64,000 nt of DNA from Chloroflexota bacterium (GTDB lineage Bacteria; Chloroflexota; Dehalococcoidia; Lucifugimonadales; Lucifugimonadaceae), in assembly GCA_013204545.1 (NCBI GenBank), contig JABMNN010000093.1, positions 1 to 64,000 of the forward strand, in the 5' to 3' direction. Below the pieces are notes generated by a model. The model was given only the letters and a program-made list of their open reading frames with translations, made no database searches and was not told the DNA's origin. Each line of letters starts with the position of its first letter. The stretch's first letter is position 1. Position numbers and translations under genes: made by a program. Below are positions 1 through 64,000 of the stretch, piece by piece.

Positions 1-154
1 TCAGGGTGACGGTCAGCACGATGCGGTCCGGCAGCGGCTCTGGCTCGCCGAAGGTGTCGATCCACCACCAGGCACCGCCGCCGACGGCCAGGAGCATGAC
101 CAGCGACACGGCTCCGACGATGGCAAGAAGACCGACCAGGAAGCGTCGTATCAT
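1..154 (-). CDS. N-terminus of SppA-like signal peptide peptidase (partial, runs off the window)
   Basis: Fifty-one codons are visible from an ATG at 154 reading leftwards out of the window. The peptide starts MIRRFLVGLLAIVGAVSLVM, a membrane anchor of about 25 residues, followed by a GGGAWWW stretch and a segment ending LPDRIVLTVTL. This matches the start of SppA-type (S49) signal peptide peptidases of Alphaproteobacteria, which cleave leftover signal peptides in the membrane; no catalytic residue lies in the visible part. The DNA is very GC-rich (about 70%), like the adjoining 3' end of aroC and unlike the rest of the window, so it probably belongs to a foreign segment. The family call rests only on the N-terminal pattern. 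Confidence 0.5.
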   Translation of the reverse strand, partial: MIRRFLVGLLAIVGAVSLVMLLAVGGGAWWWIDTFGEPEPLPDRIVLTVTL

Positions 155-237
155 GCGGAGCCCGTTGCGCTTGTGATCAGGTGCGGAGTCTACCGACGGC
201 GGCCCGACTTGTCGAACCCGGGCGGACGGGGACGGCT

Positions 238-1368
238 CTACTGCTGGCCGCTGCCGAGTGGCCCGCACTGCGCCTCGTGGCGCATCAGGTGGTCGAGCAG
301 GACACAGGCCATCATGGCCTCCCCGACCGGCACCGCCCGAATGCCGACGCAGGGGTCATGGCGACCCTTGGTGACGACCTCGACCTCGGCTCCGAACCGG
401 TCGATCGAACGCCGCGGTGTCAGGATCGAGCTGGTCGGTTTGACCGCGAACCGCACCACCAGATCCTGGCCGGTGGAGATGCCGCCGAGGATGCCGCCGG
501 CGTGGTTCGAGAGGAAGGTCGGGCGGTCGCCGTCCATGCGCATCTCATCGGCGGCCTCGTGGCCGGGAATCCCGGCGGCTGAAAAGCCGTCGCCGATCTC
601 CACCCCTTTGACCGCGTTGATGCTCATCATCGCGTGAGCCAGCCGTGCATCGAGTTTTCGATCCCAATGCACATGACTACCGAACCCTACTGGCGCACCG
701 AAAGCAACGACTTCAAAAACCCCACCGATAGTGGTGCGTTCTTTTTTTGATTTATCGATCGCAGCCTTGAATCTGGAGTCTGCGTCAGCGTCAGACGCAC
801 GAACCTCGGAACCCTCTACAGCATTCCAATCTACGTCTACCGTCGCGACCGAACGACCATCCTGATCACCAGTCGCCACTGCTCGTGAGTGGATTGAAAT
901 CCCGATTTCTTCAAGTAATCGCCTTGCTATCGAGCCGGCAGCGACTCGAGCGGCTGTTTCACGGGCAGAGGCTCGCTCCAACACGTTGCGAAGATCGTGC
1001 TGAACGTATTTCAGCGCTCCAGCGAAATCTGCATGCCCAGGAACGATCTTCGTGTACACCTTTTTATCGACGTCATCTCCAACTTCGGAAACAGACATAG
1101 CTTCTGTCCAGTTGACAAAATCACGGTTTTCGATCCACATAGCGATTGGCGAACCGAGAGTGATGCCATGCCGTACTCCTGACCGAATGTCGGCGTGATC
1201 CTTCTCGATCTTCATCCGACCACCGGAACCATAGCCCTTTTGCCGACGAGACATCTGTTTTTCGATGTACTCCTCGGTCAATTCCAGACCAGCAGGGATT
1301 CCCTCAACAATTACAGTGAGGCCAGGACCATGTGATTCTCCGGCTGTGAGGTATCGAAATGTCGTCAT
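238..1368 (-). CDS. aroC: Chorismate synthase AroC (chimeric)
   Basis: Converts 5-enolpyruvylshikimate-3-phosphate to chorismate using reduced FMN, the last step of the shikimate pathway. At 376 residues it is full length. It opens with TAGESHGPGLT and has RRQKGYGSGGRMKIE, the conserved ERASARETAARVA block, SNHAGGILGGISTG and GRHDPC. It is a mosaic. The first ~240 residues (DNA from 1368 down to about 650) are near 47% GC and read like Chloroflexota AroC. The last ~135 residues (about 640 down to 238) are near 70% GC and read like alphaproteobacterial AroC, for example VGIRAVPVGEAMMACVL. The switch lies in the conserved AMMSINAVKGVE stretch. It is either a metagenomic misjoin or a real recombination; the reading frame stays intact. 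On the left it continues into an SppA-like gene of the same high GC. Confidence 0.9.
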   Translation of the reverse strand: MTTFRYLTAGESHGPGLTVIVEGIPAGLELTEEYIEKQMSRRQKGYGSGGRMKIEKDHADIRSGVRHGITLGSPIAMWIENRDFVNWTEAMSVSEVGDDVDKKVYTKIVPGHADFAGALKYVQHDLRNVLERASARETAARVAAGSIARRLLEEIGISIHSRAVATGDQDGRSVATVDVDWNAVEGSEVRASDADADSRFKAAIDKSKKERTTIGGVFEVVAFGAPVGFGSHVHWDRKLDARLAHAMMSINAVKGVEIGDGFSAAGIPGHEAADEMRMDGDRPTFLSNHAGGILGGISTGQDLVVRFAVKPTSSILTPRRSIDRFGAEVEVVTKGRHDPCVGIRAVPVGEAMMACVLLDHLMRHEAQCGPLGSGQQ

Positions 1369-1505
1369 TCGTATAGATTCTCGTTATTTACTAGCGAACA
1401 ATTGGATTCGCAATTATCCGATCAGATCACGGCGGTACTCATTCACAGAGACCAGCAGTGGCTTTGCAGCCACGATTATATGCAGTTGTAATAAATTACT
1501 AGCGT

Positions 1506-2357
1506 CTAGCCAGATTTCAGAGCATGTTCTATCGCTTTAAACATCGTGCCGACTGGCGCTGTCTGCCCTGTTGCCATCTCGAAACCTTCGATCCCTTGGA
1601 ACACAAGCATTGTCATGCCACCGGCTGCTTCCCCGCCGGCTTCTTCTACCTCTCGTAAGAACTTTGTCATCGGCGGAGCGTAGACAGCGTCGTAGCCGAC
1701 AGCCTCGGCAGAAATCATGTCGGCCGTCACCGGGGTAGCCAACTCAGCCGGTCCACCAGCCATTCCTAATGACGTGGTGTTCACCAGCAACGTCGCGTAC
1801 GGAACGTAGTCCGAAAGCTCATCGCGACTTATGCCGATGGCATTCGGTTTGAATCGACCTTCGGAAAAATCTGATGCCAGCGTTCGCGCGTTCTCAATGG
1901 TTCTATTGGCGATAGTGAGGCGATTGACCCCGGCGGTTTTAAGTGCATAGACGATGGCACGTGCCGCACCACCAGCTCCAAACACGACTGCATCAGCTCC
2001 ATTAGGGTCAAACCCGACTTTTTCCTTTAGCGCCCGTAGGAACCCTGTGCTGTCAGTGTTGTGGCCAATGAGCTGGCCGTCTCGATTGAATATCCAGTTG
2101 ACGGCTCCAACAGCTTCCGCGGCTTCTGTAAGTTCGTCGACCATCGGTATCACTGCCTGCTTGTACGGCAATGTCACGCAGGCAGCAAGAAAACCGCTTG
2201 TCCTGAATGTGGCAATTTTCTCTTCGAGTTCATCTGGCATGACGTCCCATGCCTCAAATGTTTCTTTGATGCCAAGTTCGTCCAGTCCAGCCTGTTGAAA
2301 TATAGGGGATTTCGTGTGACCAATAGGATGGCCCATCACGCCGATGTTGCTGCTCAT
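1506..2357 (-). CDS. aroE: Shikimate dehydrogenase AroE
   Basis: NADPH-dependent reduction of 3-dehydroshikimate to shikimate in the cytoplasm. At 283 residues it has the usual family length. The N-terminal substrate domain shows GHPIGHTKSPIFQ, the catalytic Lys in LPYKQAVIP and the NTDSTGF loop (a variant of NTDG). The Rossmann domain begins with FGAGGAARAIVYAL, and the C-terminal helix has MLVFQGIEGFEMATG. The start fits the family (MSSNIGVMGHPIGHTKSP). It lies between ruvX and aroC on the same strand. The 28-base gap to ruvX suggests co-transcription with alaS-ruvX, and aroC follows after about 137 bases. tyrA and aroA at 62.5-64 kb supply further steps of the pathway. Confidence 0.95.
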   Translation of the reverse strand: MSSNIGVMGHPIGHTKSPIFQQAGLDELGIKETFEAWDVMPDELEEKIATFRTSGFLAACVTLPYKQAVIPMVDELTEAAEAVGAVNWIFNRDGQLIGHNTDSTGFLRALKEKVGFDPNGADAVVFGAGGAARAIVYALKTAGVNRLTIANRTIENARTLASDFSEGRFKPNAIGISRDELSDYVPYATLLVNTTSLGMAGGPAELATPVTADMISAEAVGYDAVYAPPMTKFLREVEEAGGEAAGGMTMLVFQGIEGFEMATGQTAPVGTMFKAIEHALKSG

Positions 2358-2385
2358 AGTTCTCTGATTCCTAAGACGGACTGAT

Positions 2386-2829
2386 TTATTTCGACTGCAT
2401 GTATGAGTCGAGAATGATTGCGGCAGAGGCTGAGTCTATCTTGCCTCTCGCAACTCCACGTGCTTTGGAGGGCGATTTTCCTGCCTCTCTCAACAACGAA
2501 TGGGCCTCTACGGTCGTCATTCGTTCATCCCAAACTATCACCGGAAGATCGGTTGTTTTGCGTAGTCTCGCGCAGAACACGTTAACTTTACGGGCAGCCG
2601 GACCCTGTGAACCATCCAACGAAAGCGGTAGTCCTACGACTATCCCTCGAGCTTCTTGATCAGTTGCAATTCGAGCGATATTCGTAGCATCCTCAGATCC
2701 AACAGCTTTTACCGCGTCGATAGGAGTTGCAATCGTGCCTGTTGGATCACTAATGGCGAGACCTATTCGTGCCTCGCCATAATCGACTCCCAGTAGTCTT
2801 CCAGTATCAGTGATAGCTAATTTCCTGAT
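2386..2829 (-). CDS. ruvX: RuvX/YqgF Holliday-junction resolvase-like nuclease; start codon unclear
   Basis: RNase H-fold protein of the YqgF family (Holliday junction resolution and/or 16S rRNA 5' maturation). The reading frame carries LLGVDYGEARIGLAISDP with the first catalytic Asp, GIVVGLPLSLDG, VIVWDERMTT with the catalytic Glu, and DSASAAIILDSYM at the end. About 140 residues is normal for the family. The oddity is the start: the frame is open up to a TAA at 2836-2838, but no ATG, GTG or TTG lies before the DYG motif. The first conventional start, TTG at 2619, would delete the active site. Possible starts are ATC (2829 or 2814) or CTG (2793). Alternatively a one-base error separates it from an ATG at 2836 in another frame. 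It overlaps the end of alaS. Confidence 0.85.
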   Translation of the reverse strand: MRKLAITDTGRLLGVDYGEARIGLAISDPTGTIATPIDAVKAVGSEDATNIARIATDQEARGIVVGLPLSLDGSQGPAARKVNVFCARLRKTTDLPVIVWDERMTTVEAHSLLREAGKSPSKARGVARGKIDSASAAIILDSYMQSK

Positions 2830-5660
2830 TTGCCATTAAGTGATTCGCGAATAATCTTTTCCGCAGAGGCAAGCGCGTCCGCAAGTTGGTGGGCATTATT
2901 ACCGCCTGCCTGCGCAACAGACGGACTTCCACCGCCACCACCGCCCATTCTGCTCGCGATTGCCTTAGCGATGTTGCCAGAGTGAATCCCGGCTTTGATC
3001 GTGTCGTCAGTTGCCATCACTACAACCATCGGGCGGTCGTCAATAACGCTCCCTAGAACGACCACACCATTGCCGATTTGTTTTTTCAGATGATCGCCCG
3101 TCTTTCGAAGGGCACCAGCGTTTGAAGCTGGGACTTCGCTCACCTCAACGTGAATAAAGGTCCCGGCTGCCTCGATATCGAAACTGTTTACCGAGATGTT
3201 GGAACTTCCACCACCTACGCTGGCTCGTAGAAGTTGTTCTTCCAATTGTGCCACTTGCTTTCGCATCTGACTTAGGTCGTTGGCGAGAGCATCTACGCGA
3301 TTGCTAGCTTCCAATGCCGAAACTCGGAATTTGGAAGCAATTTTGTTGAGTGCGTCAAACCGTTCAAAAATTGCTTGCTCAGAGGCGATCCCAGTGATCG
3401 CTTCTAGTCGACGTACTCCAGAACCAATACCTGCCTCAGAAGTTATGACAAACGTGCCAATACCACCGGTGTGATCCATGTGAGTACCGCCACAGAGCTC
3501 GTAGCTCCACGGAGCGTCGATCTTGATGGTACGAACTTCGTTGTCATACGTATCTCCGAAGAACGCGAGTGCACCCTCCTCGACGGCTTCTCCATACGTT
3601 GTAAAGTGCACTTCAACGTCTCTGTTCAGGCGAATTTTTTCGTTAACCCTGTCCTGAACGGCCTTGATCTGATCACGCGTCAGTGCTTGCATATTCGTGA
3701 AGTCGAATCGAAGCCGGTCGGGATCTACTACAGAACCGGCCTGACGAATGTGAGTGCCGACGATCTCTCGCAGCGCTGCGTGTACCAGATGAGTTGCAGT
3801 GTGATTGCGGCGAATACGTTCTCGTCGCTCTCCGTCGACCACGGCAGTAACGCCGGTGCCTTTACTCAGTGAGCCTGCCGATATCGTCCCATAGTGAACG
3901 TTCATGTGACCATAAGGTGCCCTAGTATCGGTAATAATCACTTCTACACCACCACCTGAAACAACTCCTGTGTCACCCACTTGACCCCCGCGAGCCGCAT
4001 AGAACGGTGTCTCGCCGAGGATCAACTCGACTTCATCACCTTCATTGGCACTGTCGACTAATTCACCGTCTTTGACGATAGCAACGACAGTTGTTGTTGA
4101 AACCAATGTTTCGTATCCAGTGAACGCCGTGACTTCGACACCAAGAGATTCATATACGCGGGTCGATTCAGCGTTTCCACCGAACCCACCGGCTGCTCGA
4201 CCTCGCTCGCGTTGCGCTTCCATCTCTAAGTCAAAACCGCCACGGTCTACACTTAACTCGGATTCACCCGCTACCTCTTCTGTGACTTCGACTGGGTAGC
4301 CGTAGGTATCGTACAGAACGAATGCTTCCGTTCCGGAAATACTGTGTCCCCAACCTGTAATAGCCCCAACATCACCGGACTCAACAAGTTTCTCTAACTC
4401 TGAAATAGCTAGGCGAATACCAACTGAATGACCATCGTCTCCTGCAGGTGAATTCAACTTGTTGCCACCTTTGATCAGCTCGGCGGCATCAGGATTGTCG
4501 CTCCGGTAATCAATCATTCCTGAAAGCACGAGCACACCAAATTCAAGAGTTCGAGAGAAGCTATTTTCTTCCTGCTCAAGAACGTCTTTGATGAATCCGT
4601 AGTTACTGATCAACTCAGGATATGCGGGACCCATATGATCAGAGACTGTTTTTGCGATCGCCGAAAGCATCGGGGTATCCATGCCAAGCTCTCGACCAAA
4701 CAGCATTCCCCGTCGAATAAGTCGTCGAAGAACGTATCCCCTTCCTGAGTTGCCAGGAATTACACCATCACCAATTAGGAACGAAGCCGACCGTGAATGC
4801 TCGGCGATGACTCGAATTGCGCGGTCGGTTTGCTTATCCTCCCCCCACTCTTTCCCTGAAAGTTGCTCAACATGAGCAATCATCGGTCGGAAAACATCGG
4901 TCTCATAAACGTTCGGTACACCCTGAAGAACGGCTAACATCCGCTCGAAACCCATTCCTGTGTCGATGTTCTTGGCGGGCAAAACGATGTCGATGCCATC
5001 AAGGTCGCGGTAGAACTGAGTAAACACGAGGTTGTATAACTCTACGAAATCGTCATGGTAATTTGGCCCCCATTGACCCTTTCGAATTGGGTCGTTGATC
5101 TCGGGGACATCATCCATCGATCCACGATAATAATTGATCTCGGAGCTGGGACCACAGACGCCCTCATCACCTGCAGGACCCCACCAGTTGTCTTCATCCC
5201 CAAATCGATAGATTCGATCAGCAGGAATTCCTAATTCTTTCCAGATGTTTTCGGCTTCGTCATCGGTTGTGTAAACGGTGTAGTACAGCCGCTCAGGATC
5301 AAGCCCGAATCTATTTGTCAGTAGATCGAGCGCCCAAGCGCAAGCTTCCTTTTTGAAATAGTTGCCGAAGCTGAAATTGCCCAACATTTCAAACATCGTG
5401 AGGTGCGTGTCATCTCCAACTTCTTCAATGTCAGTCGTACGGAAGCATTTTTGAGACGTTGTAATCCTAGGATGCGGTGGCTCTTTTTCGCCAGAGAAAT
5501 AAACCTTGAACTGAGCCATACCTGAATTAGTTAGAAGTAGTGTTGGGTCTAAGGCAGGAATCAGCGATGCCGAAGGCATTCGAATGTGATCTTTTCTTTC
5601 GAAATACGAAAGGAATGCCTCTCGCAGTTCATCCGCTGTTTTTGGAGGATTGGAGGTCAT
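2817..5660 (-). CDS. alaS: Alanyl-tRNA synthetase AlaS
   Basis: Charges tRNA-Ala and edits mischarged Ser/Gly. The order is the class II catalytic core (FLSYFERKDH motif 1, then FRTTDIEEVGDDTHLTMFEM), the tRNA-recognition domain, the editing domain with zinc-binding HTATH and later CGGTH (ELCGGTHMDHTGG), and the C-terminal DHHA1/C-Ala part ending with a Gly-rich MGGGGGGSPSVAQAGG segment. The length of about 947 residues is slightly above the usual 870-900. I place the start at the ATG at 5660 because GGAGAAAA sits directly upstream and the protein then begins MTSNPPKTADELREAFL. An upstream ATG at 5705 would add 15 atypical residues. It is the first gene of the alaS-ruvX-aroE-aroC run. Confidence 0.97.
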   Translation of the reverse strand: MTSNPPKTADELREAFLSYFERKDHIRMPSASLIPALDPTLLLTNSGMAQFKVYFSGEKEPPHPRITTSQKCFRTTDIEEVGDDTHLTMFEMLGNFSFGNYFKKEACAWALDLLTNRFGLDPERLYYTVYTTDDEAENIWKELGIPADRIYRFGDEDNWWGPAGDEGVCGPSSEINYYRGSMDDVPEINDPIRKGQWGPNYHDDFVELYNLVFTQFYRDLDGIDIVLPAKNIDTGMGFERMLAVLQGVPNVYETDVFRPMIAHVEQLSGKEWGEDKQTDRAIRVIAEHSRSASFLIGDGVIPGNSGRGYVLRRLIRRGMLFGRELGMDTPMLSAIAKTVSDHMGPAYPELISNYGFIKDVLEQEENSFSRTLEFGVLVLSGMIDYRSDNPDAAELIKGGNKLNSPAGDDGHSVGIRLAISELEKLVESGDVGAITGWGHSISGTEAFVLYDTYGYPVEVTEEVAGESELSVDRGGFDLEMEAQRERGRAAGGFGGNAESTRVYESLGVEVTAFTGYETLVSTTTVVAIVKDGELVDSANEGDEVELILGETPFYAARGGQVGDTGVVSGGGVEVIITDTRAPYGHMNVHYGTISAGSLSKGTGVTAVVDGERRERIRRNHTATHLVHAALREIVGTHIRQAGSVVDPDRLRFDFTNMQALTRDQIKAVQDRVNEKIRLNRDVEVHFTTYGEAVEEGALAFFGDTYDNEVRTIKIDAPWSYELCGGTHMDHTGGIGTFVITSEAGIGSGVRRLEAITGIASEQAIFERFDALNKIASKFRVSALEASNRVDALANDLSQMRKQVAQLEEQLLRASVGGGSSNISVNSFDIEAAGTFIHVEVSEVPASNAGALRKTGDHLKKQIGNGVVVLGSVIDDRPMVVVMATDDTIKAGIHSGNIAKAIASRMGGGGGGSPSVAQAGGNNAHQLADALASAEKIIRESLNGKSGN

Positions 5661-6075
5661 TTTTCTCCGAACTGCACACAAATTGGTGATTTTAACTAAA
5701 TCCAATAACTGATTTTAGTTAGGGAGTAATTTGCATGTCAAAGATCATTCGCGTCATCCGAACTTTGACTATGACCAGTTCGAGTGGTTTATTTTTCCCC
5801 AGAAAGTACGGAATTACTGTAATTACTCCCCATTGCTGGCGGGGATGAATTTTGGTTCCAACGCTGTAGCCGCCGATTGCCACGGAAATCACGTCTCAGT
5901 CGGCGGGGCTGAGGATATTTGCAAATGCTATGCGGTCTTTTGTCCTTGACCCGAAATTCGAGCGTGCACAGAAATATCTGATGATTGTAAGCATCGTGTC
6001 ATCATTCAAACCAACAATTCCAATTTGCTGTATAAATGGCGAACTCTCAAGCATCCATGAATTACGCTGAGTGAT
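5661..6075. other. Intergenic region upstream of alaS
   Basis: This gap of about 415 bases lies between alaS and the mscS-like gene, both on the minus strand. It should hold the alaS promoter and leader. I looked for a T-box (specifier stem and conserved TGG-containing terminator motif) because alaS is a common T-box target and did not recognise one. A short repeat of AGTAATTAC/AGTAATTCC occurs near 5813-5830. No coding signal is convincing here. Confidence 0.4.
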
Positions 6076-7548
6076 CTAGTCAGTGTCCGACGCATCAGCA
6101 AGTAGTGTGAGCGACTTGGTGTCGTTACTGGCATCGGTGATCCGCGATGCTGTCGCCATTGCTATCTCTGATAGTAGTTCTTCTCGCCGCTCCGGGGTCA
6201 TCAATTCGTTATCTCGACTGCCGACTGAAGTGGCTGCATTCGGTTTCGGAGACGGTTGTGTACGCGGAGTGGGTGATTCGCTTTTTTGCGTTGTCTGTCC
6301 GGTCCTGGGTACAGTGACTTTGTGTACCGGTTCTGTGGCAACTTCAGCTCTGAACGGTGGTTGTGCTTCACCCCAGTAAACAGTCTGGTGTGGAAACGGA
6401 ATCTCAATCCCTTCGACATCAAAACGAATCTTGATGCGTTTTCGCATCTCACCCATGATTTCCCACTGCTTCATTGGCTTGCAGTCGCCCAACACCTTGA
6501 AAGTAATTGCAGAATCGTCAAAAGAGTTTAACCGGAGAACTTGCGGTGGCGTGATTAGCATGAGGCCATAATACGGATCTGCTGCGATATCGTCGCCGAT
6601 TTCGTTCAGCACCATGATCACTCGATCAACGTCTTCCTTGTACGCAACTCCGATATCTAGATTCACACGTGACCAGTACTTCGTCTTGTTGGAAGCCACG
6701 GTTATTTCACCGTTGGGAATCACGTGAACCTGACCATCGATATCTCGAAGCACTGTTCGCCTTAGGTTGATTGACTCGACGAGTCCTGACATCCCGGCGA
6801 CTGTGACAACATCGCCGGTCCGATACTGGTTTTCGGCAAGGATGAATACACCGGCTATTAGGTCCCGCACAAGATATTGAGCTCCGAACCCAACAGCGAT
6901 ACCAGCGATGCCGAATCCGCCGAGAACGGGCCCGATCGGAACGGAAAGTTCTGTTAGCACCATGAACATTGCCGAGACGTAGATAAGCGCTACAGTCACT
7001 CCAACAAAAACGCTAGAGAGCGTCTGCGATCGCTTTAATACCTCGTCATGATCAGCGGTTGAAGCCTGACCAAGCATGATTGATGACATCGCACGGGGTA
7101 TTACGCGCCGCGTAACTCTGGTTGCAACCCAACTCATGAACAGGATTAGAACAATACGTAGTCCATCGGTTGCCAGCCAGTTACCCGCGGATGAACCTAC
7201 ATCTTTGAGATAGTCGACTGCCGGGTCGATGTTACTTCCGAGGACATGGAGGATTCCAAGTATCGCTGCAATAGCAATTACAGCCGTGACCAGAATATTA
7301 GATATCCACGAATCTGCGGCCTGTACAGCCATGCCTACATCTGCAGTCGCTTCGTGTTGGTCCAACCCACGTATCGCTTGGCGTATGCCGCGCTGTAATA
7401 AATTACGAACAAGCCACCATACCAATACGGCACCAATTGCAATGAGAAATGCCCACAAACCGCCGTCTGCCAGCCACGCCATGAAGCTGCCTTCGGAAGG
7501 GTGTCCTAAAAAAGTATCGAGGAAAGAATCGCCCATAGTCTTGTTCAT
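6076..7548 (-). CDS. MscS-family mechanosensitive ion channel
   Basis: Small-conductance mechanosensitive channel that releases solutes at hypo-osmotic shock. The protein has about five hydrophobic segments in the first ~220 residues, then the typical pore-lining and beta domain pattern GFGAQYLVRDLIAGVFILAE, TGDVVTVAGMSGLVE and HVIPNGEI. The C-terminal ~100 residues (from about EVATEPVHKV) are low-complexity, rich in Pro, Thr and Ser, and probably a disordered cytoplasmic tail. The frame is open to a GTG at 7584; I prefer the ATG at 7548, but no strong ribosome site decides between them. It stands alone, with separate gaps on both sides. Confidence 0.88.
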   Translation of the reverse strand: MNKTMGDSFLDTFLGHPSEGSFMAWLADGGLWAFLIAIGAVLVWWLVRNLLQRGIRQAIRGLDQHEATADVGMAVQAADSWISNILVTAVIAIAAILGILHVLGSNIDPAVDYLKDVGSSAGNWLATDGLRIVLILFMSWVATRVTRRVIPRAMSSIMLGQASTADHDEVLKRSQTLSSVFVGVTVALIYVSAMFMVLTELSVPIGPVLGGFGIAGIAVGFGAQYLVRDLIAGVFILAENQYRTGDVVTVAGMSGLVESINLRRTVLRDIDGQVHVIPNGEITVASNKTKYWSRVNLDIGVAYKEDVDRVIMVLNEIGDDIAADPYYGLMLITPPQVLRLNSFDDSAITFKVLGDCKPMKQWEIMGEMRKRIKIRFDVEGIEIPFPHQTVYWGEAQPPFRAEVATEPVHKVTVPRTGQTTQKSESPTPRTQPSPKPNAATSVGSRDNELMTPERREELLSEIAMATASRITDASNDTKSLTLLADASDTD

Positions 7549-7650
7549 CAGTCGTGTTAAGCGTCGAAAAATCACTAGCGACACTGGTGTTTAGTCAGTT
7601 GCTACCCCACAGACGATACAGATCGAAGCACACCTCGATCTTGTCAGGTG

Positions 7651-8223
7651 TTACTTCCCTCTACTTTCCCAGAGAGTGATGTAGGGACCACTCTTCCCTG
7701 AAATGAGACCGGTCAGATCATGTTTGGTGAGGTCTCGAATCGCTGATCGTTCTTTCTCAATCAATGTGAATAGCTGTTCATTCAACTGCTCGATTGCATG
7801 AGGCGGAAGTTTATTCCCAAACAACTCCTGTGTAGCTTCCTGTAGTTGGACGATCTCAAATCCGAGCAATGATCCAGTAAAAAACAGAACCCCTACCGAG
7901 CCCCTAGGATCGTTTGACTCTTCGGCGACGTTTATACCTATCTCGGCGATGATCCTTTTTAGTGAATTTGCTCTGACCACCGCTTCGACTTGTTGAGGAA
8001 GCGCCATCAGCTCAAGAAATCCCATGTCGTGTCTGCGCAATAATTTTGAGAAATCGAGCTCGACTTTCGAGTAAAAATCTTCTCCAAGGACATTCGATAT
8101 CGACAAACTCAGTACTACAGGCCCACCAAGGAGATTTTCTCGGGCGTCGATGGCAATAAACTCGCGTAAGTGAGGAAATATGCACAGCGTTATGTCGGTG
8201 TTCCCACGGTCTGAATCAAACAT
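7651..8223 (-). CDS. Conserved hypothetical protein, cytoplasmic, 190 aa
   Basis: I do not recognise a family. The protein starts MFDSDRGNTDITLCIFPHLR and has no signal peptide or membrane segment. It alternates charged helices with beta-rich segments (VVLSLSISNVLG, VGVLFFTGSLLGFE) and ends YITLWESRGK. The stretch LGFEIVQLQEATQELFGNKLP could form an amphipathic helix. The next upstream gene on the same strand, the zinc-ribbon protein, starts only 16 bases before this one, so the two are probably an operon. Codon use looks like that of the neighbours, which supports a real gene. Confidence 0.6.
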   Translation of the reverse strand: MFDSDRGNTDITLCIFPHLREFIAIDARENLLGGPVVLSLSISNVLGEDFYSKVELDFSKLLRRHDMGFLELMALPQQVEAVVRANSLKRIIAEIGINVAEESNDPRGSVGVLFFTGSLLGFEIVQLQEATQELFGNKLPPHAIEQLNEQLFTLIEKERSAIRDLTKHDLTGLISGKSGPYITLWESRGK

Positions 8224-8238
8224 CGCTAAATACTAGTC

Positions 8239-8685
8239 TTAGCGGAAGCCCAGTACCTGCTTCACTCGCTGGAAAATGCTTGTTTTTTCGCCTCGACGAG
8301 CCTGATGCCAACTTTTTTCCGCAGAAGCGACCCTGCCCAGATTCGAACCCCGTCGCTTCATCACGTCTCGAATCTCTCGGTCTTCGCTCTTGTCCAACCA
8401 AAACCCAGCATCGCTCGAACAGGATTCGATTTCAAGGTTGTAGCCCCGGTACCGGAATCTAACCATTTTTTCACCACAGTGCGGGCAAAGGTGATCAACT
8501 ACCCGTTTGCCGTACTGCCTCTGGCCTTTGACAATATCGTCGTTAGCTGCGTTGTCTTCGAGCGATTCGAGTGCTGCGGTCGTAATCCAGATGCCATCAC
8601 ACCGGTTGCACTGAGCCGATTCCTCTCCCGCTGTTTTAGAAACATGGAGGTTAGTCTGATCTACTGGGCATGTAAGTTGTGGCAA
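8239..8685 (-). CDS. TFIIB-type zinc-ribbon protein
   Basis: A 148-residue protein with two zinc-ribbon modules. The first is CPVDQTNLHV...CNRCDGIW at residues ~6-33. The second is CPHCGEKMVRFRYRGYNLEIE followed by CSSDAGFWLD at ~68-98, where the second pair of Cys is reduced to one. The CxxC...CxxCxGxWLD pattern is that of the zf-TFIIB (PF13453) family, whose function in bacteria is poorly known. The C-terminus is basic (MKRRGSNLGR, SIFQRVKQVLGFR). It probably forms an operon with the 190-aa protein just downstream. Confidence 0.75.
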   Translation of the reverse strand: MPQLTCPVDQTNLHVSKTAGEESAQCNRCDGIWITTAALESLEDNAANDDIVKGQRQYGKRVVDHLCPHCGEKMVRFRYRGYNLEIESCSSDAGFWLDKSEDREIRDVMKRRGSNLGRVASAEKSWHQARRGEKTSIFQRVKQVLGFR

Positions 8686-8770
8686 AACGATCGGTCCTTC
8701 GAAAATATGAAGCGATATTCAATTGTACGAATCGCAGCTTGGGTATGTTTTCTTGACGTCATCTCAATAG

Positions 8771-9274
8771 TTAGTTCGGATCAGGCGTTGAGTAGGGTTC
8801 TGAATCCATCGAATGAATATCTGAAGTCACAGTGTGCCGCCCCTGCATTACCGTCTGCGTTCGAACTAATTTCACTCTAGGATTAAATCCGGCACAAAAT
8901 TCAAAATCACGTGTACATGAAAAAATATCGCCTAAATCACCGTACCCAAGTGCTCTGTACATCTCAACGTACTTGCACCGAGTCACATCGAACGAATATC
9001 GAGTTTGGTTACTTTCTATAATCTCAAACTCAAGCGCACCATGCCTACGCCACGCATCCTTATTCGCAGCGTAGTCTTCTAGTCCATTCGAGCCGATGTC
9101 TTTGGCAAACTGTGCACCATGCTCTCTCGCGAGTTTCGTGATAGTTGTTCGGGCGATCTCGTTGGTGCGCTCGACCCCTATTTCTTCTTGGAATGCCCGA
9201 AGCATCGGGCCGAGAACCATCACCTCGACATGCCGACGATCTAAAACGTCCATCTGACTCGGATCAAATGCCAT
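8771..9274 (-). CDS. L-2-amino-thiazoline-4-carboxylic acid hydrolase-like protein
   Basis: A 167-residue protein resembling the ATC-hydrolase family (PF14196). After an N-terminal helical part the conserved core shows RCKYVEMYRALGYGDLGDIF, then CTRDFEFCAGFNPRVKLVRT. Family members often end with a GxxxCxFR motif; here that Cys is absent (RHTVTSDIHSM), so activity on the thiazoline substrate is uncertain. The gene ends before the zinc-ribbon operon and begins 42 bases after the thiolase gene on the same strand, suggesting co-transcription with the thiolase. The assignment is by pattern only. Confidence 0.6.
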   Translation of the reverse strand: MAFDPSQMDVLDRRHVEVMVLGPMLRAFQEEIGVERTNEIARTTITKLAREHGAQFAKDIGSNGLEDYAANKDAWRRHGALEFEIIESNQTRYSFDVTRCKYVEMYRALGYGDLGDIFSCTRDFEFCAGFNPRVKLVRTQTVMQGRHTVTSDIHSMDSEPYSTPDPN

Positions 9275-9316
9275 ATAGGTTTCCTTTACCTATCGGTCGC
9301 TTCAATGATTGTCAAA

Positions 9317-10513
9317 TTATTGAAGCGATATACTCATAGCAACCGCTCCACCACCTGCGTGGCAAATGACAGCAAGCCCTTCTCTACCACGAGTGGCTTT
9401 AAGACCGTACATCAAGGTGACAAGAATTCTGGCTCCGCTTGCTCCGATCGGATGCCCAAGTGCGATCGCACCACCTCTAATGTTCACGCGATTCCAATCC
9501 CAATTGAGCGCTTTGCCGTTTGCGAGCACCTGAGCCGCAAACGCTTCGTTAACCTCGATTTGATCGAATTCCCCTAGTGACTGCCCAGTTTTGTTCAGCA
9601 GCTTGGTAACGGCGATATGAGGTGCGTCAAACAACATTCCAGGCTCGTTGGCAGCATGGGCATATCCGGTAATTCTGGCGACAGGCCCGTCGGAAGTATT
9701 CGAGGCGGATTGCTCATTCGTGACCACTACAGCGGCGGCACCATCGCTGATAGATGAGGCGTTTCCTGCTGTTACCGTAGTTCCGGGTGGGAAAATTGCC
9801 GGCAAAACGGCAAGACCATCTAGTGTGGTGTTCGCACGCGGCCCTTCATCGGTGTCAACGAGGGTTACCTGTCCTCGCCTACCGATCACTCTAACCGGGG
9901 TGATTTCGTTACTGAAATAACCTTCGGCTGAAGCGGTCGAGGCGAGTCGGTGGCTGCGCTCGGAAAACAAATCTTGTTCATCACGGGTAACACCGTATTT
10001 CTCGCTTATCGCCTCTGCTGATCCACCCATATGCCGGTTCTCAAATGGGCACCATAGTCCATCGTGGATCATAGAGTCGATGAGTTTTGTGTCGCCCAGC
10101 CGTTTGCCAGTTCGGCTGTTGACCAAAAGGTGAGGGGCGGCACTCATGTTTTCCATACCACCCGCAATGACGTTAGATGCCTCGCCGAGTTGGATCGACT
10201 GAGCTGCCAGCACGATGGCTTGCATTCCAGAGGCACATGCTTTGTTGATAGTCAGCGCTGAAACCGAATTAGGTATACCGGCATTTATCGCCGCTTGTCT
10301 GGCAGGAGTTTGCCCGAGTCCAGCCGACAACATATTCCCAATGATGGTGTACTCGACCTCATCGCTCGACAATCCTGATCGATCAATCGCTGCCTTTATA
10401 GCCGTTGCGCCCAGATCAGTCGCAGCAGTGCCGGATAGATTGCCCTGGAAATTTCCGATGGGCGTTCGTGCTGCACCGGTAATAAACACTTCGCCCTTGA
10501 GCGTATTGACCAT
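9317..10513 (-). CDS. Thiolase (acetyl-CoA acetyltransferase family)
   Basis: Condenses or cleaves acyl-CoAs (acetoacetyl-CoA or beta-oxidation thiolase). At 398 residues it has standard length. The acylated Cys is in NKACASGMQAIVLA, the NEAFAAQ motif is present, GGAIALGHPIGASGARI holds the catalytic His, and the second Cys is in ICHAGGGAVAMSI (usually C-x-GG). Substrate specificity cannot be read from the sequence. It lies just upstream of the ATC-hydrolase-like gene on the minus strand. Confidence 0.92.
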   Translation of the reverse strand: MVNTLKGEVFITGAARTPIGNFQGNLSGTAATDLGATAIKAAIDRSGLSSDEVEYTIIGNMLSAGLGQTPARQAAINAGIPNSVSALTINKACASGMQAIVLAAQSIQLGEASNVIAGGMENMSAAPHLLVNSRTGKRLGDTKLIDSMIHDGLWCPFENRHMGGSAEAISEKYGVTRDEQDLFSERSHRLASTASAEGYFSNEITPVRVIGRRGQVTLVDTDEGPRANTTLDGLAVLPAIFPPGTTVTAGNASSISDGAAAVVVTNEQSASNTSDGPVARITGYAHAANEPGMLFDAPHIAVTKLLNKTGQSLGEFDQIEVNEAFAAQVLANGKALNWDWNRVNIRGGAIALGHPIGASGARILVTLMYGLKATRGREGLAVICHAGGGAVAMSISLQ

Positions 10514-10586
10514 TGAAATGCTTCCTGATGTCTTGCCTGTGAAGATGTTGTGCCGAGTATAAATCGGCTGGAGTAGTTGCGGTGAT

Positions 10587-11768
10587 TCAGGCAGTGACTA
10601 CTCGCACAGTCGGACCATCAGCTGTAAGCGCAATTTCACCGCGCTTCAAGGCGATGGCGTCGGCACCATAAATTTCCCGACGCCAGCCGCTGAGTGTCCG
10701 GATATCTGGATCTTCTTCCGTAGCAATCCGGTCGAGTTCTTTCCTGTTGGCAATCAATTGTGCTGCGACGCCATTCTCGTCGCTTCGAAGTTTGAGCAAC
10801 GCTTGCAAAAGAGCCACAAGTGTCTCATGACCACGCAGGGGCGGATTGCCCTTTTCAGGATCTGGACACTCGTCGTCGGGAAGCTCAAGTCCTACTTTTA
10901 CGGCGTCGAGGAGGGCCTCCCCGTCCCGCCCGTGAGCGAAACGTTCGTTGATTCCTCTTACCCGTTCAAGCGCAGCCGATGTTTGGGGTGAGTTCATCGC
11001 TATTTCAGCTAGCGCTTCGTCTCTACACACCCAACCTTTTGGAATATTGCGTGTCTGAGCGTTAATTTCTCGCCATTCCGTAATTTCTCTAAGCACGGCC
11101 AAAGCACGTCTCGTAGGTCGGCGAAGCCTAACTTTTCGCCAGAGATCACGGGGCTCGATGTTGTACAAATCCAGATCACGAAGATGCCCCATCTCTTCGT
11201 GCGCCCAACTGGCACGCCCCGAAACATTGAGCTGCTCAAAGAGTCTGTCGTACACGTCGACAAGGTGAGTCACGTCACCGATTGCGTATTCCACCTGATT
11301 GTCTGTAAGCGGCCGTCGCGTCCAGTCGGTCATTTGTGACCTTTTGTCGATCGACTCTCCAACTATTTGCTGAACTAAAGTGGCATATGCGGGTTGATCT
11401 CCGTACCCGCTGACCATTGCAGCGATCTGTGTGTCGAATACCGGTTCGACCAAGGTACCACTGGCGTTGAACATGATCTGCATATCTTGGCTTGCAGAGT
11501 GAAATACCTTCAACACCGATGTGTTTTTCATCAGATCGTGTACCGGCTGAAGATTGATACCGGTTGCCAGCGGGTCGATAGCAACCGCCTCAGAGCGCGT
11601 CGCTATTTGGATCAAGCAAAGAACAGGCCAGTAGGTCTTCTCTCGAACGAATTCAGTGTCGACAGTAACGAACTCAGATTTGGCGGCACGAGCGCAGAAA
11701 TCATAGACATCAGTGGAATTAGTAATAAGCACATGTTGGGTATACACCAGCCCGAAAGTTCTCGCCAT
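10587..11768 (-). CDS. rnd: Ribonuclease D
   Basis: 3'-5' exoribonuclease of the DEDD family acting on tRNA 3' ends and structured RNA. The DEDD motifs are visible: VDTEFVREKTYWP (Exo I), KVFHSASQDMQIMF (Exo II) and VEYAIGDVTHLVDVY (Exo III). An HRDC-like helical domain follows (RRPTRRALAVLREITEWREINAQTRNIPKGW is split here by function only: helices around residues 205-245 and again near 300-340). At 393 residues it is a normal size. The start at 11768 gives about ten residues before the usual beginning, so a GTG slightly downstream is possible. It lies 13 bases after comM on the same strand and probably shares its transcript. Confidence 0.92.
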   Translation of the reverse strand: MARTFGLVYTQHVLITNSTDVYDFCARAAKSEFVTVDTEFVREKTYWPVLCLIQIATRSEAVAIDPLATGINLQPVHDLMKNTSVLKVFHSASQDMQIMFNASGTLVEPVFDTQIAAMVSGYGDQPAYATLVQQIVGESIDKRSQMTDWTRRPLTDNQVEYAIGDVTHLVDVYDRLFEQLNVSGRASWAHEEMGHLRDLDLYNIEPRDLWRKVRLRRPTRRALAVLREITEWREINAQTRNIPKGWVCRDEALAEIAMNSPQTSAALERVRGINERFAHGRDGEALLDAVKVGLELPDDECPDPEKGNPPLRGHETLVALLQALLKLRSDENGVAAQLIANRKELDRIATEEDPDIRTLSGWRREIYGADAIALKRGEIALTADGPTVRVVTA

Positions 11769-11781
11769 TCCAATTGGGAGT

Positions 11782-13305
11782 TCAAGCGGTCAGTCTTGGC
11801 CTGTACTGGAGAGTCTCTGTCACGTGAGCCGTCAGAATCTCCGGTGAATCAGCGAGATCGGCGATGGTTCTGGCAACTTTTGAAACTCTGTGGAGGCCGC
11901 GTGCGGAAAGACTTAGTTGCTTCATTGCCATTTGCATCAATGACCTTGCAGAGTCGTCTACTGCACAGAAGTTCCATACCTCGACTGGTCCCATATCTGA
12001 ATTTGAAATAAGACCTGAATCGCCAAACCTTCGGTGCTGGATTGCAATTGCTCGAGAAATCCTCTCACGTACTATGTCTGAGTTTTCCGGAGAAGGTGGA
12101 GTGTTCAATTTCTCATAAGCTACACGTGGCACATCTACAAATATGTCGAATCTATCGAGTAACGGTCCCGAGATTCTTCTTTGGTACCTGCTCACCGCAC
12201 TTGATGAACATGTGCACTGCTGTTCAGTGTCTCCGCTGTATCCGCACGGGCAAGGGTTCATTGCTGCGACCAACATAAAATTCGCTGGGTAGGTGGTTGT
12301 TCCCTGCGCCCGGCTGATAGTGACCACTTTGTCTTCGATCGGTTGCCTTAGCACTTCCAACGAAGCATGCCCAAATTCGGGTAATTCATCGAGGAAAAGA
12401 ACACCACGATGGCTCAACGTTATTTCGCCTGGACGTGGATTCGCCCCACCACCGACCAATCCGGCATTTGAGATCGTGTAATGAGGAGCCCGAAATGGGC
12501 GTTCGCTGATCATCGGTTTGCCGACAGGAAGATGACCTGCAACGGAGTAAATCGTAGTTACGTCCAGAGCCTCATCTGGTGTCATCGACGGAAGTATTGA
12601 CGGCAAACTCTTCGCGAGCAAAGTCTTGCCCGAACCAGGAGGCCCTGCCATTAGTAGATTGTGCCCACCTGCTGCCGCAACTTCGATTGCACGTTTGGCG
12701 TGCTCCTGTCCTCGAACATCAGAGATATCCGGACCTACAGGTTTATTGGCTCGGTATTCGCTCAGGTTAACAGGTTCACTAACCGGTTCGATTTTCCGTT
12801 CAGACCGCAGGTAGGCGATCATTTCAGCGAGGTTCGCAACTGGAAAGACTTCGATGCCATGAACGAGTGCTGCCTCATCGGCATTGAGCCTGGGAACAAA
12901 AGCACGCGTAAAGCCTTGGCGTTTTCCTACAGCAACCATTGGCAAAATACCCTGTGTTGCTCTCAATGATCCGTCGAGCGCCAGTTCCCCGAGCAGGATT
13001 GACTTGGAGTCGAGTTCAGGCACCTGGCCAGTACTTATCAGAATTCCAATTGCGATAGGTAAGTCATACGCAGGTCCAGATTTACGAACATCAGCAGGTG
13101 CGAGGTTCACTGCTATCCGACGCATAGGAAATTCAACCCCTGAATTTCTGATTGCCGCCCGCACTCTTTCTTTCGATTCCTGTACAGCTGTATCTGCCAA
13201 ACCGACAATGTGAAATGCGGGCAGTCCTGGTGCTATATCGACCTCAGTCTCGACGAGAACACCATCGAGCCCAACTAGGGCACAAGTACGAGTTTTTGCA
13301 AGCAT
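11782..13305 (-). CDS. comM: ComM/YifB family Mg-chelatase-like AAA ATPase
   Basis: YifB/ComM proteins are hexameric helicases that help branch migration during natural transformation. This one has 507 residues. The N-terminal Lon-like fold starts MLAKTRTCALVGLDGV. The ATPase core has LLMAGPPGSGKTLLAKSLP (Walker A), GVLFLDELPEFGH (Walker B) and the Cys cluster in MNPCPCGYSGDTEQQCTCS. The C-terminal part ends with LSARGLHRVSKVARTIADL. The start and length fit the family. It is followed by rnd on the same strand. Confidence 0.95.
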   Translation of the reverse strand: MLAKTRTCALVGLDGVLVETEVDIAPGLPAFHIVGLADTAVQESKERVRAAIRNSGVEFPMRRIAVNLAPADVRKSGPAYDLPIAIGILISTGQVPELDSKSILLGELALDGSLRATQGILPMVAVGKRQGFTRAFVPRLNADEAALVHGIEVFPVANLAEMIAYLRSERKIEPVSEPVNLSEYRANKPVGPDISDVRGQEHAKRAIEVAAAGGHNLLMAGPPGSGKTLLAKSLPSILPSMTPDEALDVTTIYSVAGHLPVGKPMISERPFRAPHYTISNAGLVGGGANPRPGEITLSHRGVLFLDELPEFGHASLEVLRQPIEDKVVTISRAQGTTTYPANFMLVAAMNPCPCGYSGDTEQQCTCSSSAVSRYQRRISGPLLDRFDIFVDVPRVAYEKLNTPPSPENSDIVRERISRAIAIQHRRFGDSGLISNSDMGPVEVWNFCAVDDSARSLMQMAMKQLSLSARGLHRVSKVARTIADLADSPEILTAHVTETLQYRPRLTA

Positions 13306-13557
13306 CGCAACAGCTCCTCAACGAATCTCACGGTTATAGGTAATTTCCTATGTCCGAAGAGCATGTTAGGAGACAGTTCGTGCAAGACGAAATCGGAATG
13401 TCAATCTCGATCAGCAAACCATATTCACACCATGTGTAAACCAGATATCGCGCCTAATTGAGAGAGATTGTCAGAGTATTAGTACAAAGAAATGTCCGCT
13501 AATCGTTCGTGTCCCGACCATGAACGTGGACGGAATACGAAAGTATAGGAATAAACC

Positions 13558-13974
13558 ATGCCGACGATTCTTGTCGTTGACGACCATGAAGAGATACGAG
13601 AAGCATTAGCTGAAATTCTCGAAGAAGAAGGTCACAAGATACTTCAGGCCGGAGACGGTTTACAGGCTCTTGAAATGATCGCATCTTCACGTCCTGATGT
13701 TGTATTGCTTGATATTGCAATGCCCGGAATGGATGGGCTAGAGACGTTGCGACGGTTGAAGGAACAGCCTGAGTGTTCCGCTTTGCCAGTGATAATGGTT
13801 ACCGCTCAAGGTGATCGCCAGAACATGGTGAAAGCGGTTCAACTTGGTGTCCGTGATTACATAACAAAACCGTGGGAACCTGGCGAAGTTGAGATGTGCG
13901 TCAATTGGGCGCTTAAGGCTGCCAATGTTGCGACCACTCATCAAGGGGCAACTCAGCTCGCTCAGTCCGCGTAG
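13558..13974 (+). CDS. Single-domain CheY-like response regulator
   Basis: A 138-residue receiver domain with no output domain. It has the acidic pair D8/D9 (VVDDHEE), phosphoacceptor D52 in LLDIAMPGMDG, T82 (MVTAQGD) and K104 (ITKPW). The C-terminal ~20 residues after the last helix are short and polar. No histidine kinase lies nearby, so its partner must be elsewhere. It is divergently oriented from comM, with 252 bases between them that should hold both promoters. AGGAATAAACC precedes the ATG. Confidence 0.93.
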   Translation: MPTILVVDDHEEIREALAEILEEEGHKILQAGDGLQALEMIASSRPDVVLLDIAMPGMDGLETLRRLKEQPECSALPVIMVTAQGDRQNMVKAVQLGVRDYITKPWEPGEVEMCVNWALKAANVATTHQGATQLAQSA

Positions 13975-14279
13975 GCAACTCACCGAATCTAACTGAAATT
14001 CTCTCCGTTTACGACGGGGGAATTCGTTTGCCTCACAGCTTTGATAACACCATAAAGAACCGTACACCGTACGTTCGCGTCTAGAATGGTAGAAACTGAT
14101 CATCAACTGAGCAAAGTGAACGATTTATCGTGGACGAACAGACCTATAGAGGTCGAAAACACCCGCCATACTGCACCTGTGCCATGTGTACAGCTAATCG
14201 TCTGAAGCGAAATACAGTGTCAGGGCCGAATAAATTGGTCGCACGGATTTTGCGGCTAATACGATTGAGACAATGATTT
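13975..14279. other. Intergenic region
   Basis: This 305-base gap lies between the response regulator (plus strand) and the small membrane protein (minus strand), so transcription converges here. I see no strong hairpin with a T-tract and no RNA gene. Confidence 0.35.
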
Positions 14280-14495
14280 TTAGAGGCTGTCGGTTCCGTA
14301 GAACTTCCCCCACGCCCAACCTATCCCCAGTCCGATCAGAACAGAAAACGGGATACCAATCAAAAGGCTGACTAATGCGACGTCTTTGACATTTGTTTCT
14401 GCGGAATCGAACTGCAGCAGCGAAATGATGAGAAATACGATTCCCATCACGAATCCCAGACCAGCGCCCATTAACGCCGGTTTGCTAAATCTCAA
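14280..14495 (-). CDS. Small two-pass membrane protein, 71 aa
   Basis: A protein of 71 residues with two strongly hydrophobic helices (residues ~8-28, GAGLGFVMGIVFLIISLLQF, and ~42-62, VSLLIGIPFSVLIGLGIG) joined by a short acidic loop. No family is recognised. It starts 34 bases after the C45 hydrolase gene on the same strand and may be co-transcribed with it. Confidence 0.6.
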   Translation of the reverse strand: MRFSKPALMGAGLGFVMGIVFLIISLLQFDSAETNVKDVALVSLLIGIPFSVLIGLGIGWAWGKFYGTDSL

Positions 14496-14529
14496 CTAAG
14501 TCAATCTCCTGTACTCATTTGCAGCCCGA

Positions 14530-15615
14530 TCAACCTGCGTTATACGTTTCGTAGGCATTCTCGCATGGATTTCCGTTCGAGATGTGCATTCGACGTTCGC
14601 TAGGTTCAAGGATGATCGAGATGACAGTGCGTTGCCAGCCGGTGTTTAGGTCAGCGTTTGGATGTCGACAGATCGAAGTTGGGAAACCATCGTGGTCAGA
14701 TAATAGATTTTTTGCATGATCGAGTGATATTTGCCCTATCACCAGTTGTTTAGACAACAACGTCTGGCCACGATCTCTCCTTTCGAATGACTGACCGTAA
14801 ATACGATCAGCGAAATCCGCGTTATGTGACTCAAACACTGGGTGAACACAATGATTTGTGTGGATCAGTATTCCCTCCGAATCAGATCTTACCGATTCAA
14901 CAGATTCCGGAGTGACTTCCAAGTTGAGCGGTCCCTCATCTGTAATCATCGCTGCATTCGCCGTGAGCGCACGCGGAGCGGATTTCACAGCTCTTACTGC
15001 GTCTGCAGTCGATCCTGACTCGAGGATGGCTCGAACAAAAAAATACCAAGGCATACCCGATGCATCCGATGGTCCGTTCAGGGCGTTCATACAAATTCCG
15101 ATGCCAGCCGAGTTGAATCCCATATATGCGACCAATCCTGGCTGCATCCATGAAGTGAACGGCGTCTTGCGAGTTCCTTTTCTCGTAATTACAGCCGATA
15201 ACGGTGCCATTGCCGGATCGTTGTCCCAGTTTTGCCCTGCAAATCCCTTCCCAGATCCGGACGATTCGGCGGAGATCATGATCGACGTACAGCCTTCCGA
15301 AGTGTCGCCCAGCATGTTTCTGGCATTCAACACCATCAGACGTTCGACAGGTACGCCAGAGGCCTGGGCAGTGCCATACAGTTCAGCGAGGGAGTCAGGA
15401 AAGAACTCTTTGACTCTGGCGAAACTCAGGCTCGCTACTATCTCTGCTCGTTCCCATGAGATCTGTTGTTGCGTTCCCTTGTTGAAGCGATCAAGTACAA
15501 GATCAGACACATCGACTATCTGCTGCCGAAAGTGTTCACCGATTTGGTGACCCATTTCAATGGGTGACCCTGAAACCACTAATTCAGGAAATCGCTTGCT
15601 GGTGTTTGAGGTCAT
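14530..15615 (-). CDS. C45-family Ntn hydrolase (acyl-CoA:6-APA acyltransferase-like)
   Basis: Cysteine Ntn-hydrolase related to the penicillin acyltransferase (AAT) / peptidase C45 family, which self-cleaves before a Cys that then acts as nucleophile on amides. The likely nucleophile is in DTSEGCTSIM (about residue 109 from the chosen start), followed by FAGQNWDNDP, which resembles the family's oxyanion/Asn region. The C-terminal half has ILIHTNHCVHPVFE. I choose the ATG at 15615 (MTSNTSKRFPELVVSG); an ATG at 15666 would add 17 residues. The substrate is unknown; bacterial members are usually unassigned. It is divergent from the IlvD/Edd dehydratase gene. Confidence 0.75.
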   Translation of the reverse strand: MTSNTSKRFPELVVSGSPIEMGHQIGEHFRQQIVDVSDLVLDRFNKGTQQQISWERAEIVASLSFARVKEFFPDSLAELYGTAQASGVPVERLMVLNARNMLGDTSEGCTSIMISAESSGSGKGFAGQNWDNDPAMAPLSAVITRKGTRKTPFTSWMQPGLVAYMGFNSAGIGICMNALNGPSDASGMPWYFFVRAILESGSTADAVRAVKSAPRALTANAAMITDEGPLNLEVTPESVESVRSDSEGILIHTNHCVHPVFESHNADFADRIYGQSFERRDRGQTLLSKQLVIGQISLDHAKNLLSDHDGFPTSICRHPNADLNTGWQRTVISIILEPSERRMHISNGNPCENAYETYNAG

Positions 15616-15748
15616 ATCCTTGTTTCGAATCTTTCCGTCCATCCGAATCAGGTGTACTGACACCAATTGACATCAAAATACCACAGGGTTGTTTGCTAGA
15701 CTCGCCGCCTCTCAAGATTTCTTTAACTAATTATGGGGACAAATAGTG

Positions 15749-17515
15749 ATGAGTACTGACCAAGGGAATGGCAAAATTCTTCGTTCCGCCGAATGGTTTG
15801 GCACAAGGGATCTTGAAGGATTCCTGCATCGCTCAGGTCTGAAAAATCAGGGCTGGTCCGAAAAGTCTTTTGCTGGTCGCCCTGTGATAGGAATTGCTAA
15901 TTCATGGTCAGAAGCGACTCATTGCAATGCTCACTTGCGTGGCCTTGCAGAGCATGTGAAGCGCGGTGTTCTAGCTGCAGGCGGTTTTCCGATTGAATTT
16001 CCAACGATTTCTCTCGGCGAATTCTTCCTCTCTCCAACTTCAATGTTCTGCCGAAATCTAATGTCGATGGATGTCGAGGAGATGATCCGCGGTCTTCCGA
16101 TCGATGGCGTCGTTCTACTTTCTGGGTGCGATAAAACTACCCCTGCAATGCTCATGGGAGCGGCTTCAGCTGATGTGCCAGCCATCGTTCTTACCGGTGG
16201 ACCACAGTTAAAGGGCAATTGGAAGGGTGAAGAACTCGGATCGTGCACTGACTGCCGGCGTTACTGGTCAGAGCTACGAGCTGGAACAATCACTCAGGCC
16301 GACTACGATTCAATGGAAGCGGCCATATACCGTTCGCCTGGTCACTGCATGGTCATGGGTACGGCATCGACAATGGGCGCAATTGTCGAGACACTCGGCA
16401 TGTGTCTCCCGGGTGGAGCTGCTGTTCCAGGTGCCGACTCGCGAAGAAAAGTCATGGCCGAAGACTCAGGGCGAGCCGCTGTTAATCTGGTCCAAAAAGG
16501 TATTCGCCCTTCCGACATCCTTACCCCCACCGCTTTTGACAATGCCATTCGGATCCTGCTTGCGTCCGGAGGTTCTACCAACGCCATCATTCACCTAACG
16601 GCTATTGCAGGTCGGGCAGGTATCAAGCTGCCACTTGAACGATTCAACGAGTTATCCGAAACCACACCGGTAATCGTTAATCTCAAACCTGGCGGAAAGT
16701 ACCTGATGGAAGATTTGTTTTATGCCGGTGGTGTCGGAGCTGTTCTCAAAAAAATGTCTGGCCTCCTCAACCTCGATTGCCTTACGGTTACAGGTGACAC
16801 ACTCGGAGAAAATATCATCGACGCTGAATGCCACAACGACGATGTAGTGCTCTCACCGGAAAACCCTCTAGCGAAAGAAGGCGGTCTAACTGTTCTGAAA
16901 GGCTCACTCGCTCCAGACGGCGCGGTGATCAAACACATCGCAGCCTCTCCAGAGCTACTGAAGCATACAGGCCGGGCAGTCGTGTTCGAGAATCCCCTCG
17001 ATCTGAAGAATCGTATCGATGATCCTGACCTCGATGTGACCAAAAACGACATTCTCGTCATGAAGGGTGCCGGACCCGTGGGCGGTCCTGGTATGCCAGA
17101 GGCCGGATTCCTGCCACTGCCGAAGAAGCTCTTGGCTCAGGGTGTGAGAGACATGGTGCGAATATCCGATGCTCGAATGAGCGGCACGGCATTCGGAACT
17201 ATCGTGCTCCACGTTTCTCCAGAATCGACGATTGGCGGACCGCTGGCCCTCGTTCAATCCGGAGACATGATCACACTCGATGTGAAAGCGAAAATACTTG
17301 ATCTCAATGTTGACGCAGTCGAACTCGAAAGACGCCGTGCGAATCTGCCTGCACCTCTGGTCGATGGTGGCTTTTCAAGAGGCTACGGAAAAATGTACTC
17401 GCAGCACATCACGCAAGCACAAGATGGCTGCGACTTCGATTTCTTGATCGGCAGAACACCGGTCGAAACCCACATAGAAGTTGCAGGTCACAATGCTGGC
17501 TTCCACACTGGCTGA
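15749..17515 (+). CDS. IlvD/Edd-family dehydratase, probably a sugar-acid (pentonate/hexonate) dehydratase
   Basis: Fe-S dependent dehydratase that removes water from a vicinal diol to give a 2-keto acid. At ~588 residues it fits the family. The cluster Cys residues are plausible in ATHCNAHLRG, LLSGCDKTTPAMLMGA and ETLGMCLPGGAAVPG. The N-terminal LRSAEWFGTRDLEGFLHRSG and the FPIEFPTISLGEFFLSPTSM segment are closer to L-arabonate and related sugar-acid dehydratases than to dihydroxyacid dehydratase of branched-chain synthesis. GGGGAC lies upstream of both a GTG (15746) and the ATG (15749). The genes on the opposite strand next to it (aldo/keto reductase, TtuC-like and GarR-like dehydrogenases) support a role in sugar-acid catabolism. 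Confidence 0.88.
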   Translation: MSTDQGNGKILRSAEWFGTRDLEGFLHRSGLKNQGWSEKSFAGRPVIGIANSWSEATHCNAHLRGLAEHVKRGVLAAGGFPIEFPTISLGEFFLSPTSMFCRNLMSMDVEEMIRGLPIDGVVLLSGCDKTTPAMLMGAASADVPAIVLTGGPQLKGNWKGEELGSCTDCRRYWSELRAGTITQADYDSMEAAIYRSPGHCMVMGTASTMGAIVETLGMCLPGGAAVPGADSRRKVMAEDSGRAAVNLVQKGIRPSDILTPTAFDNAIRILLASGGSTNAIIHLTAIAGRAGIKLPLERFNELSETTPVIVNLKPGGKYLMEDLFYAGGVGAVLKKMSGLLNLDCLTVTGDTLGENIIDAECHNDDVVLSPENPLAKEGGLTVLKGSLAPDGAVIKHIAASPELLKHTGRAVVFENPLDLKNRIDDPDLDVTKNDILVMKGAGPVGGPGMPEAGFLPLPKKLLAQGVRDMVRISDARMSGTAFGTIVLHVSPESTIGGPLALVQSGDMITLDVKAKILDLNVDAVELERRRANLPAPLVDGGFSRGYGKMYSQHITQAQDGCDFDFLIGRTPVETHIEVAGHNAGFHTG

Positions 17516-17532
17516 TCTCACTAGGTGATCAT

Positions 17533-18552
17533 TTAGTTAGGAGTCGGTGCGTTGTCGGGTATGAGCCCGGCCGAACGCATGTCACTCCATACCGCGGCGG
17601 GAATTTTCTGCTGTACCATCGCGATATTTTGCTCTAACTCGGTAATCGACTGAGCACCTGGAACAGCCGTGGCGATTGCTGGGTGGGCGAGCACGAATTG
17701 AAGTGCAGCGGCTTTTAGGTCAACTTGGTGTGCGTTACATATTTCAGTCAACTTGCGAGCCTGAGCAACCAAGTCACTCGAAGCCTGCTCGTAGTCGAAC
17801 GTGACGGGAGAAGAAAGATCTCGTGCCAAAATGCCTGAGTTGTACGGTCCCCCAACGGTGATCTTCACGTCTCGTTCGATACAAGCAGGTAGGAACTCAT
17901 CTAGTCCAGAGTGATCCAGCAGCGTATAGCGCCCAGCAAGAAGAATAATGTCGAGGTCAAACCGCTTAACGAATAGAAGGGGCATCTGCCATTCGTTCAT
18001 TCCGCATCCTATCGCCTTGATCATCCCCTGCTCTCGAAGTTCGATCAACGCAGGAAAAGCCTCGTTCATGGTCTGTTCTTCACCGTAAGCTTCAACGTCA
18101 GGATCGTGAACGTAAATGATTTCTATGCTGTCTAGATTTAGTCGGTTCAGGCTTTCTTCGATCGAACGATGTACGTCGTCGCGGGTCCACGAATTCACCG
18201 ACACAAGTTCGCCAAGGCCGTCGGGATCATCTTCCACAGACACCCCACCGCGCACAGGATTAAGAACGCGACCAACCTTAGTGGAAACCACGAACGATTC
18301 ACGGTCTGCCGAGGCATAAGCCGATTGTCCGAGTCGAGCCTCTGCTCGCCCTATGCCGTACAGCGGAGCTGTATCGACATACGAGATGCCAAGTTCTTGA
18401 GCACGGTTGATGATGCGAACCGCTTCATCATGGGCTGTGCCGCCGTACAAGCCATCTCCAAGAATCATCCCGCTTAGAGGCGCTGTACCAAGACCGAGCC
18501 TTGGTACAGACACACCTGTGTTCCCAATTCGAACTTTCTGAAATGGATCCAT
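17533..18552 (-). CDS. Aldo/keto reductase (aldose/fucose dehydrogenase-like)
   Basis: NAD(P)-dependent TIM-barrel oxidoreductase of 339 residues. The catalytic tetrad is visible as Asp and Tyr in YVDTAPLYGIGRAEARLG, Lys in VVSTKVGR and His in IIYVHDPDVE. The subfamily resembles D-threo-aldose 1-dehydrogenase / L-fucose dehydrogenase proteins. Oxidation of an aldose to the lactone would feed the neighbouring dehydratase (15749-17515), so both could serve one sugar oxidation route. It ends convergently with that gene, 17 bases away, and is transcribed with the TtuC-like gene upstream (46-base gap). Confidence 0.9.
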   Translation of the reverse strand: MDPFQKVRIGNTGVSVPRLGLGTAPLSGMILGDGLYGGTAHDEAVRIINRAQELGISYVDTAPLYGIGRAEARLGQSAYASADRESFVVSTKVGRVLNPVRGGVSVEDDPDGLGELVSVNSWTRDDVHRSIEESLNRLNLDSIEIIYVHDPDVEAYGEEQTMNEAFPALIELREQGMIKAIGCGMNEWQMPLLFVKRFDLDIILLAGRYTLLDHSGLDEFLPACIERDVKITVGGPYNSGILARDLSSPVTFDYEQASSDLVAQARKLTEICNAHQVDLKAAALQFVLAHPAIATAVPGAQSITELEQNIAMVQQKIPAAVWSDMRSAGLIPDNAPTPN

Positions 18553-18598
18553 ATAGATGAATTGTCCTCTTGTCTGCCGTTTAACACGGGGCTGGAGA

Positions 18599-19663
18599 CT
18601 ACTTAGACACTAGTGCGGCAATTGCGTCACCGACGCCTTCTGTAGTCGAAAAACCACCTAAGTCAGGAGTGAGAATTTCGCCCTGTTCCAGCAACTGCAG
18701 AACTGCGGCATCGACATCCGCAGCGGCTGCGTCTTCTCCGAGGTGGCGAAGCATCATAGCTCCAGTAAGGATTTGTGCCATTGGATTGGCAACCCCCATA
18801 CCTGCGATGTCTGGGGCTGAGCCATGAGTAGGTTCGAACATCGACGGGACTGAAGTATCTGGATTGATGTTAGCACTCGATGCCAACCCCATACTTCCGC
18901 TGATGATGGCTCCTATGTCGGTGATGATGTCGCCGAACAGATTTGGAGCAACGATAACGTCGAACATTTCAGGACGGCGAACTAGATCCATGCATGCAGC
19001 ATCGATCAGCAACGAGGTTGTGTCGATGTCGGAGTACTCCTCAGCAACCTCAGCAAACGTACGATCCCAGATGGTCATGTACCCGAGAGCGTTCGACTTA
19101 GTGATCGAGGTGACATGGTTTTTCTTTCCACGCTTACGAGCCAAATCGAATGCATAGCGAATTGCTCGCTCACAGCCTCTCCGTGTGTAGACTGCTGTTT
19201 GCACAGCGACCTCATTTGGGGTTTGGTGGTATGCAAACCCACCGATGTTCAAGTACTCCCCTTCAGTGTTCTCTCGGATCACCGTAAGGTCGATGTCATA
19301 CGGTTTTTTGCCAGAAAGCGGAGATTCGACACCAGGGTACAGCACGGACGGTCGCAGGCAGATGTACTGGTCGAATCGGCGACGAATTGGTAGCAGCAAA
19401 CCGTCGAGAGTGATGTTGTCCTGAATTTTCGGATGCCCTACTGCCCCAAGGAAAACTGCCTTGAACTCTTCAAGCGTCTTCAAAGCAGTCGATGGCATCA
19501 TCTCACCGTGCTCAAAGTAGTAGTCAGAACTCCATGGAAACTCGGTGTAGTCCCAGCTGATTCCGTACTTGGGTGCGAGGACGTCGAGAACTTTCATGCC
19601 TTCGTTCACAACGTCGACACCGATTCCGTCACCTTTGATTATCGCGATCTTATGAGTTGCCAT
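18599..19663 (-). CDS. Tartrate dehydrogenase / D-malate dehydrogenase-like (IPMDH family)
   Basis: NAD-dependent beta-decarboxylating dehydrogenase of 354 residues. The isopropylmalate/isocitrate dehydrogenase family pattern is clear. LRPSVLYPG and VIRENTEGEYLNIGG bind substrate, SITKSNALGYMTIWD carries the catalytic Lys, NLFGDIITD binds the metal, and GLASSANINPD and PTHGSAPDIAG sit near the cofactor. GHPKIQDNITLDGLLLPIRR is typical of the TtuC tartrate dehydrogenase subgroup rather than LeuB. It lies between an aldo/keto reductase and a GarR-like dehydrogenase, consistent with tartrate, malate or sugar-acid breakdown. Confidence 0.88.
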   Translation of the reverse strand: MATHKIAIIKGDGIGVDVVNEGMKVLDVLAPKYGISWDYTEFPWSSDYYFEHGEMMPSTALKTLEEFKAVFLGAVGHPKIQDNITLDGLLLPIRRRFDQYICLRPSVLYPGVESPLSGKKPYDIDLTVIRENTEGEYLNIGGFAYHQTPNEVAVQTAVYTRRGCERAIRYAFDLARKRGKKNHVTSITKSNALGYMTIWDRTFAEVAEEYSDIDTTSLLIDAACMDLVRRPEMFDVIVAPNLFGDIITDIGAIISGSMGLASSANINPDTSVPSMFEPTHGSAPDIAGMGVANPMAQILTGAMMLRHLGEDAAAADVDAAVLQLLEQGEILTPDLGGFSTTEGVGDAIAALVSK

Positions 19664-19760
19664 ACAAGTGAGTTCCTATTTTTCTATAAACGCATGAGAG
19701 AGATAACGACCTATATTCGTTACGAACAGTCAGCCGTCGCGAGCTTTTGAATAATTCAGG

Positions 19761-20633
19761 CTATTTTGAACGTTCTTCTACAATTTCGAGCACAGCCGAA
19801 ATATCGTGTTCGTTCTTGTCGTGATCCATCATCATCTGGAACATTTCTAAAGCCTTTGCTGCTAGCTCAAGTGAAAGACCTTCGTCCTGTGCCAGTTGAT
19901 CGATTATTCCCAGATCTTTGTAAATTAGACGCAGCGGTGCAGCAGAGTTCGGAAAGTCTCGAGCTGCTGTGATCGGAGCGTTCCGCTCAACCATGGTGCT
20001 CCCCCCCCAACTAACGCCGAGAAGATCAGCAGCAATTTGGATATTCACACCAGCTGAATTGGCTAGGGCAAACGCCTCTGCTGCTGCTACAGAGTGGACA
20101 CCGACGAGCAATTGATTGATCAGCTTCATTGCTGTGCCAGCGCCGGTTGGTCCCATTAATTTTATATTGGCGCCCATCTTGGCAAAATACTCATGCACCA
20201 ATTCGAAAGCTTCTTCGGACCCACCTACCATGATCGTGAGTGTCCCTGCTGCAGCCCCACCAGGACCACCCGAAATCGGCGCGTCGAGGAAATGAGCTCC
20301 TTTTGCCTCAGCTGCCTCTGCGCACTCGCGAGATGTGGCGATGTCGACGGTTCCATGGTCGACAATGACCTGACCCGGTCGTACGTTTGCGATGACCCCA
20401 TCGTCTCCGAGAAGTAAATCACGGGAAGTTTTCACGTCTGGCAGGCACACAAGCACAGTATCGACTTTCTTGGTGAGATCTGCGACAGAAGTAGCACCTT
20501 TAGCCCCGCGATGAACCATCGCTTCAATCTTGGATTGAGTTCTTGTGAAGACAGTGAGATCAGCACCCTTCTCGAGAAGGTTGTTGACCATACCTTGCCC
20601 CATGTACCCAAGACCGACAAACCCGACTGACAT
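19761..20633 (-). CDS. 3-hydroxyisobutyrate / tartronate-semialdehyde reductase-like dehydrogenase
   Basis: Beta-hydroxyacid dehydrogenase of 290 residues (GarR/MmsB family). The N-terminal Rossmann motif is VGFVGLGYMGQGMVNNLLEK. The substrate loop is DAPISGGPGGAAAGTLTIMV and the catalytic Lys is in GTAMKLINQLLVG. The exact substrate (tartronate semialdehyde, 3-hydroxyisobutyrate or similar) cannot be told. It is the most upstream gene of a minus-strand run GarR-like / TtuC-like / aldo-keto reductase that faces the IlvD/Edd dehydratase, and its product could reduce a semialdehyde made by that route. Confidence 0.88.
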   Translation of the reverse strand: MSVGFVGLGYMGQGMVNNLLEKGADLTVFTRTQSKIEAMVHRGAKGATSVADLTKKVDTVLVCLPDVKTSRDLLLGDDGVIANVRPGQVIVDHGTVDIATSRECAEAAEAKGAHFLDAPISGGPGGAAAGTLTIMVGGSEEAFELVHEYFAKMGANIKLMGPTGAGTAMKLINQLLVGVHSVAAAEAFALANSAGVNIQIAADLLGVSWGGSTMVERNAPITAARDFPNSAAPLRLIYKDLGIIDQLAQDEGLSLELAAKALEMFQMMMDHDKNEHDISAVLEIVEERSK

Positions 20634-20740
20634 TATTTATATTCCTTCGTATCCGATCTGTAAGCGCAGCGATTATAGCCGCAACAGGATGGTCTCTTAC
20701 TTTGAATGGTCGATTATTGCTAAAAAAAGTTGGTAACAAA

Positions 20741-20772
20741 AAAGGTGCTGGATCATTCCGGCACCTTTTTCT
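20741..20772 (-). terminator. Rho-independent terminator of the ABC transporter operon
   Basis: On the minus strand GGTGCCGG pairs with CCAGCACC (one mismatch) around a short loop and is followed by TTTTTTG. It lies 22 bases after the stop codon of the last permease gene. The plus strand also has a T-tract (CCTTTTTCT), so it may work in both directions. Confidence 0.85.
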
Positions 20773-20793
20773 ATTACCTCGTACTGTTGGCCT

Positions 20794-21840
20794 CTAGTCG
20801 AGTTGACGCAGTCTCGGATCGAGACGATCACGCAACCAGTCACCGAAGAAATTCAGCGCCATCACGACCAAGAAGATTGCGAATCCAGGCCAGAACGAAA
20901 TCCACCATGCTTCTTCAATGAACTGTCGGCCATCGCTCACACTCTTACCCCAAGCTGGAATTGGATCTGGAATACCGGCTCCGAGGAACGAGAGTGTCGA
21001 CTCAGTCAAAATCAACTGGCCAACTCGGAGTGATGCAACAACAAGAATAGTGCTGTATGTTCCTGGCAAGATGTGCTTGAACATAATCCGTAACGAAGAA
21101 GCACCTGCGACTTTGGCTGCATACACATATTCCTGCCCACGAATTCTCAATACGTCAGCACGAACTTGGCGAACGAACGCGGTCCAAGCCACAAGGGTAA
21201 TCAAGAATATGACGACACCCTCAGCGGCTCCTCCTGATGTTAGGAATAGTTGAGCAATTACCAACGCGATCAAAATGAATGGCAGTGCTAACCACACATC
21301 CACCAACCGCATTAGGATCTCATCTGTCCAACCGCCAAAGTAACCGGCTAAGATCCCAAGCAGCGATCCAATGATGATGCCTGACGTGAGCGCAAAAGCG
21401 GTCACCTTCAGAGAAATTCTTGCACCGTAAATAACTCGAGAAAGTACGTCACGACCTAAGTTATCTGCACCGAGAATGTACACCGAGCGAGAGAACGTGT
21501 TCTTCTTCGCCCGACTGAATGCAGATTTTTCTTTCGTTATCGTTAAATCGTAGTCAGCTGGATTAGGCGGACTATTAAACTCTGGCCTTGCTGCGCCCCA
21601 CGTTGGTGGGTAATTTCGGAACGAAAGTGACTGAGAAATAGGATCTGTCGGTGCTAATTGCGGAGCAAATATACCCGTAATCAACAACACAGTCATGATA
21701 AACAGCGGAACTAGTGGCCAGCGGCGCAAAAAATAAATGGCCTGAGAAACTGCAGAACGTCCGGAAACCTTCCGCATCTCAGTATTTTTTGCCGCTACCT
21801 TCGAGCCGTCGTTGGTTTGAATGTCAGCCTGTTGAGCCAT
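20794..21840 (-). CDS. Peptide/nickel-type ABC transporter permease (DppC-like)
   Basis: Inner-membrane permease of the Dpp/Opp family, 348 residues. A charged N-terminal cytosolic segment of ~35 residues is followed by a first membrane helix (RRWPLVPLFIMTVLLITGIF). A periplasmic insert and the core of about five helices come next, with the ATPase-contact loop EYVYAAKVAGASSLRIMFKH and the conserved end WLRDRLDPRLRQLD. GADNLGRDVLSRVIYGARIS is the DppC signature. It follows the DppB-like gene and ends 22 bases before a terminator. No ATP-binding subunit genes follow. Confidence 0.92.
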   Translation of the reverse strand: MAQQADIQTNDGSKVAAKNTEMRKVSGRSAVSQAIYFLRRWPLVPLFIMTVLLITGIFAPQLAPTDPISQSLSFRNYPPTWGAARPEFNSPPNPADYDLTITKEKSAFSRAKKNTFSRSVYILGADNLGRDVLSRVIYGARISLKVTAFALTSGIIIGSLLGILAGYFGGWTDEILMRLVDVWLALPFILIALVIAQLFLTSGGAAEGVVIFLITLVAWTAFVRQVRADVLRIRGQEYVYAAKVAGASSLRIMFKHILPGTYSTILVVASLRVGQLILTESTLSFLGAGIPDPIPAWGKSVSDGRQFIEEAWWISFWPGFAIFLVVMALNFFGDWLRDRLDPRLRQLD

Positions 21841-21885
21841 ATGCCTACACTAAGAACTAATTGTCTTTACTAATTTGGACAGCGG

Positions 21886-22841
21886 TTAGTCGTACCGAAT
21901 TCTCGGGTCGATGTACGCATACAAAAGATCGGTGATAAAAGTCATGCCCACGAAGAGGATCGTGAAAAGAACACCACTCCCTGAAGGACAGGAAAGTCGT
22001 TGTTGTTCACTGCAGTAATCGCCATCTGGCCCATGCCTGGCCAAGCGAAAATAGTTTCCACTAGTACAGAACCGGTCAAGAAATAAGTAAGTCCCAACGT
22101 CATACCCGTCAAAGGCTGGATAAAAGCGTTTTTGAAAGCGTGTTTCCAAATCACCTTATTGTTTCCAACACCTTTAGCACGCGCCAAACGCACATACTCC
22201 GAATCGAGTACCTCGAGCATCGCTGTTCGAGTAATCCTCATGTAGAACGCAAATCCCCCTGATGCCAGCGTAATCGTTGGCAAAATTAAGAATTTGACAT
22301 CCCAAAAACCTTCGCCTTTTAGACCGGCAGGGAATATTTGCCATCTGACGGCAAATAGCATTATTAACACAAGCCCCAGCCAGAACTGCGGCACGGCCTG
22401 TCCCAACAGCGCGAAGAATCTACCCACATAATCCCAAACACTGCCTCGTTTCACAGCAGAAAGAACTCCCAGCGGGATTCCAATTGCAAACGACAGAATA
22501 AATGCAGTAATTCCCAAATGGAGTGTTGTTGGGAGTCGCTGAGTGACCACGCGGAACACTGGCTTGCGGTCTCGAATCGTTTCACCCATGTCGCCTTTTA
22601 GTGTACGACCAAGCCATAGAGCGTACTGAACTGGAACTGGGCGATCAAGAGCGAGGCGCTTACGTAAAGCCGCTTCGCTCTCCTGAGTTAGACCATAGCC
22701 AGACGTCGCATATAGCAGTAATGGGTCTCCCGATGCTCGTGAAAGCAGGAATACAGCCAATGTCGCTACGACAATACTGACCAACGAAAACGCAAATCTA
22801 CGAATAATAAAACGCCGCATGGATTCCCTTATGAATCTCAC
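21886..22841 (-). pseudogene. Peptide/nickel-type ABC permease (DppB-like), frameshifted near the C-terminus
   Basis: The frame from 22841 codes a DppB-like permease: one N-terminal helix, then FRVVTQRLPTTLHLGITAF, SAVKRGSVWDY, the EAA-type loop EYVRLARAKGVGNNKVIWKH and GMTLGLTYFLTGSVLVETIF. It stays typical up to NNNDFPVLQGVVFF and then runs into a wrong end (SRSSSWA, stop near 21942). The proper ending, LFTILFVGMTFITDLLYAYI followed by DPRIRYD, is encoded in another frame finishing at 21886. One base appears to be missing around 21964-21985 (CTTTTC/TTCTTTT run). The rest of the gene is intact and the partner permease and receptor are intact. A sequencing or assembly error is therefore as likely as a real mutation. 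Confidence 0.88.
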
Positions 22842-22965
22842 AAGATAAGTATCAGTTGAAAGAACTACGAGAGGTTACCATACTTGAGCGAAAATTCCTC
22901 TCAAATAATGCCATATGCACCGTTGATCTATATGCATTTTTGAGAACATATCTCAATTTAAATGT

Positions 22966-22995
22966 GAAGGGGTTCACCAATTAGTGAACCCCTTC
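22966..22995 (-). promoter_or_regulatory. Perfect 12-bp hairpin between receptor and permease genes
   Basis: GAAGGGGTTCAC, a six-base loop and GTGAACCCCTTC form a perfect stem. It lies 51 bases after the substrate-binding-protein gene and about 125 bases before the DppB-like gene. There is no clear T-tract. In ABC operons such hairpins usually protect the receptor mRNA or cause partial termination, giving more receptor than permease; that role is inference here. Confidence 0.7.
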
Positions 22996-23046
22996 AGCGA
23001 TTTCACGTTAACTGTTTCAAACAGTCAACTCGATCTTTCACTCGAA

Positions 23047-24978
23047 CTACTTGAGTTCGATGTTCCAGACTGAGTTCAGGTTAGAAGCAGCTGCAGTTTC
23101 CATCACGAAGCTCTTTACTTTCTTGTTGTTGAAGTAGAAAGCATCTGGGACACCTACAACACCAGGCTGTAGAGTCTGGTCGTAAACGTACTGGAGGTAT
23201 TCGGTAGCTGCTGCAGTTGCCGTGGCAGTGTCAGGAGCTTGCGCCATTTGCTGGTAAAGATCCAGGATGACTGGCGATTCGAAACCACAAGCGAAACCAC
23301 CACGTGTCAGGGATGTCTGAACTAGGCCCTTAGGGAAGTGCCATGGGTTAGACGCCCGACCCTTGTCACATGAAGTGATCCATGGGTGGGTGTTTGCTCG
23401 ACCAACAACAGTAGGTCGGAAGGTCTGGTACGAGAACTTCAGTGAGAAAGTTGTGAGACCGAGGTCTGACCAGAAGCCAGCAACAGCATCAGCAACTTCA
23501 CCAGTGACAGATGCTCCACCACCAAGTTCTGGGCCGGCGTAAACAGATACCTCAAAAGCGTAGTCGCCAAGAGGTCCGTCTTTCGGTGCAGAACCGTGCT
23601 GGTAGTCATTGTCAACACTCAAGATCAAACGAGTTGCCTCGTCTGGGTCGTAAGGGTAATCCCACTTAGAGTCCCAGTTAGGTGAACTCGCGTTGAAGTA
23701 TTCAACTTGAACTACCGAACCAAGTCCTGCAAGTAGAGTCTCGTTTACAAGTTCCTTGTCGATTGCTAAGGCCAAGGCTCGGCGAATGGTTTTCGCCTGC
23801 TCTAGGTCATTAGCACCGTGAGAATCACCAGGTTTACCAATCCATGGTAGGTCGTGAACGAAAGTAGCCTTCGTTGGAAGAGGTGTTCCCTTGAGATCAC
23901 CACTGCCAGCGTATACGTCTTCCCAGAGGTTACCGGCGAAGAATATACCGAGCTGTACGTCACCACCAGCGTTGGACTGAGTGAACTGTGTCAAGTCGTA
24001 CTTGGCAGCGTCCTTTGGCTCTAGGTGAGCAATGTCAACCTGACCAGTTCGCAGAAGCGAAGATCGAGTAGTTGCTTCAGTTACCTGAAGGATCTGTACT
24101 CGTTCGGTCTTTGGTTCGAGTGCTGCGAGCCAGTGGGTACCGGCACGGTTAACCATTGTGTATGACTCATCACGGAGCCATTCTTCAATCTGGAAAGGAC
24201 CGGTTGCGACAACGTGGTCAAGAACCCAGGCCTTGCCCATTTCATCAAAAGCCTTCTTCGAAAGAATCGAGAGAGCCTGACCTGACTGGTTGACATAGTC
24301 GTCTTTCCAAGTCGAGTCATATGCATTGAAGTCGAACTCAACAGTTTCGTCATCAATTGCGGTCCACTCGCCCCAGAGACCGGCGAAGTCACCAGCCTGT
24401 CCGTGAATGGACTCAGGGTTTACAGCACTGTTGGCGTTGTTCATTGAGAATGCAACGTCATGAGCTGTCAAGTTACCGAAATCGTGACCGTCCACTACTT
24501 GGAACGGGATTCCCTGTTGAATTTTTATTGTTGCGTGGGACAAGTCCGACGAAATCGTAAAGTCATTAGCAATCCAGTCCAATGTGCCGTCGTCCGGGCC
24601 TCGGCGGAACAGGGTTTCAGCGATACCGACGTTCTTTAGTCCGTCCGGTGACTGAGCCTCGTTCAATCCGTTCTGAGCACCCATGGCGCTGCTGTTTACT
24701 GCAATTACAGCCGTACCAGCGGGGGTGGATGTGTCAGGTGCAGTGATGAGTTCTTCAGGCGCTGCGGTCGGGGCGGCTGCGACAGCAGTTGCGGTTGCAA
24801 CTACTGTTACGGTGTCGCCCTTTTCCTTGACAATAACGGTTTCAACAACCTTGTCACCTGGAACAATTACAGTCTCACGAACCGTGATGGTTTCTGTACC
24901 ACCACAGGCGATGACGGCTGTCATTGCTGCACCAATCAGAAGCCCCATTATGAGCTTCATCTTGTCTAGCTTAATCAA
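23047..24978 (-). CDS. ABC transporter substrate-binding lipoprotein (SBP_bac_5 family)
   Basis: Extracellular receptor lipoprotein of 643 residues for a Dpp/Opp-type importer. A signal peptide (MKLIMGLLIGAAMTAVIACG) ends in a lipobox VIAC. A Val/Thr-rich linker of ~60 residues follows (TETITVRETVIVPGDKVVE), then the SBP_bac_5 body with GLKNVGIAETLFRRGPDDG and RRALALAIDKELVNETLLAG. The start is the TTG at 24978 because GGAGGAAATTTTT precedes it at good distance; the ATG six codons later lacks this. The ligand is unknown (peptide, opine or glycoside-like). It is the first gene of the importer operon; hairpin and terminator are listed separately. Confidence 0.93.
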   Translation of the reverse strand: MIKLDKMKLIMGLLIGAAMTAVIACGGTETITVRETVIVPGDKVVETVIVKEKGDTVTVVATATAVAAAPTAAPEELITAPDTSTPAGTAVIAVNSSAMGAQNGLNEAQSPDGLKNVGIAETLFRRGPDDGTLDWIANDFTISSDLSHATIKIQQGIPFQVVDGHDFGNLTAHDVAFSMNNANSAVNPESIHGQAGDFAGLWGEWTAIDDETVEFDFNAYDSTWKDDYVNQSGQALSILSKKAFDEMGKAWVLDHVVATGPFQIEEWLRDESYTMVNRAGTHWLAALEPKTERVQILQVTEATTRSSLLRTGQVDIAHLEPKDAAKYDLTQFTQSNAGGDVQLGIFFAGNLWEDVYAGSGDLKGTPLPTKATFVHDLPWIGKPGDSHGANDLEQAKTIRRALALAIDKELVNETLLAGLGSVVQVEYFNASSPNWDSKWDYPYDPDEATRLILSVDNDYQHGSAPKDGPLGDYAFEVSVYAGPELGGGASVTGEVADAVAGFWSDLGLTTFSLKFSYQTFRPTVVGRANTHPWITSCDKGRASNPWHFPKGLVQTSLTRGGFACGFESPVILDLYQQMAQAPDTATATAAATEYLQYVYDQTLQPGVVGVPDAFYFNNKKVKSFVMETAAASNLNSVWNIELK

Positions 24979-25247
24979 AAAATTTCCTCCTCAGGCGTGC
25001 AATGACCCGACGATTTGGGTCTTTGTCAGGAAACCAAACCTAAATCTGGCAACCACGTCATGTCGCTGTTTTGGGTCAAACGTTTGAGTCCACTATGCGG
25101 GAACGTACGCGTCAAAAACGCGCATTGAACCAACAGGTGTTCACAAACAACCCGAAACTTAGCTGTGGAATTATATGGAGCCAGCTTTCGAAGTGTCAAC
25201 ATTTAAGCAAGCCATAAGGCTCAATTATGAAGTCAACATGAGATCGG

Positions 25248-26258
25248 CTAACTAACCTGATAGCGTACGCGGCCTTGTAGGTAATCCACTACGTTGTCTA
25301 CCACCATGTTCAGTGAAACTGTTAGTGCTTCGTTCGTGTTCGAAGCGATGTGCGGGGTGAGAATGACATTCGGAAGATGAGCCAGCACCGAGTTACGGTC
25401 GAGAGGTTCGCTATCAAATACGTCAAGCGCAGCTCCAGCGATAGTTTCGTTTGCCAGTGCTTCAGCCAGCGCAAGAGAATTAACCAACTGGCCGCGGGCA
25501 GTGTTTACGAACAGAGCTGTGGGTTTCATCCGTGAAAATTCTGTTGCCCCAAACATTGAACGAGTCTGTGGAGTTAATCGAGCATGAACTGAAATCGCAT
25601 CAGAATTTGCTAGCAATTCGGAAAAACTAACCTCAGTCCAACTCGAATTATCGCTGTTAGTAACAGCTCCATTGCTGTCGCTGAGCGAACTCATCAGGAT
25701 TCTCATGCCAATGCCCTCGGCAATACGAGCGAGACGTACCCCTACAGCGCCAGTGCCTACTATCCCCAGAGATTTTCCTGCAAGCTGGGTGAGTTGCCCT
25801 CCAGGCCACTCCCCTTCCCTAACCCGTAAATCGAGTTGCGGAATTTTTCTCGCAAGCGACATCAACAGAGCCAGTGCATGTTCCGCCACAGCAACAGTTG
25901 CTGCATTTGGGGTGTTTGTCACCATGACCCCAAGTCGTCGAGCTGACTCTAGTGCGACGTGGTCAACCGCGGTTCCCCAAATCGCCACGTGCTTCAGTTC
26001 CGGAGTGATTGATTCGAGGATTGCATTAGTTACTCGAGTCGTTGATTTCGCTATGATCACCGTGTGCGCACCACTGATTCGCTCGATCAGGTCGTAGGCG
26101 TTGTTTGGGCGCTCGGTGAACGATGTGACCTCGATGTTAGGTTGGCGACTTAGCCTCGCCATCGCCGCCGAATCAGTCAACACTGGCGGGTCATCATCAG
26201 GCACTACTACTTTGAATGTGCCGTCTGGTGCTTCTGATTTCAAAATATTGTCTGCCAA
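25248..26258 (-). CDS. D-2-hydroxyacid dehydrogenase, NAD-binding family
   Basis: 336-residue dehydrogenase of the phosphoglycerate/glyoxylate reductase type. The NAD motif is GKSLGIVGTGAVGVRLARIA. The catalytic Arg lies in FVNTARGQLVNS, the Glu in DVFDSEPLDRNSV and the His in VILTPHIASNTNEA. It resembles a broad family and the substrate cannot be assigned. Two more members occur in the window (32737-33723 and 55245-56216). It is divergent from the corrinoid operon, with 162 bases between the two starts. Confidence 0.88.
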   Translation of the reverse strand: MADNILKSEAPDGTFKVVVPDDDPPVLTDSAAMARLSRQPNIEVTSFTERPNNAYDLIERISGAHTVIIAKSTTRVTNAILESITPELKHVAIWGTAVDHVALESARRLGVMVTNTPNAATVAVAEHALALLMSLARKIPQLDLRVREGEWPGGQLTQLAGKSLGIVGTGAVGVRLARIAEGIGMRILMSSLSDSNGAVTNSDNSSWTEVSFSELLANSDAISVHARLTPQTRSMFGATEFSRMKPTALFVNTARGQLVNSLALAEALANETIAGAALDVFDSEPLDRNSVLAHLPNVILTPHIASNTNEALTVSLNMVVDNVVDYLQGRVRYQVS

Positions 26259-26420
26259 CTGCTTTCAAACGCGATGAACGTGAACTGGTACTGCGAGCAT
26301 ATAGTGGGCGACAAAGTTACGCCTCGTTCTAATGTTTGTCTGGCGAGCTCAATGCTACGATTATCGTGTGGAGTGCTGCTATTAATCCACCGTCAGACAC
26401 AATGGTATTGGTAAATAACG

Positions 26421-26759
26421 ATGACACGCGTACGGGTAATGTATTGGAAAGAAATTCCTGTTCAGGTTCAAGCTGAGGATGAAAACGGTCGGATATCAAG
26501 GCAACTTGAGGATCGTTTTCAGAAGGCGGCAGACGCTGTCGCCATGAGAGATGGTAGCGAGGGCACTGACGAATATCTCGACTCATGGGAATTTGGACCA
26601 TATAAAGAGGTTGAAGGTACTGCAGCGTCATCAGCTGAGGAGCTGGCCGTCAAATTAGAGAACATGCCTGCCAATTTTGTTCAGCGCGTCATTAAAATGC
26701 AGAACGATGGCACAAGGATTGCCGAACCAGGCGCGATTGATCATTGGATAGAATCGTGA
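26421..26759 (+). CDS. PF13769-like 'virulence factor' small protein, first gene of the corrinoid operon
   Basis: A 112-residue protein starting MTRVRVMYWKEIPVQVQAED and containing RQLEDRFQKAADAVAMRDG and DEYLDSWEFGPYKEVEGTA. This matches my memory of the small 'Virulence factor' family (PF13769), whose members in other marine bacteria often lie next to corrinoid or folate methyl-transfer genes. Despite the family name no virulence role is implied. It has no Cys and no membrane segment. It begins the plus-strand operon and is followed after 63 bases by the homocysteine methyltransferase domain gene. Its task in methyl transfer is unknown. Confidence 0.7.
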   Translation: MTRVRVMYWKEIPVQVQAEDENGRISRQLEDRFQKAADAVAMRDGSEGTDEYLDSWEFGPYKEVEGTAASSAEELAVKLENMPANFVQRVIKMQNDGTRIAEPGAIDHWIES

Positions 26760-26822
26760 TCGCTTGCTATGAATCTAATTTGATAGTACTAAATTACCGG
26801 CATCTTATTTTGGAGTATTCAT

Positions 26823-27719
26823 TTGGCAGTTTCTGACGGAAAACTCGGCATCCTTGACAGGTTGGCCGCTGGTGACACTCTCATCTTTGATGGTGCTACG
26901 GGGACCTACCTTCAGAATAACGGGCTAGAACCTGGTGGCAGTCCTGAGTTGATGAATGCCAGTAACCCCGACGTGATAAAGGGTATGGCGAAACACTATT
27001 TCGATGCTGGATCGGATATCGTCCTGACGAATACGTTCGGCGGTAATAAATTCATGCTGGAAAGGTACGGCGCTGGCGACCGTCTTTTTGAGCTAAATCG
27101 TTTGGCTGCTGAGCATGCTCGATCCGTTGCGCCGGAAGGAAAATTTGTTTCAGGCTCGATCGGTCCTACCGGCGAGTTTATTGAGCCGCTCGGCACTGCC
27201 ACCGAGGATGAGTTGTACGACACGTTTGCCGAGATGTGTAAGGCATTCGAAGTCGGTGGTGCCGACGCTGTGATGATCGAAACTCAGCTAGCGATCGAGG
27301 AAGCTGCAATCGCTGTTCGTGCGGCGAAAGAAAACACTGGGTTGGTTGTCATGGCAACGATGGTGTTCGACAAAGGCCCGCGTGGTTACTTCACTATGAT
27401 GGGGGTCACTCCTGAACAGGCAGTTGAAGGTCTCGAAGAAGCAGGCGCCGACGTCGTTGGCACTAACTGCGGTAACGGGATAGAACGCATGGTTGAAATT
27501 GCTACCCGTATGCGGGCTGCGACTGATAAATATCTCGTGGTCCAGTCGAATGCCGGCTTACCAATCATTAAGAAAGGAGAAACCTGTTATTTGGAAACTC
27601 CTGAATTTATGGCGAAATACTACCGACAACTCGCTGATTTACCGATTAATATTCTCGGAGGGTGCTGCGGAACGACTGCTGATCACATCCGCGCACTAAT
27701 ACAGTCCGTTCGCAGCTAA
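26823..27719 (+). CDS. Homocysteine S-methyltransferase domain protein (MetH domain I-like)
   Basis: A 298-residue TIM-barrel methyltransferase of the BHMT / MetH-N family. It has FDGATGTYLQNNGLEPGGSP, the NTFGGNKFML motif and the zinc-binding Cys set C216 (GTNCGNG) and C281-C282 (GGCCGTT). Such domains transfer a methyl group to a thiol, usually homocysteine. It stands alone, without the folate, B12 and reactivation domains of full MetH. A separate B12 protein and a reactivase lie in the same operon. The start is TTG (26823) preceded by TTGGAGT. I infer that it takes methyl from the corrinoid protein at 29639-30388 to make methionine, or that it demethylates a donor in the reverse sense. Confidence 0.88.
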   Translation: MAVSDGKLGILDRLAAGDTLIFDGATGTYLQNNGLEPGGSPELMNASNPDVIKGMAKHYFDAGSDIVLTNTFGGNKFMLERYGAGDRLFELNRLAAEHARSVAPEGKFVSGSIGPTGEFIEPLGTATEDELYDTFAEMCKAFEVGGADAVMIETQLAIEEAAIAVRAAKENTGLVVMATMVFDKGPRGYFTMMGVTPEQAVEGLEEAGADVVGTNCGNGIERMVEIATRMRAATDKYLVVQSNAGLPIIKKGETCYLETPEFMAKYYRQLADLPINILGGCCGTTADHIRALIQSVRS

Positions 27720-27748
27720 ACGCACAAATCTGTTTGAAGAGGTAACTG

Positions 27749-28420
27749 ATGCCCCCGCTGGCACAACAATCACGAGTCGCCGAGAAAATAAAGAAGCTAG
27801 GAAGTTGTATTGAACTTGTCTCGATCGACCCTCACTTCCATGACGTTAGTATTGGGCTTTTTATCAAAGATGGCGTAATGTCCATCTCTAGCTACAGCAC
27901 CATTGAGGGCATCGATGCTCGCATAGAGCAGATTCGAGACCGTTGTACGGGACTCGGTGATGTTGTGGCTGTCGCAGGCACAACTGACCAACTTCGACTG
28001 ATTTCCGATTTGCAACTAGATCGGGCATTGCGATTTATGTTCATTGCTGCAGTTGAAAAAGATCCTTCGACCGAATTTCCGACTGGCCGCATAACTACTC
28101 CAGACACTAAGACAAAGCTCACATTCGTTATCAATGGAGAGGAAGTCGACGGTTCCTATGTCTATACGATCTCTGCCGAGGGCGAAGCTGAGCGACCTGA
28201 AATGCGAGTCAGGGCTGCAGTTGGCGGATTCCTTCGCTACTCGGGTTGTACCCGGGTTGACAAGGACAAATTTTCATTCCCTGATGGCAAGAGATATGAC
28301 AATTTCGCCCGCCTCATTCTGCCACTCGCAAGAAATGTAAGTGCTGTTGATGCGCAACTTGAGCAGGACGAAATGGCTGGTCAGATGAATACTCAAACAC
28401 TCGGTTTCGCTCAAAGTTAG
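27749..28420 (+). CDS. Unknown protein in the corrinoid operon, 223 aa
   Basis: I do not recognise this family. The protein is soluble, with an N-terminal alpha/beta segment (IELVSIDPHFHDVSIGLF), a helical segment around residues 45-95, an acidic beta-rich middle (TFVINGEEVDGSYVYTIS) and a segment GGFLRYSGCTRVDKDKFSFP. There are three Cys (CIELVS, RDRCTGLG, YSGCTR), not in a metal-site spacing. Tight spacing to both neighbours (29 and 34 bases) and matching codon use make it a genuine operon member. A substrate-binding, scaffolding or methyl-donor-specific role is possible but unsupported. Confidence 0.7.
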   Translation: MPPLAQQSRVAEKIKKLGSCIELVSIDPHFHDVSIGLFIKDGVMSISSYSTIEGIDARIEQIRDRCTGLGDVVAVAGTTDQLRLISDLQLDRALRFMFIAAVEKDPSTEFPTGRITTPDTKTKLTFVINGEEVDGSYVYTISAEGEAERPEMRVRAAVGGFLRYSGCTRVDKDKFSFPDGKRYDNFARLILPLARNVSAVDAQLEQDEMAGQMNTQTLGFAQS

Positions 28421-28454
28421 CCGAATTATTAGATAAGGTCTTCAGGACAAATAC

Positions 28455-29498
28455 ATGTCACTCGTAATTGAAAAAATGACATCCCGGGAACGAGTAATGG
28501 CAGCTCTCGCCGGAGATCCGGTTGATCGTCCACCCGTTTGTACTCCGACTAATGTTGCCACTGTTGAACTGATGGATTTGGTTAATGCGCCATTCCCCGA
28601 TGCGAACCGTGACGGTGAGATGAACGCACGACTCGCGGCAACTGCTTACACAGAACTTGGATTCGACACGATCGCTCCTTACTTTTCGATTATCCAAGAG
28701 TCGTCTGCACTTGGATGTGATATGCAGTGGGAACAAAAGGACAACTGGCCGACGGTTAGGATGTCCAATCCGATTTGGAAGAGTTCATCTGATGTGAAAA
28801 TTCCTTCAGATTTCCTCGAACATCCAGACACCAAAGCGATCACCGATTCGATCCGAATTCTCAAACAGGAGTTCGGCGACGAAGTAGCCATTGTCGGTAA
28901 AACAATGGGGCCGTGGACTCTCGCTTATCACGTATTTGGCGTTGAACCGTTCCTTCTTGGCACAGTAGACAACCCTGACGAGACCATGAAGGCGCTCGAA
29001 GCTCTTAAAGAGATAACGCTCTTGTTCGGTCAAGCTCAAATTGATGCGGGAGCCGATGTTCTAACAGTCCCAGATCACGCAACTGGTGACCTAGTTAGTG
29101 GAGAGTACTACCGACGGTTCCTGTTGGAGTTGCATCAAGAACTGGAAGAAGAACTTTCTGTTCCATTGATACTTCACATCTGTGGTGCGACGGTTGACCG
29201 TATGCCATATATCGCTGAGACTGGCATGGCAGCATTTCACTTCGACTCGAAAAATGATCCCTTTGAGGCGATGGCCGCAGTCAATGGAAAAATTCGACTT
29301 GTGGGAAACATCAACAATCCTACGACTCTATACGCTAGAGGACCCGAAGATGTTCGAGCCGAGGTGAACAAAGCTCTCGATGCTGGTGTCCAATTGATTG
29401 CTCCTGAATGTGCAATTCCTCTTAAAACCAAATTAGAAAACCTACTGGAGATACCGGTAGCTATCAAAGACTGGGTCGCCGAGCGTGGACGCAATTAG
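28455..29498 (+). CDS. MtaA/CmuA-type (uroporphyrinogen-decarboxylase-like) corrinoid methyltransferase
   Basis: A 347-residue protein of the URO-D fold branch used for methyl transfer to or from corrinoid proteins. It starts MTSRERVMAALAGDPVDRPPV, has GKTMGPWTLAYHVFG, and carries the zinc-binding triad H241-x-C243 (LHICGA) and C319 (APECAIPL). True uroporphyrinogen decarboxylases lack this His-Cys-Cys zinc site, so methyl transfer is favoured. In characterised systems such proteins move methyl between a methylated substrate, a cobamide protein and a thiol or folate. Here the partner should be the corrinoid protein encoded 140 bases downstream. Confidence 0.88.
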   Translation: MSLVIEKMTSRERVMAALAGDPVDRPPVCTPTNVATVELMDLVNAPFPDANRDGEMNARLAATAYTELGFDTIAPYFSIIQESSALGCDMQWEQKDNWPTVRMSNPIWKSSSDVKIPSDFLEHPDTKAITDSIRILKQEFGDEVAIVGKTMGPWTLAYHVFGVEPFLLGTVDNPDETMKALEALKEITLLFGQAQIDAGADVLTVPDHATGDLVSGEYYRRFLLELHQELEEELSVPLILHICGATVDRMPYIAETGMAAFHFDSKNDPFEAMAAVNGKIRLVGNINNPTTLYARGPEDVRAEVNKALDAGVQLIAPECAIPLKTKLENLLEIPVAIKDWVAERGRN

Positions 29499-29563
29499 CA
29501 CCCGAAAACTTATGAGTATATTTCTAATTCATTTTCGTTCGATCCAATGAGACAATGAATGAC

Positions 29564-29602
29564 TGGAGCCGGAATTACAGCACTGTTGTAACTCGGACTC
29601 CA
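29564..29602 (+). promoter_or_regulatory. Imperfect hairpin before the corrinoid-protein gene
   Basis: TGGAGCCGGAATTACA and TGTAACTCGGACTCCA form a 16-bp stem with about three mismatches and a short loop. It is the only long gap inside the corrinoid operon (140 bases). It could be an mRNA-processing or stabilising element that raises expression of the downstream B12 protein; this is inference. Confidence 0.5.
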
Positions 29603-29638
29603 TAGACCCCATAGTAAAAAAAAAGTTCGAGATAATTA

Positions 29639-30388
29639 ATGCCGATTACGCACGAAGGCCTTGCCCGAGAATTCGAGTTCGTAACTCGACCAGGTGAACG
29701 AAAGCACATTTTAGAAGGGATCGATGGCACTGCCCCGATCCTGCAGGAACTCGCATATGAACTAATCGTCGGAAACAATACTGACGTAGACCGCCTGACT
29801 CAGGAGGCCCTTGCTGAGGGGTTTACAGCAAATGAACTTCTCGACAACGGGCTTCTCAACGGCATGGCGATAGTAGGCGTAAAATTTCGAGACAACCTGA
29901 TCTTTGTTCCTGAAGTTCTGGTTGCTGCTCGTGCGATGAAAGCGGGAATGGCCCACATCGAACCGATCCTCTCAGCATCTGGCGCAGAGCCTGCTGGAAT
30001 CATCATCATGGGTACGGTCAAAGGTGACCTTCACGACATCGGCAAAAACCTTTGCATCATGATGCTTCGTGGTGCCGGTTTCATTGTTCACGATATTGGC
30101 GTCGACTCATCTCCTCAAGATTTCATCGATGCTGCGGAAGAACACAAGGCACATGTAGTTGGGATGTCGGCGCTACTGACCACAACCATGCCTAACATGG
30201 GGCGTACGATTGCAGCTTTTGAAGACATGGGATTACGCGATGAAGTTCGAATCATGGTAGGCGGGGCTCCCGTTACCCAGGACTTCGCCGAGGAAATGGG
30301 TGCTGATGCTTATGGGGACAATGCAGTGGATGCTGTCGACAAGGCAAAAGAACTCGTCAAACAACTCGCAGAATTAAAATCTAGTTAG
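29639..30388 (+). CDS. Corrinoid (B12-binding) methyl-carrier protein, MtaC/MtbC-like
   Basis: A 249-residue free-standing cobalamin protein. An N-terminal extension of ~30 residues precedes the four-helix cap (LAYELIVGNNTDVDRLTQEA), which shields the methyl group. The Rossmann B12 domain carries the DxHxxG signature D130-L-H132-D-I-G135 (GTVKGDLHDIGKNLC), the later VVGMSALLTTTMPNM loop, and VRIMVGGAPVTQDFAEEMGA. H132 should be the lower cobalt ligand. It would shuttle methyl between the MtaA-like enzyme and the homocysteine methyltransferase domain and would be reactivated by the Fe-S protein at 30790-32421. No ribosome site is obvious; the ATG is at 29639. Confidence 0.95.
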   Translation: MPITHEGLAREFEFVTRPGERKHILEGIDGTAPILQELAYELIVGNNTDVDRLTQEALAEGFTANELLDNGLLNGMAIVGVKFRDNLIFVPEVLVAARAMKAGMAHIEPILSASGAEPAGIIIMGTVKGDLHDIGKNLCIMMLRGAGFIVHDIGVDSSPQDFIDAAEEHKAHVVGMSALLTTTMPNMGRTIAAFEDMGLRDEVRIMVGGAPVTQDFAEEMGADAYGDNAVDAVDKAKELVKQLAELKSS

Positions 30389-30425
30389 ACCTAGGATTTT
30401 CAGATGTGTGGATGGGGGATGTTCA

Positions 30426-30692
30426 ATGGTTGACGAGGGAGCCAGAAAACAAAATCCAAAGCTGGATTCAGACAAAGCTCGCGCCAGTCTTGATCGTCTT
30501 TACGACATCTACCGAGATATTGCTTCAACAGCCGACGAAGTAATGCAGACACGGTGCCCGTACAAAGACGCTTCGAGTCGCTGTACTGCCAAGTTCGGCT
30601 GCCGAAACCAATTCTTCACGAAAAATCCGCAATCGCTGCCCGCCTGTGCCGGTAGCGACATGATCGACTACCGGGAAGCTTGGGATAACTAA
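30426..30692 (+). CDS. Small four-cysteine protein in the corrinoid operon, 88 aa
   Basis: The protein has an N-terminal helical part (residues ~15-42) and a C-terminal Cys region, with C44, C53, C59 and C74 in RCPYKDASSRCTAKFGCRNQ and PACAGSDMIDYREAW. Four Cys spaced x8-x5-x14 suggest a zinc or Fe-S site. GGGGGA eight bases before the ATG at 30426 decides the start; a GTG at 30408 would add six residues. I know no characterised family. It lies between the corrinoid protein and its predicted activator, so an accessory role in cobalt reduction or zinc/corrinoid assembly is possible. Confidence 0.7.
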   Translation: MVDEGARKQNPKLDSDKARASLDRLYDIYRDIASTADEVMQTRCPYKDASSRCTAKFGCRNQFFTKNPQSLPACAGSDMIDYREAWDN

Positions 30693-30789
30693 CGCACTGA
30701 TTTCTGATCCCAATTAGCCGCTACTACGGCATGCGCTGGGATAGTCCAGATTTAATCCTTGTATTCAGACTCTCTGAGATTATCGAAGC

Positions 30790-32421
30790 TTGAGCCCCAT
30801 ATTTCTAAACTCAAAAAAACTTGATGCTAATCAGAACGATTCGTTGTTCGATTTCGCGGATACTCTTTCAATAAGGGTGCCGACCTCTTGTGGTCGGACT
30901 GGGGAGTGTCACGAGTGCATTGTCGAAGTTCGAAAGGGATATGACGCACTAACGCCGCCAACTGACGAAGAAAAATTCCTCAGAGGCAACTATCGACTAG
31001 CCTGCCAAGCATGTGTCGTAGATCCTGAAGCCGACATAGATTTCGCCGTTCTGAGACGACAACCACGCATCCTTACCGAGGGTACAAAACGACACACGAA
31101 ACTTAACCCGGCGTACCTTCGTGTTGGTGATGACGTTGTGTTCAGCGACCCGGCAGGCCCGATTATCGTCGACCAGTATAGAGGAGCCATATACGGCATT
31201 GCTGCTGACCTCGGTACAACAACGGTTGTGCTAAATCTTGTGAATCTTGAATCCGGTGAAACTGAATACACCGCATCATTCGAAAATCCACAACGATTTG
31301 GCGGCAGCGACATCATGAACCGTATCTCGTACGATGGCGGGTCTGATGCTGGTGAACTACGTGCAGTAATGGTCTCTTCGATCAATTTTGAAATTGGCGA
31401 GATGGTGCGAGCCCTAAAAATCAGAAGACGTCAGATATTCGAGATCGTCGCAGTTGGCAACACGACGATGCGGGATCTGTTTTTTGGACTCGACGTACAA
31501 AGCATCGGCACACGACCGTACAAATCATTCGTAGAGGATGAATTTCGGGCTTCGAAACGGACTACAACTGCCCTTACCACTACTGCCGCTAAACTCGAAT
31601 TGAGAATCCATCCGAAAGCGACCGTCTACGGAGGCCCGTTGATTGCATCTCACATTGGAGCGGATACGGCAGCCGATCTGCTGGCTCTCGGAATCGAGGA
31701 TCAGATTGAACCGATCATTCTTGTCGACGTTGGGACTAATACTGAGGTTGTGATCGGAAACCGAGATAGATTGTTGGCGGCCTCCTGCCCTGCTGGCCCT
31801 GCTTTCGAAGGCGGTGAAGTAACCTACGGAATGCCAGGCTATGACGGTGCGGTCGAGAGAGTATCCATCGACGACATGGGCGTGGCTGACTGTCAGGCAA
31901 TCGGTGAGATTGAACCAATAGGAATTTGTGGTTCAGGACTTATCGACTTGCTTGCTGAGCTTCGCCGTACGAACTTGATGGATGAACTTGGAAGATTCAA
32001 AGGTGGGGCTAGCGAATACGAATTTGCTCCTTCGAACAACCTGACATTGTCCCGTGCAGACATTTCGGCACTCGCGCAGGCAAAAGCGGCTAATTATTGC
32101 GGACAGGCAATTGTGCTTCGAGAGTACGGTTTGCCTCTCGACCGATTTGAAAAGCTGTATCTTGCCGGTGGATTCGCCAACTACGTCGATGCATCAAATG
32201 CTATCAACATTGGCTTTATCGCAAATATGCCCCTTGAAAAGGTCGAAAAAGTTGGCAACGCGTCGCTTGAGGGTGTAGTAATCATGCTTCTCTCGACGCT
32301 CAAACGTGATGAAATCGAGAAGCTAACTGCAAGGGTCGAACATGTTGAACTAGAAACCGCCCCAGATTTCTTCGACTTCTTTGTTGAAGGCTGCATGTTC
32401 AAGCCGATGGAATCTATTTAG
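30790..32421 (+). CDS. Corrinoid activation protein: 2Fe-2S ferredoxin plus ASKHA ATPase (RACE family)
   Basis: Reductive activator of corrinoid enzymes (543 residues). The N-terminal plant-type 2Fe-2S domain has C34-x5-C40-x2-C43 (TSCGRTGECHEC) and C72 (LACQAC). A linker leads to the ASKHA ATPase region with GIAADLGTTTVVLNLV, FENPQRFGGSDIMNRI, VGNTTMRDLFFG, ILVDVGTNTEVVIG and LAGGFANYV. Relatives reduce inactive Co(II) to Co(I) at the cost of ATP, replacing the SAM-dependent reactivation domain of MetH. The start is TTG at 30790. It closes the operon, and its presence argues that the corrinoid protein is catalytically cycled. Confidence 0.93.
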   Translation: MSPIFLNSKKLDANQNDSLFDFADTLSIRVPTSCGRTGECHECIVEVRKGYDALTPPTDEEKFLRGNYRLACQACVVDPEADIDFAVLRRQPRILTEGTKRHTKLNPAYLRVGDDVVFSDPAGPIIVDQYRGAIYGIAADLGTTTVVLNLVNLESGETEYTASFENPQRFGGSDIMNRISYDGGSDAGELRAVMVSSINFEIGEMVRALKIRRRQIFEIVAVGNTTMRDLFFGLDVQSIGTRPYKSFVEDEFRASKRTTTALTTTAAKLELRIHPKATVYGGPLIASHIGADTAADLLALGIEDQIEPIILVDVGTNTEVVIGNRDRLLAASCPAGPAFEGGEVTYGMPGYDGAVERVSIDDMGVADCQAIGEIEPIGICGSGLIDLLAELRRTNLMDELGRFKGGASEYEFAPSNNLTLSRADISALAQAKAANYCGQAIVLREYGLPLDRFEKLYLAGGFANYVDASNAINIGFIANMPLEKVEKVGNASLEGVVIMLLSTLKRDEIEKLTARVEHVELETAPDFFDFFVEGCMFKPMESI

Positions 32422-32736
32422 ACCTCGCGACTATCCCTGCTGGTTCCATTGATTTGCCCTTAGGACCCGCATCGCAAATAGACATCGGAAACTGACAAGA
32501 ACGTTGTCATCGCCATACACCGCTCCAACGATTCTCAGTTCCAGCTAGATGTTTCCGAAAAATCCACCTAAATCGATAGTCTTTCCAATCATGATTGCTT
32601 CGTCGGTCGTGGTTGAACAAAACACATTCAGCAATAACGCTTACGCAAAAGTGGAATATTAGGGTTTCTGTAGACACTTCACGGTAATTAGAATTTTGGC
32701 GACTCATGATCCAAATGGAATGTATCATTCTGCGCC
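32422..32736. other. Intergenic region after the corrinoid operon
   Basis: A 315-base gap between the RACE gene and the D-2-hydroxyacid dehydrogenase on the same strand. No strong terminator hairpin or RNA gene was recognised. The last ~60 bases, TA-rich (GTAATTAGAATTTT), are a plausible promoter for the dehydrogenase. Confidence 0.35.
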
Positions 32737-33723
32737 ATGACTACTAAAGTACTAATTACCGACTACGTATGGCCCTCCACGGATCCTGAACGTGAGGTTC
32801 TGGAAGCTGCCGGCATGGAACTTGTCATCGCTCCAGATACTTCAGAGTCGACTCTCGCTAAGTTGGCAAAAGATGTCGACGCAATAATGTTTTGTTTCGC
32901 TCAAGTGACTGCCAAAGTGCTTGAAACAGCAACAAATTGCAAAATTGCCGCGCGTTATGGCATCGGTGTCGATAACGTAGATATCGCCAAAGCGACTGAG
33001 TTAGGGATAGTAGTAACCAACGTTCCGGACTATTGCATGGACGAAGTTACCGACCACGCACTTGGAATGATTCTGGCGTTGAACCGACGGTTCGTCCCAC
33101 ACACTAAGGAAGTGGTCTCTGGTGGATGGAGTAACGTCGCTCTCAACCAGCCGATGCACAGAACTCGAGGGGCAACCCTCGGAATTGTCGGATATGGGCG
33201 AATTGGTCGTGCGCTTGCAGCGAAATCTGTCGGATTCGGAATGCGGATTCTCGCCTACGACCCGCTCATCGCGCCTGGATCGGAAGTCGACGGTGCAAAA
33301 GCAGTGTCGTTAGATGATTTGCTAAAAGAAGCTGATTTTGTTTCGTTGCATGTGCCATTGATCCCGGCCACCAAAAACATGATCAGCGCGCCTGAACTTG
33401 CGAGAATGAAGTCTGGCTCAATAATCGTCAACTGCGCACGAGGTGGGCTGATAGACGAGGACGCACTCGCAGCGTCGCTAAGTACCGGGCACACTGCCGG
33501 TGCAGGACTTGACGTGGTCGAACCGACACCACCAGACCCTTCAAGCAATCTCCTGCAACAGGAAAATGTGATTATCACGCCTCACACGGCATTCTTCTCT
33601 CAGGCATCGACACTTGAATTGGAACGACGAACTGCCCGTGAAGTGATTCGAGTTCTCAAGGGTGAAATGCCAGAGAATCTGATCAATCCAAATGTATTGG
33701 GCAAAACTCGATCAGGAATTTAA
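32737..33723 (+). CDS. D-2-hydroxyacid dehydrogenase (phosphoglycerate dehydrogenase / CtBP-like)
   Basis: 328-residue NAD-dependent dehydrogenase. The motifs are GATLGIVGYGRIGRALAAK (NAD), IVNCARGGLIDEDAL (catalytic Arg), DVVEPTPPDPSSNL (Glu) and IITPHTAFFSQAS (His). The segment ARYGIGVDNVDIAKATELGI is typical of the PGDH/CtBP branch. There is no ACT regulatory domain, so it is the short form. The product ends 11 bases before the convergent transglutaminase-like gene. The physiological substrate is unknown. Confidence 0.9.
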   Translation: MTTKVLITDYVWPSTDPEREVLEAAGMELVIAPDTSESTLAKLAKDVDAIMFCFAQVTAKVLETATNCKIAARYGIGVDNVDIAKATELGIVVTNVPDYCMDEVTDHALGMILALNRRFVPHTKEVVSGGWSNVALNQPMHRTRGATLGIVGYGRIGRALAAKSVGFGMRILAYDPLIAPGSEVDGAKAVSLDDLLKEADFVSLHVPLIPATKNMISAPELARMKSGSIIVNCARGGLIDEDALAASLSTGHTAGAGLDVVEPTPPDPSSNLLQQENVIITPHTAFFSQASTLELERRTAREVIRVLKGEMPENLINPNVLGKTRSGI

Positions 33724-33734
33724 CGAAGTTAAAA

Positions 33735-35984
33735 CTAACCGATAATCGATCGAAGATCTCTGGCGTGGCCAGCAGCCGATATGACCTGTTGTGTATCAAG
33801 TTCGATTGATGAGAACGCTGCCCTCGAAGCTGCTCCAGCAAGCCAGTTGAGTGCTTCAGCATTTTCACCGACGTACAACTGAGCAGCAAATGCGTATTCA
33901 CGGTACGACTCGCTAGCGAGTCGGTGCCTGAATCCATTCTTCGCTAGATGTTTTTCGGCTGATGCGAATGCGGCGATCACAGCTTTCCTGTCATTCCCAT
34001 CTATGGCCGAATAAGCGAACTTCACTGGCTTTATTGAATCGTTTTTACGATAGAAGAACAAGAACCAGACCGACATCACAGTCATTCCGACACTAGCCAA
34101 CGCAACCAGGCCCCAGTTAAGTCCACTTTTCACAGCGAATTCGAAGCCCTTTTGCAGCAGCCCCGGTGTTTGACCTGCAGCTGCAGCAAGATTGTTTCCG
34201 ATTCGTTGATCGAACAGCGAACTCAGACCTGACGGCCGAGCTTCTACTAGGTCGGCAGGCGTTGGTAGATCAGATCGAGTAGAAGCGTCGAATGGAATCC
34301 AACCTGCGCCCCGGAAGTAGATTTCAGACCAAGCATGTGCATCCTGTGGTGTAAGCTTACTGGCACCCGAGTACGAGTTGTACTGACCTGGCAAGTAACC
34401 CGTTGCGACGCGCGATTGTAGGCCAGCAGAACGGGCCATTAGTGTGAGCGTTGTCGCGAAGTCGATTGCTGACCCTGGCAACTGTCCGATTATGAATTGG
34501 TTGATATCCGTCGAAGGCTGAAGGGGTGATTTCGCTTGTTCATCGTATTCCAGATGTTGAAGGTACGAAGTTAATGCGGAAGCCTTATCAAAATCGTTTT
34601 CTGCACCTTTGGTCAAAGCTGCCGTGAGTGACTGCAGTTCATGGGAATTAGGCGGAATTACGCCATATTCTCGACTTACCCATTCTGCACGGTCACGACG
34701 CAGAATATCTGGATCGGTTTCAGGCTGCTTCGATACAATCTGATACGTCGAGCCCGGAGTCAGAGACATACGCCCTCGATTATCACGCGGGACAGCAATC
34801 GCGAGCGGCTCGTATCCAGTCAGTAGATTTGTTCCGAGATTCTGTTGGAGGAAGTAGGTCTGCAGGTATCGATCTTGTTGAGTAGCGTCAGCAGACTGTC
34901 CGAATAGGGACTGGAACTTACGGTCATCTTTGATAGTTGAATACCACATTCCGAGGTTGTCATTTGCCTTCGGATCGAACGTATCGTAAGTTCGTCCACG
35001 CCAATAGCTGGCAACAGAACTACGTACAAACGCGACGCTGGCACCACCGCCGATTTCACCTATTAATGGCATTCCAGAGACATCACTGGTGAGGTCACTT
35101 GGGTCTCCTATGAAATCATTTTGCACGGCAGAACCGTCAATGAAACCACCCTGTGAGAAAAAATCAGGATCGATCTGTGGTTGGACCTGCTGGCCATCCT
35201 GGTCATTAAGTATGGACTGTGCCATCTCAGGATCGATATTTGGTAAAGGAGAATCTTGACCATTCACCGGTAAGAAAGCTGCTCGAGCCGCTTGCGGAGT
35301 ATGTGAAGTGTCCCAAGGTAATATCATGAACGAAATGAAGGAAGCGAGAACTACTGCTAGTCCGGCTCCTGCCCAGTAAATCGCTGATCCGAACCGGTTA
35401 CTGAATCCCTTCTCAGAGGCTCCTGAAGTCAGGTCCACATACTGCGCGGTGGCGAGAAAAATCACGACTATCGTCATGTAACCGCCCAATAGTCCGGCAA
35501 ATTCGTTGCCGAAGGCTTTCTCCGCGGTAAAGAACATCACCAGCCCGCTGAACACAAGTTGAGTGTAAAGGCCAGCTCTGGTCCGAGCGTCAAATACTGA
35601 GGCAGCACCAGCTATCAACAGGAAGTTGGCCACCGGGATCCGGTTCCCCTGAAGTGCTTCCACCAACTCAAACCGCATGGTCACACCGGCCGTGATGATC
35701 GTCCCCGCGATCATCATCGAAATCCACGGCATGCGCTTACGAATTGCTTTCATCGCAACCCAATGCCCGACCAGAGTCACCGGAATAGCCAGCAACGGAA
35801 TCGTCGATGACACACCGACGAAGTACATAGTCAGCGCTGCCCAAATAGTTGCCGCCGCTATAAGTACACGGACACGTAGAGACATCTCAGGACGATCGTT
35901 GAAGACTTTCCGGTACGCCTTGCCGAGAGTCGATTCATAACGTTGAAGAACGACAGAGTCCGGGGCTTGGTGAGCGGTGGTCAT
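33735..35984 (-). CDS. Membrane transglutaminase-like protein (TgpA/DUF3488 type) lacking the catalytic Cys
   Basis: A 749-residue membrane protein. About six N-terminal helices (residues ~35-225, e.g. VLIAAATIWAALTMYFVGVS and VLASFISFMILPW) precede a large extracytoplasmic region with a transglutaminase-like core. One further helix follows near WGLVALASVGMTVMSVWFLF, then a ~110-residue cytoplasmic DUF4129-like tail. The core should read GxCxxFA...; here it is LPGSAIDFATTLTLMARSAG, so the nucleophile Cys is Ala (codon 34467-34469, residue ~506). The His (DAHAWSEIYF) and Asp (WIPFDAS) of the triad remain. It overlaps the DUF58 gene by four bases (ATGA), in a MoxR-DUF58-transglutaminase operon. 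It probably binds peptide rather than cleaves it. Confidence 0.85.
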   Translation of the reverse strand: MTTAHQAPDSVVLQRYESTLGKAYRKVFNDRPEMSLRVRVLIAAATIWAALTMYFVGVSSTIPLLAIPVTLVGHWVAMKAIRKRMPWISMMIAGTIITAGVTMRFELVEALQGNRIPVANFLLIAGAASVFDARTRAGLYTQLVFSGLVMFFTAEKAFGNEFAGLLGGYMTIVVIFLATAQYVDLTSGASEKGFSNRFGSAIYWAGAGLAVVLASFISFMILPWDTSHTPQAARAAFLPVNGQDSPLPNIDPEMAQSILNDQDGQQVQPQIDPDFFSQGGFIDGSAVQNDFIGDPSDLTSDVSGMPLIGEIGGGASVAFVRSSVASYWRGRTYDTFDPKANDNLGMWYSTIKDDRKFQSLFGQSADATQQDRYLQTYFLQQNLGTNLLTGYEPLAIAVPRDNRGRMSLTPGSTYQIVSKQPETDPDILRRDRAEWVSREYGVIPPNSHELQSLTAALTKGAENDFDKASALTSYLQHLEYDEQAKSPLQPSTDINQFIIGQLPGSAIDFATTLTLMARSAGLQSRVATGYLPGQYNSYSGASKLTPQDAHAWSEIYFRGAGWIPFDASTRSDLPTPADLVEARPSGLSSLFDQRIGNNLAAAAGQTPGLLQKGFEFAVKSGLNWGLVALASVGMTVMSVWFLFFYRKNDSIKPVKFAYSAIDGNDRKAVIAAFASAEKHLAKNGFRHRLASESYREYAFAAQLYVGENAEALNWLAGAASRAAFSSIELDTQQVISAAGHARDLRSIIG

Positions 35985-37252
35985 GCCGCCAGCTCCTCGG
36001 ACTCGGTAGAAATTGGATCGAGCGAGGGCGTCGGTGCAACGGCTGTCGTGATGTCAACCCCGACTCCAAACTCCATTTTACGCACTGCATCAGACAACTC
36101 TCCGAATCGACAGGACATGGCGTTTACTCCGACCGAAGTCAGCGACTTCACTGTGCTGCCAGCATCATCACCGAGTGCGAACCCTTCGAAAATAACCGCA
36201 GCAATTTCGCACCCTGCACGCGCCATTGCTGAGAGTGATGTCAGTAATTTCGAATTGGATGAGTGAACAAATGCCAACACTCGTTCCCCACCGATAATCT
36301 CTTCTGCCCACAGCGACGCTGTTCCGGAGGGTTGATCTTTGATCTTAGCCAGATCGATCATCGCGTCCGACCAAGAAGTTCGAAGTTGCCCGGCATCTGT
36401 AGTGACAATCCTTACCGTTCCATTTGTTCCAACGAGCGGAACAATGGCAGTGGCGGCCATTCGTACGGCATAGTCAGATGGTCGATCAAGATCTGGAAAT
36501 TTAGCATCACGGATCGGAAGTTCGTCCGCATCGACCAAGATAGCTACTGATCGTACCGACCATGAGTCGAATTCTTTCACTGCCAATCGACCGGTACGTG
36601 CCGAGTTACGCCAGTGGATGTTTCGGTAGGCATCACCGGCTACATATCTCCTCGTGCCTGCGACCTCGGTACCTGAGCGTGATTTCGAGACACCTTCGGA
36701 TACACCCAAAGAAGTTTCGAGTATTCCGACCTTCGAAATATTCTCCCAAGAAGGGAACACGAGGACAGAATCAGTCGAAGTGAATTTACGACGACGACGG
36801 AATAATCCGAACAGTCCCATCGATTCAACAGTTACTTCCGATAGCTCGTGTATTCCGCGAGTGGTTAGTTTGGAGGCTGTGGAGCCTTGGGAACGGGCTC
36901 GTGCACCGACTCCAACTAGAACTAACGATTGGGCTACAGAGCCTCGCTGCGACTCTACTGAGTACTTAACATTCAACAGAAACCGTGGAATCCACCATTT
37001 GTTAGTGATCTGAAGGTCAATGTCGAGCGACTGGCCTTCTATAGGTCCAGCAAGATTGCTATGTGATGTGAATCGCTTCTCTCTCGTTACGTTGAGTCCG
37101 TACACAGAGATCCACGGTGTAACCGCAGAGAGAATAACCACTCCCCAGAGAACAGCATCAGCAAGATGCACCCAACCAACTCGTGTGGCACTAGCGATGA
37201 AGAATGCGGCTACTGCAGCAAGGACAAATCCAATGCCTCTGCGTGTAATCAC
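35981..37252 (-). CDS. DUF58 / von Willebrand-A-like protein
   Basis: A 423-residue protein with two N-terminal membrane helices (GIGFVLAAVAAFFIASATRV and VHLADAVLWGVVILSAVTPW), a beta-rich domain and the DUF58 core. The core is marked by GTEVAGTRRYVAGDAYRNIH then WRNSARTGRLAVKEFD, followed by a vWA-type fold starting VAILVDADE. DUF58 proteins work with MoxR ATPases and transglutaminase-like membrane proteins, perhaps in envelope protein assembly. It starts 56 bases after the MoxR gene and overlaps the start of the transglutaminase-like gene by four bases, so translation is coupled. Confidence 0.88.
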   Translation of the reverse strand: MITRRGIGFVLAAVAAFFIASATRVGWVHLADAVLWGVVILSAVTPWISVYGLNVTREKRFTSHSNLAGPIEGQSLDIDLQITNKWWIPRFLLNVKYSVESQRGSVAQSLVLVGVGARARSQGSTASKLTTRGIHELSEVTVESMGLFGLFRRRRKFTSTDSVLVFPSWENISKVGILETSLGVSEGVSKSRSGTEVAGTRRYVAGDAYRNIHWRNSARTGRLAVKEFDSWSVRSVAILVDADELPIRDAKFPDLDRPSDYAVRMAATAIVPLVGTNGTVRIVTTDAGQLRTSWSDAMIDLAKIKDQPSGTASLWAEEIIGGERVLAFVHSSNSKLLTSLSAMARAGCEIAAVIFEGFALGDDAGSTVKSLTSVGVNAMSCRFGELSDAVRKMEFGVGVDITTAVAPTPSLDPISTESEELAA

Positions 37253-37307
37253 GAAGGTTCAGCCTTTTCGGTATATTCCTCTGAGAACTGGTAGAAGTCG
37301 CTCATCC

Positions 37308-38267
37308 CTACGAAGGCACCTTCGTCTCGTCGATTGCACTACGAACGGCATCCTGTGCGGAAATGCTCGCTGCGGGTTGCATCATCAGTCTATGTGCGAT
37401 CACATAGACTGCAATCTCAGAAACATCTTGCGGCTCAACAAACGCGCGTCCGTCCATGGCTGCCCACGCTTGGGCCGCCCGCTGGAGTGCGGCGCCGCCT
37501 CGCGGGCTAAGACCATTCCGAACCGCTGAGTTGGAACGTGTCTGACCTGCTAGCTTCACGATGTACTGTCTGATTTTGGCATCTACTTCGACCCGCTTGA
37601 CCGTCTCACGCATTTCTACAATGCGTTCGGCTGAAATAACAGGAGCGGCTTCTGGCATGCCATACTGAGAACGAGTTAGGATTTCAACTTCTTGTTCTGG
37701 GGATGGTAGTCCCATGCCCATCGAAATCATGAATCGATCTTTCTGACTGTCAGGCAATGGGAACGTACCGTGACTTTCGGATAGATTCTGAGTTGCAATA
37801 ACCATGAATGGTGAAGGCAGCTTTATCACGTCGCCTTCGATCGAAACCTGGTGTTCTGCCATCGCCTCAAGCAAAGCCGCCTGCGTACGGGGACCGGTTC
37901 TATTTATTTCGTCGGCTAGAACAATGTTTGAGAAGATCGGTCCTTGAACGAAATTGAATGTTGAATTCTTCATATCGAACACCGTTGTTCCCGTAATGTC
38001 GGTAGGAAGGAGGTCAGGAGTGAATTGGATTCGCTTGAAATCACAAGCAATCGCACCAGAAAGAGTTTTACCGAGAAGAGTCTTCCCCACACCAGGAACG
38101 TCTTCGAGCAGAATGTGACCCTCTGCTAGCAATCCAAGTATTGAGAGTTGAATAGTTTGTGGCGCCGCAACTACAACTCGTTGAATTTCCGTTGCAATCG
38201 TCTTTGCGTCATGGGCAAGTGCCCGGGCGATCGTGTTACCCGATGTCCCGATTGTGAAGTCGAGCAC
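37308..38267 (-). CDS. MoxR-family AAA+ ATPase
   Basis: AAA+ ATPase of the MoxR type. The core has the Walker A HILLEDVPGVGKTLLGKTL, Walker B NIVLADEINRTGPRTQAALL, EAMAEHQVSIEG, sensor 1 in VIATQNLSESHGTFPLP and the C-terminal lid with RNGLSPRGGAALQRAAQAWA. MoxR proteins act as chaperone-like partners of vWA/DUF58 proteins encoded beside them. The open frame reaches an ATG at 38393, but the first ~42 residues (RTYSCAARRFLITVAGN...) are unlike any MoxR. I use GTG at 38267 (VLDFTIGTSGNTIARALAHD), or possibly TTG at 38297. First gene of the operon. Confidence 0.9.
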   Translation of the reverse strand: MLDFTIGTSGNTIARALAHDAKTIATEIQRVVVAAPQTIQLSILGLLAEGHILLEDVPGVGKTLLGKTLSGAIACDFKRIQFTPDLLPTDITGTTVFDMKNSTFNFVQGPIFSNIVLADEINRTGPRTQAALLEAMAEHQVSIEGDVIKLPSPFMVIATQNLSESHGTFPLPDSQKDRFMISMGMGLPSPEQEVEILTRSQYGMPEAAPVISAERIVEMRETVKRVEVDAKIRQYIVKLAGQTRSNSAVRNGLSPRGGAALQRAAQAWAAMDGRAFVEPQDVSEIAVYVIAHRLMMQPAASISAQDAVRSAIDETKVPS

Positions 38268-38739
38268 TGTGTGTTCACTGGGGGCGAGAGTGTTCAACGG
38301 TCGGGGCCTTCCTGCTGAGTTACCTATAGCCAGTAGATGATTACCTGCCACCGTGATCAGAAATCGGCGTGCAGCGCAGCTGTATGTGCGCAAGCCCTAC
38401 CGGGGTTGAAAAACCCTGACGGTGGCTTTCGGACAGAAACCCAAACGCAACTCCCGGCCAGAGCGCATCAGGCATCGAACCGACATCCACCGCCAGGGCA
38501 GTATTACAAATATCCACCGCCGCAAATAATCTGTCGTCCGGTTTAGACGCCAGACTGTCGACGTATAAGGCCCACGCCTAATTGCGTAGTTAGAACAACA
38601 CCTATGACGCGTCACCGTTGCGTGTAAACCCACATATTCCGTTTGATTTCGACATGCATAGCGTTCAGTGACGAATTGCCATTGCTAGAATCGCTGTCGA
38701 TCATTAATGGGTGTGTGATTCTTGGAAGGATCTAATTTC
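38268..38739. other. Divergent intergenic region upstream of moxR and the TIM-barrel isomerase
   Basis: If the short MoxR start is right this 472-base stretch has no gene. It should hold promoters for the moxR operon (minus) and the isomerase (plus). GGAAGGA at 38724-38730 is the ribosome site that supports the GTG start at 38740. No RNA gene or strong inverted repeat was recognised. Confidence 0.35.
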
Positions 38740-39576
38740 GTGGCATTCACTCTCGGATACTCAACATATGCTCTTAAAATGCTTGATCCGTTTGAAGCTG
38801 TTCGACTCATAAAGGACGTTGGATATGATGCTCTCGAAATCTGTGCAGCTGACGGATGGCCATCTTCACCTACCAAGTTCAACAGCAACAAACAGACCGA
38901 ATTGGGAAAACTCGCGCAAGATTTTGGTTTCGAATCACCGATCATATTTGCTTTGATCGATGTTTGTGTTCCACATTCAGACCGAGAGCCTGAGTTGGAA
39001 CTGACTAAAAAGAAATTCGAAATGGCGCAGCGGCTCCACTTCGACGACTCTCCGATCTTGATCACAACAACGCCCGGTCATTCAGCCCCGCCTTGGGATT
39101 CTGGCAAAGATCAAATTCGTGATGCTTTCTTGTCACTCGCTGATATGGCAGCGGAATACGAAATAGTCGTTGCAATCGAGGCTCATGCTGGAACCGATTT
39201 TGAAACTCCAGAAAAGGCCGTTTGGATCATGGAGCAAACAAAGCACCCCAATTTGAAGCTAGATCTCGACATATCTCACTTCATCGTCGAAGGCAGCGAG
39301 ATGGTCCATAGCATTGAACTAACTGCACCACACTCGGCGATGGTTCACATAAAAGACGGCGATAAGGTGAGCGGTCAAGTTCAATTCTGTTTGCCGGGTG
39401 ACGGCAAAATCAATATCCCAGATTTCTTAACTGCACTGCGAGCCAACGGGCTGGAGAGCTTACCAGTATTTGCGGAGGTAAGCGTGATGCAGTCACGACA
39501 ACCCGATTACAATCCACAAAGGGCTGCTGAATTTTGTTTCAACGCCCTAGACAGCGGTCGTCGGACTATCTCCTAG
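38740..39576 (+). CDS. Sugar phosphate isomerase/epimerase family TIM-barrel protein
   Basis: A 278-residue AP-endonuclease-2/xylose-isomerase-like barrel. It begins VAFTLGYSTYALKMLDPFEA, has VGYDALEICAADGW, the metal-binding Glu in VVAIEAHAGTDFETPE, the Asp/His in LDLDISHFIVEG, MVHIKDGD, and a final Glu in PVFAEVSVMQ. Members isomerise or epimerise keto-sugars or dehydrate inositol derivatives; the substrate is not assigned. GTG at 38740 with GGAAGGA upstream is chosen over TTG at 38722. It is the last intact gene before the decayed accessory region. Confidence 0.85.
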   Translation: MAFTLGYSTYALKMLDPFEAVRLIKDVGYDALEICAADGWPSSPTKFNSNKQTELGKLAQDFGFESPIIFALIDVCVPHSDREPELELTKKKFEMAQRLHFDDSPILITTTPGHSAPPWDSGKDQIRDAFLSLADMAAEYEIVVAIEAHAGTDFETPEKAVWIMEQTKHPNLKLDLDISHFIVEGSEMVHSIELTAPHSAMVHIKDGDKVSGQVQFCLPGDGKINIPDFLTALRANGLESLPVFAEVSVMQSRQPDYNPQRAAEFCFNALDSGRRTIS

Positions 39577-39618
39577 CAATCATAATTCTCTCTCAATATC
39601 CGAATGTATGAATAACCA

Positions 39619-39981
39619 CTGGCAAAGATCAAAATACATACCATCCACCACCAGTCTATGCCGATGCGCGACCGCCGACGGGCACTCGGATTTTGGAGAG
39701 ATTTACTTGGTCTGTAGATTATTCCGGCTCAGAAAAGGGGTGATGGACTGATCTGGATGCAGACGGCTGACGGCATGGTGGTCCACCTAGTCCAACGCCG
39801 TGTTGATTACACGCCGAACATTCACACGGCCTTCGAGGTCGAGGACTTCGAAGATGCACTAAAAGCGATGATGGAAGCCGGGATGGAGATTATCAAGGGT
39901 CCGATCGAACGAGTCGATGGTCAACGTGCTTTCTGCGTGTACGACCCTGAAGTCAATCGACTCGAATTCGCCACGAAGTGA
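39619..39981 (+). pseudogene. VOC/glyoxalase-fold protein with an internal stop
   Basis: One frame reads through a whole small VOC domain: IKIHTIHHQSMPMRDRRRAL then GFWRDLLGL, a TAG at 39715-39717, then LIWMQTADGMVVHLVQRR, NIHTAFEVEDFEDALKAMME and CVYDPEVNRLEFATK. The part before the stop holds the first metal-binding beta-alpha unit (HHxS) and the part after it the second half. The nonsense codon and the lack of a clear start codon after the TAA at 39613 indicate a pseudogene. A short protein starting at 39757 would lack half of the fold. VOC proteins include glyoxalases and dioxygenases; the function is not assigned. Confidence 0.8.
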
Positions 39982-40190
39982 GGCATCAAGTCATCGAACC
40001 GAGTCGCCGACGATATGGGATACAGTCGAGATGAAGACCACTAATCTCATTGAAAATGGGGGCCGAACTTGTTTCGTAACTAGCATGGTCAAAACGCTAA
40101 GCTCCCACTATCGTGGTTCTATACCAAGACGCCAAAAAAACAGCAGGTGTAAAAATTCGGCGTATGTGCCGAGAAACGCACACTCAACGA

Positions 40191-40210
40191 CGAACACGTC
40201 GACGTGTTCG
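40191..40210. repeat. Perfect 20-bp palindrome
   Basis: CGAACACGTCGACGTGTTCG is its own reverse complement without a spacer. It could be a dimeric operator, a recombinase core or a cruciform. The nearest downstream gene is the enolase-superfamily gene, 450 bases away. Confidence 0.75.
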
Positions 40211-40553
40211 GAACTGATTCCGGTATCTCGGTCAATGTATCAAGTCCACTTGGTCAAGTTCTTTACCTGTTCTGTCAGAACTCAGCATCGGGGATGAATA
40301 GCATCATTCCTCATTTGCTGAGGAGATCTGTTCAAGTCCTGCTCACACTGCCGATGGACGCCCTTATCCAAGAGATACCATCGAACCCCACTTGAATTTC
40401 GTACATTCTATGGGCGGTGCCGCAATAAACGATTTTGCGAGTGCGCCGACTCGCCAGACTCCCTCCATTAGCAGGACGATATTTGCCGACAGGTGCTTGA
40501 GTCTAATGACCGACTTGTCGACTTTAATACAGCGACTGATCACCTGTTCAGGT

Positions 40554-40591
40554 CGATCGGACTTTGTGGTGAACGCAGAGTTCTGACAGAA
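40554..40591 (+). pseudogene. Degenerate tRNA-Lys-like fragment (site B)
   Basis: The order ATCGGACTTT ... CGCAG ... TTCTGACAG follows that of the clear tRNA-Lys fragment at 54758-54812 (ATCGGACTTT, CCGCAG, TCCTGACAG) with an internal deletion of about eight bases. It is weak on its own and is supported by the series of similar sites. A second ATCGGACTAAT follows at about 40600. Confidence 0.4.
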
Positions 40592-40659
40592 TCACGTTCA
40601 TCGGACTAATATTGGCTCCGCCATATTTCAACGGGTGGCAATCTTTATCGGAAATATAA

Positions 40660-41811
40660 ATGAAAATCACGGATGTTAAATTAATAGAAGCCAATGTTTG
40701 GAGATGGGTGCGGATCAGCACTGACGAGGGATTATCGGGCATCGGTGAAATGCACGGTGGATCAGGTGGAAGTGGTACGCCATACACGGTGGCAGCTGCG
40801 GTTCAGTACATGGCTGAGTATCTTATCGGCAAGGATCCATTGCACATCGAGAAACACTGGCAACACATGTTTCGGCGCCAACTCTTTCGCGGCGGTGCTG
40901 ATCCGATGGCCGCAATCGGGGCTATCGATTGTGCTCTTTGGGACATCAAGGGCAAAGAGGCGGGCAAACCGGTGTATGCCCTGCTCGGGGGGCCAACACG
41001 TGAGCGAATCAGGCTCTACGTGCACCTGACAGGGGACAGTCCAGAAGCACTCGCCGACGATGCTCGTCGTCGGATCGCCGAAGGTTATACAGCGGTTCGC
41101 TTCTATCCGTTAGGGCAGTTCAATCACGGAGAATTTGAAAGTGCCAGCTATACGGCGATCGCCCGTATTGCAGAGGATAGAGTACGCGCCGTGCGTGAGG
41201 CTGTCGGATCCGACATCGACATGATGATCGACGTCGTCAATCGGTTAACACCACCAGAGGCTTTGCTCGTAGCCCGCGCCTGCGAGCCTTACAACCTCTA
41301 TTTCTTCGAAGATCCCATCGAGCCGGACAATATGGAAGCACTGGCGGAGTTCAGCAGGCGTGCTCCCATGCCGGTCGCCGCTGGTGAGCGGCTTCAGACG
41401 ATATACCAGTTCAGTGATCTTCTTAGCAGGAATGCAGCCGCGTTCATAAGACCCGATATTTCGCTCGCAGGTGGCATAACCGGAATTAGAAAAATCGCAG
41501 CCCTCGCTGAAGCAAACTACGTCGGTGTCATCCCACATAACCCAATGGCGGCTATCGCTACAGCATCTTGCGCACATCTCGACGCAGCCCTGTCCAACGT
41601 TCCGATACAGGAATATCCCGGTGACGAATGGGAAGGTCCCAAACTTGATCTAGTCCCTGAACCTCTTGAGTTCGACAATGGCTACCTGATTTTGCGAGAT
41701 ACTCCGGGCCTTGGCGTTGAACTGAATGATGAGGCAGTTAAGCACTATCCGCCTGTATCCTTTGATCGAGCTCCGGTGATGAATCGAGACGGTTCATTGC
41801 GGGATTATTAG
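40660..41811 (+). CDS. Enolase-superfamily dehydratase (mandelate racemase / galactonate dehydratase group)
   Basis: A 383-residue acid-sugar dehydratase-type enzyme. The N-terminal capping domain (MKITDVKLIEANVWRWVRIS) is followed by the barrel. Metal ligands are in MMIDVVNRLT (Asp), YFFEDPIEPDN (Glu) and PVAAGERLQT (Glu); the general-base His is in VGVIPHNPMA. The pattern fits the galactonate-dehydratase-like subgroup acting on an aldonic acid. A similar enzyme lies at 53550-54716. The amidohydrolase gene follows 27-54 bases later, depending on its start, forming a two-gene unit between tRNA-like remnants. Confidence 0.92.
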   Translation: MKITDVKLIEANVWRWVRISTDEGLSGIGEMHGGSGGSGTPYTVAAAVQYMAEYLIGKDPLHIEKHWQHMFRRQLFRGGADPMAAIGAIDCALWDIKGKEAGKPVYALLGGPTRERIRLYVHLTGDSPEALADDARRRIAEGYTAVRFYPLGQFNHGEFESASYTAIARIAEDRVRAVREAVGSDIDMMIDVVNRLTPPEALLVARACEPYNLYFFEDPIEPDNMEALAEFSRRAPMPVAAGERLQTIYQFSDLLSRNAAAFIRPDISLAGGITGIRKIAALAEANYVGVIPHNPMAAIATASCAHLDAALSNVPIQEYPGDEWEGPKLDLVPEPLEFDNGYLILRDTPGLGVELNDEAVKHYPPVSFDRAPVMNRDGSLRDY

Positions 41812-41865
41812 GATCTATTCAGATAGAGAATCTGATCGATGTTGGTCAGGGTTTTAGTTCAATAC

Positions 41866-43041
41866 ATGCTTGCTGACAACCTCGACTTCCTAATAACAGC
41901 TCCAGACCTCATCTGCCCCGCCACCGGTGTTAGCGGACCGGGGATTATTGGAGTGCGGAATGGTTTGATCTCCCTCGTTGGATCCTACCCCAATCAAGAC
42001 ATACAGCGAGCACGGTCAACGCTGGACATAAAAGAAGGTGTTGTGCTGCCTGGCTTGGTTGATTTGCACGCTCATCCGGCCCTGAGTGGATCTAAATTCG
42101 GAATCAACCCAGATACTTGCCTAATGCCCAACGGGTCAACCACTGTGCTTTCACAAGGTGATGCTGGAGCACGAAACCTTGACGATTACATCACTCAGAC
42201 AATCGAAGCTGTTAGAACGCGAGTGAAATTGGCAATAAATTTCTGTGCAGAAGGTGAAGCAAACCCTGCGGGCCGGTTTTTCAGCCTAGATGAGGCCAGT
42301 GTTTCCGAGTGTGTGACTGCAATAAAGCGCGGAGGTGAGCATATATGGGGCATCTCCTTGAACATCGCGCTGATCCGCGGCAAAGATGTGGATCCGCTTG
42401 AGGTCATGCGTCGAGGAATGATCGCAGCGGACAGGTCAGAACGCCCAGTGATATTTGGGGCAACGAAGAGCAAACATGTTCCTCTGGCCAAACAGCTAAA
42501 TCTGCTCAGATCGGGAGATGTTATGACCTATTGTTTTCATGCTGGTGACGGAAGCATTGTGCAGGATGGCAGGGTGTTGGACTGTGTTTGGGAAGCTCGA
42601 GATAGAGGAGTTCTGTTTGATGTTGGTGATGGTGTCGCTGCCTTCGGCTTTGAGGCTGCGGAGGTTGCGATAGCAGAAGGATTCATTCCTGACACGATTT
42701 CCACGGATTACTACCGACATCATCTCGTGAATGAGATGGAACACGACCTACCGCTTGTAGTTTCAAAGTTAATTGCAGCGGGGATGAGTGCCGAACAGTG
42801 CTGGCCCCGAGTCACATCTATACCTGCTCAAGTACTTGAAATAGGCGACACCATAGGGCGATTAGAGCGGGGTGCTCAAGCAGATATCTGCGTACTAAAG
42901 CAAGATAATAGACCGGAGTCGTTGAGCGATGGGCATGGTCAGGTGAGAATGGGTCGTCGCTGGCGACCAATCACTACGATCAAGTCTGGGATAATCGTGA
43001 ATCCGACGGAAGATTTTCAGGGTCAGTCAGGCCCTGACTGA
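41866..43041 (+). CDS. Amidohydrolase/deacetylase family metallohydrolase
   Basis: A TIM-barrel metal hydrolase of the amidohydrolase superfamily, about 391 residues. The metal-binding HxH is in LVDLHAHPALSG. A His occurs in TYCFHAGDGS and the catalytic Asp in DTISTDYYRHH. The N- and C-terminal beta-sandwich parts (ITAPDLICPATGVSG; IGRLERGAQADICVLK) are typical. The substrate may be an N-acyl amino acid, a cyclic amide or a lactone. I start at the ATG at 41866 (MLADNLDFLITAPDL) because it gives the usual family beginning; an ATG at 41839 would add nine residues. It follows the enolase-superfamily gene as an operon. Confidence 0.85.
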   Translation: MLADNLDFLITAPDLICPATGVSGPGIIGVRNGLISLVGSYPNQDIQRARSTLDIKEGVVLPGLVDLHAHPALSGSKFGINPDTCLMPNGSTTVLSQGDAGARNLDDYITQTIEAVRTRVKLAINFCAEGEANPAGRFFSLDEASVSECVTAIKRGGEHIWGISLNIALIRGKDVDPLEVMRRGMIAADRSERPVIFGATKSKHVPLAKQLNLLRSGDVMTYCFHAGDGSIVQDGRVLDCVWEARDRGVLFDVGDGVAAFGFEAAEVAIAEGFIPDTISTDYYRHHLVNEMEHDLPLVVSKLIAAGMSAEQCWPRVTSIPAQVLEIGDTIGRLERGAQADICVLKQDNRPESLSDGHGQVRMGRRWRPITTIKSGIIVNPTEDFQGQSGPD

Positions 43042-43046
43042 CCCTG
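43018..43046 (+). terminator. 29-base perfect inverted repeat overlapping the amidohydrolase stop codon
   Basis: CAGGGTCAGTCAGG, one base, then CCTGACTGACCCTG. The stop codon TGA (43039-43041) lies inside the right arm. There is no T-tract after it, so it is either a Rho-dependent or mRNA-end stem or part of a mobile or recombination site. Confidence 0.6.
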
Positions 43047-43104
43047 AACGACTCACTAACTCGAACTTGGCGAAGCCGAGTATCCGTTTAACTCGATCAG
43101 GCGT

Positions 43105-43137
43105 CGAAATTAGTTGGGACATGAATCTGACAGAACC
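43105..43137 (+). repeat. TTCTGACAG-type repeat (site C)
   Basis: GAATCTGACAGAACC matches the T-stem/acceptor part of the tRNA-Lys fragment (GATCCTGACAGGGTCC). The upstream part is only weakly similar. Listed as one of the dispersed sites of the island. Confidence 0.3.
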
Positions 43138-43306
43138 GTAGTGCTGCGTTTACTGGACCGGCAAGTCGGGATCTGTGACTGCATCAATTGGACTTTGCCA
43201 GCCTGAACTGTTGCTTCTTGCACTTGCTCACCGTTTCCTCACGAATTCCGCATTGACAGCTGGTAGATTTGCAGAATGATGTGACCAGAACGATGGGGAG
43301 TTAGCG

Positions 43307-43678
43307 ATGCAACCAATTCTCACTAGGTCGACCACAATTGCAGGACTCATCGTCGTTGCAATCGTTTCGACCGCTGTCCTTCTCTACGTCTCGATTACAA
43401 GAGAATTTTTGCCTGGCATTGTCGAACTGACTACTGCCCTGTTCGGTGTTCTGATATTCATCATTATTACGCTTGTTCCTCGTAGAACTCGGCATGCAAT
43501 GCGTCAACGATTGAACAACGTCGGAGTCGACAAGGTCGGTTTCGTTGCTGCAGCAGTAGTTGTACTGGCCGTGACGGCGGTGTTGGCGATACAGTTCGAG
43601 CGATTCCCATGGCCTGCACCGCTGATTCTAGTTGCCTTGTTATTAACGTTTGTGGTACGGGGGAATGGCGACGTCTGA
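43307..43678 (+). CDS. Small membrane protein with about four helices, 123 aa
   Basis: Four hydrophobic segments are visible: GLIVVAIVSTAVLLYVSI, LTTALFGVLIFIIITLV, VGFVAAAVVVLAVTAVLAI and PAPLILVALLLTFVV. A basic loop (PRRTRHAMRQR) separates the second and third. GGGGAG lies upstream of the ATG. No family is recognised. It sits alone between two TTCTG(a/t)CAG sites. Confidence 0.6.
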   Translation: MQPILTRSTTIAGLIVVAIVSTAVLLYVSITREFLPGIVELTTALFGVLIFIIITLVPRRTRHAMRQRLNNVGVDKVGFVAAAVVVLAVTAVLAIQFERFPWPAPLILVALLLTFVVRGNGDV

Positions 43679-43735
43679 ATTTACTTGATGAAGGGTCACA
43701 GACAATCTGGTGGACTGAGTACAGTTCCCTGCAAA

Positions 43736-43795
43736 GTTCTGTCAGAACTTAACGCTTACAGCAGGTTCCAGCCGGCCTGCATACATGATCGATAC
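43736..43795 (-). pseudogene. Degenerate tRNA-Lys-like fragment (site D)
   Basis: On the minus strand GCAGGCCGGCTGGAA is followed further on by AAGTTCTGACAG. The clear fragment at 54758-54812 has GCAGGCCGTCGGTTCG and then ATCCTGACAG. The 15-base core AGTTCTGTCAGAACT is a perfect odd palindrome. Confidence 0.4.
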
Positions 43796-44196
43796 TTACA
43801 TTTGAGCCGACAATTCGGTCACTAGAGTCGTTCACTTGTCTTCACAAACCTCTCTTCGAAGATATCTGGATAGGAGGGTCTATCTACGATCGCATGTAGT
43901 CGGGTTATTAGAGCCTGAAAAGTGTTCCCGTAATTTCTGCGTGTTCAGCAACATCAATCATCTTCACCTTGTTAGGACGCGCTTGGTTCGGCAACTGCCA
44001 CGGCCATCCACCCACACCGGTCCGATACAGATGTACTACCCAAGTAGCCTCATGGAGCGTGCGACAACGTGAACGAAGTAGGAGTTGACTGGAAGTTAAC
44101 GTAGATAGGCAGTGCGGGCTGGACATGAACAGATCCCCTCAACAAATTAAGGAAGATGCTATTCTGCCGTGATGCTGAGCTCTGATAGAACCAATT

Positions 44197-44237
44197 AAAA
44201 GACCCTGCAGTCGAAATTTCGACTGCAGGGTCTTTTT
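44197..44237. terminator. Strong bidirectional terminator
   Basis: AAAGACCCTGCAGTCGAAA and TTTCGACTGCAGGGTCTTT form a perfect 19-bp stem, followed by TTTT on the plus strand and preceded by AAAA. Nothing obvious ends just before it. The closest plus-strand gene ends 520 bases upstream. Confidence 0.85.
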
Positions 44238-44278
44238 GTATGCTGGCCGACGACTCTGAAGTTATCAGAGAGAATTAA

Positions 44279-45178
44279 TTGAGCGCATTGACAAATTTGC
44301 AACGGTGTCATCCGTCTGACTTCACCCGGCTGACTGAGAATCCGATTATTCGCCCAAATATGGATGATCGTATGGGCGACAACGTAAATGGGCCTTCTCT
44401 GACAAGGGTTCCATCTTGGGTAGCTCGTCCATTTGGCAAGTACTATCTGTACTTCGGGCATCACGATGGTGATTACATCCGTCTGGTATACGCTGATGAG
44501 ATTGCTGGACCTTGGCAAATTCACGCTGCTGGTACGTTAGGTCTTAACAATTCGCACTTCAATGGACATATTGCATCACCTCATGTGCACGTTGATGAAT
44601 ATTTGCGGCAGATCCGAATGTACTTCCACGGTCGGATACGCGTAGTGGTGAGCGAGGAGTTCACTCGACCCGCCTTGCAACGTCAATCGACGGGCTCGAT
44701 TTCACCGCAAATCCAGAACCTCTTGGAAACCCGTACTGGCGGGTGTTCAAATGGAACCGCTATCGCCACGCGATCGGCATGCCGGGAGTATTCTACCGAT
44801 CTCTCGACGGGATCTCCGAATTCGAAATGGGACCTACCCTGTTTGATGCGGACATGCGGCATTCTGCGGTAACTGTTCATGGGGCGGAGTTGGACGTTTA
44901 CTTCACAACCGTTGGTGATTCTCCCGAACGAATCCGACGATCCACGATTCACCTAGCTGATGACTGGATGAAGTGGGAAAGTTTCTCCTCCAACAGACGT
45001 GCTACGTCCTGAATTTGAATGGGAAAGCGTTTTCGAACCACTGGAGCCTTCGTCGAGAGGGCTGGTACACGGCTAAGTGAACCAATTGAGAGACCCCGCA
45101 ATATTCGACGACGGTCGCACTTACTTGCTCTATTCAATTGCAGGTGAAAACGGAATAGCTATAGCGGAGATGTCTTAG
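44279..45178 (+). pseudogene. Glycosidase-like (GH43/130-type five-bladed propeller) gene, decayed
   Basis: Homology continues through three frames. The first frame (from 44279) has NGPSLTRVPSWVARPFGKYY then LYFGHHDGDYIRLVYADEIA and HIASPHVHVDEYLRQIRMYF. A shift near 44635-44665 leads to TSIDGLDFTANPEPLGNPYW then RVFKWNRYRHAIGMPGVFYR. A second shift near 44990 leads to DVLRPEFEWESVFEPLEP. An in-frame TAA at 45074-45076 precedes LRDPAIFDDGRTYLLYSIAG and the final EMS-stop at 45178. Two frameshifts and one nonsense codon mean the gene is dead. The intact form would be a secreted-substrate or intracellular glycoside-acting beta-propeller; exact activity is unknown. Its end overlaps the convergent MFS gene by 20 bases. 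Confidence 0.85.
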
Positions 45179-46424
45179 CGGTTCTGGCAGATCCATCCTT
45201 CTGTACACGAACAGACAATGCCAGTAGGCCACCCAGTGCGAATATCCCGGATACGATCCAGAAGGAAGTCTCGTAACTACCGGTAAGGTCGAAGAATCTA
45301 CCTGCCACTATCGGTCCAATCAGAACAGGAACCGTCGCCAGCACCATCGTTACCACGCCCTGTATCGAGCCGAAATTCCGTAGACCGAAAGTTTCCATAA
45401 CTACGAGCGACATTAACGGACCAATCCCTCCGAAACCTGCACCGAAATACACAATTGCTGGCCACACAAGTGGAGACGAACCCGCGAGCGTAACTAGGAT
45501 GACCCCTGAAGACATAATGGAAATTGCGATCACGAAAGAGATCCGTGCTGTTAGTCGCTCGCTAACTAATCCCCAGCTAATCTTGCTAGCAAGTGCGGTT
45601 CCTGCCAGAACTGTTAGTACAAGAGTCGCTTTTGACGATCCCCATCCCACCGATTGCATATGCGGAATAAGTTGCGTCATGAATGATGGGTAGCTAAATC
45701 CAGCACAGGTGACTCCCGCCAGCAGTAGCCAGAACGTTCGGGTACCTATCGCCTCTCGAAATGAATAATCGCCTAAATGGGCAGCATTTTCATTGATTAA
45801 CCTGGATTCGGGGAATGGTAGGTCGTTCGATTGGGGCACACTACGGACAATGAACCAAACTGCAATCGCGATGATCATCACTCCGGCGCCGATAATCGCG
45901 TATGCCAGTCGCCAGCTTTGAGCCTGTATAACCAGACTCAACAGAGGTACGCCGACAAGGCCGAATACGTTATTGCCGGTTATCGCCGTTCCCATCATAC
46001 GACCGCGAGTATCGGGGAACCACGTGCCTACTAGCTTACCGATTGGCAAGAACGTGCCAGGAAATCCGACTGCCAGCAGCGCACTGAGAGCGTACCAGTG
46101 CCAGAGTTCGGCCATACCCGCTCGTAAGAGAAACGAGACAGCGACTATTATGAGCGACACCGTCATGATCAAGCGCGAACCGTATTTATCAACACCCCAG
46201 CCAATCAGAGGGGACAGGAGCCCAGAGATAAGGCCAATCGAAAGCGAGAGGTTTATCTGCGTCCGCGTCCAACCGAATTCCCGCTCCAGGGGTTCGACGA
46301 ACATACCAAAACCATATTGGGATCCGCCTGATGCGAACGCAGTCGTGAAAAACGACGCCCAGATTATCGCCCAGCCTCGCGACATGGGCCATGTTCTTTT
46401 ACCTTGATTCGGAAGTCGATCCAC
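45159..46424 (-). CDS. MFS transporter (oxalate/formate antiporter-like group)
   Basis: A 421-residue carrier with twelve predicted membrane helices. It has the signature GLISGLLSPLIGWGVDKYGS (loop 2-3), then FPDTRGRMMGTAITGNNVFG, and GAGFGGIGPLMSLVVMETFG in the second half. These resemble MFS proteins for monocarboxylates. The frame starts with GTG at 46424; an ATG at 46385 (MSRGWAIIWASFFTTAFASG) is also possible. It probably imports a substrate of the neighbouring catabolic genes, which is not identifiable here. Confidence 0.88.
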   Translation of the reverse strand: MDRLPNQGKRTWPMSRGWAIIWASFFTTAFASGGSQYGFGMFVEPLEREFGWTRTQINLSLSIGLISGLLSPLIGWGVDKYGSRLIMTVSLIIVAVSFLLRAGMAELWHWYALSALLAVGFPGTFLPIGKLVGTWFPDTRGRMMGTAITGNNVFGLVGVPLLSLVIQAQSWRLAYAIIGAGVMIIAIAVWFIVRSVPQSNDLPFPESRLINENAAHLGDYSFREAIGTRTFWLLLAGVTCAGFSYPSFMTQLIPHMQSVGWGSSKATLVLTVLAGTALASKISWGLVSERLTARISFVIAISIMSSGVILVTLAGSSPLVWPAIVYFGAGFGGIGPLMSLVVMETFGLRNFGSIQGVVTMVLATVPVLIGPIVAGRFFDLTGSYETSFWIVSGIFALGGLLALSVRVQKDGSARTAKTSPL

Positions 46425-46599
46425 AGGTGATTCTGTTTCATGAGTTAGTTTTGACCCAGATCGAATCTTTTATCTTTCGATCAGGGACACGGTTGGAAAG
46501 GACGATTATGGCAACTATGTAGCCAAGTGGATAGAAGACCGCCTGTCGACTATCGTCCCAAAAATACATCGAACACCAACGCTCTCGTTTGACCAGTCA

Positions 46600-46665
46600 C
46601 ACCAGGTTCTGTCAGGACTCTGTGTTCAAGGCAATTCGGTGCCAGATCGAATCAATCCGATGCTC
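46600..46665 (-). pseudogene. Degenerate tRNA-Lys fragment (site E)
   Basis: Minus strand: GAGCATCGGATT at the start and GAGTCCTGACAGAACC near the end. They match both ends of the tRNA-Lys fragment at 54758-54812 (GAGCATCGGACT, GATCCTGACAGGGTCC), while the middle has diverged and is 11 bases longer. Agreement at both ends makes common origin likely. Confidence 0.5.
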
Positions 46666-46711
46666 GATTTTATATATCCACGAGCGGACGTTGTTCGCTG
46701 ATTGAATGGCC

Positions 46712-46744
46712 AAATTTTCCAGGCGCGCCCTGAGTTCTGACAGA
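46712..46744 (+). repeat. TTCTGACAG-type repeat (site F)
   Basis: AATTTTCCAGGCGCG ... GAGTTCTGACAG, weakly similar to AATCCGCAGGCCGTC ... GATCCTGACAG of tRNA-Lys. Listed as part of the dispersed series; weak alone. Confidence 0.3.
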
Positions 46745-46769
46745 TTAATATACCCACTTGAGTCACCGG

Positions 46770-47519
46770 TCACCTCTTGATTGCCGAGAGGCCATTTTGA
46801 ATACCTTCAACCGCCCATTTGGCCGACGGATGCGTAAAGAACTTGAATCCCTTTTCTACGAAGAAATTGGGGTCCATTTCGGGCGGAATGAAGTACATTC
46901 CGGAAACCACGTCATGCCTCTTGCATGCGGCTGCAATCTTGTCGAGACCGTTTTGGTACGTGTCGGATTGGTAATCCAAAGGAACCTTAAGCTCGATCGA
47001 GAGATCCGATGGACCCACCAAGAGTACGTCGATGCCAGGAACGCTGAGGATTTCGTCAAGGTTATCGATTGCTTGTTGAGTTTCAATCATCGGAATGATT
47101 AGAAGCTCTTCATTCACCATGTCCAAATAGCTTCGGTAGTCGGTAACTTCGCCAAACTCACCGCGTGGTCCGGAGTGGCTTCGATCACCATCAGGCGAAT
47201 ACTTGCAGGCTCGCACCATGGCTTCAGCTTCTTTTTTTGTGTTGATCATCGGCAAGATTACGCCCATCGCCCCAGCATCTAGTGCGAAGCAAATGAGATC
47301 AGCCTGGTTGGCACTTACTCGAATGATTGGTGTGGCTTTTTTTCCTTTTATTGACTGGATCGACGGAATCAACTGTTTGACTTCTACGGGTGTGTGTTGC
47401 GTATCGAACAGGAGAAAGTCGAAACCAGAATCAGCCAACATGGTCATATCGCTAAATGCTGATCCGGCAGTTCCAACAACGGTTTTGCCAGACTTCAAAA
47501 GATCCCTAACAACGTTCAT
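46770..47519 (-). CDS. HpcH/HpaI family aldolase
   Basis: Class II pyruvate aldolase of 249 residues that cleaves 4-hydroxy-2-oxo acids to pyruvate and an aldehyde. FDTQHTPVEV holds the catalytic His, IIPMIETQQAIDN the metal-binding Glu, and VDVLLVGPSDLSIEL-like VLLVGPSDLS the metal Asp; GAMGVILPMI is also typical. The ending HPSAKWAVEGIQNGLSAIK is normal. In this context it could process the 2-keto-3-deoxy acid made by the enolase-superfamily dehydratases of the island. Confidence 0.9.
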   Translation of the reverse strand: MNVVRDLLKSGKTVVGTAGSAFSDMTMLADSGFDFLLFDTQHTPVEVKQLIPSIQSIKGKKATPIIRVSANQADLICFALDAGAMGVILPMINTKKEAEAMVRACKYSPDGDRSHSGPRGEFGEVTDYRSYLDMVNEELLIIPMIETQQAIDNLDEILSVPGIDVLLVGPSDLSIELKVPLDYQSDTYQNGLDKIAAACKRHDVVSGMYFIPPEMDPNFFVEKGFKFFTHPSAKWAVEGIQNGLSAIKR

Positions 47520-47709
47520 ATGAATAAGTTCTCCGGTTCTCCGACATTAAAATGTTAGCGGAGATCACACTAGTGGACTATACGTATCTCCGGCACGGCG
47601 CATTGTTGCACACATTTCAACTGAGCCTAGTAAAACAACGCATTCTTCCGTCGAACGGACCCAGGATTCAGGTCACGCGCCGTCGAGAGATCGAGTTGAA
47701 GCGGTTCAA

Positions 47710-48433
47710 TCAGACATCCATCTGTATTACTAGATCGATGAAATCTGTGGCGGATATCTCAGCCTCTGGCGCAGCGAGCAGATCCGGCTTACGTTCTGAG
47801 ATTCCATACTCATCTGCCCTTCGTACGAAAACCGTCGACAATCTCGTTTGTTTTGCCGCCGCGAGATCGTGATTGTGGCGGCCGTCATCATGAGTTCATG
47901 AGGCTCGATACCCAGTAATTCGGCTGCCAGCAGGTAAATCTTAGGGTCTGGTTTATAACTTCCTGCGAGCAAACCAGCGAACACACAGTCCATGGCAGGC
48001 CACCGTACTTCGCCATGTTTACAAGGAGTCCAACATTCACGTTGGAAAGTGTGCCGATGACAAATTTAGACTTAATTCGGGTCAATCCTTCCACCGAGTC
48101 TGCCCTCGGGTCTAGTCGGTGCCATGCTCGATTCAGATGGATTGTTTCCAGTTCCGACAGTCCGACGATCCCGTACTCGGCGAGAAGTAGATCCAGCCAC
48201 TCTCGATACATCTGATCTGTAGTCTTCCACTCAGCTTAACCGCTGCGGAAGGCGTTCATTCCGTCGTGGTACCCAGCTCTTCACCGATCAGCGAAGGCTT
48301 GCCAATCACCGTCGATACCGAATTTTTTACCTACCTCGACGATCTCGCGGGTGATCGACTTTCGCCAATCTACAACTGTGCCGAAAACGTCAAATACCAG
48401 CGCCTTGACGTGACTGTTTGATCCTTGATCCAA
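47710..48433 (-). pseudogene. HAD-family (haloacid dehalogenase type II) gene, decayed
   Basis: Reading from 48433 the frame gives VKALVFDVFGTVVDWRKSIT (nucleophile Asp), then two in-frame stops (TGA and TAA around NAFRSG). It continues with WLDLLLAEYGIVGLSELETI and KFVIGTLSNVNVGLLVNMAK (motif II Ser). A frameshift near 47995 leads to LAGSYKPDPKIYLLAAELLG (motif III Lys) and another near 47880 leads to HNHDLAAAKQTRLSTVFVRR and ATDFIDLVIQMDV. All HAD motifs can be traced, so decay is recent. The live enzyme would hydrolyse a 2-haloacid or phosphate ester. Confidence 0.85.
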
Positions 48434-48450
48434 ATTTGTCCTCTTCGAAA

Positions 48451-48849
48451 TTAGTCGGTCGACATCAATACTTCACCTGCCATAATTTCGACTCGATCGA
48501 GACGGACAACGAATGCGACACCGTTCTGTTCAGGATCATGATCGAGCTCGGCCTTTACCGTGCGCCCCATCTCTTCTTCCCGAATCTCATCGTTCCTGTG
48601 GAGTTCGGCACGTCTGAAGAATTTCCATGCCTGTCTCGTTGCAGGGTTTCGATAGAGAATCACGAGATGCGGATTCGATTCGAAGTTCCCTACGCCTTGC
48701 CTGAATGAACGTTCCCAGTACGCAAGCGAATCAGCACCAAAATCCATCACGCTACTTCGGTAGCCAATTCCGGGTTCACCATCGGCCGATGCAGTTGAAA
48801 CAATGCATGGGACTTTGTCCGTTAGTGCATTGTTAATGGCGGATTTCAT
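48451..48849 (-). CDS. Pyridoxamine 5'-phosphate oxidase-fold (flavin/F420-binding split barrel) protein
   Basis: A 132-residue split-barrel protein. The N-terminal part VPCIVSTASADGEPGIGYRS is typical of the PNPOx-like superfamily, followed by GADSLAYWERSF, NPHLVILYRNP and a C-terminal VRLDRVEIMAGE. Such proteins bind FMN, F420 or heme; the cofactor cannot be told. It appears intact, although the adjacent HAD gene is dead. Confidence 0.75.
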   Translation of the reverse strand: MKSAINNALTDKVPCIVSTASADGEPGIGYRSSVMDFGADSLAYWERSFRQGVGNFESNPHLVILYRNPATRQAWKFFRRAELHRNDEIREEEMGRTVKAELDHDPEQNGVAFVVRLDRVEIMAGEVLMSTD

Positions 48850-48879
48850 TTCATCAGTTAATTCGATCAGTGCCAGCCC

Positions 48880-49827
48880 TTACCCATTCAGCCGCCTCCA
48901 CTTTCTCAAGCTCGTGACTTCTTTTGGTGGGTTGAGTCTTGACCCCATGGCAGTGTATGAGACTTCGGCAACATAAACCGAGCCTTCAGAGTCGACCGCT
49001 ATTCCGTGAGGGGAAATACATTGGTCTGGAGCAACGCCAGAAGTTCCAGCGCCAAAATTCAATATTTCATTGAACGATTGATCTAGAACTCGGATTTTCA
49101 ACCCCAGCCCTGGAACACCTTCCTGCACTTCAGGAGGGCGTGTTTCGGTGAGGTAAATGGAACTATCGTCACCCCGACCAAGCGATATGGCCTGTGTTCG
49201 ATGGAAGTGATGTTGCTCGATGTATTCGCCATCTTCTGTGAACACTTGAATTCGAAAATTTTCTCGATCACAGACCACAACGCGACCGTCACCAAGCACA
49301 ACAAGGTTGTGAGGAAGACTGAATTGCCCGGGACCCGTTCCGGGCTCTCCCCATGAACTAATGTGCTCACCGTCGGGCGTAAAACGATGTACTCGAGAAT
49401 TTCCATAGCCATCGGTTACATATATGTCTCCGGAAACCGGGGAGACATACGCGTCGGTCGGACGGTTGAATGGGGCGCCTTTCTGCCAATCTGAAGGCTC
49501 ACCGTGTGCACCAATCACGAATTTAAATTCACCGCCGATGCTGGTTTGTTTTACCGTGTGTCCAAAATCGTCCACCAGCAACAGATTACCTTCTGGCGTG
49601 ACGTGTACACCATGCGGTCGCAGGTAGTCACCGACTCCCCACGAATTCAAGAAATTACCGTCGCTGTCGAATACCACCATTGGCGTATTTCCGCGGTTGA
49701 ATACGTAAACTCGATCATTGCTGTCTACGGCGACGGAAGTTGCCTCTTTGAGAGTGATTCCATGAGGAACCGCAGGCCAACCTTCTACTGGCTCGAAGGC
49801 TGTCGATGATGTCGGTTTAGTTGACAT
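48880..49827 (-). CDS. NHL-repeat six-bladed beta-propeller protein (amidating-lyase-like)
   Basis: A 315-residue propeller without a signal peptide. It has repeated NHL units: ATSVAVDSNDRVYVFNRGN, HGVHVTPEGNLLLVDDFGH, TDAYVSPVSGDIYVTDGYGN, HNLVVLGDGRVVVCDREN and HGIAVDSEGSVYVAEVSY. The order and the V-x-D-R-x-N-x-R motif (VVVCDRENFRIQVF) resemble peptidyl-alpha-hydroxyglycine lyase-like and lactonase-like proteins. The activity is not assigned. It stands in the 46.7-51.1 kb block of the island. Confidence 0.8.
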   Translation of the reverse strand: MSTKPTSSTAFEPVEGWPAVPHGITLKEATSVAVDSNDRVYVFNRGNTPMVVFDSDGNFLNSWGVGDYLRPHGVHVTPEGNLLLVDDFGHTVKQTSIGGEFKFVIGAHGEPSDWQKGAPFNRPTDAYVSPVSGDIYVTDGYGNSRVHRFTPDGEHISSWGEPGTGPGQFSLPHNLVVLGDGRVVVCDRENFRIQVFTEDGEYIEQHHFHRTQAISLGRGDDSSIYLTETRPPEVQEGVPGLGLKIRVLDQSFNEILNFGAGTSGVAPDQCISPHGIAVDSEGSVYVAEVSYTAMGSRLNPPKEVTSLRKWRRLNG

Positions 49828-50069
49828 GTGAATTGTCCTCTGACTCTCGTCTGATTCTGCGAAACAGAGAATACGCTCATACGGGGAGTTGTTCGACTAT
49901 TTGCCTCTATTCCGAGGTAATTCGACTCTTGACGGTTGGGTATTGAGCCTGTGAGTAGAATGCCGCGTAAGAACGGTCAAGAACTTGCAAACGACTTTCG
50001 ATGCTGGGTTCACTGCCAGCCGGTTCACCGAAGATGGCACTAGTCCATATATGACAGAAGGCCTCGAAC

Positions 50070-51147
50070 ATGGCTGATCGAATAAGACTTGGAATTATCG
50101 GCGCGAGCCCCACTGTCGGTTGGGCACATCGAGCTCATTTACCAGTGGTCCCGGCAGCAGCGGGATTCGAGCTAATGGCAGCCTGTACAACTCGTATGGA
50201 GACGGCCAACCAATCAGCACGTCAGTACGGTGCGATGATGGTATTCGATGATTACAAATCAATGCTCGCACACCAAGAAATAGATGCGGTCTCTATCGAA
50301 TTGCGAATGCCTGCCCACTATGAAATAACCAAGGATGCGATCAACGCTGGCAAGCACGTGTTCGCTGAATGGCCGCTGGGTCGTATGAGGATGCTCGTGA
50401 ACTCGTTTAGAGCGAAGGGCGTGCGCACAATCGTGGTATTGCAGTCGAGAGCCGCTCCTGCCGTAATGCACATGAAAGAATTAATTGATTCTGGTTACGT
50501 GGGTGAGATCCTTTCTTGCTCACTTCGACAAATTGGTTCATGTGCCCTGACGAGAGATTCCGGACGAACTTGGCAGCGGGACGTAGAACTTGGAGCAAAC
50601 ACCTTAACGATTTCCGCAAGGCACGTGATCGACGCGCTGCGGTTCGTCGCCGGTGAATTCAAACAGGTTTCAGCAAAGCTCACGACTCAGGTATCTAAAT
50701 GGCATGAGACTGATACCGACGAGATGGTCGACGTCACATCGCCAGACAATATCCTCGTCAATGGGATTCTTGAAAACGGTGCCGCGGCGTCCGTTTATGT
50801 CGCAAGCATTCCGTTTGCTGGCAATGGACTGAAAATGGAGATTTTTGGACGAAATGGGACCCTGAAGGCAACTTCGGGTGGTTCCACAAATGTAGGCCCA
50901 GTAAAGCTATAAAGTGCGCAGGGTAGCGATGATTTGGCCGATATTAACATTCCTGATCACAACAATTATGTCAGTGAAGCCCCGCGACGGCCCGGCGTTC
51001 AATGTATGGCAGACATACCACCAGTTTGGAAAGGGAATCCAGAGCGAAGACAGCAGTTATCCAGATTTTGACACCGTTGTTGAACTACATGTTTCGCTTG
51101 ACGCTATCCGTCAATTATCGGATGAAGGTAGAGCGGTCGAACTGTAG
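50070..51147 (+). pseudogene. Gfo/Idh/MocA-family oxidoreductase, decayed
   Basis: The frame begins IRLGIIGASPTVGWAHRAHL with the Rossmann motif, then DDYKSMLAHQEIDAVSIELR and AINAGKHVFAEWPLGR. A local double frameshift follows (the alternative frame reads YEDAREL), then VRTIVVLQSRAAPAVMHMKE and FAGNGLKMEIFGRNGTLKAT. An in-frame TAA at 50910-50912 is followed in the same frame by SAQGSDDLADINIPDHNNYV. A frameshift near 50980 then gives PAFNVWQTYHQFGKGIQSED and the proper end at 51147. The live enzyme would be an NAD-dependent sugar or polyol dehydrogenase. Confidence 0.85.
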
Positions 51148-51154
51148 GGCTTAT

Positions 51155-51200
51155 GTTGGGAACGAACACACGACCTGCGGATTAAAAGGCAGTGTCCGAA
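51155..51200 (-). pseudogene. tRNA-Lys(UUU) fragment (site G)
   Basis: The minus strand reads CTTTTAATCCGCAGG then TCGTGTGTTCGTTCCCAAC: anticodon loop with TTT, 3' anticodon stem, variable loop and T-arm with TTCGTTC. The 5' half is lost or unrecognisable and the T-stem no longer pairs well. It lies right after the decayed Gfo/Idh gene and shares CTTTTAATCCGCAGG with site H. Confidence 0.75.
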
Positions 51201-51406
51201 ACGGTAGCCGAGTTGCATTCCGGTTAAAAATTTTTGGGAATTCTTCTGAAAATTAAGACTTATAAGCAATCTTCATTCGTCGTGGTGCGACTATGAATCA
51301 CTCTTAATAACAGGCTGCACTGCCCTATACTCCAGACTTCGATTTCTAGCGCAGTTAGTGAAATCGGTTCACGGATTCGACTCAGAGGCGAAATGGCTAT
51401 TTTACA

Positions 51407-52399
51407 ATGACCGAAAACATCTCTAAAGACCTGCTAATGCTCATGCTCGAACGCATGTGGCGTATACGTCATTTCGAACTGAAACTGACTGAGATGTATA
51501 ACGAAGGTGAGATCGGTGGTGTGCATCTGTACATAGGCCAAGAGGCGGTCGCTGTTGGTGCGTGCGTAGCCATGAAAGATTCTGACTACATTGCAGGAAA
51601 CCATCGCTCACACGGCCACCCCATTGCGAAAGGTGCAAACCTGAAAAAGGCGATGGCTGAGATCTTTGGGCGGATTGACGGCTACTGCAAAGGAAAAGGC
51701 GGCTCAATGCACCTTGCAGACTTCTCCGTCGGCATTCTGGGCGAGTCAGGCATTGTTGCCTCCTCTGTGCCGGTTGCTACCGGGGCGGCACTAGCTTCTA
51801 AGCTGCAGAAACAGGATTTCGTATCCGCCGTATTCTTCGGCGACGGCGCGTCAAACCAAGGAGCTTGCCATGAGTCGATGAATCTCGCCTCGGTATGGAA
51901 GCTTCCGGTTATCTTTATATGCGAGAACAACCAGTACGCGGTTACAACTTCGTACCGAGACACGGTAGCCGTCGAACACATCTCAGACAGAGCTTCGGCG
52001 TACAACATGCCAGGAGTGTTAGTAGACGGACAAGACGCTATTGCTATGTACGAAGCAACTGCAGAGGCTGTTCAACGTGCTCGCAACGGCGAAGGCCCCA
52101 CCTTGATCGAAGCGCTCACTTATCGTTTTGAAGAACATTCCCTCGGTCTTGAGAAGATTCGGAAGTCCGAGTACCGCGATAACAGTGAAATTGAGGAATG
52201 GCGTCTTCGTGATCCGCTTGACCTACTTACTAAGAGCATCGTAGACAGTGGCACAGGTACGCAGGCGGAGTGCGACGCGATCAGCGCGGCTGCACATGCT
52301 GCCGTGGAAGAAGCTGCTGTATTCGCTCGCAACAGCCCGTTTCCTGACGAGTCAGAGCTGTACAAGGACATGTTCGCCAGCGAAATGCCTGTAGTTTAA
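51407..52399 (+). CDS. Thiamine-diphosphate-dependent dehydrogenase E1 alpha subunit
   Basis: A 330-residue E1 alpha (pyruvate / acetoin / branched-chain type). It has NHRSHGHPIAKG, SMHLADFSVGILGESGIVAS, the TPP motif FFGDGASNQGACHESMNLAS and ICENNQYAVTTSYRD; EEHSLGLEKIRKSEYRDNS is near the end. It is followed by the beta subunit gene; E2 and E3 genes are absent here, so the complex must borrow them or act differently. The gene is intact, while the beta gene has a frameshift. It is bounded by tRNA-Lys fragments G and H. Confidence 0.9.
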   Translation: MTENISKDLLMLMLERMWRIRHFELKLTEMYNEGEIGGVHLYIGQEAVAVGACVAMKDSDYIAGNHRSHGHPIAKGANLKKAMAEIFGRIDGYCKGKGGSMHLADFSVGILGESGIVASSVPVATGAALASKLQKQDFVSAVFFGDGASNQGACHESMNLASVWKLPVIFICENNQYAVTTSYRDTVAVEHISDRASAYNMPGVLVDGQDAIAMYEATAEAVQRARNGEGPTLIEALTYRFEEHSLGLEKIRKSEYRDNSEIEEWRLRDPLDLLTKSIVDSGTGTQAECDAISAAAHAAVEEAAVFARNSPFPDESELYKDMFASEMPVV

Positions 52400-52488
52400 T
52401 CGGTCTCGTTCACCTAATTGCCAATGTGCTCTACTCACGAGCACTTCTCCTTTCAACAACATCGATCAAAAAGTTTGGATATACACTG

Positions 52489-53456
52489 ATGGCAGAAAAA
52501 ATGTTCATGCAAGCGTTAGGCATGGGAATTGCCGAAGAGATGCGCATAGATCCGAAGGTCTTTTTGATGGGCGAGGATGTGCGTGCCAGCGTTTATGGAG
52601 CTGCAAAAGGGCTCTACGACGAATTTGGCGATGACAGAGTCCTCAACACACCTTTGTCTGAGAACGGTTTTTTGGTGCAGCAGTAGGCGCAGCAGCAGTA
52701 GGAATGCGGCCGATTGTTGAAACCCTAACGAGCTTCATGTGGGTTGGAATGGATCAACTGGTTTCACAGGCTGCCAAGATGCGCTATATGTTTGGCGGAC
52801 AAGCGACGCTGCCTGTGGTCTACCGTGCAGTCATGTACTACGGTGGCGGCTCTGCTGCTCACCACTCTGACCGTTCATTCCCCGTTTTTATGAACATCGG
52901 TGGCCTCAAGATTGTCGTGCCTGGCACTCCCGCAGATGCGAAAGGATTGATGAAGACCGCTATTCGGGACAATGACCCCGTTATCATTTTCGAGGACGGA
53001 ACTCTGTTGGGTTCAAGAGGAGAGGTACCCGACGATCCAGACTTCACAGTGCCTTTTGGTGTTGCGAACGTTTTGCGTGAAGGTACGGATGTAACAGTCG
53101 TTGCGATCGGCGGCTCAGTGCCCCACGCGCTGGCGGCCGCTGAAGAGATGGCGAAAGAGGGCGTATCGGTAGAGGTCATAGACCCGCGGACACTTGTACC
53201 ACTAGACAAGGAGACAATCCTCAACTCAGTAGGAAAGACTGGCCGGTTAGTGGTAGCTGACCCGGCGGCAAAGGTCTGCAGCGCTGCCAGCGAAATCATG
53301 TCGATAGTTGGTGAGGAGGCATTCTGGGATCTTCAGGCGCCAATGCAGAAAGTGGCGTCCAAACAGGTGCATATTCCGTTCAGTCCAGCTCTTGAGAAGC
53401 TGGTCTACCCGACTAGGGACGGCATCATCGACGCGATCAAGAGGACTCTGGGCTAG
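52489..53456 (+). pseudogene. Thiamine-diphosphate-dependent dehydrogenase E1 beta subunit, frameshifted
   Basis: From the ATG at 52489 the frame gives MAEKMFMQALGMGIAEEMRI and VFLMGEDVRASVYGAAKGLY up to LSENGF, then stops after QQ (52684-52686). One base earlier in phase the sequence continues as FFGAAVGAAAVGMRPIVETL and the rest of E1 beta to 53456 (AKMRYMFGGQATLPVVYRAV, VEVIDPRTLVPLDKETILNS). The break is at a run of six T (about 52667-52672), a typical place for an indel error. The remainder is well conserved, so the gene may be intact in the organism. Confidence 0.85.
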
Positions 53457-53549
53457 AGAGACGTTTGTTTTGCTTCTGCGGACACATTCAGACCTTTGTG
53501 ATCGAACCGAATTCAACAAGAAAATCGCACTTAACAACCAGGACATGGA

Positions 53550-54716
53550 ATGAAAATCACATCGATCGAAACTTACCCCGTTGGCGCTGGTTGGAAGAAC
53601 TGGCTTTTCGTTCGTGTGATGACGGACCAAGACGATCTCTACGGAGTCAGTGAAGCCACGATCAACGGGTTTATCAAGACCACTGAAACTGCAATCCATG
53701 AACTCTCCCATCTTGTAATAGGCAGGGATCCTCGCGATGTAAACGCGATCTCCCGAACAATCATCGAGACCGTCCAGGATGCCGGACACATTCACCGCCT
53801 TGCAATGTCCGCAGTCGAAGTGGCGTGCTGGGACATACTTGGAAAATCACTGGGTGTACCCATTTACCAGTTACTCGGCGGAAAACAGCGTGAATCAATT
53901 CTTGGATATGCGAACGGATGGTATCGTGCGGAACGAACTCCCGAAGCGTTCGTGGCCGCAGCCAACAAAGTCGTGGAGCTCGGATTCAAAGCGGTGAAGC
54001 TTGACCCCTTTGGAGTGTCGTTTGGGACCATTGACGAAGCAGACTTGCAACTCAGTTATGACATTCTTGCAGCGCTCCGTACACGATTTGAACCAGGCTT
54101 CAAAATCCTGATCGACGTTCACAGCCGATTTATCCCATCGGAATCTCTAAGGGTCGCCAGAGCTCTCGCACCACTTGACTTGTATTGGTGGGAGGAACCC
54201 ACAAAAGACGAACGTGAAGCTTTGACCAATGAAATCGCCTTGCAGAGTCCCATCAGAATTGCCACTGGAGAGCAATTCGACAAAATCGGCCAGTTCGAAA
54301 CCCTTGCTCAAGCTGGCGGGGTCAGCATCTGGCAGCCTGAACCGATGTCTCTGGGTGGAATCACCAACACCATCGCCGTAGCCAATATAGCGCGCGCAAA
54401 TAACGCCGTGATCGCTCCTCACCAGAGCGGAGGACCAGTAGCAACTGCGACCTGTTTACAACTAGCAGCGTGTGTTGAAAATTACATAATCCAAGAACAC
54501 TTCGATGCGACAAACGAAGCGTGGACTCGTGATTTAGTCACCTGGCATCCGGTGATCGATCAGTCGAACGGGCACTTGAGTTTTCCAACGGCGCCAGGGT
54601 TAGGAATCGATATAAATCTCGAAGCAATAAAAGAACATCCGTACGACTCGGACGCATTTTTTAATTTGCACGAAGAAGGCTGGGAACAACGGATCGGCTC
54701 ACGTGACAGCAAGTAG
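53550..54716 (+). CDS. Enolase-superfamily enzyme (mandelate racemase / dehydratase group)
   Basis: A 388-residue acid-sugar dehydratase-like enzyme. It begins MKITSIETYPVGAGWKNWLF. Metal ligands are in KILIDVHSRFIP (Asp), YWWEEPTKDE (Glu) and IATGEQFDKI (Glu), and the general-base His is in VIAPHQSGGPVA. The cap-domain loop ISRTIIETVQDAGHIHRLAM is typical. Second member of the superfamily in the island, about 13 kb from the first; the two are only moderately similar. It follows the E1 beta gene after 93 bases on the same strand. Confidence 0.92.
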   Translation: MKITSIETYPVGAGWKNWLFVRVMTDQDDLYGVSEATINGFIKTTETAIHELSHLVIGRDPRDVNAISRTIIETVQDAGHIHRLAMSAVEVACWDILGKSLGVPIYQLLGGKQRESILGYANGWYRAERTPEAFVAAANKVVELGFKAVKLDPFGVSFGTIDEADLQLSYDILAALRTRFEPGFKILIDVHSRFIPSESLRVARALAPLDLYWWEEPTKDEREALTNEIALQSPIRIATGEQFDKIGQFETLAQAGGVSIWQPEPMSLGGITNTIAVANIARANNAVIAPHQSGGPVATATCLQLAACVENYIIQEHFDATNEAWTRDLVTWHPVIDQSNGHLSFPTAPGLGIDINLEAIKEHPYDSDAFFNLHEEGWEQRIGSRDSK

Positions 54717-54757
54717 TACTCAAACCTGAGAAGGCGAGTTAGCGCGAGGCACGAGTT

Positions 54758-54812
54758 TGGTGGACCCTGTCAGGATCGAACCGACGGCCTGCGGATTAAA
54801 AGTCCGATGCTC
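54758..54812 (-). pseudogene. tRNA-Lys(UUU) 3' fragment with CCA (site H)
   Basis: The minus strand reads GAGCATCGGACTTTTAATCC then GCAGGCCGTCGGTTCGATCC and TGACAGGGTCCACCA. This gives the end of the D-stem, the anticodon arm with loop CTTTTAA (anticodon TTT), a T-arm GTCGG-TTCGATC-CTGAC, the 3' acceptor strand AGGGTCC, discriminator A and encoded CCA. The 5' acceptor strand is missing. This is the normal leftover of an element that integrated into the 3' half of a tRNA gene. Confidence 0.85.
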
Positions 54813-55023
54813 AACCCGCAAACGAATGTCTAATCTGACGAAACACATTTGTGCAAAAAACCACGTGAATAGATAATTTCGACCCAATTACTGCTGGCAC
54901 CCTCAACACCGTCTGGATCTAGACTCCAAGTACAAATCTGATCAACTCGACTGATTTTGGTGATTGTCGGACACGAAAAAACCTTGGGTTTCTCTAGGAT
55001 TTCCTCTAATTCAATGGCAATGT

Positions 55024-55070
55024 GAATGCCACGGATGGATTTGAACCGCCGAACAGAGGTTTTGCAGCGA
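55024..55070 (-). pseudogene. tRNA-Cys-like 3' fragment
   Basis: The minus strand reads CGCTGCAAAACCTCTG, then TTCGGCGGTTCAAATCCATC and CGTGGC. This could be an anticodon loop with GCA (Cys), a T-loop TTCAAAT and a 3' acceptor strand. Stem pairing is poor and the 5' half is absent. Weaker than the tRNA-Lys fragments. Confidence 0.45.
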
Positions 55071-55244
55071 TAATCCTATAGAACGCCAAAATCCGATTAA
55101 GTACGATTATGAGTTCAATCACAGGGTTTTGATTCCGTTGAAATTCGCCTAAATAGGTCAAAGTAAATCCGCGGTGGCTGTCAATTTTCAAACGTGTATC
55201 GCTGTGAAAAATGTGTGAGCAAAATACCCCAATCAGCATTTTGG

Positions 55245-56216
55245 TTATATACCTTGAATGACAAGATTTTTTGGCGTCGCACCATCAATTACCCTCTGCA
55301 TATTCTCGAAAGCAATTCCGACCCGGCGTGGGTAACTCTCATAGGTTTGCCCTGCCAGATGCGGTACCACCACCACGTTGTCGAGTTGGAGAAGTGGGTT
55401 GTTGGGCGGAGTAGGTTCTTGCTCGTATACATCCAGACCCGCTCCCCATATCCGATGTTCTCGCAATGCCTCCAATAACGCATCCTCCTGCACAACTGGA
55501 CCTCGGCATGTGTTGATCAGAATTGCCGACCGCTTCATCAGGGCAAGTTCGTTACCCCCGATAAGCCCGTTAGTCGAATCGTCCAACGGTATGTGCAATG
55601 TCACAATGTCAGACTCGGACAGTAGGTGGTCAAGATCGACCCGTCTTGCACCGAAGGCTTTCTCTGCTTCTGGCTTCGCTTCGATATCTGTGTAGATTAT
55701 TTCGGTATTGAAACCTTTCACCAGTCGAGCGGTAATAGATCCGATATTTCCGAGACCGACTATGCCGACCGTCTTGCCTTCAATCTCATATGTGTCGTGT
55801 CCTACCGCACGATCGACAATCCAGTTACCGTTCCTCAGAGCGCTATCTGTCCAAACCAGATGACGGTAGAGCGAGAGCATCAGGGTGAGAGCGAGTTCAG
55901 CCACTCCCTGCGAGTTTGTTCCGCTTGCGTTGGCGACAGCAATTCCGAGTTCGCCCGCGACCGATACAGGAACGTCGTCGGTTCCTGCGTGAAGAGACTG
56001 AACCAATCGTAGATTTTTTCCTGTACGGAGAATCTCAGGAGTGATCTTGCCGTAGAAAAACATTAAGAAATCAGCACCCGACACCTCAGCATGCAGTTCG
56101 TCGGTTGTCGTGGTCAGTGGATCGAGAATCACGACGTCCCATCCGGCCGGTGACAGCGATTCTACAATGCCATGTACTACCGACTCTCGTGGAACGTATG
56201 CAACTACTTTAGGCAA
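55245..56216 (-). CDS. D-2-hydroxyacid dehydrogenase
   Basis: A 323-residue NAD-dependent dehydrogenase. The motifs are GKTVGIVGLGNIGSITARLV (NAD), LINTCRGPVVQEDAL (catalytic Arg), DVYEQEPTPPNNPL (Glu) and VVVPHLAGQTYESY (His). The N-terminal VSGADFLMFFYGKITPEIL is related to the other two members in the window but not a close copy. It is the only gene of the 54.8-56.4 kb block bounded by tRNA-Lys fragments H and I. Substrate unknown. Confidence 0.9.
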   Translation of the reverse strand: MPKVVAYVPRESVVHGIVESLSPAGWDVVILDPLTTTTDELHAEVSGADFLMFFYGKITPEILRTGKNLRLVQSLHAGTDDVPVSVAGELGIAVANASGTNSQGVAELALTLMLSLYRHLVWTDSALRNGNWIVDRAVGHDTYEIEGKTVGIVGLGNIGSITARLVKGFNTEIIYTDIEAKPEAEKAFGARRVDLDHLLSESDIVTLHIPLDDSTNGLIGGNELALMKRSAILINTCRGPVVQEDALLEALREHRIWGAGLDVYEQEPTPPNNPLLQLDNVVVVPHLAGQTYESYPRRVGIAFENMQRVIDGATPKNLVIQGI

Positions 56217-56576
56217 ATCTATCTCCTGATATTCACAACTTTGGTCACACCGTAAAAAGTCTCTTTATACTACCGGCGCGATCGAAATGTAATGATCGAG
56301 ACAGACATGAGTGGGCGTTTCGGATCTGGGACTCGACAGTCTAGTGACCGGTAATCACGAATCTGACAGAAGCCACTCGAGTTGACGGGCACTGTGGGGA
56401 TCAAATTCATGACCGCCGAATTAAAAGTCCGATGTTCATTGATGTTATGGGTTAGACCTGCTGATTCGACAAAAACGACTGACACTCGTCGGGCATTTCA
56501 GGTGGAATAGTGACGAGATAATGCGCTTACAGACTTGCCGCCTCCGATACATTCCGTCTCAACAGCCAACAGAAAC
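56217..56576. other. Upstream region of the dehydrogenase with tRNA-Lys fragment
   Basis: 360 bases between the 2-hydroxyacid dehydrogenase start and the decayed recombinase. It holds tRNA-Lys fragment I and a TCTGACAGAA site at 56362. No further gene seen. Confidence 0.4.
56385..56453 (-). pseudogene. tRNA-Lys(UUU) fragment, nearly full length (site I)
   Basis: The minus strand reads CCCATAACATCAATGAACAT then CGGACTTTTAATTCGGCGGT and CATGAATTTGATCCCCAC. The anticodon loop CTTTTAA is intact. The 5' part CCCATAaCaTCA resembles the acceptor/D-arm start of a tRNA (CCCATAGCTCA). The T-arm is degenerate and the 3' end not recognisable. It lies between the recombinase pseudogene and the 2-hydroxyacid dehydrogenase. 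Confidence 0.7.
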
Positions 56577-57521
56577 CTATATTCGAATCCCAAACCCGAA
56601 TCGCCTGCTAGCTTTGAATCCCAGTTCCTGTGCAGTAGACGAAGCATATCGCTGGACCATTTCATTACTGCTCCACCCGGTAATCTTCATAAGGTCAGAT
56701 TCACTCCCGCCGTCAGCTAGCCAGTAGTGTGCGAAGACGTGTCGAAACGTGTGGAGATTGACGGTGCGCAAGCCCAGCTTGTTCAGCCCGACACTCCAGC
56801 ATTTGCCGAAGACCATCGTCCGTCTCGACCCTTTTTACCCAATCACAACCAGCGCAGGTCAGAGTGCGGGCTTTTCGCCCTTGCTCTAATATAGCGATCG
56901 AGCGCTTTGACCGTTCTTGGATCTAGCGGAACTTAACGATCACGTCCGCCCTTTCCGAGGACCCTTGCGACTCCGACGTCGAGGTCAAGGTCGTTTTCGA
57001 GTGGGTTGTCAGGGTCGAACCTAAGGTTCGCGATCTCTTGTCGCCGCGCTCCGGTCGTCACAAAAAAATCTGAGGATTGGTAAGATCACGCCGCTCCTCA
57101 AATCCTTTGCCTGTACAAACCTTGAGAAGAGAGGATATGTCTTCTGGTGCCAGTACACGGACTTGCTTCTCTGGAACCTTGGGGGACTTCATGTTCACCA
57201 TAAGGCTCGACTCTGTTGAGATTTCTCCATCTTCAATGGCCCATTTTAAAAATGCTCGCAACCCTCCGAATCGGTTGGCAGCGGTCGAAGGAGTCCACTT
57301 CTCAAGTTGGTCAGCGATATAGTGCTCAACGTGCCCCCGCTTGAGCTTTCCGAGATACACTGGCACCCTCGGTCTCGGACGAATTATGCGAGTTGCGTAC
57401 AGGCCTCTAGATAGGTCTTGATCGTCTTCGGACTCTTGTTAGAAGCGAGCAGATGTTGCTTAAAGCTGGTGATATTTATGGTGAGATCACCGGTAGTTTC
57501 GGTAGACTGTTTATGTGCCAT
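56577..57521 (-). pseudogene. Tyrosine recombinase (integrase), decayed
   Basis: From the ATG at 57521 the frame gives SFKQHLLASNKSPKTIKTYL (N-terminal core-binding start), then a TAA. A frameshift leads to VPVYLGKLKRGHVEHYIADQ and TPSTAANRFGGLRAFLKWAI. The catalytic half is spread over frames: VTTGARRQEIANLRFDPDNP with the first Arg, GVARVLGKGGRDR, another stop, then HTFRHVFAHYWLADGGSESD with His-x-x-Arg, and MVQRYASSTAQELG with the nucleophile Tyr. Several stops and frameshifts prove decay, but all catalytic residues can be placed. It is the only recombinase in the window and the likely agent that assembled the island. Confidence 0.9.
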
Positions 57522-57567
57522 ATAGACCTTCCGCGCGATAATTTTTTATGGATTTTCCAAAATTATC

Positions 57568-57616
57568 AGGTGTAAGAGCGCTAAGCGCACCTGCTGTTTG
57601 GTTTCAGCAGGTGTAA
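57568..57616. repeat. CAGGTGTAA repeats forming alternative hairpins before tRNA-Thr
   Basis: CAGGTGTAA occurs at 57568 and 57608; CACCTGCTG at 57588 can pair with either (perfect 9-bp stem with CAGCAGGTG at 57605, 6-bp stem with the first copy). The segment GCTGTTTGGTTTCAGCAGGT also resembles the anticodon arm of the tRNA-Thr 44 bases downstream. It may be a duplicated piece of that tRNA left by integration, or a regulatory structure upstream of the recombinase. Confidence 0.5.
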
Positions 57617-57633
57617 AAAAGAACCAAATCCAC

Positions 57634-57708
57634 GCCAACGTAGCTCAGTGGTAGAGCAGCTGTTTCGTAAACAGCAGGTCGGAAGTTCAATCCTTCTCGT
57701 TGGCTCCA
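57634..57708 (+). tRNA. tRNA-Thr(CGU)
   Basis: Complete cloverleaf: acceptor GCCAACG/CGTTGGC, D-arm GCTCAGTGGTAGAGC, anticodon arm GCTGT-TTCGTAA-ACAGC with anticodon CGT, T-arm with TTCAATC, discriminator T and encoded CCA (57706-57708). A strong terminator follows. It marks the right edge of the accessory island. Confidence 0.95.
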
Positions 57709-57722
57709 TCTCAACTCAAACT

Positions 57723-57758
57723 AAAAAGAACCCTCGACAATTTTCGAGGGTTCTTTTT
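57723..57758 (+). terminator. Terminator after tRNA-Thr
   Basis: AAGAACCCTCGA and TCGAGGGTTCTT form a 12-bp stem around a short loop, followed by TTTTT. The A-run on the left makes it usable from the minus strand as well, for the F420-type gene that ends at 57764. Confidence 0.9.
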
Positions 57759-57763
57759 ATGTC

Positions 57764-58213
57764 TTATTCGAATGTGTTACTTGATTGTTCGGCGATAAAG
57801 ACAGGAATTATACGATCTGTTTTATCTTGATAATCCTGATACGGAGGGTAGGCTGCCACGGCGAGATCCCAAAGTCGGTGTTTCTCGTCTGGGTCAGAAA
57901 TCTCTCGAACGCGCATAGAGAAAACCTCTGTTGCGTCGCGAATTTCGACATCAAGATCAGCTTTCAGATTGTGATACCAAACTGGGTGCTTCGGTGCCCC
58001 ACCCATTGACGCAACAAGAATGTAACTCTTACCGTCTACTGCCCTCATGAGCGGAGTTTTTCTAGTCGCACCTGTCTTTCGGCCTCGATGAGTCACTAAT
58101 ATCACTGGCATGCCGGAGTCCTTAAGGGTTGTACCTTTCGTGCCTTTGCTGCTTTCAATCAACTCGACTTGGTCAGCTACCCAAGCGGCCGGGCTAGGTA
58201 TGTATTCGCCCAT
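57764..58213 (-). CDS. F420-type deazaflavin-dependent nitroreductase-family protein
   Basis: A 149-residue split-barrel protein of the DDN family that binds deazaflavin F420. It starts MGEYIPSPAAWVADQVELIE and has GTTLKDSGMPVILVTHRGRK, TRKTPLMRAVDGKSYILVAS, MGGAPKHPVWYHNLKADLDV and the end TDRIIPVFIAEQ. An ATG nine residues upstream (58240) is possible, but MGEYxPSP is the family's usual start. Members reduce quinones, nitroaromatics or enones. Presence of such a protein fits Chloroflexota, where F420 is common. Confidence 0.88.
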   Translation of the reverse strand: MGEYIPSPAAWVADQVELIESSKGTKGTTLKDSGMPVILVTHRGRKTGATRKTPLMRAVDGKSYILVASMGGAPKHPVWYHNLKADLDVEIRDATEVFSMRVREISDPDEKHRLWDLAVAAYPPYQDYQDKTDRIIPVFIAEQSSNTFE

Positions 58214-58585
58214 GAGTGATTCCTGTTCCAATGGTTGCACTCCGTACTTGGCAGTCGAACATACAACGCTGCATGCTAGCCATCAACCTGTGTGTTAGTA
58301 ACTCGGTCAGTCGACCGGACTGCAACACGTTGGTGGAAAGAAACTCGAATATTCCCTAAACAAAAGCGGCCCCGCCAGCTTTGGATCGCCGACAGAGCCT
58401 GTGTCACCCAGTGAGTCCCCATTGGGTGACACTAATAACGATACAACCAAGTACGGCACAAGTGGGTATCTTAGTCGGCGAATACGCAACATAAGACTTC
58501 CAAATTGGATGACCTGTGAAACAATTTCTATTGTCCGATACGATTGGACAAGGCTTGTTGACCCGGATTATCAAAAGTACTTATT
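58214..58585. other. Intergenic region with a perfect inverted repeat
   Basis: 372 bases between two divergent genes. It contains GTGTCACCCA / TGGGTGACAC (58401-58410 and 58423-58432), a perfect 10-bp inverted repeat with a 12-base spacer, with no T-tract. This could be an operator for either gene. No gene seen. Confidence 0.4.
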
Positions 58586-59197
58586 TTGCCTCACGTGCCC
58601 CTAATCTCTCAGTACCTTTCACAGCGTTATCTGCTAGCCGCGCTGATATTTATCTCAACGCTACTCGTTGCCGCATGCAGCGGTGGTAGTGAACATAACT
58701 CAGTCGAATTCGACCCCGAAAGTTCGTTGATTGCGTCAATAAACATTTCTTCTCCGGCATTCGACAATGGTGCTGCAATACCGGTTGAATTTACTTGCGA
58801 CGGCGACAACACCTCACCTCCACTTCGCTGGTCGGACGTTCCTGATGGAACCCACTCGATCGCAATCGTTGTTGACGATCCCGATGTGCCTAGCGGAATA
58901 TTCCGTCATTGGTCCATATTCAATATCCCATCTGGTAGACGTTCGCTGACTGCCAATCAACCTACGTTTTTTGAGCTTAAAGACTCAACTCGTCAAACAT
59001 TGAATGATAATGGCAGCACGGGTTATAGCGGACCTTGCCCATCTCTGGGTCAAGAGCATGAGTACGTGTTCTTTATATATGCGTTGACAGAGCAACTTGA
59101 ACTCGAAGAGAATGCCTCACCACAGGCCGTATCAGCAGCACTAAGAGGTCGAGTTCTTGGTACCGGCTCGTTCTCAGGTATGTACGCTCGCCGTTAG
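58586..59197 (+). CDS. YbhB/YbcL-type PEBP lipoprotein
   Basis: Phosphatidylethanolamine-binding-protein fold, 203 residues. A signal segment LLAALIFISTLLVAAC with lipobox LVAAC marks a lipoprotein. The core has SPAFDNGAAIPVEFTCDGDN, TSPPLRWSDVP, VVDDPDVPSGIFRHWSIFNI and YSGPCPSLGQEHEYVFFIYA. Bacterial members have no firm biochemical role. The start is TTG at 58586. Confidence 0.88.
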   Translation: MPHVPLISQYLSQRYLLAALIFISTLLVAACSGGSEHNSVEFDPESSLIASINISSPAFDNGAAIPVEFTCDGDNTSPPLRWSDVPDGTHSIAIVVDDPDVPSGIFRHWSIFNIPSGRRSLTANQPTFFELKDSTRQTLNDNGSTGYSGPCPSLGQEHEYVFFIYALTEQLELEENASPQAVSAALRGRVLGTGSFSGMYARR

Positions 59198-59292
59198 TAC
59201 ATTTGAGGGTTTACCCCACCTTCAACACACCTACAGCACACCTAACATTGCGTTAGAAATTCCCGAACACGTATTTACTTGCGGAGCTGATA

Positions 59293-59745
59293 ATGTTGCG
59301 TCGTTTTCTACTCATAGCAGTTGCTTCATTCTCGATAATAGCGGTCGCGTGCTCTGTTGGCGGTGGTGAGATAAAGCCCGCAGATTCCTACGTTTCACTA
59401 TCGGCTGCACTCGAATCTGCCGGAATGAAAGTCGGAGAACAAGTTGAGAACAACTTCCTGTTTGCGGGTCTTTTCTCTGTCGCAGGAGTTGAATTGACCG
59501 CCAGTGGCCAAGCTATTCTTGCGTTCGAATTTGCTTCTCCAGAGGAGGCATCCGAACAGGCAGCACTCGTATCTCCTGATGGCTTTGGCATCGGACTCAA
59601 ATACATCAACTGGATTAACACCCCTCAGTTCTTCCTGAACGGTCGTATGATCGTTGTGTACGATGGCTCTCAGTCGTTGGTCACGGACACACTCACCGCA
59701 GCGATGGGTGAGCAGTTTGCTGGTGAAGCACCTGGTGGAGCGTAG
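59293..59745 (+). CDS. Hypothetical lipoprotein, 150 aa
   Basis: The signal peptide MLRRFLLIAVASFSIIAVAC ends in lipobox AVAC. The mature part is acidic and probably a single alpha/beta domain (LSAALESAGMKVGEQVENNF; ILAFEFASPEEASEQAALVS; MIVVYDGSQSLVTDTLTAAM). No family recognised. It follows the PEBP lipoprotein after 95 bases on the same strand; both may be one operon of surface proteins. Confidence 0.75.
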   Translation: MLRRFLLIAVASFSIIAVACSVGGGEIKPADSYVSLSAALESAGMKVGEQVENNFLFAGLFSVAGVELTASGQAILAFEFASPEEASEQAALVSPDGFGIGLKYINWINTPQFFLNGRMIVVYDGSQSLVTDTLTAAMGEQFAGEAPGGA

Positions 59746-59812
59746 TCCAGTTGGTCTGGTAACCAGTTAGTCTTGTTTGAATAAATTCGCAACTATCTGA
59801 CCATATCTCAAC

Positions 59813-60619
59813 TTGCTTCGAAACTCGTTTGTACATATCCAAGGATTCACCATCGATGACGAGGAGGATCTGTGGGCGAACGGGGTAAGGGATTGGGACG
59901 ATGCTCTTGCCTCGGACCAGTTGAACGCTGAGCAGCGTCAATCACTTGAGATATCTTTAGCTGCCCTTGCGGCTCGTGATGCTGTGTACTTCAGTGAGCA
60001 GTATCGAGCCGGGTCGAGATGGCGTTTGCTTCCTGATTTTGACGACGAAACTGCCTTTCTCGACATCGAGACAACCGGGCTAGGAGGTGATTCGTATCTC
60101 ACAATGTGTGGCATACTTGATTCTTCCGGATTCAAGGCCTATATCAGGGGCGACAACCTCGATCAGCTAGTTAATGACTTAGATCAATACAAACTGGTCG
60201 TCACGTTCAATGGAATATCGTTTGATGTTCCGTGGCTCAGGAGAGAGCTTGGTCCACTTTTAAACAACGCGGCCCATGTCGATCTGATGCACGTATTTCG
60301 AGGTCTTGGACTCCGCGGAGGTCTCAAAAAAATCGAGAAAACTGTGGGTCTTGACCGTGGTGGTGATCTGTCGATGCTCACGGGCAGGGATGCAGTCGTG
60401 TTGTGGAATTTGGCTCAGGACGGTGAACCAAACGCGTTGGAGACATTAATCCGATACAACGCTGAAGACGTTTCATCGTTGCCACGGCTAGCAGAGTACG
60501 CCTATGGTCAGAACTCAGTTGGAACACCAATGGCGGTCCCCGGATATTTTTCCACTGCTCGGTTCGATACCTCGACTTTGCCTTACGATTCTTCGTTAGT
60601 CCAATACCTGTGCAGATGA
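59813..60619 (+). CDS. YprB-type ribonuclease-H-like domain protein
   Basis: A 268-residue exonuclease-fold protein (RNase_H_2, YprB family). The DEDD-type motifs are AFLDIETTGLGGDSYLTMCG (Asp-Glu), LVVTFNGISFDVPWLRRELG (Asp) and IRYNAEDVSSLPRLAEYAYG (Asp). It lacks the TPR part found in some relatives. The start is TTG at 59813. The substrate is unknown; Bacillus relatives are uncharacterised. It precedes the PAC2 gene. Confidence 0.85.
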   Translation: MLRNSFVHIQGFTIDDEEDLWANGVRDWDDALASDQLNAEQRQSLEISLAALAARDAVYFSEQYRAGSRWRLLPDFDDETAFLDIETTGLGGDSYLTMCGILDSSGFKAYIRGDNLDQLVNDLDQYKLVVTFNGISFDVPWLRRELGPLLNNAAHVDLMHVFRGLGLRGGLKKIEKTVGLDRGGDLSMLTGRDAVVLWNLAQDGEPNALETLIRYNAEDVSSLPRLAEYAYGQNSVGTPMAVPGYFSTARFDTSTLPYDSSLVQYLCR

Positions 60620-60710
60620 TGCGGTAATTGGGTGCTAGACTTGCTGCTTCGTTCTCATAAACCCGCGTACACGCGGACTAACCGGTCACTCCAATATCCC
60701 CGCGTACCGT

Positions 60711-61640
60711 TTGGGTACAAAGGAACAACTGGCGAGAGTATTGTCGGCACTTCTGTACACCGAACACCCAATTCTGAGTAATACAGTTTTTCTAGCAGCT
60801 TGGGGCGGATGGCCAGATGCCGCCGAATCTGCCACTCGATCTCTTCGCGAGCTTGTGCGCCAACTGTCGGCTACACTTTTCGTATCGATCGACCCGGAAG
60901 ATTTCTTCGATTTTGCTGAACAAAGGCCCATGATTTCCAATGAGTCTAGCGGATCTCGAAAACTTACTTGGCCTAAGAACGAGTTCTACTACTGGAAGGC
61001 CGATGATGGCGGTCGTGATCTGCTTATATTCATCGGCGTCGAGCCTAACTTGAAATGGCGAACATACACCGACCTTATTCACAAAATTGCAAGTGAAAGC
61101 GACACTAGGCTCCTAGTGACTGTCGGCGCACTTCTTGATTCGGTACCTCACACAAGATCACCACGTGTAACAGGCTCCTCAGTAAATACCGATCTAGGTC
61201 CAGGATTTGAACACATCAGGTATGCAGTACCAAACTACGAAGGGCCCTCTGGGCTTACCTCCGTTCTCGTAGACCGACTTGGTCAGGACAATATTCCATC
61301 GGCCAGCATCTGGGGACACTCCCCTCATTATTTGCAGGTGGCACAGAATCCAACACTCACTCACGCTATTCTCTCAGAACTGCAACAGTTCATTGCAGCC
61401 CCTATTGATCTAAGTAAACTAGCTAAGGAAGCCGAAGAATTCGATGAAAATTTGGTTAGGGCGCTGTCTGATCAGCAGGAAATTGAAGGCTATGTGAAGC
61501 GACTTGAGGAACGATACGACTCCGAAGAGGAGTATCGGCAAAGCCCTGAACCAGCTGCGCTAGTCCAAGAACTTGAAGATTTTTTACGCCAGCAGCGCGG
61601 TTCTGATGAAACTGCTGAAGACGGGGACAACGACGATTGA
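60711..61640 (+). CDS. PAC2-family protein
   Basis: A 309-residue protein of the PAC2 (proteasome assembly chaperone 2-like) family. It has VFLAAWGGWPDAAESATRSL, DLLIFIGVEPNLKWRTYTDL, VTVGALLDSVPHTRSPRVTG and SASIWGHSPHYLQVAQNP. The C-terminal part is a coiled, very acidic helix (RLEERYDSEEEYRQSPEP...DETAEDGDNDD). Its bacterial function is unknown; in Actinobacteria and Chloroflexota such proteins are common. Its TGA overlaps the TTG start of the next gene (61637), so translation is coupled. Start: TTG at 60711. Confidence 0.88.
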   Translation: MGTKEQLARVLSALLYTEHPILSNTVFLAAWGGWPDAAESATRSLRELVRQLSATLFVSIDPEDFFDFAEQRPMISNESSGSRKLTWPKNEFYYWKADDGGRDLLIFIGVEPNLKWRTYTDLIHKIASESDTRLLVTVGALLDSVPHTRSPRVTGSSVNTDLGPGFEHIRYAVPNYEGPSGLTSVLVDRLGQDNIPSASIWGHSPHYLQVAQNPTLTHAILSELQQFIAAPIDLSKLAKEAEEFDENLVRALSDQQEIEGYVKRLEERYDSEEEYRQSPEPAALVQELEDFLRQQRGSDETAEDGDNDD

Positions 61641-62404
61641 GCAAAATATCCGACCGACTCAATAAACTCGGTCATACTGAACGATCTGGATTTGGCTTTG
61701 GTGCTCGTGCTGTAAGCATAAAAATTCCAGTCATCCTTGTTGCCGTGTCCATTGACAAGGCCAGTGACTCTAACGGACTGACTGCTGACCTTTTCATTCT
61801 GGGTGCCGACTCAAAAGGTGCCGCTCAGACGACCCCTGTCACGAATGCTGAAATCTGGGGTGTCTCAGTGTTGGGAGGATCGGCAAAAGAGATAGACGCC
61901 GCCGTTAAAGAAGGCGCCGATTTTGTCATCATTGAAAGTGACTTGGCTCCGGGCGCAGCATTGCGAGATGACTCGACTGCAAAAGGCTTTGTGGTCGGCC
62001 TAAATGTTACTGAGGACCGTTCAAAAGCGATCGATTCAGGTCCGTTTGATTTCCTCGTAGTCAACGGATTAGACATCGAATTGCCTTTGAATGTCGGTTC
62101 TGTACTCGATGTTCAAGAGCAACTCGCACGGTATTCAAATCATATTTTCTTGCGTGTCAAGGAGATTCCTGATCAGATAAGCCTTGAGCTATTGCGCGAT
62201 ATCGGAATATCAGCCCTTATTTATGAAGCCAAAACAGTCACCGATTCCGATCTGACTGCACTCCGTGAGGCAATTGACCAACTGGAACCCAAGAAACAGA
62301 AAAGTCAGGGAGGGGCAACTCTTCCTCGTACTTCCGACTTGTTCTCCCAAGACGACGACGACGATGATAACGAAGACGAGTTTGAAGACGAGGACTGGGT
62401 TTAA
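61637..62404 (+). CDS. Conserved protein with acidic tail, coupled to PAC2, 255 aa
   Basis: I do not recognise a named family. The protein looks like an incomplete TIM barrel: alternating strands and helices such as AVSIKIPVILVAVSIDK, EIWGVSVLGGSAKEIDAAVK, EGADFVIIESDLAP, FVVGLNVTE, FDFLVVNGLDIELPLNV and IFLRVKEIP. The last ~20 residues are almost all Asp/Glu (DLFSQDDDDDDNEDEFEDED). The TTG start overlaps the PAC2 stop (ATTGA). Shared acidic tails of both proteins suggest a physical pair. Confidence 0.75.
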   Translation: MSKISDRLNKLGHTERSGFGFGARAVSIKIPVILVAVSIDKASDSNGLTADLFILGADSKGAAQTTPVTNAEIWGVSVLGGSAKEIDAAVKEGADFVIIESDLAPGAALRDDSTAKGFVVGLNVTEDRSKAIDSGPFDFLVVNGLDIELPLNVGSVLDVQEQLARYSNHIFLRVKEIPDQISLELLRDIGISALIYEAKTVTDSDLTALREAIDQLEPKKQKSQGGATLPRTSDLFSQDDDDDDNEDEFEDEDWV

Positions 62405-62474
62405 GGCTATTGAGACCACTCACAGGTTTCAGACGTAGAAGTCTGAAATGACGTGCGACTAGCAGGAAATCACT

Positions 62475-63500
62475 ATGACTAATTACACGATTATCGGGCT
62501 TGGACGAATCGGAACTTCACTCGGTATGGCTATACGTGGCGGAGGCAAAGATCGGGTCATTGGATACGATACTGATAACGGTGCACAAAGCATGGCTCAG
62601 CGCATGGGGGCAGTCGACGCTGTTGAGTGGAACATAGACAAAGCAGTTGCCGATGCTGATGTAGTGATTGCAGCGACTCCTGCAGGATCGCTTTATGACG
62701 TGTTCGAAGGCATATCACGCCATCTCAAGGCCGGAGCTGTTGTAACCGACACATCTCCTGCAAAACGAGCAGTTATGGAATGGGCAAAAGAACTGTTGCC
62801 ACCAAACGTTGGTTATGTTGGCGGCAACCCATTGACGGGTGCGTCGATTCGTGAACAAAAAGAAGCATCCGGCTACATCTTTCACAACGCAAAATGGGCC
62901 GTTGTAGCTCCACCTACCGCAGATCAGCACTCGATACGAGCACTTACCGATCTCATCGAAAACGTTGGTGCGAAACCGGTGTTTATGGATGCATATGAAC
63001 ACGATTCGTTCTCAGCTGCAACAAGCGGTCTTCCTGCTGTCGTTTCAGCTGCAGTGATGAATGCAGTCAGTACTTCCCCTTCATGGTCGGAAATTAGCAG
63101 ATTTGTTGGCAGCGATTTCGATCACATCACAACACCCGCATCGAGCGATCCGGCTTCGTCTCAAAGTGCGGCAGCGACAAATGCTGATATGCTCGCCCAC
63201 TGGATCGATCAACTAATCGAGCGATTTCAGGTGATTCGAGATGGATTGTTGGATGATGAAGCCAGATTTGCCCCCGACGGAGTTCTTGCCGAATCGTTTA
63301 TACAAGCGTGGGAGCAGCGTGCACGACTTGAAGCTGGTGTTGCCGATCGTCGACCAGAATCTGACGAACGCTCTCCTATTCCGTCTTCTAGCGACAACAT
63401 GATGGGACTTTTTTTTGGCAGTCGTGTTGCTAAGGCGATGGGCGCAGGTCGAGACAAGAAAAAAGACTCGACGAAATATGATCGTCGCAGAATGAATTAG
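62475..63500 (+). CDS. tyrA: Prephenate/arogenate dehydrogenase family protein
   Basis: NAD(P)-dependent oxidative decarboxylase for tyrosine synthesis, 341 residues. The Rossmann motif is YTIIGLGRIGTSLGMAIRGG. VVTDTSPAKRAVMEWAKELL matches the conserved D-x-x-S-x-K region. The next motif, usually GGHPxAG with a catalytic His, reads VGGNPLTGASIREQKEA, with Asn in place of His. The helical dimer domain follows (DSFSAATSGLPAVVSAAVMN). The C-terminal ~50 residues are basic and low-complexity. It lies 10 bases before aroA on the same strand, so an aromatic amino acid role is supported even with the changed residue. Confidence 0.85.
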   Translation: MTNYTIIGLGRIGTSLGMAIRGGGKDRVIGYDTDNGAQSMAQRMGAVDAVEWNIDKAVADADVVIAATPAGSLYDVFEGISRHLKAGAVVTDTSPAKRAVMEWAKELLPPNVGYVGGNPLTGASIREQKEASGYIFHNAKWAVVAPPTADQHSIRALTDLIENVGAKPVFMDAYEHDSFSAATSGLPAVVSAAVMNAVSTSPSWSEISRFVGSDFDHITTPASSDPASSQSAAATNADMLAHWIDQLIERFQVIRDGLLDDEARFAPDGVLAESFIQAWEQRARLEAGVADRRPESDERSPIPSSSDNMMGLFFGSRVAKAMGAGRDKKKDSTKYDRRRMN

Positions 63501-63510
63501 TAGAACTCGT

Positions 63511-64000
63511 ATGTCAGTAACTATTGCACGGCCGCGGTCACTTCGAGGAGAAATTATTGCTCCCGGTGACAAATCTGTTTCACATAGAGCGATCATGTTC
63601 AATGCCCTGTCTAACACTGGTACAGCCACCGTTACCAATTTCTCACCAGGTGCTGACTGTACCTCTACGGTCGAGATCATGCGCGCTCTTGGCGTGGAGA
63701 TAACCCGAGAGCCTGGAAAGAATGGTATGGGAGACAGCTTGACCGTAAAAGGGGTAGGACTCAACGGTCTCACGGAACCTATCGATATTCTTGACGCTGG
63801 AAATAGCGGAACTACTACTCGATTGATGTCTGGCATTCTTGCAGGTCGCGACATGCTAGCGATACTTACGGGTGATGATTCTCTAAAGTCTCGTCCCATG
63901 GGACGAGTTGTCGCTCCGCTTACTAACATGGGAGCTGTAATCACCGGACGTGCTGACAATACTCTCGCCCCTCTCGTTTTCCACGGCGGTTCGTTACACG
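63511..64000 (+). CDS. aroA: 5-Enolpyruvylshikimate-3-phosphate synthase AroA (N-terminal part, runs off the window)
   Basis: The frame is open from the ATG at 63511 to the end of the window, about 163 codons. It reads MSVTIARPRSLRGEIIAPGD, KSVSHRAIMFNALS, GADCTSTVEIMRALGVEI, DILDAGNSGTTTRLMSGILA and LKSRPMGRVVAPLTNMGA. These are the N-terminal phosphate-binding and hinge motifs of EPSP synthase (K-S-x-S-H-R, LDxGNSGTTxRL, RPM). It follows tyrA by 10 bases. The C-terminal domain lies outside the window. Confidence 0.95.
   Translation, partial: MSVTIARPRSLRGEIIAPGDKSVSHRAIMFNALSNTGTATVTNFSPGADCTSTVEIMRALGVEITREPGKNGMGDSLTVKGVGLNGLTEPIDILDAGNSGTTTRLMSGILAGRDMLAILTGDDSLKSRPMGRVVAPLTNMGAVITGRADNTLAPLVFHGGSLH

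Follow-up and report, generated by a model that had tools for sequence, protein, structure and literature searches.

How a single open reading frame at the end of contig C83 (109,682 bp) came to encode a chorismate synthase of mixed base composition and ancestry is the question raised by this locus. The window analysed here spans positions 1 to 64,000 of that contig, with window base 1 being the contig end, in an assembly of 134 contigs and 2.95 Mb that is estimated to be 92% complete and 3.2% contaminated. The original prediction described a chimeric aroC joined in a conserved motif and left misassembly and homologous recombination undecided as its cause.

Two sources within one open frame

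The product of the aroC frame matches the chorismate synthase profile PF01264 over its full length (E 1.4e-117, profile positions 1-327, above the curated cut-off), and as assembled the gene is a chimera of two chorismate synthase proteins (Table 1). GC content is 0.689 for bases 1-604, 0.523 for bases 633-1368 and 0.501 for bases 633-64000. Windows of 604 bases across the rest of the stretch have a mean GC of 0.500 (sd 0.023, maximum 0.573 among those sampled), placing bases 1-604 approximately 8 sd from that mean, and within the frame GC3 is 0.47 in the N part versus 0.89 in the C part. The predicted fall in GC, from 69% in 1-604 to 50% in the rest of the window, does take place inside one open frame; the interval originally assigned to the switch, 238-700, contains it but understates the foreign part, which reaches window base 1.

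Table 1. Features at the base 1 side of the 64,000-base window
Feature	Position	Strand	Description
aroC frame	238-1368	-	Open, full-length chorismate synthase, PF01264
N-terminal aroC part, native to host	633..1368	-	Mean 88% amino acid identity to 16 same-genus AroC; tree
C-terminal aroC part, alphaproteobacterial	238..604	-	86% amino acid identity to L027; 39% to host genus
28-base word with which contig C33 also starts; almost certainly the misjoin site	605..632	-	Exact match
aroE, native, upstream neighbour of aroC	1506..2357	-	Genus order aroE-aroC-aroK-aroB
Foreign high-GC segment, almost certainly misjoined	1..604	.	68.9% GC; tree places the C part beside an alphaproteobacterium
sppA-like gene start, alphaproteobacterial, 51 codons, truncated by the contig end	2..154	-	44-46% identical to the L027 SppA-like start

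Separate trees of the two halves, the check put forward with the original prediction, yielded no single consistent phylogeny, so the claim of a chimera stands. The window AroC falls inside the host genus in the N-part tree. The C-part tree joins the chimera to L027 (Alphaproteobacteria bacterium isolate bin.58; support 100/99) among the Alphaproteobacteria, and places the AroC half found on contig C33 with the host genus. As a separate observation on public assemblies, a contig filed as the actinobacterium Enemella evansiae TN21-6 (L054, JAFKDC010000019.1) has an AroC that groups with Rhodobacteraceae, and is probably contamination of that assembly.

The switch is placed within positions 605-632 because DNA similarity to the genus stops at window position 593 (the motif being conserved in both sources) and similarity to L027 starts at 633. 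This interval lies within the motif MMSINAVKGVEIG, as expected from the predicted junction in a conserved motif, and its 28-base word, CGATGATGAGCATCAACGCGGTCAAAGG, encodes the conserved AroC motif MMSINAVKG. The two sources are identical and indistinguishable inside this interval; positions 1-604 are foreign and those from 633 onward native. Mismatches to the word number 1-5 in 44 of 80 alphaproteobacterial loci and 3-6 in all 16 genus loci, and because relatives on both sides differ at so few positions, it is not surprising that two organisms of one sample should have the exact 28-mer in common. Another public MAG contig (L100:1-20, JAQSDT010000168.1) ends at the same AroC motif (TGATGTCGATCAACGCC...), suggesting that assemblies may repeatedly break at this motif.

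L027 was the nearest relative of the AroC C part in a genome collection that represents each of 84,980 species by a single genome. After its aroC, L027 has an SppA-like gene on the same strand, which is also the gene order of window positions 1-604; as both the aroC tail and the SppA-like start match this order, the segment represents a contiguous alphaproteobacterial aroC-sppA-like piece, with no patchwork. On its own, the 51-codon fragment matches no Pfam family, and the remainder of the SppA-like protein was searched for in the bin and not found; the name SppA is a putative one, taken from the resemblance to L027 and from the earlier call. Both the alphaproteobacterial style of the high-GC AroC end and the SppA-like start that follows it had been predicted, and the protein identities (Table 1) together with the C-part tree confirm them. 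The donor is placed at the level of an alphaproteobacterium. A DNA search of plasmid records returned, among the matches listed, only ordinary aroC at 66-77% identity; one short match at 95-99% identity stood outside those listed.

The native continuation of the host gene

Searching the same genome with window positions 1-1500 found a second place, on contig C33 (3,561 bp). The first 40 bases of C33 equal window positions 632..593 (minus strand) with one mismatch, and its bases 1-28 equal 632..605 (minus strand) exactly, such that C33 starts precisely at the fork; the mismatch is outside the exact stretch, on the foreign side. In order, C33 contains the AroC C-terminus, aroK (shikimate kinase), aroB (3-dehydroquinate synthase), a ThiS-family gene and a partial gene for a PLP-dependent enzyme. 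A PF01264 search of the genome found only these two places, which between them hold a single N part and two C parts, and a second complete aroC copy was searched for in the genome and not found.

Continuing the host N part into C33 gives an AroC of 393 aa, compared with 393-398 aa in genus relatives. The comparison set was the 16 same-genus genomes with a full-length AroC; two others were left out, one in which aroC was not found (G002) and one in which it is present only as a fragment at a contig end (G018). Against these 16 proteins, the joined C83-C33 AroC has a mean identity of 0.88 in residues 1-246 and 0.87 in the C part; the corresponding values for the AroC as assembled are 0.88 and 0.39. 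In all 16 genomes aroC is unbroken and the order is aroE-aroC-aroK-aroB; one of them, G013, consists of a single 3.09-Mb contig.

If C33 were instead a contig of a contaminant or of a second strain, the chimera could be the true gene of the host, a reading in keeping with the estimated contamination of the bin and with the one differing position in the 40-base overlap. However, C33 has the GC of the host (50.1%), shows 80-92% identity to the genus over its part of AroC and carries, in aroK and aroB, the neighbours conserved in every genus genome compared, and the differing base lies beyond the exact stretch. Even were C33 from a sister strain, window positions 1-604 would remain foreign to the genus, and this reading is considered extremely improbable.

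Origin of the chimera

The half-and-half aroC is almost certainly an interspecies misassembly at a contig end. Three marks expected of such an error were found: an exact word shared by both sources, a native continuation elsewhere in the assembly and a foreign origin of the joined piece. This explanation is supported by the native continuation, which sits on a separate contig beginning exactly at the junction. The sequenced sample was presumably a metagenome, in which the host aroC and an alphaproteobacterial aroC would have shared the 28-base word; the assembler would then have passed from the N half of the host gene to the C half of the alphaproteobacterial one, running from position 604 down to 1 and stopping inside sppA, and the true continuation of the host (AroC C-terminus, aroK and aroB) would have been left over as the separate 3.6-kb contig. 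The error would on this account have arisen in the assembly, and not in the cell. An overlap of 28 bases would point to a de Bruijn assembler run with a small k. The chimeric gene lies at a contig end (the base 1 side of C83), and in mock-community assemblies chimeric sequences were always at contig ends (PMC8172020).

The alternative of homologous recombination would have part of the host population carrying a chimeric aroC made with alphaproteobacterial DNA, with C33 derived from unrecombined cells. It is consistent with a joint in a conserved homologous stretch and with a frame that stays open across it, but the open frame discriminates nothing, because orthologues joined at homologous codons stay open either way. 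Moreover, the foreign tract is not seen to return to host sequence, continuing through the end of aroC into the donor sppA as far as base 1, where the contig ends; the identical stretch is only 28 bases long between genes that are otherwise very divergent (39% amino acid identity beyond it); the native continuation starts exactly at the shared word; and nothing similar was seen in any same-genus genome. A minority of host cells with an inter-phylum recombinant aroC, joined at this motif and bearing the start of the donor sppA, is judged very improbable. Of the two explanations originally left side by side, misassembly is favoured by the start of C33 at the junction, and recombination is unsupported.

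Consequences for the assembly

As a misassembly, the chimeric AroC is unsuited both to tree building and to arguing for gene transfer. The assembly can be corrected by dropping bases 1-604 from C83 and joining C83 to C33, the resulting scaffold having the aroE-aroC-aroK-aroB order of the relatives. Where a transfer is suspected near a contig end, a simple check is to look elsewhere in the bin for a native remainder starting at the same word.

At the opposite end of C83, the last 134 bases (G000:C83:109549-109682; L113:3550-3683) form a repeat that recurs within C9 and C133 and at one end of C17; contigs C92, C25 and C107 end in the first 37-40 bases of this repeat. The right-end sequence is a short dispersed repeat where the assembly breaks.

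Comparison with known systems

The foreign segment resembles the aroC-sppA locus of L027 in the SppA-like gene that follows aroC on the same strand and in the 86% amino acid identity of the AroC C part, but L027 is not the donor species, the shared stretch being only ~81% identical at the DNA level. The order of the aroE-aroC-aroK-aroB cluster of the host genus is identical once C33 continues C83, whereas the window as assembled breaks the cluster inside aroC. Interspecies chimeric contigs from short-read metagenomes share with this case a join at a sequence common to two organisms and a foreign piece at the contig end (PMC8172020), as well as a native continuation that ends up on a contig of its own. 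However, the mock-community case joined close relatives (PMC8172020), whereas the organisms joined here are very distantly related and have in common a word of only 28 bases, which lies in a conserved protein motif.
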